Source: a virus
Strand: one strand, 5' to 3'
Virus record (IMG/VR): IMGVR_UViG_3300037493_000430
Location: 1 to 32,429 of that record
DNA: 32,429 nt
Position numbers and translations under genes: made by a program. Positions 1 through 32,429 of this stretch are shown in pieces (positions within the stretch are counted from its first letter, which is position 1; each line of letters opens with the position of its first letter). The notes under the pieces were generated by a model. That model made no database searches, was not told the origin of the DNA, and saw nothing but the letters and a program-made list of their open reading frames with translations.

Positions 1-1661
1 TTTGCACTGATGATGACCGTTTTGACAGGTGCTGAAATGCTCACCTCAAAGATTCTGTCACGCCCAAACCCTAGCCGCCGCCAGATAGCCCGGTTGCTGT
101 ACTGTCCCATTTTGCCAATAGAAGTCCAATGCTCACTTGACCAGGTGCTGCCACCATCGCTTGACCACCGCAACATGGCCTGTGGATCGTACCCAGGTGT
201 TGCCGGGTATTGTTCAGTGACAATTTCAGCGCCAGCCGTATCAGGCCCGGTATAAGCAAACGTCACCAACGATTCAAAACCATCGCCAGCCTCAGTAGTG
301 ATTTCATCGCCGCTTTCTGTTGCCAAGTATTCCCAGTTAAATTCAGCAATGAGTTGGTAGCTTGGCCCGGCTGGTGGGACGTTTGCCAACTCGGTGATGA
401 TGCCATCAGCGGTCTGCTCTGGTGTAACGCCTAGCCCAACGCCAGGTTGGAATTGGATTTGCAGTTCATCAAAGTATTGCCGCTGGAAATCAGCAACCAG
501 ATGCGGCGCTCTCCGCAGTCTACGAATAGTTGCGCCATCTTCTGTGTAAACATCGTTTTGAATGCTGTACAACTTGCCGTTTTCATAGTCGCCAACAATG
601 TAGTTATTAGCAAAGAACGCACCGCAGTTTGAACGATGCCGACCATAAACGCCATTGGCAAATGCCAACCACTTGTGCCAGCTTTTGGTTGATAGGTCAT
701 AGACCCATGTCAGGTTAACAGTTGGAAATGTAACAACGTACATTTCATGGCCTTCAATCTGGTACGTGTAGGCAATAGCATCAGCAGTGTATTGGTCAAT
801 CAATGATTGCTCAACTGCATGGGTTGATATGCGAACCCAAGTGTAGCCCTGCATCATCTCAATCGTGCCATTGCCTCGAGTGTCTTTTGCTACGCAAACA
901 AAGCTATCGCCAAACCGCGCCAGAGAAAACCTTGCGTTAATGCCACTTTGTGAACTTGTTCCGGGAACCCGTTGGAAAGGAAAAGTTGTGATGCCTGCGA
1001 TTACGTTGCCAACGTCAGTCCATACCTCTGTGGTTGTCTCTCCCAACAGATAAACCTGTCTACGATCAACGATAAGGCTTACCAAAAGGTCGCTAGAGCC
1101 ATCAGCCGTGCCGTAGAGCGCCAAAGATGATGAGGCAGTACCAAGGTTACTACAGGCCCAGTTTTGTGTTCCTGGCTCGTTGTACAGAAAATAGTTGTCA
1201 ACTTGGTCTGTAACGTTTGCGCCTTGCCACGGCCCATCAGTGCTTGCCAATACTGCAAAGGTGTTTGTAGCTGCAATCCAGGTGTAGCGATTACCACCAT
1301 CTACGATGTAAGCTGTTAACCCGTTGTTGGTAGTGATGTTGTCGCTAATGGATACTTGCCCTGATACGCTTGCCAATGTACCAATCAGTGTTGCCGCCAT
1401 GCTGGTGTTAACCGAGTACACATTTGCGCCAGATACCGCAATCAAGATCTGATTACCTGACATCGTGTGCAAACCACGCACTTCTGACACTGCAAGCTGA
1501 GTTTTTAACACCAAGCCTGGCGTTGGGTACAACGCTACAACACCCCGTTCACCAGGTTGCTTTTGAGGATCAATCTCAGCAAAGAAATTAATGCACTCTT
1601 GAGCATCTTGATAGATAGATGGGGCTTCGTAGGAAGTCCCAACAAAACCAAAATCTGGCAT
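1..1661 (-). CDS. P22 gp10-like packaged-DNA stabilisation (neck/tail) protein, 3' end cut by window edge
   Basis: The reading frame is open from the ATG at 1661 to the left edge, 553 codons without a stop. It fits the P22 gp10 'phage stabilisation protein' family, which plugs the portal after packaging and forms part of the tail hub. The match rests on its place beside a gp4-like gene and on the C-terminal signature around WSSDGGSTWSS followed by AIWRRLGFGRDRIFEVSIS. P22 gp10 ends a few residues after the equivalent point, so very little is missing. The N-terminal half looks beta-propeller-like, with repeated short strands. The start lies one base after the stop of the upstream gene, implying translational coupling. 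It is longer than P22 gp10 (about 472 residues). Confidence 0.85.
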   Translation of the reverse strand, partial: MPDFGFVGTSYEAPSIYQDAQECINFFAEIDPQKQPGERGVVALYPTPGLVLKTQLAVSEVRGLHTMSGNQILIAVSGANVYSVNTSMAATLIGTLASVSGQVSISDNITTNNGLTAYIVDGGNRYTWIAATNTFAVLASTDGPWQGANVTDQVDNYFLYNEPGTQNWACSNLGTASSSLALYGTADGSSDLLVSLIVDRRQVYLLGETTTEVWTDVGNVIAGITTFPFQRVPGTSSQSGINARFSLARFGDSFVCVAKDTRGNGTIEMMQGYTWVRISTHAVEQSLIDQYTADAIAYTYQIEGHEMYVVTFPTVNLTWVYDLSTKSWHKWLAFANGVYGRHRSNCGAFFANNYIVGDYENGKLYSIQNDVYTEDGATIRRLRRAPHLVADFQRQYFDELQIQFQPGVGLGVTPEQTADGIITELANVPPAGPSYQLIAEFNWEYLATESGDEITTEAGDGFESLVTFAYTGPDTAGAEIVTEQYPATPGYDPQAMLRWSSDGGSTWSSEHWTSIGKMGQYSNRAIWRRLGFGRDRIFEVSISAPVKTVIISA

Positions 1662-1662
1662 A

Positions 1663-2271
1663 TCAAGCTACTACAGCGCCACGGAAACCAACAACCCACC
1701 AGTCCGTACCAGCAAACTGAAGCGTTGCCGAATCGCCAACCGCATTAAAAGTAATTGTGGTTCCGCTTCCAAGGTTGGTAGGGGTTAAAACACCAGTGTC
1801 GCCGCCGCCTGCTTCTGCAACGTAAATGATTGTCTTAAGCTGTCCTTGTGCACCATCAGCAAGCGTTAAAGCATTACCAGCTCCGGTTGAGGTAAATGCT
1901 GTGGCAAGGCTTGTGATGTTTACCGCCCCAGGGCCACTCAATGCTTGAACCGTTCCTGATGCCCCAGTGCCGCCATTAGCCACAGGCAAAGCACCAGTAA
2001 CGCCAGTTGTCAGCGGCAACCCTGTGCAATTGGTAAGCACTCCGGACGTTGGCGTTCCAAGAATTGGGGTGACCATAACCATGCTGGTGCTGGTACAGGC
2101 ACTGATTACGCCACTAGCTACTGTCCCCAACGCAGGCGTAACCATTGTGGGGCTGGTAAACAGAAGTGTTTTGCTGATGCTCTTGGTTGTGCCTGCTTGA
2201 ACCAAGGGAACAATGTCAGCAGCGTTAATAACGGTAGCAACGGGCAAAGCAGAAATGGCAACGGTAGTCAT
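1663..2271 (-). CDS. Beta-rich phage virion protein with fibre-like repeats
   Basis: This 202-residue protein lies between the two neck genes. Residues roughly 40-105 repeat a pattern of the form TPxLGTxxSGVxxxCT and end in GALPVANGGTG, a motif very common in phage tail-fibre and appendage proteins. The rest is Gly/Thr/Ala-rich and probably beta-structured, with a C-terminal WWVVGFRG. I chose the ATG at 2271 because an AAGGA ribosome-binding site sits six bases before it; a TTG two codons upstream would be too close to that site. The function is probably structural, as an appendage or neck decoration, but the exact role cannot be assigned. Confidence 0.7.
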   Translation of the reverse strand: MTTVAISALPVATVINAADIVPLVQAGTTKSISKTLLFTSPTMVTPALGTVASGVISACTSTSMVMVTPILGTPTSGVLTNCTGLPLTTGVTGALPVANGGTGASGTVQALSGPGAVNITSLATAFTSTGAGNALTLADGAQGQLKTIIYVAEAGGGDTGVLTPTNLGSGTTITFNAVGDSATLQFAGTDWWVVGFRGAVVA

Positions 2272-2284
2272 GTTCAATCCTTAT

Positions 2285-3253
2285 TTAACGAAATCCACCG
2301 TCCATAATAAACCCGGCATCTTTGGCTTTTCCAACCATCAGGGCATCAGGATAGCGCGAAACTTGTGGTGGTCGCATATTGGTACGCTTGATCGTAGCCT
2401 TGGCCTGGGCTGCAAATGCGTTAATCATTCCAATGGTGGTTGCATTGGTCTTGCCGTACATAGGCATCAACCGTTCTGCCAGGCACCACCTCAACGCATT
2501 GTTGTATCCCTGTGGCAGCTGGATACTGTCTGTATACCCGGTGAACTGCCGAAAGATTGTCTGAGTAAACAGATGCAACTCGCCCTGGCTGGGGTTTGGA
2601 TAGACAAACAATGTCCCTAGCAACTCGCTTGGCTGGTAGTAGATCGCCTTGGCCCAAGGCCCACTTAGCTGCTTGATGCCAATACTCTGATATTCCTCTG
2701 CGCTAAGAATAGCCACAGGATAGTCAAGGTAACCTCCAGCAACACTACTGCCGCCTTGCATCGTTGCAATCCGCACAAAGCCACTCTCAATTGTCAGGGG
2801 ACGCTCGTAGTACGCTGATATCGTGGTGCTGGACGCTGTTTGGTTGGTGCTGACAGTGTATGTGCCTGCCTCGTTAACATTGCCGCCTGCGCCCGTTGTG
2901 AAGCCCACAATAGTGGTTCCTGCGGTGATGCCAGTGCCAGACAGTGTTTGGCCGATCGCAATGGCTCCAGAGGTGATGGCGGTGACCGTCAGGGTCGTGC
3001 CAGCAATAGATCCGGTAAACGATGCGCCTACCTGACCACCTGGCCCGATCGTGTACTGCACCTGATTCGGCGTTGTTGAAAAAATGATCTCTGTCTTGTA
3101 AAAGACCATCATGTTTTCGTTTGACCACTGCGCGCACATATCATTCAGCATATCGAACGCATCTGCCGAATCTGCTGCCGCTGGGGTTTCCCCCGCAGCT
3201 AAAGCGCCAATGTCCTTCAGCGCTCGATTGATGATGTCCTGGGGGGTTGTCAC
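2285..3253 (-). CDS. P22 gp4-like head-closure/tail accessory protein with inserted domain
   Basis: The N-terminal helical part (about residues 1-60, with ALKDIGAL and MLNDMCAQWSNENMM) and the C-terminal part (LRWCLAERLMPMYG, followed by helices) fit the gp4-type head-completion family, which binds under the portal and leads to gp10. Length is 322 residues against 166 in P22. Residues about 78-147 form a Gly/Thr-rich beta segment inserted between 'QYTIGPGG' and 'ERPLTIESGFVRI', which appear to be two halves of one strand region. The start is GTG and overlaps the previous stop as GTGA. Function in neck assembly is inferred from family and position next to the gp10-like gene. Confidence 0.75.
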   Translation of the reverse strand: MTTPQDIINRALKDIGALAAGETPAAADSADAFDMLNDMCAQWSNENMMVFYKTEIIFSTTPNQVQYTIGPGGQVGASFTGSIAGTTLTVTAITSGAIAIGQTLSGTGITAGTTIVGFTTGAGGNVNEAGTYTVSTNQTASSTTISAYYERPLTIESGFVRIATMQGGSSVAGGYLDYPVAILSAEEYQSIGIKQLSGPWAKAIYYQPSELLGTLFVYPNPSQGELHLFTQTIFRQFTGYTDSIQLPQGYNNALRWCLAERLMPMYGKTNATTIGMINAFAAQAKATIKRTNMRPPQVSRYPDALMVGKAKDAGFIMDGGFR

Positions 3254-3567
3254 AGCCCTTGACCTTGCGTAACGTAGACCACTGCCGTACCAGATCCAGT
3301 GATGCCAGTAAAGAATGTTCCAGCAGGAAAACTCATTACTTCAACCGCGCCAGGAACCAAAGGTATACCCGTTGTCACCGATGCAGCCGTTACAGCAATT
3401 GCTGACGATGTACCAGTTCCCAAAAACACAGTAACAATCCCGCTATTGACAAACCTAAAGTTGGTGTTGACCACGTTGGATGGATTGGGTTGAACTGCTG
3501 TCGGAGCATTGGTAGCACCAGTAAAGTTAACCGTTAGGCCAATTGGTTGGAATACTTCTTGAGTCAT
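3250..3567 (-). CDS. Small beta-rich virion protein (function unknown)
   Basis: This is a 105-residue protein beginning MTQEVFQPIGLTVNF. It shows alternating short hydrophobic strands (FRFVNSG, VTVFLGTG, VMSFPAG, AVVYVTQG), which suggests a compact beta-sandwich. Similar roughly 100-residue proteins are common next to neck genes in freshwater podoviruses and are usually left as hypothetical virion proteins. The ATG at 3567 is preceded by a purine-rich GAAAGACGAAG. The last four bases overlap the GTG of the gp4-like gene, so the two are probably co-translated. A decoration or head-closure role is possible but unproven. Confidence 0.6.
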   Translation of the reverse strand: MTQEVFQPIGLTVNFTGATNAPTAVQPNPSNVVNTNFRFVNSGIVTVFLGTGTSSAIAVTAASVTTGIPLVPGAVEVMSFPAGTFFTGITGSGTAVVYVTQGQGL

Positions 3568-3601
3568 CTTCGTCTTTCAAAGTTGATTAGTGGACATTTG
3601 G

Positions 3602-5188
3602 TTAAGCTGCAATAGTCCCAAACGTTTTCCATGTGCCTGGAGTTCCTGCTGTTGTGCATACAAATCCGATAGTTCCAGCCGCCACGGGGACGGTGTTAAA
3701 GATCACATCTCCAACCCGCCACGTTCCAGTTGACGGGGCTGCTGTTCCATAAAAGTGCCGTACTGCACTTGTGCCTGCACCAAGAATAGCAAATGGAACA
3801 ATGCCAAGACCGCCCGTTCCAGCCGCGCCGGTCGGCCCAACGTTGTTTAAAAAGGACGCAACGGTTCCGTAACTTGTGCCGTTAGCAAGACTAAACGCCG
3901 CAGTGGTTGCACCAAGGCAAATATTGTTTTCAAGAATGTCGTCAACGGAACTTGGGCCTACACGAATTCCAAAATCTTGAAGAGCTTCAGTTGCAGAGCC
4001 AAAAGTGCAGTTGATGATGCGAGTATTCGTCGCCGTGGTTTCCATTCCGGCGTATCCGTTGGCGTAACTATGCGCTCCATCAACAATACAATCAATTGCG
4101 TTGTTCTTCAGAAAAATGCCGTCATCCGTATTATTACGAAACAACCCGCCGTTAATTCGAATGCGCTCACAATTTGCGGTGTCCGACACAATACCATTTG
4201 CGGTGTTGGCAACTAAGCAATTAACAAACTTGGTGTCCTGTGCGTACTGAAGATTAATACCGTTGTTTGTTGCAGAAAGAATTGAAAAATTTTCAATGAT
4301 GGCCGGGATTTTGTAGATCGGTGCGCCTGGGGCTGATGCCGCATCTCCCCTGATGACACACCCATACTTATCTGAAGTCAACACGGCAAAGTTTTTAACC
4401 GTGATGCCTGTGTTTGCAAATCCCACAACGCTGGCAGGCGCGTAATAGAAGCCATAATCACCAGCGTAGAGGTAAAGTCCAGCATTATGCGAGTCTTTTA
4501 TCTCTACGTTTTCTATGCTTACGTTGTAACAAGCAGAAACCAAAACTTGCCCGGCATCGCTTGCCGTTGCGTAAGTCATGGCACCGATCTTTAGGTTACT
4601 TGCACTGATGTTGTGGGGGTGTGTGGTTCCACTTGCTGGCGCATTTGCACCGCCCCAATGCAATAGCAACGGAATCATCATAAAAGCCGAATCTGGATAT
4701 ATGATGTTGCGAATTGTAATGTCGTATGAATTGCCGGTAACCATGATGCCGTTTCCATCAGGTCGCGCAGTCTTAATCGTCAGGTTTTCTAAAATAATGT
4801 TGTTATATCCGGTTCCAACGCCGTAATCTCCAATGATGATTGGACACTGAAAATCTCCGCTACTGGAAAAGGCAGAACCAGCGTTTTCAATAGTCCCATT
4901 ACGAACAACAACGCCAGAGCGCAGATCAAGGTTTCTCGTTGCGCCAGTAGTAACAAACTTAATTGTGCTGCCGTTTAAATCAATGGTTGAATTTGCCGAC
5001 GTTGTAAGTGCGCCAGTCACCTTGTACGTTTTTGCATTTTCAAAGACAAGAAGCTGATTAGCAGAAGCAGTTAATGCGCTTTGAATAGCTGTTGTATCGT
5101 CAATTGATCCGTTTCCAACTGCACCGTAATCTTTTACGTTGACAGCAGGCCCGTCAATCATTGAGTAAGTTACTTTGGTCAAAGACAT
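3602..5188 (-). CDS. Tailspike with pectate-lyase-type right-handed beta-helix
   Basis: Residues about 14-40 carry the signature VNVKDYGAVGNGSIDDTTAI, the start of the Pectate_lyase_3 / tailspike beta-helix fold. It is followed by about 400 residues of short repeated strands with Asn/Gly turns (IIENFSILSATNNGINLQ and similar). The C-terminal 60 residues contain a WRVGDVIFN…GFVCTTAGTPG…WKTFG module common at the tip of phage spikes and probably used for trimerisation. The protein likely binds and possibly cleaves host surface polysaccharide. It lacks its own long head-binding domain, so it may attach through the neighbouring 152-residue protein. An AAGG site lies seven bases before the ATG. 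Confidence 0.8.
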   Translation of the reverse strand: MSLTKVTYSMIDGPAVNVKDYGAVGNGSIDDTTAIQSALTASANQLLVFENAKTYKVTGALTTSANSTIDLNGSTIKFVTTGATRNLDLRSGVVVRNGTIENAGSAFSSSGDFQCPIIIGDYGVGTGYNNIILENLTIKTARPDGNGIMVTGNSYDITIRNIIYPDSAFMMIPLLLHWGGANAPASGTTHPHNISASNLKIGAMTYATASDAGQVLVSACYNVSIENVEIKDSHNAGLYLYAGDYGFYYAPASVVGFANTGITVKNFAVLTSDKYGCVIRGDAASAPGAPIYKIPAIIENFSILSATNNGINLQYAQDTKFVNCLVANTANGIVSDTANCERIRINGGLFRNNTDDGIFLKNNAIDCIVDGAHSYANGYAGMETTATNTRIINCTFGSATEALQDFGIRVGPSSVDDILENNICLGATTAAFSLANGTSYGTVASFLNNVGPTGAAGTGGLGIVPFAILGAGTSAVRHFYGTAAPSTGTWRVGDVIFNTVPVAAGTIGFVCTTAGTPGTWKTFGTIAA

Positions 5189-5195
5189 ATTTACC

Positions 5196-6359
5196 TTAAA
5201 CGTAATAAGTTGCGCTAAGTATTATTTCGGTATTTGCTTTAACATACGTTGCAAAATCCAAATCACCATATGGAAGCGTTGACGCTCCAGTAGAGCCGGA
5301 TATTGTAATAACAGTTGTTGACGGGGCAATGTACCCTCCAAGGTTTCCGACCGCTGCATTTAGTGTTGCTGCATAGCCGATGTGGGCTACTCCGTAAGCA
5401 CTGCTGCCTGCGGAAGTAAACGGCAAACCTTTGATAGACCAAGCTCCGCTGCCCCCAGTACCAAGGGTGCCCATTTTGACGTAACATTGCACTGTTACCA
5501 TGTTGCCAATTCTGGTGTACTTAGCTGAGTTAACGGTAGTTACTCTGCTTGTTCCAGCTACCGCACTATCAAGCACTGGTGTCCAAGTACCTACTTCATA
5601 CCAGTTCAGTAATTCGCTGGTCATCCCAGCAGCGTTCGTATTAGCTGTAAAGTCAATTCCTTGTCCAGCAGTTGCTGGAATTACGCTGCCAGTAAGTTTA
5701 ATGCTGCCCACAACATCTAGTTTTTGTGCTGGTGTCAGTATGCCGATACCTACACGATCGTTTGTTGCATCAGTAAAAAACAAGTTTGCGTCGGCGTCGC
5801 CTTCAATCCGCACGTTATAAATAGCCCCAATATCGTTAATCACAAGATTGGTTGTGCCAATAATCATCTTCTCGGTCAATGCGCCAGCCGTTGCAGTCTC
5901 AAAGTGAATCTGCCCTGTTTCAGCCGTTGACGTTGGGCTAAGAATTGATGCGTGGATGACTGCGTACTGTTGTTTGTTGCCAGCCGAGTCTTGACCGTTA
6001 AACTCAATCTCTCCGATTGTGTCTGACGCTGCGGGGCTTGCTGAGTTGCGATAGAGGTCAAGCAGTGGGCTGGCAGTTGCACCAGCGTCCGTAGAGTTGA
6101 GCGTTACGTTAGCAAAGTTGCCATCGCTCCCGCCTTCAACCCGCTGCCAAACCGTTCCGTTGTAAACAATCCAATCGCCTGCACCAAAGAACAACAAAAT
6201 ACCGTTAAAAGTCTGTGTGCCTGCGGTGCTGACTACGTAGTAATCGCCCTTTACACCAGTGCCATCTGCCAGTGTTGGAGTGTTGGTGCTGGCATCCCAG
6301 GTGCCTTTGTAGTTCAATGCTCCAATTGCATTGGTTATAGATGAGACTGTCTTTAACAT
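5196..6359 (-). CDS. Tail fibre protein
   Basis: The protein has 387 residues in modular fibre style. The N-terminal 90 residues contain YKGTWDASTNTPTLADG and a 'GDYYVVSTAGTQ' segment, a repeat unit frequent in phage fibres. The middle contains the DRVGIGILTPAQKLDV motif seen before many fibre C-terminal domains, and the last 140 residues hold a YEVGTWTPVL…YTRIGNMVTVQCYV receptor-tip-like beta domain. No S74 autoprotease motif is visible. It is seven bases upstream of the tailspike gene, so the two are co-transcribed. It probably contributes to host recognition; substrate and receptor are unknown. Confidence 0.7.
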   Translation of the reverse strand: MLKTVSSITNAIGALNYKGTWDASTNTPTLADGTGVKGDYYVVSTAGTQTFNGILLFFGAGDWIVYNGTVWQRVEGGSDGNFANVTLNSTDAGATASPLLDLYRNSASPAASDTIGEIEFNGQDSAGNKQQYAVIHASILSPTSTAETGQIHFETATAGALTEKMIIGTTNLVINDIGAIYNVRIEGDADANLFFTDATNDRVGIGILTPAQKLDVVGSIKLTGSVIPATAGQGIDFTANTNAAGMTSELLNWYEVGTWTPVLDSAVAGTSRVTTVNSAKYTRIGNMVTVQCYVKMGTLGTGGSGAWSIKGLPFTSAGSSAYGVAHIGYAATLNAAVGNLGGYIAPSTTVITISGSTGASTLPYGDLDFATYVKANTEIILSATYYV

Positions 6360-6367
6360 GGCAATTC

Positions 6368-6826
6368 CTAGTTGTAAACAACTTCAATGATGGAGGTGTA
6401 TGGCGGTGCTTGGCTAAACGTTACCGTGCCGCTAGTGACAGTGTAAGTGTTGCGATTCTGGTAAACGCCATTGATGTAGATAGCGGTAAAACCGTTGACC
6501 ACCGAGAAAGCAACTTGCGAACCTGTACCAGTGAAATTAGTGGCAAAAGTGGTGCCGTTGATGTTGTCCACTGTCCAGATTAGCACGTTGGTACTGTCGT
6601 ACAAAGCAAACTTATAGACATCCCCACTAAGCCACACATTGGCCTCGCCACGGCTGTCCAGGATGATGGGGTTAGTGTTGGCAATGTTGCCCGTGGAATC
6701 GGTGTAGGACGCCAGTGGAGTAGTCGTACCGGCAACGTAGGTGTACAGCTTCCCACCCGATAGCGGAGCGCCATTCAGATCAAAGAATTGCAGCTTAGGC
6801 GTGGGTGATAGGGATGTTGTAGCCAT
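6368..6826 (-). CDS. Tail-fibre/tailspike head-binding adaptor protein
   Basis: The 152 residues form a stand-alone version of a widespread N-terminal spike module. Residues about 10-70 read LQFFDLNGAPLSGGKLYTYV and then TPLASYTDSTG…NPIILDSRGEANVWL, the pattern of particle-binding domains that join P22-type spikes to the tail. The C-terminal 60 residues (TGSQVAFSVVNGF…IYINGVYQNR…IIEVVYN) are a second short beta module often found in phage fibres. It likely anchors the fibre and spike encoded just downstream. The ATG at 6826 has only a weak A-rich site, and the gene begins just after a strong terminator. Confidence 0.7.
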   Translation of the reverse strand: MATTSLSPTPKLQFFDLNGAPLSGGKLYTYVAGTTTPLASYTDSTGNIANTNPIILDSRGEANVWLSGDVYKFALYDSTNVLIWTVDNINGTTFATNFTGTGSQVAFSVVNGFTAIYINGVYQNRNTYTVTSGTVTFSQAPPYTSIIEVVYN

Positions 6827-6838
6827 GATTTTTTAGTG

Positions 6839-6878
6839 AAAAAGGGAACCGCCCTTGCGAACAGTCCCCTTTTGTTTT
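6839..6878 (-). terminator. Rho-independent terminator between coat-region genes and receptor-binding genes
   Basis: The arms AAAAGGGAAC (6840-6849) and GTCCCCTTTT (6864-6873) pair over 10 bp with one G-U, around a 14-base loop. On the minus strand the stem runs straight into a T-tract. On the plus strand the right arm is followed by GTTTTTG, so the element may work in both directions. It should reduce read-through from the highly expressed coat and decoration genes into the fibre genes. Confidence 0.8.
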
Positions 6879-6892
6879 TGATAAAACAGAGT

Positions 6893-7324
6893 TTAGAACG
6901 CTGTGAAATCAGTACCATACACGTAAACGTCAACCGTGCCACCAGCAACAGCAGTTCCAATGTTGACGTAAAACACCTGCGCCGAAATGTTTGCCGTGCC
7001 AGTTGCCGCCACCACCGTGGATTTAGTGACAAAGGCTGAACTGGTGTTGTTGGTCAACGCTGCATTGGTCACAATTTCAGTACCCGTACCGCTAGCGCCC
7101 GTCCAGATTGCCAATGCAGCCGTTGCAACATTTTTGTTGGCGTTGGTGATAACGACATTGGTGACGTTATAGGTGGTGGTGTTGATGACGGGCAAGGTAA
7201 TTGCCGCATCGCCGGTAGCATTGACTGAAACGCTCGTTGCGTAAGCAATCAAGCGAATAGCCTGGTTGCTGGACAGAACTTGCGGATGAACGGTCGTGGT
7301 TGTTGCTGCGCCTGGATTTGCCAT
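6893..7324 (-). CDS. Beta-rich virion protein next to coat, candidate decoration protein
   Basis: The protein has 143 residues, is rich in Thr, Ala, Val and Asn, and has almost no charged residues (for example NATGDAAITLPVINTTTYNV). This composition is typical of phage capsid-surface or appendage beta-sandwich proteins. It follows the coat gene by 25 bases and has a strong AAGGAG site eight bases before the ATG at 7324. A strong terminator lies just after its stop, so it shares a high-expression unit with the coat gene. A capsid decoration protein is a reasonable guess; no specific family was recognised. Confidence 0.65.
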   Translation of the reverse strand: MANPGAATTTTVHPQVLSSNQAIRLIAYATSVSVNATGDAAITLPVINTTTYNVTNVVITNANKNVATAALAIWTGASGTGTEIVTNAALTNNTSSAFVTKSTVVAATGTANISAQVFYVNIGTAVAGGTVDVYVYGTDFTAF

Positions 7325-7349
7325 GATAGTTACTCCTTAGTAGTGAGTG

Positions 7350-8597
7350 TTAAGCGGCAACCCGGCAAGCAAGCTCGGGGTACAGCGGAGCCCAGCCGTA
7401 GAGAACGTCTACACGGGTTGGGATAGAGTCGTTGTTGATAGTGTACTGACGCACAACACGCATAGACAGGCCCAGTTCCTTGTCGGCTGCACGGCCAGCA
7501 AAGTGAACACCGTCAGGCAGCTCAAGGTCAGCGCAAGCCATTGTGAACGCATTTTTGTGCATAACAATGTTCTGCGGGGAAACCGTGCCAGTGTTGTTGA
7601 ACGGGGTTACCACTGCGGTAGCGCTGGTGCTGTTGACCACCACATTCTGGAATTGACCAGCAGTGATCACAGCAGGAGACACAATCACAGAAGTAGTTCC
7701 AGCCGTTGCAACCGTCACATCAGCCTGGACAACAAAACTACGCAGACGGTTGGAGCCGTAAGCAGCGCGATTCTGTGGGTTAGCTGCAAAGATGTTTGCA
7801 ATGGTGATGGTGTCGCCTTGCTTGAGTCCAGCCGTAGCAGTGGTGGCAGTCAGAGCAATGGTGGACGTTGATGCCCAGCCGCTGGTCAAAAAGCCTGTGG
7901 CCGTGGTCGTAGCGCAGGCCAAGGTAGCAGTAGCGTAACTGCCAAAAGTCTGACTAACAACGTTCTGATCCATCTTCCACATCATGCCTGCCGAGTCTTT
8001 GCCCATCATGCCGCGCTCGTATTGCTTGGCAATGGTGTTGCTTGGCACAAACAGACCTTTCAGGCTATCCACAATCGTGGCGCCGGTGAACGGTTCAACA
8101 ATGCAAGCCCGGCGTCCATCGCGTGGTGCGCCCTCAGAGTCCAGATATGCGCCTGCGGTCAAGTAGGTCAGCAAGCTGGTCGGGACAGTCCCGGCAGTAC
8201 CGACAATGTTGGCAGTGGCGTTTTTAGCCATAACCAAACCATCACGGTCAATCTTGTTGGCAATAGCGGCCACTGCGGGTTTCAGAACTCGATCGCTGAA
8301 GCGGTCAAGAGATAGCGCCAGATCCTGCGTGGTGAACTGCGTATCAACGTGGAACTGCGTTGACAAAGTTACTGGTACAGACGTCTCGTTGAAGTCTTCG
8401 ACCGAAAGCGCTGGCCCCGAGGTGCCAACAAAACGTCCAGGGCGGCGAACATTCAATGTCGCGCCAATCTTTGCGCCAGTTACAGCGAATTGATCGTCAT
8501 AGTTACGTTCGACCTGGCTCGTAAAAGTCAGTTCGTTTTCCAGCACCATCAACGCTTCGTTGGTGATCATGCTGATAGTAAGCAAATTATTTGCCAT
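7350..8597 (-). CDS. Major capsid (coat) protein, P22 gp5-like
   Basis: The 415 residues open with MANNLLTISMITNEALMVLE and continue with a basic GATLNVRRPGRFV region and TQFHVDTQFTTQDLALSLD, features of the P22 coat protein family (HK97 fold; P22 gp5 has 430 residues). The middle, about residues 225-310, is Thr/Ala-rich and fits the inserted domain of that family. The C-terminal LPDGVHFAGRAADKELGLSMRV precedes a conserved YGWAPLYPELACRV end. The scaffold gene lies immediately upstream, as in P22. A GGAAATATC leader places the ribosome-binding site well for the ATG at 8597. Confidence 0.9.
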   Translation of the reverse strand: MANNLLTISMITNEALMVLENELTFTSQVERNYDDQFAVTGAKIGATLNVRRPGRFVGTSGPALSVEDFNETSVPVTLSTQFHVDTQFTTQDLALSLDRFSDRVLKPAVAAIANKIDRDGLVMAKNATANIVGTAGTVPTSLLTYLTAGAYLDSEGAPRDGRRACIVEPFTGATIVDSLKGLFVPSNTIAKQYERGMMGKDSAGMMWKMDQNVVSQTFGSYATATLACATTTATGFLTSGWASTSTIALTATTATAGLKQGDTITIANIFAANPQNRAAYGSNRLRSFVVQADVTVATAGTTSVIVSPAVITAGQFQNVVVNSTSATAVVTPFNNTGTVSPQNIVMHKNAFTMACADLELPDGVHFAGRAADKELGLSMRVVRQYTINNDSIPTRVDVLYGWAPLYPELACRVAA

Positions 8598-8618
8598 GAT
8601 ATTTCCTAAAAAAAATGG

Positions 8619-9509
8619 TTATCGAATTTGCCCATTCAATCGACCTGCTTTCCAGGCTTGAAAGCTGCCGTGAAACTGCCCATCAGCAGTCAATGCAACA
8701 TCCCGCCCGTTAGCGGCTGACCGAATAGGATTAATCGGTGCGCTTGCCTTACTTCTCTGAACAACAGGCTTTGAGTCTTGTTTCTCAAACATGGCCTCTA
8801 ACTTTCCGATCTGTCGCAACTGTGCTGATGGTGTCATCCCTTGCAGCTTTTCAACGAACTCAGGGTTGTCAGCAAGGTGGTACAACAACTGCGGCCCTAC
8901 ATCTGACTCGAATATGGCATCTCGCACTTCATTGACTACCGTCATATCCGCGCTTTTTACCACTCGCTCAAAATCTGGCATCGCTGCTTTGGCCTGGTTA
9001 ACCCGTTCCACCCAAGTGTTTAACACCTGTTCTTTCTCGGCTTGAACCTTGGCCTGTACTGCCTTCTGTCTTTCTTCCCCCATTCGCTGGTCAACCTTAA
9101 AGTCTGTCAATGCTTTTGCATATTCAAACATATCGGTGAACTGGCTAGGATCTGGTTCGGCATCGCCTTTTGGGGCTTGTTTCCGTTCCATGTCCGCTAA
9201 CCGCTGCTCCAGGCTTACCCTAGCTTCGCGCTCCCGCATTGCTTCTTGCTTTGCATCGTCGCGGTCTTTGGTTACCTTCTCAAACCGTCGCTCAATCTTA
9301 GGTCGTCTTTTTTCCTCTGTTGTTTGCTGCTCGTCACTGGCAGGCTCACTCTGACTGTCATCATCCATCGGCTCTATTGTTTCAATAGCCTCGCGTGGCG
9401 TTTTGTCAGCTAAACCTAGTTTTTCAGCTTGGTATTCAGCTAAATTCTCGCTAGTCACCGTACTGGCTTCTAGTCTTTTCTGCGTTTCACTCACTACCAC
9501 TTCAGACAT
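8619..9509 (-). CDS. Capsid scaffolding protein, P22 gp8-like
   Basis: The 296 residues (P22 gp8: 303) are highly charged and helical. Residues about 50-130 form an acidic segment then a coiled coil (KRRPKIERRFEKVTKDRDDA, REREARVSLEQRLADMERK). The C-terminus is basic and ends SFQAWKAGRLNGQIR, matching the small positively charged end that contacts coat in P22. It directs procapsid assembly and is expected to leave before DNA fills the head. It lies between portal and coat as in P22. The start is supported by a GGAG six bases before the ATG at 9509. Confidence 0.85.
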   Translation of the reverse strand: MSEVVVSETQKRLEASTVTSENLAEYQAEKLGLADKTPREAIETIEPMDDDSQSEPASDEQQTTEEKRRPKIERRFEKVTKDRDDAKQEAMREREARVSLEQRLADMERKQAPKGDAEPDPSQFTDMFEYAKALTDFKVDQRMGEERQKAVQAKVQAEKEQVLNTWVERVNQAKAAMPDFERVVKSADMTVVNEVRDAIFESDVGPQLLYHLADNPEFVEKLQGMTPSAQLRQIGKLEAMFEKQDSKPVVQRSKASAPINPIRSAANGRDVALTADGQFHGSFQAWKAGRLNGQIR

Positions 9510-9527
9510 GGATTACTCCAAGGATTT

Positions 9528-9559
9528 GCCCCGTAAGAACCCACGGGTCGGGTTGGGGC
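9528..9559 (-). other. Hairpin in the scaffold gene leader
   Basis: GCCCC and GGGGC form the outer stem and AACCC/GGGTT the inner stem, with a five-base bulge and a seven-base loop. There is no T-tract after it on the minus strand. It therefore looks like an mRNA-leader structure rather than a terminator. It ends about 13 bases before the scaffold ribosome-binding site. Confidence 0.45.
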
Positions 9560-9560
9560 A

Positions 9561-9589
9561 TTATTACCCAAAAACAAAAGGTTATGCAA
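9561..9589 (-). promoter_or_regulatory. Candidate sigma70 promoter for scaffold-coat genes
   Basis: Reading the minus strand, TTGCAT (9589-9584) is separated by exactly 17 bases from TAATAA (9566-9561), directly after the portal stop codon. The -10 box is good and the -35 box is weak. A promoter here would give the scaffold and coat genes extra transcription relative to portal and terminase, which fits the copy numbers needed. Confidence 0.35.
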
Positions 9590-11692
9590 CTACTGCATGG
9601 GTTGGATCAACGGGTTTGCTCCTTCGCTGATGTCTTGGATACTAAATTGAGCGTATGCCGCCTGTTCTTGGTTCATCTTGTCAATTTCCATCATTAGCTG
9701 ATCTGGAGGCATCCGAGCTAGCAGAATCTTGACCAGTGCCTCAATTTCTGTGCGGTTTTGAGTGGTAATTCTCCGCATATTCTCGTTGTTAACTCGAGAT
9801 TCTGCGTTTGTTTCGGTGTTGTGCGCCCGTGCCGTAACGTCCATCAGCTTACGCTTGGTTTCGCCCTCGTCCTTGAGTTGTGCCACTTGCATACGGTTGT
9901 TGATTTCCAACTGCGCTGCTTGCAACTGTTGCTGCATCTGCTCAATCTGCTTTTGTTGCTGGGCCATCTGCATCTGAACTTGTGGCGGTATGTCTGACTT
10001 CTCGTCAATCTGCGCCATTGGGTTTCTTGCGGCCAAGCGATCAGCAATAACGTCAGCACCGGGAAAGTCCATGTTTCTAAACACCAAATCCCCTGCCAGG
10101 TCAAACAATTCCTTGTTGCCGGTAAGCAAGGGCATCATAGCCTCTACCGCCTGCTGACGCTTGCTCTGGAAGCCTGGCCCTGTGTCCATTACAACGTCAT
10201 ATTCACCCACGGTCACATCGTTCAGCACTTCGCCCACTGCGGTTTGCTCGTTGATGGTTGTCATGTCGGGTTGACCATCGCTGCCGATAATCCGCATTAC
10301 CCGCTGGGTATCGTAAATCTTTGGAATCAAATCAAGCAGGATCTTGCCCGTATGCTTGATGCTGCGCGTCAGGTTGTCGTAGAAGTGGAAGTTGCTCAGA
10401 TCCGTCTGATTTTGCTGGCCCTGGAGCGCTTTGCCGCTGATGTTGCCGCTTGGCAGCTGGTTGGGGTCTAGGATACCCAGCACCATCTGCAAGTCAGTGT
10501 TTATCGCGTTGGCAGCGTCCATGATCCCCGCAGGAGGTGATTCAGGCTGTAGACGCACTGGCACAGGGGCTGGCTGGCCTTCTATGTCCTTTTGCTTGTA
10601 ACGCAGCACAGGGCTGCTCTTGATGTTAGCCAGCGCCCATTCGTTTTCATGGCCCTCGTCTTGGCCTTCAGCAAGCAACCACTTGGCCTTTGGTGCCAGT
10701 GCAATGCTCTCTGTCATGCTGGTGCGCCAGAAGTTGTACATGCGCTGCGGGTCTTTGGCAAACCGCACCAGGCCATACTTCTTACGCTTGTCGTCCACAA
10801 TCACTTGAGCGCCGTAGCAAGGCACGATGGGGATATATTTACCGTCCCAGGTCTTTTCCTCAAGTATCTCTAGTGCTGTCATCTTGCACCACTTAACTGC
10901 CCTGCGGAAACTCTCACGGGTATCAATCACCGTCAGACCTGCCGCCGCCACTCGCTCTAGGAATCTGTCGCTGTCAGCAAAGCCGCTGGTGCCATCACTC
11001 AGCAGGTACAGCTTGGCCTTTTCGCGGGTAACGTAGAAGTATTCAGCGATCCGAATGTCCTCCTTGGTCACCCAACTTGCGGAGTTGTCACCTGTGCTGC
11101 GGTGCGTGAAGTTAGCCCCGTCATCCGCGTCAGGGTACATTTCCTTGAAAATTGTCTTGCTCAACAGCGTGGTAACTAAGCAGCGCTCGGCATCAGAACC
11201 GTCCGGTCTTACGCTGTTTGGGTCAAAGTAGACCGTAAACGGGTTATCAATGGCATCAATGTAAATCTCTTGGTCAAACGATTCCTCGCTGACGTACTTG
11301 GTATTGATGCGCCAGTATCCCCAACCCATTCTTACGGCATAGTCAAAAGCCGTGTCATATGCGGTATCGGCGTTGCTGTTGACCTCGATGTGACGGGTAA
11401 TGCCTTCTAGCACTTGGGCAATCTTGTAGTCTGCCAGGTTGTTTACTGGATGCACCTTAATGCGAGGTCGTTGCTGGCGCTGCTGGTTGGTCACCTGGCG
11501 CACGTAAGCATCAATTTTGTTGATGGTCAGGCACGGCCTTGCTTCAAGATTTCTGCTGTTCTGGATCTCCACCGGCCATTGGTCACCCGCGGCAAAACGG
11601 ATATCTTGCAGTGCTTCGCTGCGGTTGGTGCTGTCGCTGTCGTTCACCAGTTGCCAAAACTTAATGGCATCATCAATGCGCGGGTCATTCAT
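9590..11692 (-). CDS. Portal protein, P22 gp1-like
   Basis: The 700 residues (P22 portal: 725) begin with a helical region and RFAAGDQWP…NLEARPCLTINKIDAYVRQV, typical of the P22 portal family. They continue with the wing and stem domains (FDYAVRMGWGYWRI, IDAIDNPFTVYFDPNSVRPD). From about residue 560 the protein becomes a Gln/Met-rich coiled coil (QMAQQQKQIEQMQQQLQAAQ) comparable to the P22 barrel. It forms the dodecameric DNA gate at one capsid vertex. It follows the large terminase gene by nine bases and precedes scaffold. Confidence 0.92.
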   Translation of the reverse strand: MNDPRIDDAIKFWQLVNDSDSTNRSEALQDIRFAAGDQWPVEIQNSRNLEARPCLTINKIDAYVRQVTNQQRQQRPRIKVHPVNNLADYKIAQVLEGITRHIEVNSNADTAYDTAFDYAVRMGWGYWRINTKYVSEESFDQEIYIDAIDNPFTVYFDPNSVRPDGSDAERCLVTTLLSKTIFKEMYPDADDGANFTHRSTGDNSASWVTKEDIRIAEYFYVTREKAKLYLLSDGTSGFADSDRFLERVAAAGLTVIDTRESFRRAVKWCKMTALEILEEKTWDGKYIPIVPCYGAQVIVDDKRKKYGLVRFAKDPQRMYNFWRTSMTESIALAPKAKWLLAEGQDEGHENEWALANIKSSPVLRYKQKDIEGQPAPVPVRLQPESPPAGIMDAANAINTDLQMVLGILDPNQLPSGNISGKALQGQQNQTDLSNFHFYDNLTRSIKHTGKILLDLIPKIYDTQRVMRIIGSDGQPDMTTINEQTAVGEVLNDVTVGEYDVVMDTGPGFQSKRQQAVEAMMPLLTGNKELFDLAGDLVFRNMDFPGADVIADRLAARNPMAQIDEKSDIPPQVQMQMAQQQKQIEQMQQQLQAAQLEINNRMQVAQLKDEGETKRKLMDVTARAHNTETNAESRVNNENMRRITTQNRTEIEALVKILLARMPPDQLMMEIDKMNQEQAAYAQFSIQDISEGANPLIQPMQ

Positions 11693-11701
11693 GGTCTGTC
11701 C

Positions 11702-12961
11702 TCAATTCATCCAGCTGCCTGCGGTTTCGGCAATTGCTTTAGGTTTGCGTTTGTGCGGTTGCCGAATCATAAGCCCTATATATCTAAACGCATCAGCACC
11801 GTGGCTGTACTGGTCGTGCAATGGGTTACGGCTGAACTGCCCGGTATCAGGGTCTACCTCGTAGCGGTAATGGCGCAAACAGGCCAGACCATCAGCAGCG
11901 TGTTCCCGGTCAAAGTAGCAGTTGGGGAATATCGTCCTGGCAGCGTTGATGCTGTCTACCACAGGAACCCGCGGCAATATCTCAGTCTTGTACCCTGCTG
12001 CCCGGACAATATCGTCAATGCTGCGCCCAGCTGCTGCCAGTGTCTTGTTCTCGGCATCGTGCGGTAGCCAAACTTTGTCGTAATGGTAGCCATAGGTCTG
12101 CATCGTGGCCAGGTAATAGCTGATGGTCTTCTGGCTGTCCTCAATGTACCGTATTAGCCTGGTTTCCATGCCTACGAACTGCAAGAACCATATCGCAGTG
12201 CTGTCAGACCAACCCAGATCAAAAACAGCGTGTACGGGCTTTGTGGCGTCAAATGGCACCCGGCAGATGCGACCATCAAGCTCGGCTTGCTGCATTTCCT
12301 TGGCAAAGATGGCACCGTCTACTGTCTGACGGCATAAACCTTCCCACACCTGGTTGTAGGCTTCCTCATCCCTGTTTTTGAGCGCATCTTTCTCTAGGCG
12401 CAATGTCTCAGGGAACCACGGGTTGTCCGACCAGTTAACCTTGATTTGGATGCAGTCATCGGGCGGCAGCAGCACAAAGCGCTTGTAAGTCTCGTCTGTC
12501 TCCAACTCAGGATTGAAGCTGACCCATATCTCGCTGGCTTCTTTGCGGATCGTTGGGATTAGCACGTTCCACGACAGGCGGCTTACGGTCTGGGCTTCCT
12601 CTACCCAGCAGATGTCCACGCCTTCAAATGACTTGATGTTGCTGATGTTGTTCTTCAGCCCAGCAAATGCGAATTCAGTGCCGTTTGATCCCCGAATATT
12701 TGCCTGCGTGATTTCGTAGAAGCTGTGCAGGCCCAATGCCTCTATCTGATCGCACAGGAGCTTGTGTACGCTGTCCTTGATGCTGGTCTGGTACTCACGG
12801 GCACACAGTATGCGGATTGGTCTCTTAGCTCCTTTGATCAGCAATGCTCGAGCAATGCCCCATGACTTAGCACCACCTCGCCCACCGTAGCAAACCTTGT
12901 ACCTGCTGCGCTGGAAAAGGCTTTGCAGCTTTAAAGGAAACTCTGCTTTGACCTCAGTCAT
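11702..12961 (-). CDS. terL: Terminase large subunit (packaging ATPase/nuclease)
   Basis: The 419 residues show a Walker A loop GGRGGAKSWG (about 26-35) and a Walker B strand with catalytic Glu, VDICWVEEAQ (about 115-124). A C-terminal RNase H-like nuclease carries acidic residues in HAVFDLGWSDS (about 244-253), LPHDAENK (about 299-306) and SHGADAFRY (about 386-394). This is the Terminase_3/PBSX-like arrangement. The protein pumps DNA into the procapsid through the portal and cuts the concatemer. Its start overlaps the end of the small subunit gene by eight bases. Confidence 0.95.
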   Translation of the reverse strand: MTEVKAEFPLKLQSLFQRSRYKVCYGGRGGAKSWGIARALLIKGAKRPIRILCAREYQTSIKDSVHKLLCDQIEALGLHSFYEITQANIRGSNGTEFAFAGLKNNISNIKSFEGVDICWVEEAQTVSRLSWNVLIPTIRKEASEIWVSFNPELETDETYKRFVLLPPDDCIQIKVNWSDNPWFPETLRLEKDALKNRDEEAYNQVWEGLCRQTVDGAIFAKEMQQAELDGRICRVPFDATKPVHAVFDLGWSDSTAIWFLQFVGMETRLIRYIEDSQKTISYYLATMQTYGYHYDKVWLPHDAENKTLAAAGRSIDDIVRAAGYKTEILPRVPVVDSINAARTIFPNCYFDREHAADGLACLRHYRYEVDPDTGQFSRNPLHDQYSHGADAFRYIGLMIRQPHKRKPKAIAETAGSWMN

Positions 12962-13289
12962 TCGGCTTTACGAAAGTAACCTGGATGCCTTGGAGCGCTT
13001 CACCGTCTTTGCCGGTTATCTCTTGCTTGACAGTCTCGGCCCATCGTAGCTGGGTCTTTGTCCACCAGATCAGTGCCGTGGTGTCGCCACTGGTTGCCTT
13101 GTCGTACAGTGTTCTGGCAATCTGACCATTGGCCTTTGCCTTGCCCAGGTCTAGCTCAATGCGGTAGTGCTTGCGGAGCGTCTTGTCGTCTATCCCCACC
13201 AGTATTGCTATCTGCTCATGGGGCAAGCCTAACCCGCTGGTGTTCTCAACCAGGCGTTGCATTTCAGGGGTTACTTCATGCTCTACCAT
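12954..13289 (-). CDS. terS: Terminase small subunit
   Basis: The 111-residue protein contains a helix-turn-helix-like segment at about residues 20-45 (GLPHEQIAILVGIDDKTLRKHY), as expected for DNA recognition. A helical region (KANGQIARTLYDKATSGDTT, WWTKTQLRWAE) likely makes the oligomer. It overlaps the large subunit gene directly, the usual pairing. No clear ribosome-binding site precedes the ATG at 13289, but a 29-codon ORF ends across that start codon, so translation may be coupled to it. It selects viral DNA for packaging. Confidence 0.85.
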   Translation of the reverse strand: MVEHEVTPEMQRLVENTSGLGLPHEQIAILVGIDDKTLRKHYRIELDLGKAKANGQIARTLYDKATSGDTTALIWWTKTQLRWAETVKQEITGKDGEALQGIQVTFVKPND

Positions 13290-13372
13290 TTTATATAGGG
13301 GAAATCAGGTTGCATCGTCCGCATTTTAACCATAGGACAAGCCAAGCGGGTGATATCCCCGACTTCAGCCAT
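13283..13372 (-). CDS. Possible 29-residue protein or leader peptide upstream of terS
   Basis: This tiny ORF begins MAEVGDITRLACPMVK and ends PYIKW. It overlaps the stop of the ORF before it by eight bases and the start of terS by seven, which is the spacing of a coupled operon. No ribosome-binding site is visible, so it would depend on the upstream ORF. It could be a real microprotein, a translational coupler for terS, or chance. Confidence 0.35.
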   Translation of the reverse strand: MAEVGDITRLACPMVKMRTMQPDFPYIKW

Positions 13373-13547
13373 CTGTTAAGACTACTGCACCCATAAGGTC
13401 AGGCTTACATTTCCAGAGCGCCCGTATCGTTGGGCTAGTCGTCACATCACCGTTCTGCTCTGTTCCTGAGATACCGCCTGCAAGTTCTCGCGCCGGCTTG
13501 TGAGTAAGCGCATCACTTCTCTCGATAGCAACCGTAACATGGTTCAT
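13365..13547 (-). CDS. Possible small protein between structured RNA and terS
   Basis: From the ATG at 13547 the frame gives 60 residues, starting MNHVTVAIERSDALTH and ending LWKCKPDLMGAVVLTDG. The frame is open further up to a GTG at 13589, but that codon lies inside the stem of the terminator-like hairpin, so the ATG is preferred. The SD signal is weak. The ORF fills most of the otherwise empty stretch before terS and touches the next ORF. I recognise no family. Confidence 0.35.
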   Translation of the reverse strand: MNHVTVAIERSDALTHKPARELAGGISGTEQNGDVTTSPTIRALWKCKPDLMGAVVLTDG

Positions 13548-13579
13548 TGTTTCGCCATCAGCAATCGGTACTGGAACGC

Positions 13580-13675
13580 AAAAAGCCACTTTCTGCTGCG
13601 TCCTGATGGTGCAACATCAGTTCCTTTTGGGATAACGCATGAGAAAGTGGCCTCATACCGTCTTGTGTTGCACCA
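13580..13675 (-). ncRNA. Structured RNA / conditional terminator with interlocked stems
   Basis: On the minus strand, in order: TGGTGCAACA (13675-13666), GCCACTTTCT (13651-13642), TGTTGCACCA (13616-13607), AGAAAGTGGC (13594-13585), then TTTTT (13584-13580). The first pairs perfectly with the third and the second with the fourth, over 10 bp each. The two stems interlock as in a pseudoknot or an antiterminator/terminator pair. Two small hairpins (ATGAG/CTCAT around the second element, CTGATG/CATCAG around the third) place both elements partly in loops. The second-fourth stem followed by T5 is a plausible intrinsic terminator. No protein-coding use is evident here. Confidence 0.55.
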
Positions 13676-13712
13676 CTTGACCAAGAAATTGTAAATCAAA
13701 TTTGGTTCGTTG

Positions 13713-15911
13713 TCATTTAATAAATGATTTCAGACTGTTCTGCTGCTGATCTTGCATCCCTGCGCCTACACCAATGCCACCAATCGGTGCTGCTGTGAAC
13801 AACGGCTGGCCTTTTTTGACACCGCCACGCATCTCAGGGCTAATGTCAATATATCGAACTGGCGCACCGCCTGGTATGCCTTGGCCTGTTTTGATTCTTG
13901 TCTCACCCGTCTTGGCGTTGTACTTCTTGCCTTGCTTTGCAAGGAACGCTGGGTAGATTTCATCGTAGTAGGTTTTCATGCCTTCGCCGCCAATAGTCAG
14001 GTCATCGCCTTTGATTGACCCTACATCTTGTTTATGCTCGGCAATCTGTTTTGCCATTGATTTGCCCAAAACTTCTTCTACGGTTTTGCCTGCCGCTGGG
14101 CCATCAATAAACTTTCCTCTTGATACAGCGCCGCTAAAAGTTTCTTTGCCATTTTTAGATGCTGTGATTTGAATATTTGGAGTGTCAAGTTTGACTGGAA
14201 AGTTTACTGCTGATTTTTCAAAAACAATCTCGTCAACATTCTGACGAATCTCATTGGCATATCTGTCAACCTGCTGCCTACCCGTTGTCAGGCCAACCCG
14301 GTCATAGCCATTGTCAGCTGCGTATTTCAGCGCACGTTTCAGCGCCAGTTGATGCCAGGTGTCCTTGAAAGGTGCGTCTGGTACGCCTTCAGGCTTATTT
14401 AATAAGTTTGTCCATTCTTCATTAAGTTTTGTGGCTTGTTCGCTTAATTTTTTAATTTCCTCGTTCATTGTTTTAAATTTGGTCATCTCTGAATCTGGCA
14501 ATGCCGCTGCTTCTTCTAGTAAGCGTGATCTTTTTTGAGTTGTTATAGTCAATTCTTTTTCAACTTGTGCAGGGTTTCTTTCTTTTCCAGTTTTATACCC
14601 CTTCTCCCGCCCAGCTTGATGCCAATCGGATTGAATCTCCTCAATCAATAGCATCTTCTTGCCATCAGCATCCACTCGGTCATTGACCCTCATATGGGCT
14701 AGGATGTTGGGTTGGTCAAAGTGGGAGGATGTGTAAGATTTTCCAGCTCTTTCAGAGGCCATTTCTGCAATTGCATTATTTGCAGTTGTTGCTGTGTAAT
14801 TGCTACCTCGCTGCGCTCCAGTTTCATCAAACACTAACCAACCAGAGCCTGACTTTTGTGCAGACCAACCAGCAGTATCCATTCGTGCTGGCAACGTCAG
14901 CAATATCTCGCGGTAGTTCTCACCGCCAGGTAGTTGGTATTTTTGGTATGTCGTTGGTGTTGGCTCTGGAATTTTATAAAAAGCATCAGCTTCAGCATCA
15001 CGCATTTCTTGCAGTTTTCTTAAACGATTGTCTGTACTTTGTAAAACTGCCGGGGGCGTGTCATATCCAAAAGAATCCATATCCTTGTACAACGCCTGTA
15101 TCTGAGGCTCGTACTTATCAAACACTGCCTTGCGCTGGGCAATGCCTACCGGGTCTTCTGCAACCGCAGCGCCCAGCTGCCTCTCTTGCACATCAACCCG
15201 ATTGCTGGAAATAAAGTCTTGCACCTCTTGCCGGGTCACATTGGGTTTACCCTTCAGATAGTCATCCAGCCCCAACCAGGAAAGCTCATCCTTCTTAACG
15301 TCCTGGCCCTTCATCAAATCATTGAGGAACGATTCACCCGTGCCTGATTTGCGGGGAATGTTCAGCGCTGCTTGTTCTGCTGCTGAATAGAAACCCAATG
15401 GGGATACTGGCGCTTGCGGCTTCTCTATCATGCTGCCCAAAGGCACTTGAGGCGCTTCTGGCACGATGTTGGGCATCAACCCTTGGCGTTGCAAGTAACC
15501 TTCTGCCATGCGCCCAGCCGTCGGGCCTAGTGCCTTGACACCAGCCGCTGCTGCTCTTGCTGTTGGCATTGGGTTTAGTGGTACGAATGATCCTGCTTGC
15601 CCAGCAACTTCACCAACCCTTGACGTTGGGGCCAGTGGCAGATTCTTCAGGAAATACTCCGAGCCGTAGGGCAATTGCTGCGCTGGCTCGTAATTGGTTT
15701 CGCCAAACATTTCCGTTGGCATTGGGGATTTCAAAAGGTTGGCCAGATCCGTTGGGGTGCCAAGCATTCCTGCCAAGCGTCCACGCATTACATCCAACGG
15801 CACATTAGCAGACCCCTCCCGGTCTTGAAACCTGCGCCTGGGCTTCATCTGCGGGAAAAAGCCTGTTGCTGCCCTGTCGGGCAAAAACGTGCTTAACGGG
15901 TTGTCAGCCAT
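13713..15911 (-). CDS. Large polyvalent-type phage protein, function unknown
   Basis: The 732 residues have several blocks known from large polyvalent phage proteins. Residues about 172-245 (LGFYSAAEQAAL, SWLGLDDYLKGKPNVTRQEV) resemble an LPD-type domain. Residues about 395-440 hold SSHFDQPNILAHMRVNDR and LLIEEIQSDWHQAGREKGY, then a coiled coil (about 445-505). A third block, about 510-552, holds VPDAPFKDTWHQLALKRALKYA and GYDRVGLTTGRQQVDRY, and the end has KTYYDEIYP…PVRYIDISPEMR…GQPLF. Such proteins are thought to travel in the virion and act on arrival in the host, but no enzymatic residue set can be named. The N-terminus is Pro-rich. It lies just upstream of the structured RNA and terS. 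Confidence 0.6.
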   Translation of the reverse strand: MADNPLSTFLPDRAATGFFPQMKPRRRFQDREGSANVPLDVMRGRLAGMLGTPTDLANLLKSPMPTEMFGETNYEPAQQLPYGSEYFLKNLPLAPTSRVGEVAGQAGSFVPLNPMPTARAAAAGVKALGPTAGRMAEGYLQRQGLMPNIVPEAPQVPLGSMIEKPQAPVSPLGFYSAAEQAALNIPRKSGTGESFLNDLMKGQDVKKDELSWLGLDDYLKGKPNVTRQEVQDFISSNRVDVQERQLGAAVAEDPVGIAQRKAVFDKYEPQIQALYKDMDSFGYDTPPAVLQSTDNRLRKLQEMRDAEADAFYKIPEPTPTTYQKYQLPGGENYREILLTLPARMDTAGWSAQKSGSGWLVFDETGAQRGSNYTATTANNAIAEMASERAGKSYTSSHFDQPNILAHMRVNDRVDADGKKMLLIEEIQSDWHQAGREKGYKTGKERNPAQVEKELTITTQKRSRLLEEAAALPDSEMTKFKTMNEEIKKLSEQATKLNEEWTNLLNKPEGVPDAPFKDTWHQLALKRALKYAADNGYDRVGLTTGRQQVDRYANEIRQNVDEIVFEKSAVNFPVKLDTPNIQITASKNGKETFSGAVSRGKFIDGPAAGKTVEEVLGKSMAKQIAEHKQDVGSIKGDDLTIGGEGMKTYYDEIYPAFLAKQGKKYNAKTGETRIKTGQGIPGGAPVRYIDISPEMRGGVKKGQPLFTAAPIGGIGVGAGMQDQQQNSLKSFIK

Positions 15912-15924
15912 GATTTTGCAACCA

Positions 15925-16068
15925 TTAATCTGCTTTGTCTAATTGTGCCAACCAATATCCACAGTCTTGGATTGCTCCAATAACAGCGTTCAACTCAGAT
16001 CGCAGTTCCTGTTCTTTTTTAACAAGTTCTGCAACCCGGCTGTTAATGGCTTCCTTGGTGACAACCAT
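15925..16068 (-). CDS. 47-residue coiled-coil protein
   Basis: The ORF starts MVVTKEAINSRVAELVKK and ends YWLAQLDKAD. It shows a heptad-like pattern (VAELVKKEQELRSELNAVIG) over nearly its whole length, so it is probably a short helical dimer. The ATG shares one base with the stop of the 205-residue gene (TAATG), a strong sign of coupled translation. Its stop lies 13 bases before the ATG of the 732-residue gene. Similar tiny helical ORFs are common beside virion genes of phages. The function is unknown. Confidence 0.6.
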   Translation of the reverse strand: MVVTKEAINSRVAELVKKEQELRSELNAVIGAIQDCGYWLAQLDKAD

Positions 16069-16685
16069 TACGCTGCAATTGCAACAGTGGAATACAACGG
16101 CAGATAACGGGTTCCGTCAGGCGTAATGACTTTGATCACCTGAACGGGGCGAGCCGTTGACCCAGTAGTCGTGTCAGCCAACAGCTTGCCCGTTCCCTTG
16201 GTCACACCGGCCAGGTTAAACAGCGTCCCGCTGGTGTCAAACGTTGCCTTGTCAGCACCATAGGAACTTAAGTAAAAGAACGATGTGTTGCCGCCAGTGA
16301 CAGCGCCGGTAGGCATCCCAATCTCACACTCCATCGCAGCGTACGTGCCTTGTGTGCAAGCAGCAGACATAACAATTTCACCAACCGTGCCTGATGCCAA
16401 ACCAGTGACGCGCCCAGAAGCCCCAAACGCCAGGTAACCGTACAGAGCCGTTAGATAGGCACCAGCAACCACGTTTACGTTTTCCACTGCCTTAATTGCG
16501 AAACCCACACCGCCAGCAGCAGAAAGAGTTTCAGTTGCAACAAAAGCAGAAGCGTCTACGCTGCCAGTATTTGCGCTGGTTGAGGTAATGCTCGCCGCGG
16601 GGCCAGTAGTGCTTGCGCCACTGACCGACAAAGATACAAATTCTGGGTCGGCATATGCCACGCCAGTTGCGATTGAGTTTGCCAT
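16068..16685 (-). CDS. Probable virion protein, Ala/Gly/Thr-rich
   Basis: The 205 residues start MANSIATGVAYADPEFVSLS and include long runs of small residues. Strand-like segments are GVGFAIKAVENVNVVAGAYL and PVQVIKVITPDGTRYLPLY near the C-terminus, which suggests a beta-structured coat or decoration protein. The leader AAGGAAATATCATGGCAAA closely resembles that of the coat gene, indicating strong translation. It is in the same leftward run as the co-chaperonin and the 732-residue protein. A specific family was not recognised; an abundant structural role is inferred from composition and leader. Confidence 0.6.
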   Translation of the reverse strand: MANSIATGVAYADPEFVSLSVSGASTTGPAASITSTSANTGSVDASAFVATETLSAAGGVGFAIKAVENVNVVAGAYLTALYGYLAFGASGRVTGLASGTVGEIVMSAACTQGTYAAMECEIGMPTGAVTGGNTSFFYLSSYGADKATFDTSGTLFNLAGVTKGTGKLLADTTTGSTARPVQVIKVITPDGTRYLPLYSTVAIAA

Positions 16686-16694
16686 GATATTTCC

Positions 16695-16967
16695 TTAACA
16701 GTTCCAGTTTTTGAGTGATGCCCTGGCCCGTTCTGCTGGGCCTTTGGCGTTTTTTACCACACCTTCCATCCGAGCGCAAAAACTCGCCTTTCGGCCAGCG
16801 TCTGCTTTTGTCTTCGGATTTGGGGCAGGTGGCTTGAGATTAGAGTTATTGGCAGAGTTATATGCTGCGCGACCTGCCGCAGTCATCCCAGCGCCCTTCT
16901 CAGTGGCGTTGTAGTGCTTGCCCTTACCCGTAGTAGTGTGGGCGATCGGTGTGTCGTGCTTGCTCAT
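16695..16967 (-). CDS. Small basic phage protein, DUF6321-like
   Basis: The 90 residues begin MSKHDTPIAHTTTGKGKHYN and contain EKGAGMTAAGRAAYN, a pattern seen in the uncharacterised phage family DUF6321. The second half is very basic and Pro/Lys-rich, then FCARMEGVVK and ARASLKNWNC. The basic character suggests nucleic-acid contact or a packaged internal protein. The start overlaps the stop of the upstream 54-residue gene as ATGA. The family assignment is from memory of its conserved sequence and is not certain; no role is established. Confidence 0.6.
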   Translation of the reverse strand: MSKHDTPIAHTTTGKGKHYNATEKGAGMTAAGRAAYNSANNSNLKPPAPNPKTKADAGRKASFCARMEGVVKNAKGPAERARASLKNWNC

Positions 16968-17128
16968 TTCTTAGCAGTCTTGGCGCTGGCCTTAAAAGCC
17001 GCAGCAGTTGGTGCGCCCTTAGAACCTGGCGTTCTCATGCGCTCTGGCGTCTTGCCAGCATCCTTTTGGCGCTCGATGCGCTCCTGCTTCGCATGGATAT
17101 TTGCGTACAAACCGGGTTTAGTTGCCAT
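16964..17128 (-). CDS. Small basic phage protein (54 residues)
   Basis: The ORF starts MATKPGLYANIHAKQERIER and ends with a Lys/Ala-rich tail (FKASAKTAKK). About a third of its residues are Lys or Arg. Proteins beginning 'MATKPGLYANIHAK' recur in freshwater phages beside the DUF6321-like gene. It overlaps the co-chaperonin gene by 11 bases at its start and the DUF6321-like gene by four at its end, so these three are translated together. A DNA-binding or internal head role is possible but not shown. Confidence 0.6.
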   Translation of the reverse strand: MATKPGLYANIHAKQERIERQKDAGKTPERMRTPGSKGAPTAAAFKASAKTAKK

Positions 17129-17387
17129 TTTCATACTCCACTACTGCACAAATGTCAGCTTCTTGGATGATCTGGTAATCCTGGCCATTTTCCCTTTGGG
17201 TCGGCCAGTTCAAGTAATCGCCGTTGCCGTACTTGATAAAGTCACCCACTGCCACATCCGTTACCAATGGGCCAATCGCTACGATCGTGCCCTCGTTAAA
17301 TGGTTCTTTGTTGTCAATGTAAATCAAATCGCTCAATAGACGAACCTGGGGCTTGACGACAACACGGTCACGCAGGGGTTTGAACAT
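17118..17387 (-). CDS. Phage GroES-like co-chaperonin (Cpn10 fold)
   Basis: The 89 residues begin MFKPLRDRVVVKP, the standard Cpn10 opening. They continue with GTIVAIGP, VAVGDFIKYG and a C-terminal ADICAVVEYE, in the order expected for the GroES beta-barrel. The mobile-loop region (about residues 16-30, LLSDLIYIDNKEP) differs strongly from bacterial GroES. The ATG at 17387 is chosen because the homology starts there and GAGCG lies seven bases upstream; the frame is open to a TTG at 17462, but that extension overlaps another gene. It probably works with host GroEL to fold virion proteins. Confidence 0.8.
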   Translation of the reverse strand: MFKPLRDRVVVKPQVRLLSDLIYIDNKEPFNEGTIVAIGPLVTDVAVGDFIKYGNGDYLNWPTQRENGQDYQIIQEADICAVVEYENGN

Positions 17388-17613
17388 TTTTACGCTCGTA
17401 CTTTCGTTTGATTCGGGCAACAATTTGCGGAGTGCTGGTGTCGGTGTTGATGTTGTAAACAATTTTCATCGGCACTTCTTCCATTTTTTTGCCTGTTATT
17501 GCAACGAATTGACCACACCAATCATTGCTCTGCTTGTTTTGCGTCATCGGATACAAACGGCAGACCCCCATAATGTGGTGATCCTGAAACATCTTGCAAA
17601 CACCGCAGTTCAT
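17368..17613 (-). CDS. Small cysteine-rich protein, possible zinc-binding
   Basis: The 81 residues have an N-terminal cysteine pattern: C-x2-C at residues 3 and 6, then GVCRLYP (Cys18) and WCGQFV (Cys33). This 'C-x2-C…GxCRxxP…WCGxF' layout occurs in small phage and bacterial proteins thought to bind a metal. The C-terminal half is Lys/Arg-rich (VARIKRKYERKN). It overlaps the upstream gene as ATGA and the co-chaperonin gene by 20 bases. An alternative internal start at residue 49 (MKIVYNIN) would remove the cysteines and is less likely. Confidence 0.6.
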   Translation of the reverse strand: MNCGVCKMFQDHHIMGVCRLYPMTQNKQSNDWCGQFVAITGKKMEEVPMKIVYNINTDTSTPQIVARIKRKYERKNVQTPA

Positions 17614-17786
17614 TGGCTGCTTTTGCGTCCGTGGTCGTAGCAGCTGCCGCCGTTGGATTTGCCGCCACCATAATTGCCTGAATATCCCATTGGCGCTGGC
17701 GCTTTGGCCTTCATCATGGGTTGCATTGGTGCTTTTTCAGCTTTCTCAGCTTTTGGCATTTCCATCTTTTCCATTTTGCTATCCAT
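17610..17786 (-). CDS. Low-complexity Met/Lys/Ala protein with Gly/Tyr tail
   Basis: The 58 residues open with MDSKMEKMEMPKAEKAEKA and pass through a Met/Pro/Ala stretch to a flexible tail MGYSGNYGGGKSNGG. Almost no globular core is expected. The ATG at 17786 is preferred because GGAG lies five bases before it; a GTG two codons further up overlaps that site. It is coupled to the Cys-rich gene by ATGA. Such disordered proteins are found in virion-gene regions of several freshwater phages. I cannot give a function. Confidence 0.5.
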   Translation of the reverse strand: MDSKMEKMEMPKAEKAEKAPMQPMMKAKAPAPMGYSGNYGGGKSNGGSCYDHGRKSSQ

Positions 17787-17788
17787 GT

Positions 17789-18151
17789 TCACTCCAAAAA
17801 GCGCAGACGGTACAGGGTAGAGTTAATGAGTTCTGCGATTTCATCAACAATGTTTTGCAATTCTGTGTCAGATGGCAATGATTGCCTGGCCTCAGTCACA
17901 AACGCCTGAATACCTTGCAGGTAGGCAACTGGGTCAGTGGCGCTGTGGAATTCTTCAGGGTATTTTTTGATCTTCTCGTACTTGCCCTGGAAGTTTTCAG
18001 CAAACTTGTCGGTAAGTTCCACGATCTGCGGGTAATACTTGCCCAGCGCTTTGTGCTTGCTGTAGCTATCAGTGGACAAATGGAGCAGATGCGTCACCGT
18101 GCTGCTGTGGAACAGCTGGGCAATGAACTCTGCAATGTCGTCAATGTTCAT
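17789..18151 (-). CDS. Helical protein, possibly Dps/ferritin-like (DUF5856-like)
   Basis: The 120 residues are nearly all helical. The segment THLLHLSTDSYSKHKALGKY and the following EFHSATD resemble the 'H…HxxL…YE' core of small ferritin-like or Dps-like phage proteins grouped as DUF5856. His21, His25 and the His33 region, with Glu45, could be metal or packing positions, but a full di-iron site cannot be shown. It is the first gene after the nuclease cluster in this leftward run. The ATG at 18151 has a short GGA five bases upstream. Role unknown. Confidence 0.5.
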   Translation of the reverse strand: MNIDDIAEFIAQLFHSSTVTHLLHLSTDSYSKHKALGKYYPQIVELTDKFAENFQGKYEKIKKYPEEFHSATDPVAYLQGIQAFVTEARQSLPSDTELQNIVDEIAELINSTLYRLRFLE

Positions 18152-18169
18152 ACGTGTCCAAATAAGGGA

Positions 18170-18466
18170 CTATTCTCGCGATTCGTCAATATAACACAAT
18201 GCTTCCATTGTTTTCAAATGTGCTGCTTGCCACATTGCTTGGCGTTCTGCTTTGCTCATTGTGTGGCCTTGGTCTACTTTCCAATGACATTTTTGGCACA
18301 GAGCCGCCACTAAGTTGTCATCTGCCTTGATACCCCGTCCTTTGCCGCCGCCCCAGTTGCTGTGTGCTGCCTGAACCATCTCACCACTGCCGCAATGCTG
18401 GCAATCCAGCTGCGCCACCCGTTTTAGCAAGGCTTTGTCGCGAACATAGCTGTGTTTAGGAAACAT
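18170..18466 (-). CDS. HNH-type nuclease, YbcO/DUF1364-like
   Basis: The 98 residues carry a zinc-binding pattern C22-x2-C25 … AHS (His35) … LCQKCH (C57, C60, H61), an HNH/beta-beta-alpha-metal core like that of the YbcO/DUF1364 family of lambdoid recombination regions. The GKGRGIKADD segment between is typical of this group. It likely cuts DNA during recombination or resolves branched ends. The ATG at 18466 overlaps the NinB gene end by 11 bases; a TTG just before it is less likely. Its location after RusA and NinB supports a recombination role. Confidence 0.75.
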   Translation of the reverse strand: MFPKHSYVRDKALLKRVAQLDCQHCGSGEMVQAAHSNWGGGKGRGIKADDNLVAALCQKCHWKVDQGHTMSKAERQAMWQAAHLKTMEALCYIDESRE

Positions 18467-18863
18467 CAATGCTCTTCAGCGCTGACCAGGCCAACAAGAA
18501 TTCGATGAACTCGCTGCTTTCCGTTGTTGTGAATTTGTGGCTTTGCAAACCCAATTGAACAATCCGTTCCCCGTCCAGGCTGGGGCAGACCTTACCAATC
18601 TTGCGGTTTGTGTCGTGCGCCCATTGGTCTATCAAGAGTCGTTTCCAATCGTCTGCTGTCCAGGTACTACCCACCGCCGCCATTTGTTTGCTGATTTTGT
18701 CTATCAGGCTGTGAAACATTGCATTCTGTTCTGTGCTGCGCTTGCTTTGTTTAATCTCGATCGTCATGCGGTGACCGGCCATCAACATAGATTTCAGCAT
18801 TGGCCAGATAACGTTCATCATTTCTTTATGGGCCTGTGCTGGCTCCCAACAAGTAACTTTCAT
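18456..18863 (-). CDS. ninB: NinB-family recombination mediator
   Basis: The 135 residues match the NinB/Orf family by RSTEQNAMFHSLIDKIS (about 42-58), TADDWKRLLIDQW (about 69-81) and the C-terminal LGLQSHKFTTTESSEFIEFL. Lambda NinB (Orf) binds single-stranded DNA and helps exchange strands in phage recombination. It overlaps the RusA gene by ATGA and the HNH gene by 11 bases, so the three nuclease and recombination genes are coupled. Length agrees with the family (lambda NinB 146). Confidence 0.85.
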   Translation of the reverse strand: MKVTCWEPAQAHKEMMNVIWPMLKSMLMAGHRMTIEIKQSKRSTEQNAMFHSLIDKISKQMAAVGSTWTADDWKRLLIDQWAHDTNRKIGKVCPSLDGERIVQLGLQSHKFTTTESSEFIEFLLAWSALKSIDVS

Positions 18864-19282
18864 TCTTTTTCCTTTATCAAGATATCAACGCCAGCATCAA
18901 TTGCGTAGACCTTTCGCACATGGCATTCCACAATCTGGCTGTCATCCACGCAAATGATGCCGTTCATCGCATCGCAGACACTTTTCGCCACGTTGTCCCA
19001 GTCTGGCTTCTTGCAGGGCCACTCAGAGCCACCTAGACAGGCCTCAGTGCGCTTTTTAGGGTATGACTTAGGCACTACTAGCCTGATGTAAATAAAAGCC
19101 TCCAGCGCCGTTTTAAGCGGTTCACTGCTTCCCATTGCTTTCAAAGCGTAAAACCTAATTTGATCTTCGTAGCTGGCAGTCTTGGCGTCGGTGTAAGTTT
19201 TGACAAAGTTTCCCCGTCTGGCAAACCGCGGTCGTCCTTTGCCGTGCGGCTGTCCAGGGACTGTAAACATGATTTGCATCAT
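18860..19282 (-). CDS. rusA: RusA-type Holliday junction resolvase
   Basis: The 140 residues begin with FTVPGQPHGKGRPRF, the RusA N-terminal motif. The active site appears intact: KPDWDNVAK places Asp94, Asp96 and Lys100 in the D-x-D-N-x-x-K spacing of E. coli RusA (70, 72, 76), and CVDDSQI supplies Asp113/114 in place of Asp91. It cuts four-way junctions, clearing branched DNA before packaging. The start ATG at 19282 overlaps the previous stop as ATGA; a second ATG follows at once. It is followed directly by NinB. Confidence 0.9.
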   Translation of the reverse strand: MMQIMFTVPGQPHGKGRPRFARRGNFVKTYTDAKTASYEDQIRFYALKAMGSSEPLKTALEAFIYIRLVVPKSYPKKRTEACLGGSEWPCKKPDWDNVAKSVCDAMNGIICVDDSQIVECHVRKVYAIDAGVDILIKEKE

Positions 19283-19491
19283 TTGATTGCCCTAATTCTG
19301 TCGAGGATCATTGATCGCAAGCCGGGAAAATCCTGATCCAGTTCGGCAAACCTCTGCAACAGGTAGTCCCGTCTTCCGTCCTTCAGGGCTTGATCCCCAC
19401 CAGCTAACGCCCACTCTGCATACGACTGGATCAATGTCTCCAGTGAGTTCAAGTGCTGCGGTAATGTCGAATTCGGAGTGGTTGTGTCCAT
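19279..19491 (-). CDS. Small helical protein (70 residues), overlapping ORF
   Basis: The protein is mainly amphipathic helices (LETLIQSYAEWALAGG, RRDYLLQRFAELDQDF) and looks like real coding sequence towards its C-terminus. Its stop overlaps the RusA start as ATGA. The N-terminal part overlaps an ORF in another frame (19292-19537) whose beginning looks more genuine. The two could be separate overlapping genes, or halves of one gene split by a +1 frame change between about 19420 and 19480. The ribosome-binding site is weak. Confidence 0.5.
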   Translation of the reverse strand: MDTTTPNSTLPQHLNSLETLIQSYAEWALAGGDQALKDGRRDYLLQRFAELDQDFPGLRSMILDRIRAIK

Positions 19492-19537
19492 TACGGGTTT
19501 CGTCTAGCAGCTTGTGAGCGTCAAAGTAATTCACCAT
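19292..19537 (-). CDS. Small phage protein (81 residues), overlapping ORF
   Basis: The beginning (MVNYFDAHKLLDETRNGHNH then EFDITAALELTGD) has the form of a common small phage protein with a 'D-I-x-x-A-L-x-x-T-G-D' motif. It is coupled to the upstream gene by overlap at 19531-19537. After about residue 40 the sequence turns Trp/Cys/Gly-rich and looks like out-of-frame translation, while the overlapping 70-residue frame becomes protein-like. Hence this may be the 5' half of a gene broken or shifted to the other frame. No function is known. Confidence 0.5.
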   Translation of the reverse strand: MVNYFDAHKLLDETRNGHNHSEFDITAALELTGDIDPVVCRVGVSWWGSSPEGRKTGLPVAEVCRTGSGFSRLAINDPRQN

Positions 19538-19773
19538 TGCCCCTTGTCATACCAAGCGCCAACAGTTTTATCCGTTGGTTTGTTTTTGTCTGCCAAGTGC
19601 TGCTGGTACGTTTTCGTGTTGCCGTATTTCGGTTGCTGCCACTGATGATGCGAACACTTGGGTAATGATCCCTCTAGGCGTACCGACCAAAGATTGCGGC
19701 ATCCGTCCACACTGCAAAGCAAATCTGATTTTCCTTCCGGAACATTCTCTTTTTTGAAATTAGTTAGCGCCAT
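19531..19773 (-). CDS. Small zinc-finger-like protein
   Basis: The 80 residues contain Cys-x4-Cys (LLCSVDGCRNLW) and Cys-x2-His further on (LPKCSHHQW), a likely four-ligand zinc site, followed by a polar tail. Small proteins with this arrangement are common next to phage replication initiators. The ATG at 19773 has a strong GGAGG nine bases upstream; the longer frame starting with TTG at 19800 is rejected for that reason. It overlaps the DUF1376 gene end by 14 bases, so it is probably made together with that replication protein. Confidence 0.65.
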   Translation of the reverse strand: MALTNFKKENVPEGKSDLLCSVDGCRNLWSVRLEGSLPKCSHHQWQQPKYGNTKTYQQHLADKNKPTDKTVGAWYDKGQW

Positions 19774-20548
19774 GATATTTTCCCTCCACGATTTTTGCAA
19801 AATTGCTTGGCTTCAAAATCCACTCAAGATCAGCGGTAAACGCTCGCCCATCTTTGCTGTTCACCTTGCCGATCAGGAACTTTGATTTGTTGATGTGAGC
19901 AAAGAAATCATTAAACCAATCCAGAACTGCGCTTGTGCTGGTGGCCTTGTCCTTGCCAAGCTCTGCCGCCACCTCGCGCCATCGCTGTCTCAGGTAGCCT
20001 TGTCTGGCAGCGTTCCAGACCTCAACCCGGCGTAAGGTTGGTAGCTGCTGGTGATAGAGGTCTATGACTGCTTGATGCTGACAATCTGGCAACGCAGGGC
20101 CACCGTCAGGTGGACATATATCTGTATTCGTTGTTGATGTAGGTGAAGGTGAAGGTGAAGGTGATGTGCTATGCACCAAGGATGCTTCAAGCATAGTCGG
20201 AGCATCTTTTTTGTCGTATCTAGCTGCTGCACCAGCAACACCACGCCTGCGGTTCACTTCTTTGTTGTGATTCGCCTTTGCCAGTTCCTCATCAACTCGA
20301 TGGTGTGACCACTGCCCTGACTCTACTTGGAAGAATGCTTCAAGCATAGTCCGAGCATTACTCCAAGCAGACGGAGAAAGTCTGGTGATCTGCGCTAAAA
20401 CGCCATCGTTGTCTGGTGGAGGCCCGTTTTTCCAATAGTCCATCAGCAGCAGCAGGTAGGCGCCATGCTGTTCTGTGGTTAAACGGGAGGTTGCGCTCAG
20501 ATAGTCCGCTACATAAAGCGGCATCCAAATATCGACTTTTGAACTCAT
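19760..20548 (-). CDS. DUF1376-type replication protein
   Basis: The N-terminal 70 residues (PLYVADYLSATSRLTTEQHG then LLLMDYWKNG) match the DUF1376/YdaU domain, a winged-helix-like region found in phage replication initiators. Residues about 125-145 are a Ser/Pro linker (SPSPSPSPTSTT). The C-terminal part (WNAARQGYLRQRW…, WFNDFFAHINKSKFLIG) resembles helicase-loader-contacting ends of phage O-like proteins. It probably starts DNA synthesis by recruiting the host helicase. A GAGGT four bases before the ATG supports the start at 20548. Repeats inside the gene may be the origin it binds. Confidence 0.75.
   Translation of the reverse strand: MSSKVDIWMPLYVADYLSATSRLTTEQHGAYLLLLMDYWKNGPPPDNDGVLAQITRLSPSAWSNARTMLEAFFQVESGQWSHHRVDEELAKANHNKEVNRRRGVAGAAARYDKKDAPTMLEASLVHSTSPSPSPSPTSTTNTDICPPDGGPALPDCQHQAVIDLYHQQLPTLRRVEVWNAARQGYLRQRWREVAAELGKDKATSTSAVLDWFNDFFAHINKSKFLIGKVNSKDGRAFTADLEWILKPSNFAKIVEGKYHGAN
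20142..20165 (+). repeat. Four tandem AGGTGA hexamers in the replication gene
   Basis: AGGTGA occurs four times head to tail. On the coding strand it spells the Ser-Pro linker. It lies 17 bases from the first 24-bp direct repeat and, with it, could make an iteron-type origin. It may alternatively reflect only the linker codons. Confidence 0.6.
20183..20206 (+). repeat. 24-bp direct repeat, copy 1 (iteron candidate)
   Basis: The unit starts with the palindrome ATGCTTCAAGCAT and ends GAGCAT. It matches copy 2 at 20335-20358 in 23 of 24 bases. It lies in the DUF1376 gene, where it encodes a TMLEA motif. Confidence 0.75.
20335..20358 (+). repeat. 24-bp direct repeat, copy 2 (iteron candidate)
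   Basis: This is the second copy of the unit at 20183-20206, with one mismatch (C for G at its 18th base) and a start-to-start distance of 152 bp. It contains the same ATGCTTCAAGCAT palindrome and also encodes TMLEA. Confidence 0.75.
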
Positions 20549-20645
20549 AAGACCTCACATCGTTGGTCGTCATCACTGTTAAAGAACATCGGCAGGGAGG
20601 TGATGAATCCCCTTTTCGTCCGCTAAGACTAGCCGTGCCCTAATT

Positions 20646-20801
20646 TTACTGTGCAAACCACCCAGGTCGCAACACTTTCAACTGCCACAGCCGTGCCTTG
20701 GGAATCGTCACCCACTGGCTAACAGCAGCATCATTAATTTCCAGCAATGCTGCTAGCTTGGCCTGGGAGCCAGCAAGAGCAATCGCCTGTTCTTTAGTCA
20801 T
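20646..20801 (-). CDS. Short Cro/YdaS-like HTH repressor
   Basis: The 51 residues hold one helix-turn-helix (GSQAKLAALLEINDAAVSQW, about 11-30) and end VLRPGWFAQ, the size and shape of Cro-like or YdaS-type regulators. The frame is open to another ATG at 20849 (67 residues), but a 20-bp operator and a TACAAT -10 box lie just before the ATG at 20801. A transcript from there would start at or near that ATG and be leaderless, as for several phage repressors. It probably represses both divergent promoters, including its own. There is no ribosome-binding site at either start. Confidence 0.75.
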   Translation of the reverse strand: MTKEQAIALAGSQAKLAALLEINDAAVSQWVTIPKARLWQLKVLRPGWFAQ

Positions 20802-20806
20802 GCCCG

Positions 20807-20826
20807 ATTGTAAGCCAGCTTTACAG
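20807..20826. promoter_or_regulatory. Operator O1 with leftward -10 box
   Basis: The site ATTGTAAGC-CA-GCTTTACAG is an imperfect palindrome. On the minus strand it contains TACAAT (20812-20807), a good -10 box six bases before the repressor ATG. Its partner O2 lies 80 bp to the right. The -35 region is poor, which suits a weak or activated promoter. Confidence 0.6.
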
Positions 20827-20876
20827 AGGGAAAACGAACAATACCCCATTAAAGTTAAGGGACATTAACAAAGCGC

Positions 20877-20906
20877 TTGATGATCTCAATTAAGCCAGCT
20901 TACAAT
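20877..20906 (+). promoter_or_regulatory. Rightward early promoter overlapping operator O2
   Basis: TTGATG (20877-20882) and TACAAT (20901-20906) are separated by 18 bases, a plausible sigma70 promoter for the early operon starting at 20953. The -10 box lies inside O2, so bound repressor would block it. Confidence 0.65.
20887..20906. promoter_or_regulatory. Operator O2
   Basis: CAATTAAGC-CA-GCTTACAAT shares the central TAAGC-CA-GCTT and the outer ACA with O1. The consensus ATTGTAAGCCAGCTTACAAT is a perfect palindrome apart from its two central bases. It is the likely binding site of the Cro-like repressor on the rightward promoter. Confidence 0.6.
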
Positions 20907-20910
20907 AGCG

Positions 20911-20952
20911 TCAATCCCCAGCACATTGCAAAGGGTCTTTTTAGGACACATG
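20911..20952 (+). repeat. Early leader repeat, copy 1
   Basis: The leader has the blocks TCAATCCC, GCAAAGGGTCTTTT and AGGACACA directly before the first early gene. The same blocks in the same order precede the second early gene (21151-21189). AGGA is the ribosome-binding site. Confidence 0.6.
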
Positions 20953-21129
20953 ATGACAACAGCACAGATTGCACAAGCCCTTGCAGAATTTGCCACCAAC
21001 CTTGAAAACAGCGCCGACATGACTGATCGCCGCAACGCGGTGCAGTGGCTTGCCGAGAAGATCGGATCGAATGCGGCCAATCAAATCTGCAACATTTACG
21101 GCTTAGTCGGCGACTACTACAAAGCCTAA
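20953..21129 (+). CDS. First early protein, unknown (58 residues)
   Basis: The ORF starts MTTAQIAQALAEFATNLENS and is predicted to be largely helical, with RNAVQWLAEKIGSNAANQI and an end YGLVGDYYKA. Two ATGs follow each other; the second, at 20953, is six bases after AGGA, while the first is too close to it. As the first gene behind the rightward promoter it is the earliest product expected after infection. Such proteins often act on the host, but nothing in the sequence points to a target. Confidence 0.6.
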   Translation: MTTAQIAQALAEFATNLENSADMTDRRNAVQWLAEKIGSNAANQICNIYGLVGDYYKA

Positions 21130-21150
21130 TCAACCGGGGCTCCGGCCCCA

Positions 21151-21189
21151 TCAATCCCGCAAGGGTCTTTTAATCAACTAGGACACACC
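21151..21189 (+). repeat. Early leader repeat, copy 2
   Basis: TCAATCCC, GCAAGGGTCTTTT and AGGACACA repeat the leader at 20911-20952, with the gaps between blocks changed. CCC-GCAA-GGG makes a tiny hairpin followed by TCTTTT. A GGGGC/GCCCC hairpin lies just before it (21136-21149). Confidence 0.6.
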
Positions 21190-21432
21190 ATGAACAACGC
21201 ACAATCAATTCGCCAAGCTATCACGCTTGACCCAGCGCTCCCGCATCTGGTATCGGTGGCTGCTAGCGAACCCGTTAATTTCATAGGGTTTTATTTTGAC
21301 GCCGCCAGCGAAAGTTGGGATTACTGGACTGCGTATGCCGCAGAAGCAACAGCAAGCAACTGCTACTACACACCAGAAGAATGCCGGTCGCTGTTGATTG
21401 AAAAGGGATTCCCAGAGTTGGTGGCAGCATGA
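21190..21432 (+). CDS. Early protein, unknown (80 residues)
   Basis: The protein starts MNNAQSIRQAITLDPALPHL and contains an aromatic stretch (VNFIGFYFDAASESWDYWTA) that suggests a small beta sheet, then EECRSLLIEKGFPEL near the end. The duplicated leader before it supplies the AGGA ribosome-binding site. Its stop overlaps the start of the next tiny gene as ATGA. It may share regulation with the 58-residue protein upstream but shows no similarity to it. I recognise no family. Confidence 0.6.
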   Translation: MNNAQSIRQAITLDPALPHLVSVAASEPVNFIGFYFDAASESWDYWTAYAAEATASNCYYTPEECRSLLIEKGFPELVAA

Positions 21433-21512
21433 CTACTCTCTTTCACGCCATCATCGGCGCGGCCCTGTTTGGGTTGCCGTTTGCTCTGTATTTCTGGAAC
21501 ATGGTGCCATGA
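21429..21512 (+). CDS. 27-residue single-span membrane microprotein
   Basis: The ORF reads MTTLFHAIIGAALFGLPFAL then a short YFWNMVP end. Residues about 4-24 form one uninterrupted hydrophobic span. Both ends are tied to neighbours by ATGA overlaps (21429-21432 and 21509-21512), which is hard to explain unless it is translated. It is too short for most gene finders. It could insert into the inner membrane and affect host physiology, superinfection or lysis timing; none of these is shown. Confidence 0.6.
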   Translation: MTTLFHAIIGAALFGLPFALYFWNMVP

Positions 21513-21706
21513 ACATAGACCAGATCCTGTCCGGCATTACGGACATAGCCAACCGCGCCTACGCTGGCGCAGAGCCTGCTGACCGGCTGGCGTTTGAGGT
21601 GGGAATGCTTTCCTGCAAGTTGCGGGAAATGTCGCAATTGCTAATAACTGCAAATAACCTGATTACAGAACTTGAACGTGAACTTAATTATAGGGATCAG
21701 AAATGA
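21509..21706 (+). CDS. Early helical protein, unknown (65 residues)
   Basis: The protein starts MNIDQILSGITDIANRAYAG and ends with a coiled-coil-like helix (LLITANNLITELERELNYRD). Proteins with a central 'FEVGMLSCKLREM' and a C-terminal heptad stretch are common in phage early operons, and no function is known for them. It is linked by ATGA to the microprotein before it and to the next gene. The longer frame going upstream overlaps two genes and is not used. Confidence 0.6.
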   Translation: MNIDQILSGITDIANRAYAGAEPADRLAFEVGMLSCKLREMSQLLITANNLITELERELNYRDQK

Positions 21707-22008
21707 CAACCACATCAATACTTGTCCACAGCGTCACAGCTGTGCAATTTGCAGAGCCGAGATACATGGTCGGCAGCGCTCGGCCATTCTGGATTCGCAA
21801 GATGGTGGCGATTGACGCATCAAATCACGAAACAGAAATTACCTTGTTTGCGGATACGGAAGAATTTCTTAAATTGCCAAGCGCAATCAGTCCTGATCTT
21901 CTCTATGCAATTGGCATGGAGTCTCGCGCCGCATATGAAAACATGGAGCATTTGTGCAAAGCATTGGGAGTGCCATACCCACCAAACCAAACCAAGGAAA
22001 CTGTATGA
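21703..22008 (+). CDS. Early protein, unknown (101 residues)
   Basis: The protein starts MTTTSILVHSVTAVQFAEPR and has a beta-rich first half (WIRKMVAIDASNHETEITLF) followed by helices (AAYENMEHLCKALGV) and a Pro-rich end. It sits directly before the ERF recombinase and is coupled to it by ATGA. This position suggests a helper in single-strand DNA handling or simply co-expression. No family was recognised. Confidence 0.6.
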   Translation: MTTTSILVHSVTAVQFAEPRYMVGSARPFWIRKMVAIDASNHETEITLFADTEEFLKLPSAISPDLLYAIGMESRAAYENMEHLCKALGVPYPPNQTKETV

Positions 22009-22553
22009 AACAAATCGCTACGGCACTGGTCAAAGCTCAGAAAGCCTTTGGGCCAGCCCTAAAGACCGCTACAAACCCGCATTTCAAGAGTCGGTACGCT
22101 GACCTTGCCGCTTGCGTTGAAGCGGTCATAGGCGGTTTAAACGACAACGGCATAGCATTGATCCAGCGCAACAGCCTGGACGATCACGGCGTAACTGTGG
22201 AAACCGTATTCCTCCACGAATCAGGCGAAATGCTGGAATGCGGAAAGCTGCACGTACCAGCCGCCAAACACGATCCGCAGGGTTACGGCTCTGCTCTGAC
22301 TTACGCCAGGCGTTACAGCCTGATGGCAGCTTGCGGGATCGCACCAGAGGACGACGATGGCAATGCTGGAAGCAAGACCCAGGCTAAAGCAACTGATGGC
22401 ACGGTCAAAGCACTGCTAGATGACATTGCAGCTTGCACAACTCACGAGCAACTAAAGGAAGCATTCTTCAAAGGAATTAAAGCAGTGGGTGCCGATCAGA
22501 GCGCCCGTGACCATATCACCAAAGCAAAAGACGCAAGAAAGGCAACACTATGA
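22005..22553 (+). CDS. erf: ERF-family single-strand annealing protein
   Basis: The 182 residues match the ERF family, first described in P22, which anneals complementary single strands and circularises or recombines phage DNA. Diagnostic stretches are TNPHFKSRYADLAAC (about 23-37) and QGYGSALTYARRYSL (about 92-106), followed by an acidic EDDDGNAG. The C-terminal helical domain is separate. The ATG at 22005 overlaps the previous stop as ATGA; a longer frame from 21954 is rejected. The exonuclease partner follows at once. Confidence 0.9.
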   Translation: MKQIATALVKAQKAFGPALKTATNPHFKSRYADLAACVEAVIGGLNDNGIALIQRNSLDDHGVTVETVFLHESGEMLECGKLHVPAAKHDPQGYGSALTYARRYSLMAACGIAPEDDDGNAGSKTQAKATDGTVKALLDDIAACTTHEQLKEAFFKGIKAVGADQSARDHITKAKDARKATL

Positions 22554-23179
22554 GCATCCTATTCCGGGCCAGCGCCCTGTCATCCATTATGACTGACGGC
22601 AAAGGTAAAGACGAACTGAGCGTAGGTGCTAAGACTTACGTTAGCAAGCTGGCGAAAGAGTTCGTTTATGGTTACGACGAAAAGGTGACCAGCAAGTACA
22701 TGGACAAGGGCATCCGAATGGAAGATGAATCCATTGACCTGTACAACGCTGTCCATTTGTCCAGCCACGTTAAGAACGCAGAGCGCAAAAACAATTTGTG
22801 GATTACTGGCGAAGCTGACATTGTTGCTGATGACAAGATCATTGATATCAAGTCTAGCTGGTGCCTGACAACGTTTCCGGTGCTGGCTGACCAGGGTGAA
22901 GACAAAGGTTACGAATGGCAACTACGGGCTTATATGTGGCTGTGGGACAAGCCACGGGCAGACATTGCTTATTGCTTGGTCACTACTCCAGATGACTTGA
23001 TTGGCTGGGAGAACAAAGCGCTTCACCAAGTCGACCACATCAACCGGGAACTGCGCGTAACCATCGTGCCATATGTCCGTGATCCAGCACTAGAGGAAAA
23101 GATCAAGGTCAAGGTAGAAGCGGCACGGGTCTATTACGACCATGTCATCCAAGAAATCAGCAAACAACACACCTACTGA
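22550..23179 (+). CDS. PD-(D/E)XK exonuclease (YqaJ/RecB-like)
   Basis: The 209 residues carry a complete RecB-type nuclease core: Glu in GIRMEDESIDLY (about 55-66), Asp90 in ITGEADIV, Asp99-Ile-Lys101 in IIDIKSSW, and a Gln in YEWQLRAYMW (about 121-130). This is the arrangement of lambda-exonuclease/YqaJ-like enzymes. It should resect double-strand ends so that ERF can anneal them. It is ATGA-coupled to the ERF gene. Length agrees with phage members of the family. Confidence 0.85.
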   Translation: MSILFRASALSSIMTDGKGKDELSVGAKTYVSKLAKEFVYGYDEKVTSKYMDKGIRMEDESIDLYNAVHLSSHVKNAERKNNLWITGEADIVADDKIIDIKSSWCLTTFPVLADQGEDKGYEWQLRAYMWLWDKPRADIAYCLVTTPDDLIGWENKALHQVDHINRELRVTIVPYVRDPALEEKIKVKVEAARVYYDHVIQEISKQHTY

Positions 23180-23187
23180 AAGCAATC

Positions 23188-23427
23188 ATGGCAATCTCAA
23201 AAGAAATTAGCTGCGTAGTCGGCTCATACACCAATAGCCAGGGCGAGAAAAAGAATCGCTATCAACGCATCGGCTCAATCATCCAGACGCAACGGGGCGA
23301 GATGCTCAAGCTCGATGTCATCCCGCTGAAAGAAGGTGGGTGGGATGGGTGGGCTTACCTAAATGACCCTAAGCCGAAAGAGTACCAAGGCTTGCCCAAA
23401 GACAACGAAGACGATATTTCATTTTAG
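23188..23427 (+). CDS. Short SSB-like single-stranded-DNA-binding protein
   Basis: The 79 residues look like a minimal OB-fold: KEISCVVGSYTNSQGEKKNR, RIGSIIQT, MLKLDVIPL, and an aromatic GGWDGWAYL, in the order of a small beta barrel. The C-terminus ends DNEDDISF, close to the acidic DDDIPF tip by which bacterial SSB recruits partner proteins. It follows the exonuclease by eight bases and completes an annealing protein-exonuclease-SSB set. The barrel assignment is inference; the tail is seen directly. Confidence 0.6.
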   Translation: MAISKEISCVVGSYTNSQGEKKNRYQRIGSIIQTQRGEMLKLDVIPLKEGGWDGWAYLNDPKPKEYQGLPKDNEDDISF

Positions 23428-23440
23428 ATTGGAAAACACC

Positions 23441-23677
23441 ATGAGCAAAATGGGACAACTGGTTCAAGAACTGCAAGAAAACGATGACAGTTTTGACGGT
23501 CAAGGCTGGATTCAATCAAAGGAAGAATATGAAGAAACTACTCGAGTTATTCAAACGGCCTACACCGCTGCAAATGGTTGCCTTGGGTCTAGCAGACGCG
23601 CATCTGGCGAAGCTGGACGCAGAAGCGGCAGTGGAGTACGCGCAGAGCATCGTGGCGTACAACGTGGCAAGGATTGA
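23441..23677 (+). CDS. Small protein with overlapped 3' half (78 residues)
   Basis: The start (MSKMGQLVQELQENDDSFDG) is acidic and helical and follows a GGAAAACACC leader. After about residue 30, where the next gene begins in another frame, the sequence becomes Arg/Gly/Ser-rich (RRASGEAGRRSGSGVRAEHR) and looks like out-of-frame reading. The natural protein may therefore once have ended near 23530. No function is known. Confidence 0.45.
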   Translation: MSKMGQLVQELQENDDSFDGQGWIQSKEEYEETTRVIQTAYTAANGCLGSSRRASGEAGRRSGSGVRAEHRGVQRGKD

Positions 23678-23711
23678 TCGCTTGAACAAACGCAGGGAGG
23701 AATACAAATGA
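23529..23711 (+). CDS. Small helical phage protein (60 residues)
   Basis: The protein starts MKKLLELFKRPTPLQMVALG and continues with AEAAVEYAQSIVAYNVARID, a coiled-coil-like helix. Proteins beginning 'MKKLLxLFKRPTP' with a 'AxxAxxYxxSxVxYN' helix are frequent in proteobacterial phages, where their role is unknown. The ATG at 23529 follows GGAAG closely and overlaps the previous ORF by 149 bases. It ends in an ATGA overlap with the next gene. This frame is more protein-like than the overlapping one. Confidence 0.65.
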   Translation: MKKLLELFKRPTPLQMVALGLADAHLAKLDAEAAVEYAQSIVAYNVARIDRLNKRREEYK

Positions 23712-24295
23712 GTGGCTTTGACTCAAAACGCCAGGCAAGCAAAGAACTACTTAAACAAGCGCTTGACGCGCTGCTGTGCTGTTCCCCCGACACCGAAGTC
23801 GGCGCGGCATTGCAAATCAAGACGGTCAAAAGCCTTCGCGCCGAGCTTGCACAGCAAGCAGCGAACCCTTGGCTAGAGGCAATTGACAACGCACTGATAT
23901 GCACCCATCTCGGAACTGTAGACAGTTTCCCCGACGCAGGGGCCGCGCTGGACGCACTGATTGACTGGCATGTAGCCGTTGCTCTTGACCCGGAAGTGTC
24001 GAGTGATGCACAGGCGTTGATTGATCGTGGTGCAGCAGCAGTGGCCGAGCCGGTGGCGTGGAGGCGGTACAACAGGTCGATTGGATGGCAGTACGAAGAC
24101 GGGGTAACGTCTTTTGCGTCTGACCCGAGTGCAGAGCCGCTTTACGCTGCGCCCCAAGCAGTGGCCGAGCCGCTGAGTGCGGAGCGGGTAAACGCCATCC
24201 TCATGGTGCAGCCGGGAATGCTAACTCAAGAGTGGTTTTTTGCATTCGCCCGAGCCGTCGAGCAGGCGCACGGCATTAAGGGGAGCGCAGCATGA
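23708..24295 (+). CDS. Accessory phage protein with PVAW module (195 residues)
   Basis: The protein has a helical N-terminal half (ELLKQALDALLCCSPD, SLRAELAQQAANPW) and a second half with EPVAWRRYNRSIGWQYEDG then AEPLYAAPQAVAEPLSAERV. The 'PVAW…G…EPLYAAP' cassette recurs in many phages of proteobacteria in varying company and has no known function. AVAEP occurs twice, framing the cassette like a mobile module. It is ATGA-coupled on both sides. It may be a host-interaction protein, which is only a guess from its early position. Confidence 0.6.
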   Translation: MSGFDSKRQASKELLKQALDALLCCSPDTEVGAALQIKTVKSLRAELAQQAANPWLEAIDNALICTHLGTVDSFPDAGAALDALIDWHVAVALDPEVSSDAQALIDRGAAAVAEPVAWRRYNRSIGWQYEDGVTSFASDPSAEPLYAAPQAVAEPLSAERVNAILMVQPGMLTQEWFFAFARAVEQAHGIKGSAA

Positions 24296-24600
24296 TTAAG
24301 TTACCGCCACTGCCAGAACCTGACGGGTGGGTTGGGAAAGACTGGTACCACCGGCCTGCAACAACACTTTCTGACATCAGCAAATTTGAATTAGAGCAGG
24401 CGCGCTACACCGCCGACCAGATGCACGACTATTACGATGCCGCATATCGCGCAGGGCTGGAGGCTGCGGCGAAGGTGCTGTCCGAGCATCAGATACCCGT
24501 GGGCAATTCCGCTGCCGGGGAAATGGCTTGCGAGTGGACGTATGACGCGCTCAAAGATTGCCGTGACGTTATCCGCAACTTGGAGATTGGACATGACTAG
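24292..24600 (+). CDS. Accessory protein with YTADQMHDY module (102 residues)
   Basis: The protein starts MIKLPPLPEPDGWVGKDWYH and contains ARYTADQMHDYYDAAYRAG followed by a helical end (LKDCRDVIRNLEIGHD). The 'PLPEPDG…YTADQMHxY…A' arrangement is shared with the next gene, and the 20 bases around CACCGCCGACCAGATGCACG are the same in both (24409-24428 and 24689-24708). The pair therefore likely arose by duplication or by exchange of a common module. Coupled by ATGA upstream. No function is known. Confidence 0.6.
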   Translation: MIKLPPLPEPDGWVGKDWYHRPATTLSDISKFELEQARYTADQMHDYYDAAYRAGLEAAAKVLSEHQIPVGNSAAGEMACEWTYDALKDCRDVIRNLEIGHD

Positions 24601-24817
24601 ACTCCCGCTGCCTGAGCCGCACGGTCAGCTCCTTATATTGGATCACAACGCCAAGCCAAATGACCCAGTGCGCTATCGTTACATCTTCACCGCCGACCAG
24701 ATGCACGCCTACAGCGACGCCGAGATTGCCACGCTGACTGAGCAAGTGCGGTTGCTGACAGAGGCGCTCGGGAACGAATACCTGCGCGGATACAAGGATG
24801 GGTGGGCGGCAACATGA
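24593..24817 (+). CDS. Accessory protein, paralogue of upstream gene (74 residues)
   Basis: The protein starts MTRLPLPEPHGQLLILDHNA and contains YIFTADQMHAYSDAEIATLT, then a helix (LLTEALGNEYLRGYKDGWAA). It repeats the PLPEP and TADQMHxY elements of the gene before it but lacks the long insert. It overlaps that gene by eight bases and the next by ATGA. The longer frame running back to 24437 lies inside the previous gene and is not used. Confidence 0.6.
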   Translation: MTRLPLPEPHGQLLILDHNAKPNDPVRYRYIFTADQMHAYSDAEIATLTEQVRLLTEALGNEYLRGYKDGWAAT

Positions 24818-24942
24818 AGATGCGCCAGCGCCGAAAACAGTTTTGGTGGACATGGCACCTTGAGGGCAAGCCACCGTACCCAGAATCGCCACGGTATTTT
24901 GAACCGGGCGTGGGCAGGATCAAACATCAGGGAAAAACATGA
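24814..24942 (+). CDS. Basic, aromatic 42-residue protein
   Basis: The ORF starts MKMRQRRKQFWWTWHLEGKP and ends GRIKHQGKT. The first ten residues carry five positive charges, followed by a Trp-rich patch (FWWTWH) and a Pro/Tyr segment. It is held between two ATGA overlaps (24814-24817 and 24939-24942), which supports translation. The basic-plus-aromatic pattern could suit nucleic-acid or membrane-surface contact. It resembles no family I know. Confidence 0.55.
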   Translation: MKMRQRRKQFWWTWHLEGKPPYPESPRYFEPGVGRIKHQGKT

Positions 24943-25208
24943 CAGACATCACTGAACGCCTGCGTAGCATCTACGTTGCAGAAGGCGCAAATTATGTGCA
25001 AGAGGCAGCAGACCTGATTGACAATCTACGCGCCGAGCGGGATCAATTGGTAAACGATGTTCACTCCTGTCATGCCGGTTGCGCTAAAGCAGGGTGCGTG
25101 AATCGGAGGCTGCGGGATGCGTTGGAAAGCATCAAACACGACAGCGAGTTTTTCAGCGCAAGCCATTTGCGAAGTCTGGCAAGAATTGCGTTGGAGAAAA
25201 CGAAATGA
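24939..25208 (+). CDS. Helical accessory protein with Cys pair (89 residues)
   Basis: The protein starts MTDITERLRSIYVAEGANYV and continues QEAADLIDNLRAERDQLVND, a clear coiled coil. The middle SCHAGCAKAGCVNRRL has three cysteines and a histidine that could bind a metal, and the rest is helical. The 'ITERLR…EAADLIDxLRAE' opening is common in phage early proteins of unknown role. It is ATGA-coupled at both ends. Confidence 0.6.
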   Translation: MTDITERLRSIYVAEGANYVQEAADLIDNLRAERDQLVNDVHSCHAGCAKAGCVNRRLRDALESIKHDSEFFSASHLRSLARIALEKTK

Positions 25209-25903
25209 CAACGCAAGCAATACGTGATGCCATGAGTCTTGTCGTTGAGGGTGGACTAGACCCATGCGAGTTGCAGTTTTTTGATATCTCAAACGCGATG
25301 GATGACCATGCGTTTTACGATCCTCTTATCCATTACCGACCTCCATTTGACAAGTGCCTTGTGGTGTACAGAGGGCCATCAAGAAACCACGCTGCTTACG
25401 ACATGATGATGTTTGTAAATGGCACAGACCCGGAAGAAGGCGTTGTTGTCACGGTCTGGAAAGGCCCCTATGGTCAAAGACCCACACACTACCCAATGCT
25501 TGTTTACATCGTAGATGGTGATATGGTGCGGTATGGCCCGGCAGATGAAAACGAACAGATGGACGAGGATGTTGCGAAGGGCATTCTTGGACTGCTATCA
25601 AAATGGTACGAATCACTGTGCCGGCCATGCGAGTTGCACACCCCAACGCTAGCCAAGACGTTCACAAACAGACGCAAGATCGCAATGGGTAAAACTCCCA
25701 CCTACGATTGGCATACGGTCACCATTGGCCCGAAACAGTCTAAATCAGAGCCACAAGGCGGCTCCCATGCATCACCCAGGTTGCACGATCGGCGCGGCCA
25801 TCTCCGCAGACTACGCAACGGGAAAAATGTATGGGTTCTGCCCTGCAAGGTTGGCAATGCGGCCCTTGGGACTGTGTTTAAAGATTACGAGGTGGCAGCA
25901 TGA
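25205..25903 (+). CDS. Conserved early phage protein (232 residues), function unknown
   Basis: The N-terminal two thirds form a mixed alpha/beta domain (DPCELQFFDISNAMDDHAFY, GPSRNHAAYDMMMFVNGTDP, GLLSKWYESLCRPCE). The C-terminal 50 residues carry HASPRLHDRRGHLRRLRNGK and NVWVLPCKVGN, then KDYEV, a basic motif widely shared among phage proteins of unknown function. The His/Arg-rich motif may contact nucleic acid. The ATG at 25205 overlaps the stop before it as ATGA; the longer frame from 25094 overlaps the neighbour and is rejected. Confidence 0.65.
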   Translation: MTTQAIRDAMSLVVEGGLDPCELQFFDISNAMDDHAFYDPLIHYRPPFDKCLVVYRGPSRNHAAYDMMMFVNGTDPEEGVVVTVWKGPYGQRPTHYPMLVYIVDGDMVRYGPADENEQMDEDVAKGILGLLSKWYESLCRPCELHTPTLAKTFTNRRKIAMGKTPTYDWHTVTIGPKQSKSEPQGGSHASPRLHDRRGHLRRLRNGKNVWVLPCKVGNAALGTVFKDYEVAA

Positions 25904-26169
25904 GTGGAGGATCATTTGATTACGCATACAGGCGCATGATGGATTTTGCTGACGATCTGCGTAACAAGCTGGCAGAGCAGGGGCAGGTAGTCGATGGCTG
26001 GGAGGTAGGCACTTGGGAGCCAGCAGTGGCAGTAAAGCTAGAGGAAATCTCGCACCTAGTTGACCACGCAGCGAAGCTGGCGAAAGAGGTTGAGTGGTTG
26101 TACAGCGGTGATACCGGGGAAGATACGTTCATGGAACGGGTAGCAAAGATTGAGGAAAAAAAACCATGA
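25900..26169 (+). CDS. Conserved helical phage protein (89 residues)
   Basis: The protein starts MSGGSFDYAYRRMMDFADDL and contains HAAKLAKEVEWLYSGDTGED near the C-terminus. This 'MSGGSFDYAY…VEWLYSGDTGED' pair of motifs recurs in many phages and is not tied to a known activity. The acidic 'SGDTGED' loop is the most conserved-looking part. It is ATGA-coupled on both sides in the early operon. It is probably soluble. Confidence 0.65.
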   Translation: MSGGSFDYAYRRMMDFADDLRNKLAEQGQVVDGWEVGTWEPAVAVKLEEISHLVDHAAKLAKEVEWLYSGDTGEDTFMERVAKIEEKKP

Positions 26170-26309
26170 ATATGCGCGAACGAATTAGATATCTTGCCGA
26201 ACAGGACGGGCTCACGCTTGAGGAGGCAGAAGATATCCTCCTAGACGCCGCAGAGTCGGAGAGCGACAGACGCCGGGATGAAGCACTTGAAGCAAAGGAT
26301 AACGAATGA
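26166..26309 (+). CDS. Charged helical 47-residue protein
   Basis: The ORF starts MNMRERIRYLAEQDGLTLEE and continues with acidic and basic runs (AAESESDRRRDEALEAKDNE). It is likely one or two helices, with an 'AExDGLTLEEAEDIL' element like those of small regulators. Both ends are ATGA overlaps (26166-26169, 26306-26309), supporting translation. No function is known. Confidence 0.55.
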   Translation: MNMRERIRYLAEQDGLTLEEAEDILLDAAESESDRRRDEALEAKDNE

Positions 26310-26488
26310 CTTGCCCTGAATGCGGAAAATACACTGAAGTGCTGGAGACTCGGGATAACCCAAAAGGTGTGCGCCGCAGGTATATGTGCGCTAACCTGCA
26401 CAGGTTTACCACCCAGGAGGCTTTGGTGCCGCAAGGCAAAACACAAGCACAATTGCGCCAACAACTTAAGGATGAAAACCAAGAGTAA
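26306..26488 (+). CDS. NrdR-like zinc-ribbon protein (60 residues)
   Basis: The protein begins MTCPECGKYTEVLETRDNPK and continues GVRRRYMCANLHRFTTQEA. This matches the zinc ribbon of NrdR-type proteins, with C3-x2-C6 as one knuckle. The second knuckle keeps C28 but has NLH in place of the usual x2-C, so His32 may be the fourth ligand. The NrdR ATP-cone domain is absent. It could bind nucleic acid and affect nucleotide metabolism or transcription. It is the last gene of the early operon, ten bases from the convergent endolysin gene. Confidence 0.7.
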   Translation: MTCPECGKYTEVLETRDNPKGVRRRYMCANLHRFTTQEALVPQGKTQAQLRQQLKDENQE

Positions 26489-26498
26489 CGTTTTACGG

Positions 26499-26966
26499 TC
26501 AAACTTCTAGCAAGTTTTTGGCAATGCGATTGGCCCAGCCCCGACCAAATGACGGCCAGGTTAGCAGTGCGGACATGAACTGTAGCCTGGCGCCATTGAA
26601 CCTAGCCACAAACCGCAGGGCAGGCATCGACGCTACAGCTTGCAAGGTGATCGGGCCGAGATTGCCATCGTCCTCCACGGCAACGGTGCGCTGGAGCGTC
26701 TTGATGGCAGTGACAACACCACTATGCACGGCCATGTCAAACAGGTCGTATTTGATAGCATCAGGCACCGCATCACACCCGGCTGGCCCCCAATAATCTC
26801 GCAGGTAGATTTCTTTAGCCCTGTCTAGGGTCATCGTGCGGATCATCTCGCCGGGGTAAGAACGCCGAGAGATGCCATATTTAGTTTCACCGCCTGCGTC
26901 CCTTGGGTCGTTAACGTAGCCACCCTCCAGACCTAAGAGCCGCTCAAACGCCAAGTCAAAGTTCAT
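26499..26966 (-). CDS. Endolysin, GH108-type muramidase
   Basis: The 155 residues carry the GH108 signature: LEGGYVNDPRDAGGETKYGI at about 13-32, with Glu14 as the expected catalytic acid. The YWGPAGCDAVP stretch follows, and a C-terminal peptidoglycan-binding domain (VEDDGNLGPITLQAV, WANRIAKN). It should cut the glycan backbone of murein at the end of infection. No signal peptide is seen, so release needs a holin; the holin-like gene overlaps its start by ATGA. It is unrelated to the P22 gp19 lysozyme in sequence style. Confidence 0.9.
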   Translation of the reverse strand: MNFDLAFERLLGLEGGYVNDPRDAGGETKYGISRRSYPGEMIRTMTLDRAKEIYLRDYWGPAGCDAVPDAIKYDLFDMAVHSGVVTAIKTLQRTVAVEDDGNLGPITLQAVASMPALRFVARFNGARLQFMSALLTWPSFGRGWANRIAKNLLEV

Positions 26967-27187
26967 GGTTTGTCCGCTTTGTTGTCCAGCCGATCAAAAA
27001 TCTTGCCCAACATTTCCTTGACCTCGCGCATGTCGTCTTTGTAGTCCGACCGGGCGAGATAGACTTTTGGCAACTGGGCCAGATCGTCCTTGAGCTGCTG
27101 CACAGCAGTCCACAGCTCACGCGCAAACCATCCAATGACGGTCATCACCGCGCCTAATGCAATGTTGATTGTTTGCTGGTCAATCAT
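26963..27187 (-). CDS. Holin-like membrane protein
   Basis: The 74 residues have one N-terminal membrane span (about 7-27, INIALGAVMTVIGWF) followed by a charged coiled coil (VQQLKDDLAQLPK, YKDDMREVKEMLGKIFDRLD). This topology fits single-span holins or XhlA-like haemolysin proteins. Its stop overlaps the endolysin ATG as ATGA, the usual lysis pair. It could instead be an antiholin or spanin-like helper. No second holin or spanin gene is visible nearby. Confidence 0.65.
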   Translation of the reverse strand: MIDQQTINIALGAVMTVIGWFARELWTAVQQLKDDLAQLPKVYLARSDYKDDMREVKEMLGKIFDRLDNKADKP

Positions 27188-27227
27188 ATTGCCATTGAGT
27201 TGTTGGTTTGTTGAAAATCATTAGCTG

Positions 27228-30104
27228 TCACGGCAGCATATCTCTCAGTTGTGCATTTTTTTGCATTTCATTTCTTAGGGCATCAGCAGCTTTTGCTTCT
27301 GCTTTTGCTGCTTGTTTACCGCTAATTGATGCTCCAACCCTTCTGCCAGCTTCACCACCAATAAGAGTGCCTGCTGTGGTTCCTGCTGGGCCAAATGCTG
27401 AACCTACAAATCCACCCGTTGCTGCTCCTGTTCCAATGCCAACTTTTTCAGCATACGCTTCAATTTTGCCAGCCCTTCTAGCTTGCAATGCAGCGCCCTC
27501 ATAAGAATGAATACCAGGCATCAAATAACCAGCCGTGTTTAACGTATGAAATTTTTTAACTTCTGATGGTGGAAAGTTTTCTAATATTTTTTCACCAATA
27601 ACAGAATTTAACGTTGTGTTAACAGAATTTTGATTCCATACGCCAGCTTTATTTGAACCTGCTTGATAAACGGCTCTTGCCAATGCACCATCAATTTCGT
27701 TTCTTGCAGCAGCTGCCGCTTGACGTAGTTCAATTGGAACAGGTGGCATCCCGCTTGGTGCGCCTCTTACTTGTCCATTTGCCAATTCATCTAACGTGCC
27801 TCTAATGTGGTTCCATTGATCTTTTGCCAATTCATTCAATTTGTTTGGTAATTTTTCTAATGGAGTAGAAGATAAGACAACACCATTTTTATCTGTTTCA
27901 CCAAACAAATTTTTAATTCCCTTTGAACCAAAAATAGTTTTTTCAACCTGATGTATTTTGTCGCCAAGTTTATACAAAGAAGGGTCTGCAACTGCAGCAA
28001 TATCTTTATCAATTGCTTCATTTATTTTTCTAATTGCACTTGCGTTTTGTGGTGACCATTCTGCATTAACTGCTTTGCGTACAGCGTCATAAGTTGATAC
28101 GGTTCCAGGTGGATGCATTACTCCATTTACATCCTCAAATCCGGTTGTTTTGGCAAGGTTTAAGTATTTCTCAGCACCTTTGGCAACACCTTCAACACCT
28201 TTGAATTCAAGTCCGGCTTTCCATTGCGGATTGCTTAACAATCTATCAATGTTTGAAGTTTTTATTTGATTGCTACCAACCCGGTCTAACGCTGATTTAT
28301 AAATTTGACGTTTAGATTGATCTAGGTAAGCAGTCAAACTTGTTGGAACCTCGCCTTCTATTGCTGCTCCATGAAACACATCGTTAATTGTTTCTCCACG
28401 CATTGAATCGCTTAACAAAGTTGGTGATGCGCCAGTGGCATCAATTCTTTCTTTGCCAAAGTTTGTTAAAGCGTTTTGTTCATTTGCTATTTGCGCTTTT
28501 AATACTTGACCCCTCGGGGTTAAGTTTGGCATATTTGCTTCAGTATGTTCTGTACGCAATGTCCCTTCATTCCGTGTAATCACACCGCTTCTAACTGGTT
28601 GTCCAGGGTTAACTTCTTGAGCAATTTTAGAAATTAATTGCTGCTCCATTACTGGAACATTTTCAGCCACCAAAGATAATTTAACCTGCGGAAATTGGCC
28701 TTTTGAACCAACAACTTCACCAGTAAGTTTTCCAGAAAAAGGATTTGCAATGGCAGCAGCAGCACCAACACTACCAGCACCAACAGGCGCAGCACCAGGC
28801 GCACCAGGCGCAGCAGCCCTTGCAGCAGCTTGGCGTTGTGCAAATGCCGCCTGAGTATCTGCTAGCTGGGTGGCAGACATTGCTCCTGCTCCTGCTGCTT
28901 CTGTCAAAGGTGCCGCCATCGTAGGATCAACCCTGGGACGTTCTATTGCAGCCGCTACAGGCTTTCCAGCAAATTCATCAATGCTCCTAGCAACAGGTTC
29001 AATTATTTCGTAGACGCCTGATCCCAATGCCCGTCTGACAGGTGCCGTAACTTGTCCGACAGCAGGAGCAACGCCGACCAAGCCTGTGCCAATCATGTTG
29101 GCAACATCGCTTTCTGGTATCCCTGTTTTTTCAGCAATGTACTTGGCACCTTTGCCAACGTTTTCGCCAATGAAATCCATGATTTCTCGGCTCAGTTCAC
29201 CCTTGTACGCAGGGGATTCAGTGACGCCAAATGTCTTGCCAAACGGCTTTTCTAAGGCTCCAACAACTGATTTTTCAGCAGCCGCCGCCTCTTCTGGCGA
29301 TAGTTGCAAGGCTCGAGCTCCAGCATAGGTAAGAGGCCCAGCAATGCCAGGGATGATGCCGCCAATGGTTGTGTCAGCCAATGATGCTGTTGCGGCTCCT
29401 AGAGCCTTTAAATGCTTTAGCGCTGCTTGGGCAATCGGGCCATCGCCACCAGAAATGCCGGTATCGCCTCTGGTGCCTGCAAATGCACTGACTTGTGGCA
29501 CAGGCTTTTGCACAACTGAGCCTGGCTCATATGCTGGTACTGTTGTTTCAAACAAATCAGAAAAGTTACCCACATCTTTAGCGGTCTGTGCAGCAGGTTG
29601 TGCAGGAGGATAAGCAGCAATTGGAACAGGATCGCTCAATGTTGGTGGAACAACGGTCAACTTTGACGCAGGAACGCGACCCAGTTCACGGCGAATGCCA
29701 GCCATGTCACTTTCGTTACGCGCCAGGCTTGCCTTGAGTTCAGCTACACGATCAAGGTACTTTTTATTATCTTGCGCCTCGCCACCGCGCTTTTCAGGTT
29801 GACCACTGTTGTATTCGCGCAGTAGATCGGCTTGACGGGATTCGGCTTTCTTAACCTCAGATTCCAAGATCATCCGGGTTTCGGAATCGCGCAACGTTTG
29901 CTGGGACGCATCAACCCGTGATGTGGGCCGAGGCGCAACCGGCGGGGCAAGAGCAGGTTGTACGGCTGGTGCAGCTTGTAAAACTGGTGCTGGTGGTGCT
30001 GGTGGCGCTGGTGGGGCGGTAGCAGGAACAACGGTTAACCTTGGTGGCGCAACTGGTGGCGCAGCAGCAGGCGTATCTTCAAACAGATCAGCAAGAGTAG
30101 CCAT
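27228..30104 (-). CDS. Large internal virion (DNA ejection) protein, gp16-like position
   Basis: The 958 residues are far longer than P22 gp16 (609) but occupy its place after the gp20-like gene. The first 60 residues are Pro/Ala-rich (PPVAPPRLTVVPATAPPAPP), followed by a coiled coil (about 75-150) with charged repeats and a helical body. Near the C-terminus there is a glycine-zipper run (VGIGTGAATGGFVGSAFGPA…GTLIGGEAGRRVG), a pattern common in ejection proteins that cross membranes. It probably leaves the capsid with the DNA and helps build the path into the cell. Its start shares one base with the stop before it (TAATG). Confidence 0.75.
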   Translation of the reverse strand: MATLADLFEDTPAAAPPVAPPRLTVVPATAPPAPPAPPAPVLQAAPAVQPALAPPVAPRPTSRVDASQQTLRDSETRMILESEVKKAESRQADLLREYNSGQPEKRGGEAQDNKKYLDRVAELKASLARNESDMAGIRRELGRVPASKLTVVPPTLSDPVPIAAYPPAQPAAQTAKDVGNFSDLFETTVPAYEPGSVVQKPVPQVSAFAGTRGDTGISGGDGPIAQAALKHLKALGAATASLADTTIGGIIPGIAGPLTYAGARALQLSPEEAAAAEKSVVGALEKPFGKTFGVTESPAYKGELSREIMDFIGENVGKGAKYIAEKTGIPESDVANMIGTGLVGVAPAVGQVTAPVRRALGSGVYEIIEPVARSIDEFAGKPVAAAIERPRVDPTMAAPLTEAAGAGAMSATQLADTQAAFAQRQAAARAAAPGAPGAAPVGAGSVGAAAAIANPFSGKLTGEVVGSKGQFPQVKLSLVAENVPVMEQQLISKIAQEVNPGQPVRSGVITRNEGTLRTEHTEANMPNLTPRGQVLKAQIANEQNALTNFGKERIDATGASPTLLSDSMRGETINDVFHGAAIEGEVPTSLTAYLDQSKRQIYKSALDRVGSNQIKTSNIDRLLSNPQWKAGLEFKGVEGVAKGAEKYLNLAKTTGFEDVNGVMHPPGTVSTYDAVRKAVNAEWSPQNASAIRKINEAIDKDIAAVADPSLYKLGDKIHQVEKTIFGSKGIKNLFGETDKNGVVLSSTPLEKLPNKLNELAKDQWNHIRGTLDELANGQVRGAPSGMPPVPIELRQAAAAARNEIDGALARAVYQAGSNKAGVWNQNSVNTTLNSVIGEKILENFPPSEVKKFHTLNTAGYLMPGIHSYEGAALQARRAGKIEAYAEKVGIGTGAATGGFVGSAFGPAGTTAGTLIGGEAGRRVGASISGKQAAKAEAKAADALRNEMQKNAQLRDMLP

Positions 30105-31582
30105 TATTTTATGACTCCCATTTGTTTAGCCTTGCGGATCTTGTCAGACATTGCTTTCTGTTCTGCCGGGCTCATTGATGCTTTTAGCTTGGCTACTTCT
30201 TCTCTGGTCATTTCTTGGAACAGCCTGCTGTCTGCTACATCATTGAAATCAGCTAGCTTCTGGATGTAAGCATTAGGGTCATTTCTGTATTGTCCAAGGT
30301 ATTGGGCTTTTGCAGATTTCATGTTTTCCATGCCAATCAACTGACCAACAACGTCTTTAATCGCCTTTTCGTTCATCTTCTTGTTGGGGTTTGCTGCTTC
30401 TGCCAACAACCTGGCTGCATCAGTGTTGCCACCAGCAAGAGACAACAGGTTAGAGTTTTTCATCAACTCATCAGTGGCTGTCTTTTCTGCCTCATACGCT
30501 GGTATGCCGATTGCGTTGGCAATGCCTGCAATCAACTCTTTGCGTTGACCACCAACACCAGTAAACGCTTCAGGAGCCAGTTGCCTGATTTTCTGCAACG
30601 TCATAATTCGCTGTTGGGCAGTAGATGCGTCCTTTGAGGTGTTTGACCAATCTTCATTGGCGGTTGTCGCGCTTGAAATTAATGTCTGAGCAACGCCAGG
30701 AGCCTGACCTGTAACCACTGGTCTAACGGCTGGTGAAGCCGCAGGCGCAGTTGGTCGAGGCGACAGCATTGGAACAGGGCCAGGCACAGTCCCCGCTTGT
30801 GGGCCTTGAACGTATGGTGTACCAGGTGCTAGGCCAGTTCCGTCACCCTCAACAGCAATTCGCGGTTGGGTTACTGGCAATTGCGTGGTAATTGAAGTTC
30901 CTGGCAATGCAGTACCTTTTGGAGCAGCACCAAACTCACCAGTAGAAACGACTGCTGTGCCAGCACCGCTACTGACAGGTACGCCAGTGGGTTGCATAGC
31001 AGAAAGACGACTGCCAGCATCTAGTGTTGACAATAACTTGTCTTTCAAGAATTGACGCATAGCAGCTGGTGGCACTTCAAGATAAGGTTGAAGCAAAGCA
31101 ATTGCTTGGTCTTCTGGTATTCCCATTTCTTTGGCCTGGGTCATGCCATAGTTTTTTACTACAGCATACAAGGCTTCTGGATTAACCGCATTTAGATTTT
31201 GTTCAGCAGCAATAATTATCGGACTGTTAATGATGCCTGTTAGCCTGTTGGCAATAGCGGTCACCTTTTTATTGGCAAAATCCAAATTAGCTGACGCTTG
31301 ACCAGTCTCTGCTGTGCCTGCGGCAGCGGTAGCACTACGCAACAATTCTGGATTTACTCGAGCAGCTTGGTTAACAATTTGTTGTTGTTGTTGCAGTTGC
31401 AACGGGTTCATCAGCCGTGCTTGTTCAACCGTTTGCTGTGCCGCTTGCAAGTTCAGGGGATTGATCTGCTGGGCTTGCTGGTACGCCTGCGCGCTGCTTG
31501 CCATGTTCATCATGTCAGACAACGACATTCCAGCCACGGGTTTAACCGTGTTGCCAATCGGTGTTATGTTGAAATCAGCCAT
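30104..31582 (-). CDS. Internal virion (DNA ejection) protein, gp20-like
   Basis: The 492 residues (P22 gp20: 471) are helical and Gln/Ala-rich at the N-terminus (SDMMNMASSAQAYQQAQQIN then TVEQARLMNPLQLQQQQQIV). A Pro/Gly-rich low-complexity linker follows (about 190-295), then a helical C-terminal half ending DKIRKAKQMGVIK. This layout and the position between the gp7-like and gp16-like genes fit the second P22-type ejection protein. It likely assembles with its neighbours in the capsid and leaves ahead of the genome. The family match is by architecture and order rather than by a strict motif. Confidence 0.75.
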   Translation of the reverse strand: MADFNITPIGNTVKPVAGMSLSDMMNMASSAQAYQQAQQINPLNLQAAQQTVEQARLMNPLQLQQQQQIVNQAARVNPELLRSATAAAGTAETGQASANLDFANKKVTAIANRLTGIINSPIIIAAEQNLNAVNPEALYAVVKNYGMTQAKEMGIPEDQAIALLQPYLEVPPAAMRQFLKDKLLSTLDAGSRLSAMQPTGVPVSSGAGTAVVSTGEFGAAPKGTALPGTSITTQLPVTQPRIAVEGDGTGLAPGTPYVQGPQAGTVPGPVPMLSPRPTAPAASPAVRPVVTGQAPGVAQTLISSATTANEDWSNTSKDASTAQQRIMTLQKIRQLAPEAFTGVGGQRKELIAGIANAIGIPAYEAEKTATDELMKNSNLLSLAGGNTDAARLLAEAANPNKKMNEKAIKDVVGQLIGMENMKSAKAQYLGQYRNDPNAYIQKLADFNDVADSRLFQEMTREEVAKLKASMSPAEQKAMSDKIRKAKQMGVIK

Positions 31583-31585
31583 TTT

Positions 31586-32353
31586 TTATCCAACTAAATA
31601 TTGATTAAAACTTGAACCTAATGGCTGTGCAGATGTTGGAACATTCATGGCATTAGCATTGGCAACTTGTGAAGGTGAGTAGCTAACACCTTGTGGCCTA
31701 AGCAAACTTGCCAAGGTTCCAGCGTTGCCAAGTCCTTGCAGGCCACCAGCCATGACGTTTGCCGCACCAATGTTGCCAGCACCAAGCGCTGATGCCCCGC
31801 CAATCCCGAGTTGCCCAATGTTAGAAGCTATGTTTCCAGATTGTTCTTGGCTTTTCTGCCCAATACCAGCAATGTTTGCCAAAGTGTTGTAAATGCCCGT
31901 TCTCTGCGATATGTATTGGGGCAAACCAACATTAGTAGCGTAATCAGTTGCAAACTTGGTTCTTGCCAAATCCACGTTAGAGCCACCACCACCAACATTC
32001 ATAGCTTGACCAGCCGCCCCTGTGCCTTGGTTTAGCCCAAACTCAAAGCCTGGCATTGAACGTAAATCCTGTGCTGTCACCTCTTTTGTGAAGTAAGGCA
32101 GCATCTCTTGTATTTTGCTTAAGCCTAATTGACCAGATTGACGGTACGGGGCTAAATCTGCGTATTGTTTTTCTTGCAATGCAGCCGCTCGAGCAGCCGC
32201 ATCAGACTGCATCTGTGCGCCTTCTCTTGCAGCGTCAGCTTGTTCTCCCGCACCCGCATAACCCAGTAATGCACTGCCACCAATGGCTATTGGCAAAGCA
32301 TTTGCACCAATAAAAGTTCCTATGCCTGATAACGCTGTTGCAATCCAAGTCAT
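31586..32353 (-). CDS. Internal virion (DNA ejection) protein, gp7-like
   Basis: The 255 residues (P22 gp7: 229) open with a hydrophobic, Gly/Ala-rich segment (about 5-34, IGTFIGANALPIAIGGSALL) and a helix of the form EQADAAREGAQMQSDAAARA. A DLAPYRQSGQLGLSKIQEML region follows, then FEFGLNQGTGAAGQAMN and Gly/Ala repeats. This order is typical of the gp7-type 'DNA transfer' proteins of P22-like phages. It would form the first part of the ejection channel. The ATG at 32353 has AAGGAG five bases upstream and overlaps the previous stop. Confidence 0.8.
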   Translation of the reverse strand: MTWIATALSGIGTFIGANALPIAIGGSALLGYAGAGEQADAAREGAQMQSDAAARAAALQEKQYADLAPYRQSGQLGLSKIQEMLPYFTKEVTAQDLRSMPGFEFGLNQGTGAAGQAMNVGGGGSNVDLARTKFATDYATNVGLPQYISQRTGIYNTLANIAGIGQKSQEQSGNIASNIGQLGIGGASALGAGNIGAANVMAGGLQGLGNAGTLASLLRPQGVSYSPSQVANANAMNVPTSAQPLGSSFNQYLVG

Positions 32354-32429
32354 GTCAACTCCTTCATTTTTAACTTATTTGATGAATCAAACAACGCTGC
32401 TGTGTCTGGCTCAATCAACTCAGTTTCTA
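32350..32429 (-). CDS. 3' end of a gene cut by the right window edge
   Basis: Twenty-five codons remain, ending SNKLKMKELT with a stop that overlaps the gp7-like start as ATGA. The segment is acidic then basic (ETELIEPDTAALFDS). If the window is a circle, this frame continues across the join to a GTG at window position 7, giving a 28-residue ORF that starts inside the end of the gp10-like gene. Otherwise it is the end of a longer gene such as a head-assembly factor. Too little is present to choose. Confidence 0.5.
   Translation of the reverse strand, partial: ETELIEPDTAALFDSSNKLKMKELT

Follow-up and report, generated by a model that had tools for sequence, protein, structure and literature searches.

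The window analysed here, a stretch of 32,429 nucleotides from an IMG/VR virus record, carries two interlocked inverted repeats shortly before the gene for the terminase small subunit (terS). In this study, we show by comparison with relatives that the repeats do not stand alone. As judged from conservation and covariation, they are the 5' domain of a larger conserved structured RNA, which extends to about position 13331 and thus well beyond the feature described in the first-pass annotation. That this RNA family is real is almost certain. It appears to be undescribed, although structured phage RNAs whose function is unknown are a familiar genre in general. The pattern of sequence change indicates that the element is conserved as RNA and not as protein. 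RNAs whose structure is conserved to this extent are not common and tend to have a specific role, and here covariation alone, without experiments, fixes much of the fold.

Results

Inverted repeats and fold of the 5' domain

The window contains five perfect inverted repeats of at least 10 bp with arms within 100 nt, compared with a mean of 2.45 in 20 first-order Markov windows. Two of them, each of 10 bp, are B/B' (13585-13594/13642-13651) and A/A' (13607-13616/13666-13675). The order of their arms is interlocked, as had been claimed; no second interlocked pair of that size exists in the 32.4 kb of the window, and the random windows had none. TTTTT follows the B/B' stem immediately on its 3' side on the minus strand (13584-13580), and the two further short hairpins of the first-pass annotation were found at 13620-13603 (P4, on DNA level CTGATG[TTGCAC]CATCAG) and 13656-13639 (the core of H1, ATGAG[GCCACTTT]CTCAT). 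A third hairpin, P1, had escaped that annotation; as DNA it reads GTCAAGTG[GTGCAA]CACAAGAC (13681-13660), and its loop GTGCAA is exactly complementary to the P4 loop TTGCAC. This contact of two 6-nt loops is the core of the A/A' repeat. The minus-strand segment of 107 nt folds with -44.9 kcal/mol, 4.7 SD below dinucleotide shuffles. The features are compiled in Table 1; the promoter and the edge of the first hairpin define where the RNA starts, and conservation (CCTATG) defines where it ends.

Table 1. Features of the structured RNA and its surroundings in the window
Feature	Positions	Strand	Basis or remark
Promoter: -35 ATGACA (13716-13711), 17 nt, -10 TACAAT (13693-13688)	13688-13716	minus	consensus match
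Whole structured RNA, ~351 nt	13331-13681	minus	conservation; covariation in both domains
P1, 5' hairpin GUC-AA-GUG[GUGCAA]CAC-AA-GAC	13660-13681	minus	loop A 13673-13668; extended A arm 13675-13666
H1, alternative hairpin UAUGAG[GCCACUUU]CUCAUG	13638-13657	minus	partly exclusive with P2
P2 5' strand GCCACUUUCU (B)	13642-13651	minus	inverted repeat; covariation
P3 upstream strand UGCGUU, partner 13602-13597	13634-13639	minus	fold; comparison of members
P4 hairpin CUGAUG[UUGCAC]CAUCAG	13603-13620	minus	loop A' 13614-13609; extended A' arm 13616-13607
P3 shared strand GACGCA, partner 13639-13634 or 13580-13574	13597-13602	minus	fold; pairing test
P2 3' strand AGAAAGUGGC (B')	13585-13594	minus	inverted repeat; covariation
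U-run after P2, terminator-like	13580-13584	minus	found in every member
P3alt, downstream copy UGCGUUC, possible partner of shared strand	13574-13580	minus	pairing test
3' domain, ~249 nt, eight helices	13331-13579	minus	20/41 pairs with compensatory changes
Spurious 74-aa ORF on the RNA	13365-13589	minus	frame broken in about half of relatives; no PHROG match
Terminase small subunit (terS), first gene after the RNA	12954-13289	minus	phrog_309, E = 3e-14
Terminase large subunit (TerL)	11702-12961	minus	phrog_3717, E = 1e-66; phrog_2, E = 5e-43

In the nested fold P1 is followed by a long hairpin (P2, P3), which holds a small hairpin and P4 and ends in UUUUU. A and A' both lie unpaired in hairpin loops of the window's fold while P2 is formed, so that A/A' can stabilise the terminator-like hairpin instead of competing with it. 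The two stems had been proposed to be competitors; they need not be, since all of these helices can pair simultaneously. Among the members, A and A' are both unpaired in only 16 of 59 nested folds, as many loops are partly closed by the fold. The 5' domain is better described as a pseudoknot than as a choice between terminator and antiterminator. From the proposal of a terminator, the U-run after the hairpin stands, being found in every member; the idea that a second stem must compete with it does not. A GC-containing hairpin followed by a U-run is the form of an intrinsic terminator, with a loop that is unusually large and branched. H1 is invariant across the family, but its letters were fixed by the search pattern and hence gave no covariation test.

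The GACGCA strand has two mutually exclusive partners, forming either P3 or P3alt, and from these sequences a switch function is possible. P3 forms 7.3 of 10 pairs on average against 7.15 with swapped partners, and P3alt 8.7 of 10 against 8.5, so both show next to no covariation. We rejected P3alt as a classical antiterminator, since the polymerase has already passed the U-run when the second strand of P3alt is transcribed.

Covariation of the 5' domain

Each of the six pairs of the A/A' loop-loop contact was changed on both sides among 22 distinct sequences, with zero broken pairs (100% paired). The 5' structure as a whole was 96.9% paired in these sequences, and 0 of 500 shuffles came as high. 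The loop pairs observed were GUGCAA/UUGCAC, CUGCAA/UUGCAG, CUGGCA/UGCCAG, CUGCCA/UGGCAG, CUAGCC/GGCUAG, CCGACA/UGUCGG, CAGCAA/UUGCUG, CGGCAA/UUGCCG and UUGCAC/GUGCAA; moreover, 7-nt loops stand opposite 7-nt loops in some members (read by eye). This covariation is not a selection effect, because the search patterns left the loop letters free. In the wider family A/A' is a helix of up to 13 unbroken Watson-Crick pairs, and the mean Watson-Crick run of 28 distinct A/A' helices was 9.8; swapping the partners gave 4.8 and shuffling 4.7. The P2 core GCCNNUUN/NAANNGGC forms 8/8 pairs in 15 distinct pairs versus 6.5/8 when swapped, members having been picked partly by that pairing, and the 22-sequence covariation is the cleaner evidence for P2. 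A/A' and P2 thus both covary strongly, in agreement with the pseudoknot that the first-pass annotation had considered. The same annotation had let its suggestion of an RNA hang on compensatory changes in the paired arms, and relatives carry them.

Inverted repeats near terS also call to mind a DNA site of pac or cos type, at which the small terminase would bind and the repeats would be the dyads that it recognises. We consider such a site very improbable: the compensatory changes include G-U pairs on one strand only (they are frequent in P2 and P3 on the minus strand), which favours RNA over a DNA site; a promoter is present; and the RNA also occurs far from terminase genes.

The 3' domain

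Conservation runs about 250 nt beyond the U-run, with insertions and deletions. An alignment of 20 of these 3' domains, three of them very divergent, gave a consensus fold of 41 pairs, 20 of which show compensatory changes (0 of 500 shuffles), with 95.4% of cells paired. The covariation score was 0.295, versus 0.129 for shuffles and at most 0.051 with the partners slid. The fold includes a long-range stem (13501-13495 with 13343-13337). This stem, ACAAGCC/GGCUUGU, is replaced by pairs of the GACCCC/GGGGUC type in L143, L222 and L223, as read by eye; the alignment captures this partly. At the 3' end (13331-13336 in the window, and in relatives) the sequence CUAUG is nearly universal. In L240 this terminal CUAUG provides the start codon of a recT-like gene, and elsewhere a very short frame follows.

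An ORF finder puts a false gene on this RNA. The 74-aa frame at 13365-13589 was ruled out as a small protein gene by indels, which break it in about half of the relatives, and its product found no match among the PHROG families. CUGAUGA..CGAAAC, a string of the 3' domain that resembles a hammerhead, is lost in L094, L143 and L220 and was discarded as chance.

The U-run lies between the two domains, and in L088 and L091 the common 5' domain leads into a 3' part that differs strongly, so that modular domains are conceivable. Both facts would suit two separate units, in which a terminated RNA of only about 100 nt precedes a structured element independent of it. We judge this unlikely, as a similar 3' domain follows the 5' domain even in the very divergent L143, L222 and L223, and P3alt would join both domains.

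Members of the family and database searches

About 100 IMG/VR contigs, from uncultured phages, carry the RNA. A terS search of IMG/VR yielded 80 loci, 13 of which have the RNA by blastn; the remaining terS loci gave no hit with a covariance model. Further members came from pattern scans, which led to about a hundred contigs. A final count with one pattern gave the 5' domain in 117 fetched loci, corresponding to 77 distinct 900-nt contexts, as some contigs were fetched repeatedly. The divergent members L089 and L143 were recognised by covariance model R1 (E = 1e-11 and 6e-9), which matches 35/35 chosen viral records.

With Rfam 15 at the gathering score, the window and eight divergent members showed no family at the RNA, GOLLD and ROOL included; only tRNA and a CRISPR repeat were found elsewhere. 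Permissive Rfam searches of the RNA from the window, L143, L099, L147, L222 and L213 gave chance-level matches only. There was no match to the RNA in 50,697 INPHARED phage records, and a small number of representatives run against plasmids and E. coli genomes gave none either. In a search for hosts among 84,980 species a strict P1 pattern, which would miss most divergent members, found no true member, and neither did model R1 in 398 Pseudomonadota genomes, a search run without positive control. No match to the RNA was found in the literature, where subscription papers were mostly outside the search; the nearest analogues are GOLLD/ROOL, HK022 putRNA and phi29 pRNA. A CRISPR link suggested by one repeat-like match in L204 was dismissed, as there is no direct-repeat array there. 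Type III toxin-antitoxin RNA and retron RNA were provisionally set aside as well; the next gene here is terS.

Predicted promoter and genomic context

The -10 hexamer of the promoter lies 6 nt before the start of the RNA. Ten of twelve consensus letters of a sigma-70-type promoter are reached by 59% of 68 distinct upstream sequences, versus 1.2% of shuffles, and in close relatives the common sequence begins at about the -10 hexamer. We infer from this that the RNA is transcribed from its own sigma-70-type promoter. No terminator-like site was found between the RNA and terS on the minus strand of the window, so that a transcript passing the U-run would enter the terS operon. The gene before the RNA (13713-15911, 732 aa) matches an endolysin PHROG in its middle part only (phrog_7348, E = 2e-21).

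In the window the RNA is followed by TerS, TerL and portal. TerL was found in 22 of the 35 RNA-bearing records, and in 18 of these 22 it follows the RNA on the same strand, counting three where this holds only if the contig is circular and two where it is more than 11 kb away; in a few records it is on the opposite strand. The phrog_2 TerL matches of the RNA-bearing G433, G434 and G435 are interrupted by several stops in frame (TGA, TAG). The genes that come next in divergent members, named by eye, look recT-like (L240), erf-like (L211) or of replication type (L213, L200), with other genes in further members. Thus, the RNA is not tied to packaging, and the earlier proposal of a switch for packaging genes in particular is not supported. 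The following genes are mostly on the same strand in the members listed, with a gene start 330-400 nt after the RNA start in several (L240, L211, L147, L101, L200, L204) and much further off in L229, L213, L237 and L206. In L222 an opposite-strand ORF adjoins the RNA.

Phages whose TerS proteins are almost the same may carry the RNA or lack it. Five terS relatives without it have other sequence before terS, while TTCCCC(T)ATATAAAATG at the terS start is common. L010, L016, L023 and L005 have other sequence in its place and an identical TTTCCCCTATATAAAATG at the terS start; by this comparison the RNA behaves as a present-or-absent module. In L143 (1184-1256) and L222 (5992-6064) a tRNA gene lies no more than a few hundred bases from the RNA, which recalls GOLLD and ROOL.

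The position before the terminase genes, here and in many relatives, together with two covarying loops as in the prohead RNA (pRNA) of phi29 (PMC12670572), could speak for a packaging RNA assembled via these loops on portal or terminase. This appears improbable: the phage has a TerS/TerL pair, the RNA elsewhere precedes recombination or replication genes, and there is no Rfam match to pRNA.

Discussion

The predicted promoter of its own and the absence of a further terminator before the next gene make the RNA most likely an operon leader. Our preferred reading, which we hold tentatively and which was derived from sequence comparison, is a cis-acting leader RNA controlling read-through past the U-run. 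The RNA would be transcribed from its own promoter and run without further terminator into the next gene. The 6-bp kissing contact A/A' knots the 5' domain with the U-run hairpin, and the knotted hairpin would make transcription terminate conditionally, or pause, near +100. The folded leader would hereby set the amount of read-through into the operon, here terS-terL-portal, and control might come from a ligand, from a protein of the phage or from a direct effect of the RNA on RNA polymerase, in the way that HK022 putRNA suppresses polymerase pausing and termination. The mostly same-strand genes that follow, several of them starting 330-400 nt after the RNA start, favour a leader. Several other findings run against it. 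Downstream genes vary from one phage to another, which leaves no common target operon, and the 3' domain is conserved though it lies beyond the terminator-like site. The few records with opposite-strand TerL, the opposite-strand ORF of L222 and the genes far downstream fit poorly as well.

The main rival is a trans-acting structured phage RNA like GOLLD/ROOL, either discrete or cut from an operon transcript, and perhaps an oligomer like the homo-oligomeric cages of GOLLD/ROOL, as the two loops could kiss between molecules too. It would account for the large size, the heavy conservation of both domains, the occurrence of the same RNA beside different genes and different terminases, and its patchy occurrence in phages that have almost the same TerS; tRNA genes nearby, as in L143 and L222, have been reported for GOLLD and ROOL (PMC12286853). 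However, no terminator-like site was found between its 3' end and terS, and in several phages the RNA abuts the next gene, which is a better fit for a leader. A role in trans is a possibility to be taken seriously, if a doubtful one.

Put more broadly, the RNA could represent a new class of large pseudoknotted phage RNA, an operon-head module in differing phages that is either a conditional internal terminator or trans-acting; we advance this guardedly. Such modules may then sit at the heads of early or late operons. The phages that have the RNA differ in their terminases and in the genes downstream of it, and the RNA is missing from the catalogues searched (Rfam 15, INPHARED). It offers a testable case for the timing of phage operons by RNA, or a further ornate phage RNA beside GOLLD/ROOL.

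Comparison with known systems

With riboswitches and attenuators this RNA shares a probable leader position, a hairpin that ends in a U-run and a strand that can pair with either of two others. Unlike them, it has no Rfam aptamer match, carries 250 nt more structure after the terminator-like hairpin, and its second partner strand is made after the U-run.

In phi29 pRNA two covarying complementary loops pair between molecules via three to four bases (PMC12670572). Here, too, two loops covary to remain complementary, but with six to seven loop bases, possible intramolecular pairing and a different fold, in a phage that has TerS and TerL.

HK022 putRNA, of about 70 nt, forms two stem-loops near early promoters (PMC9378689). 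Like putRNA, the present RNA is a phage RNA just after a promoter at the head of an operon and could act on RNA polymerase in cis. It differs in being about five times longer (351 nt), knotted and composed of two domains, with a terminator-like site inside.

GOLLD and ROOL are large structured phage or prophage RNAs of unknown function with kissing loops supported by covariation, often near tRNAs (PMC12286853). The present RNA is smaller, about 351 nt versus about 660 to over 800, and has a terminator-like hairpin inside; it shares with them the large phage-borne structure, the covarying kissing loops and, in two members, tRNAs close by.
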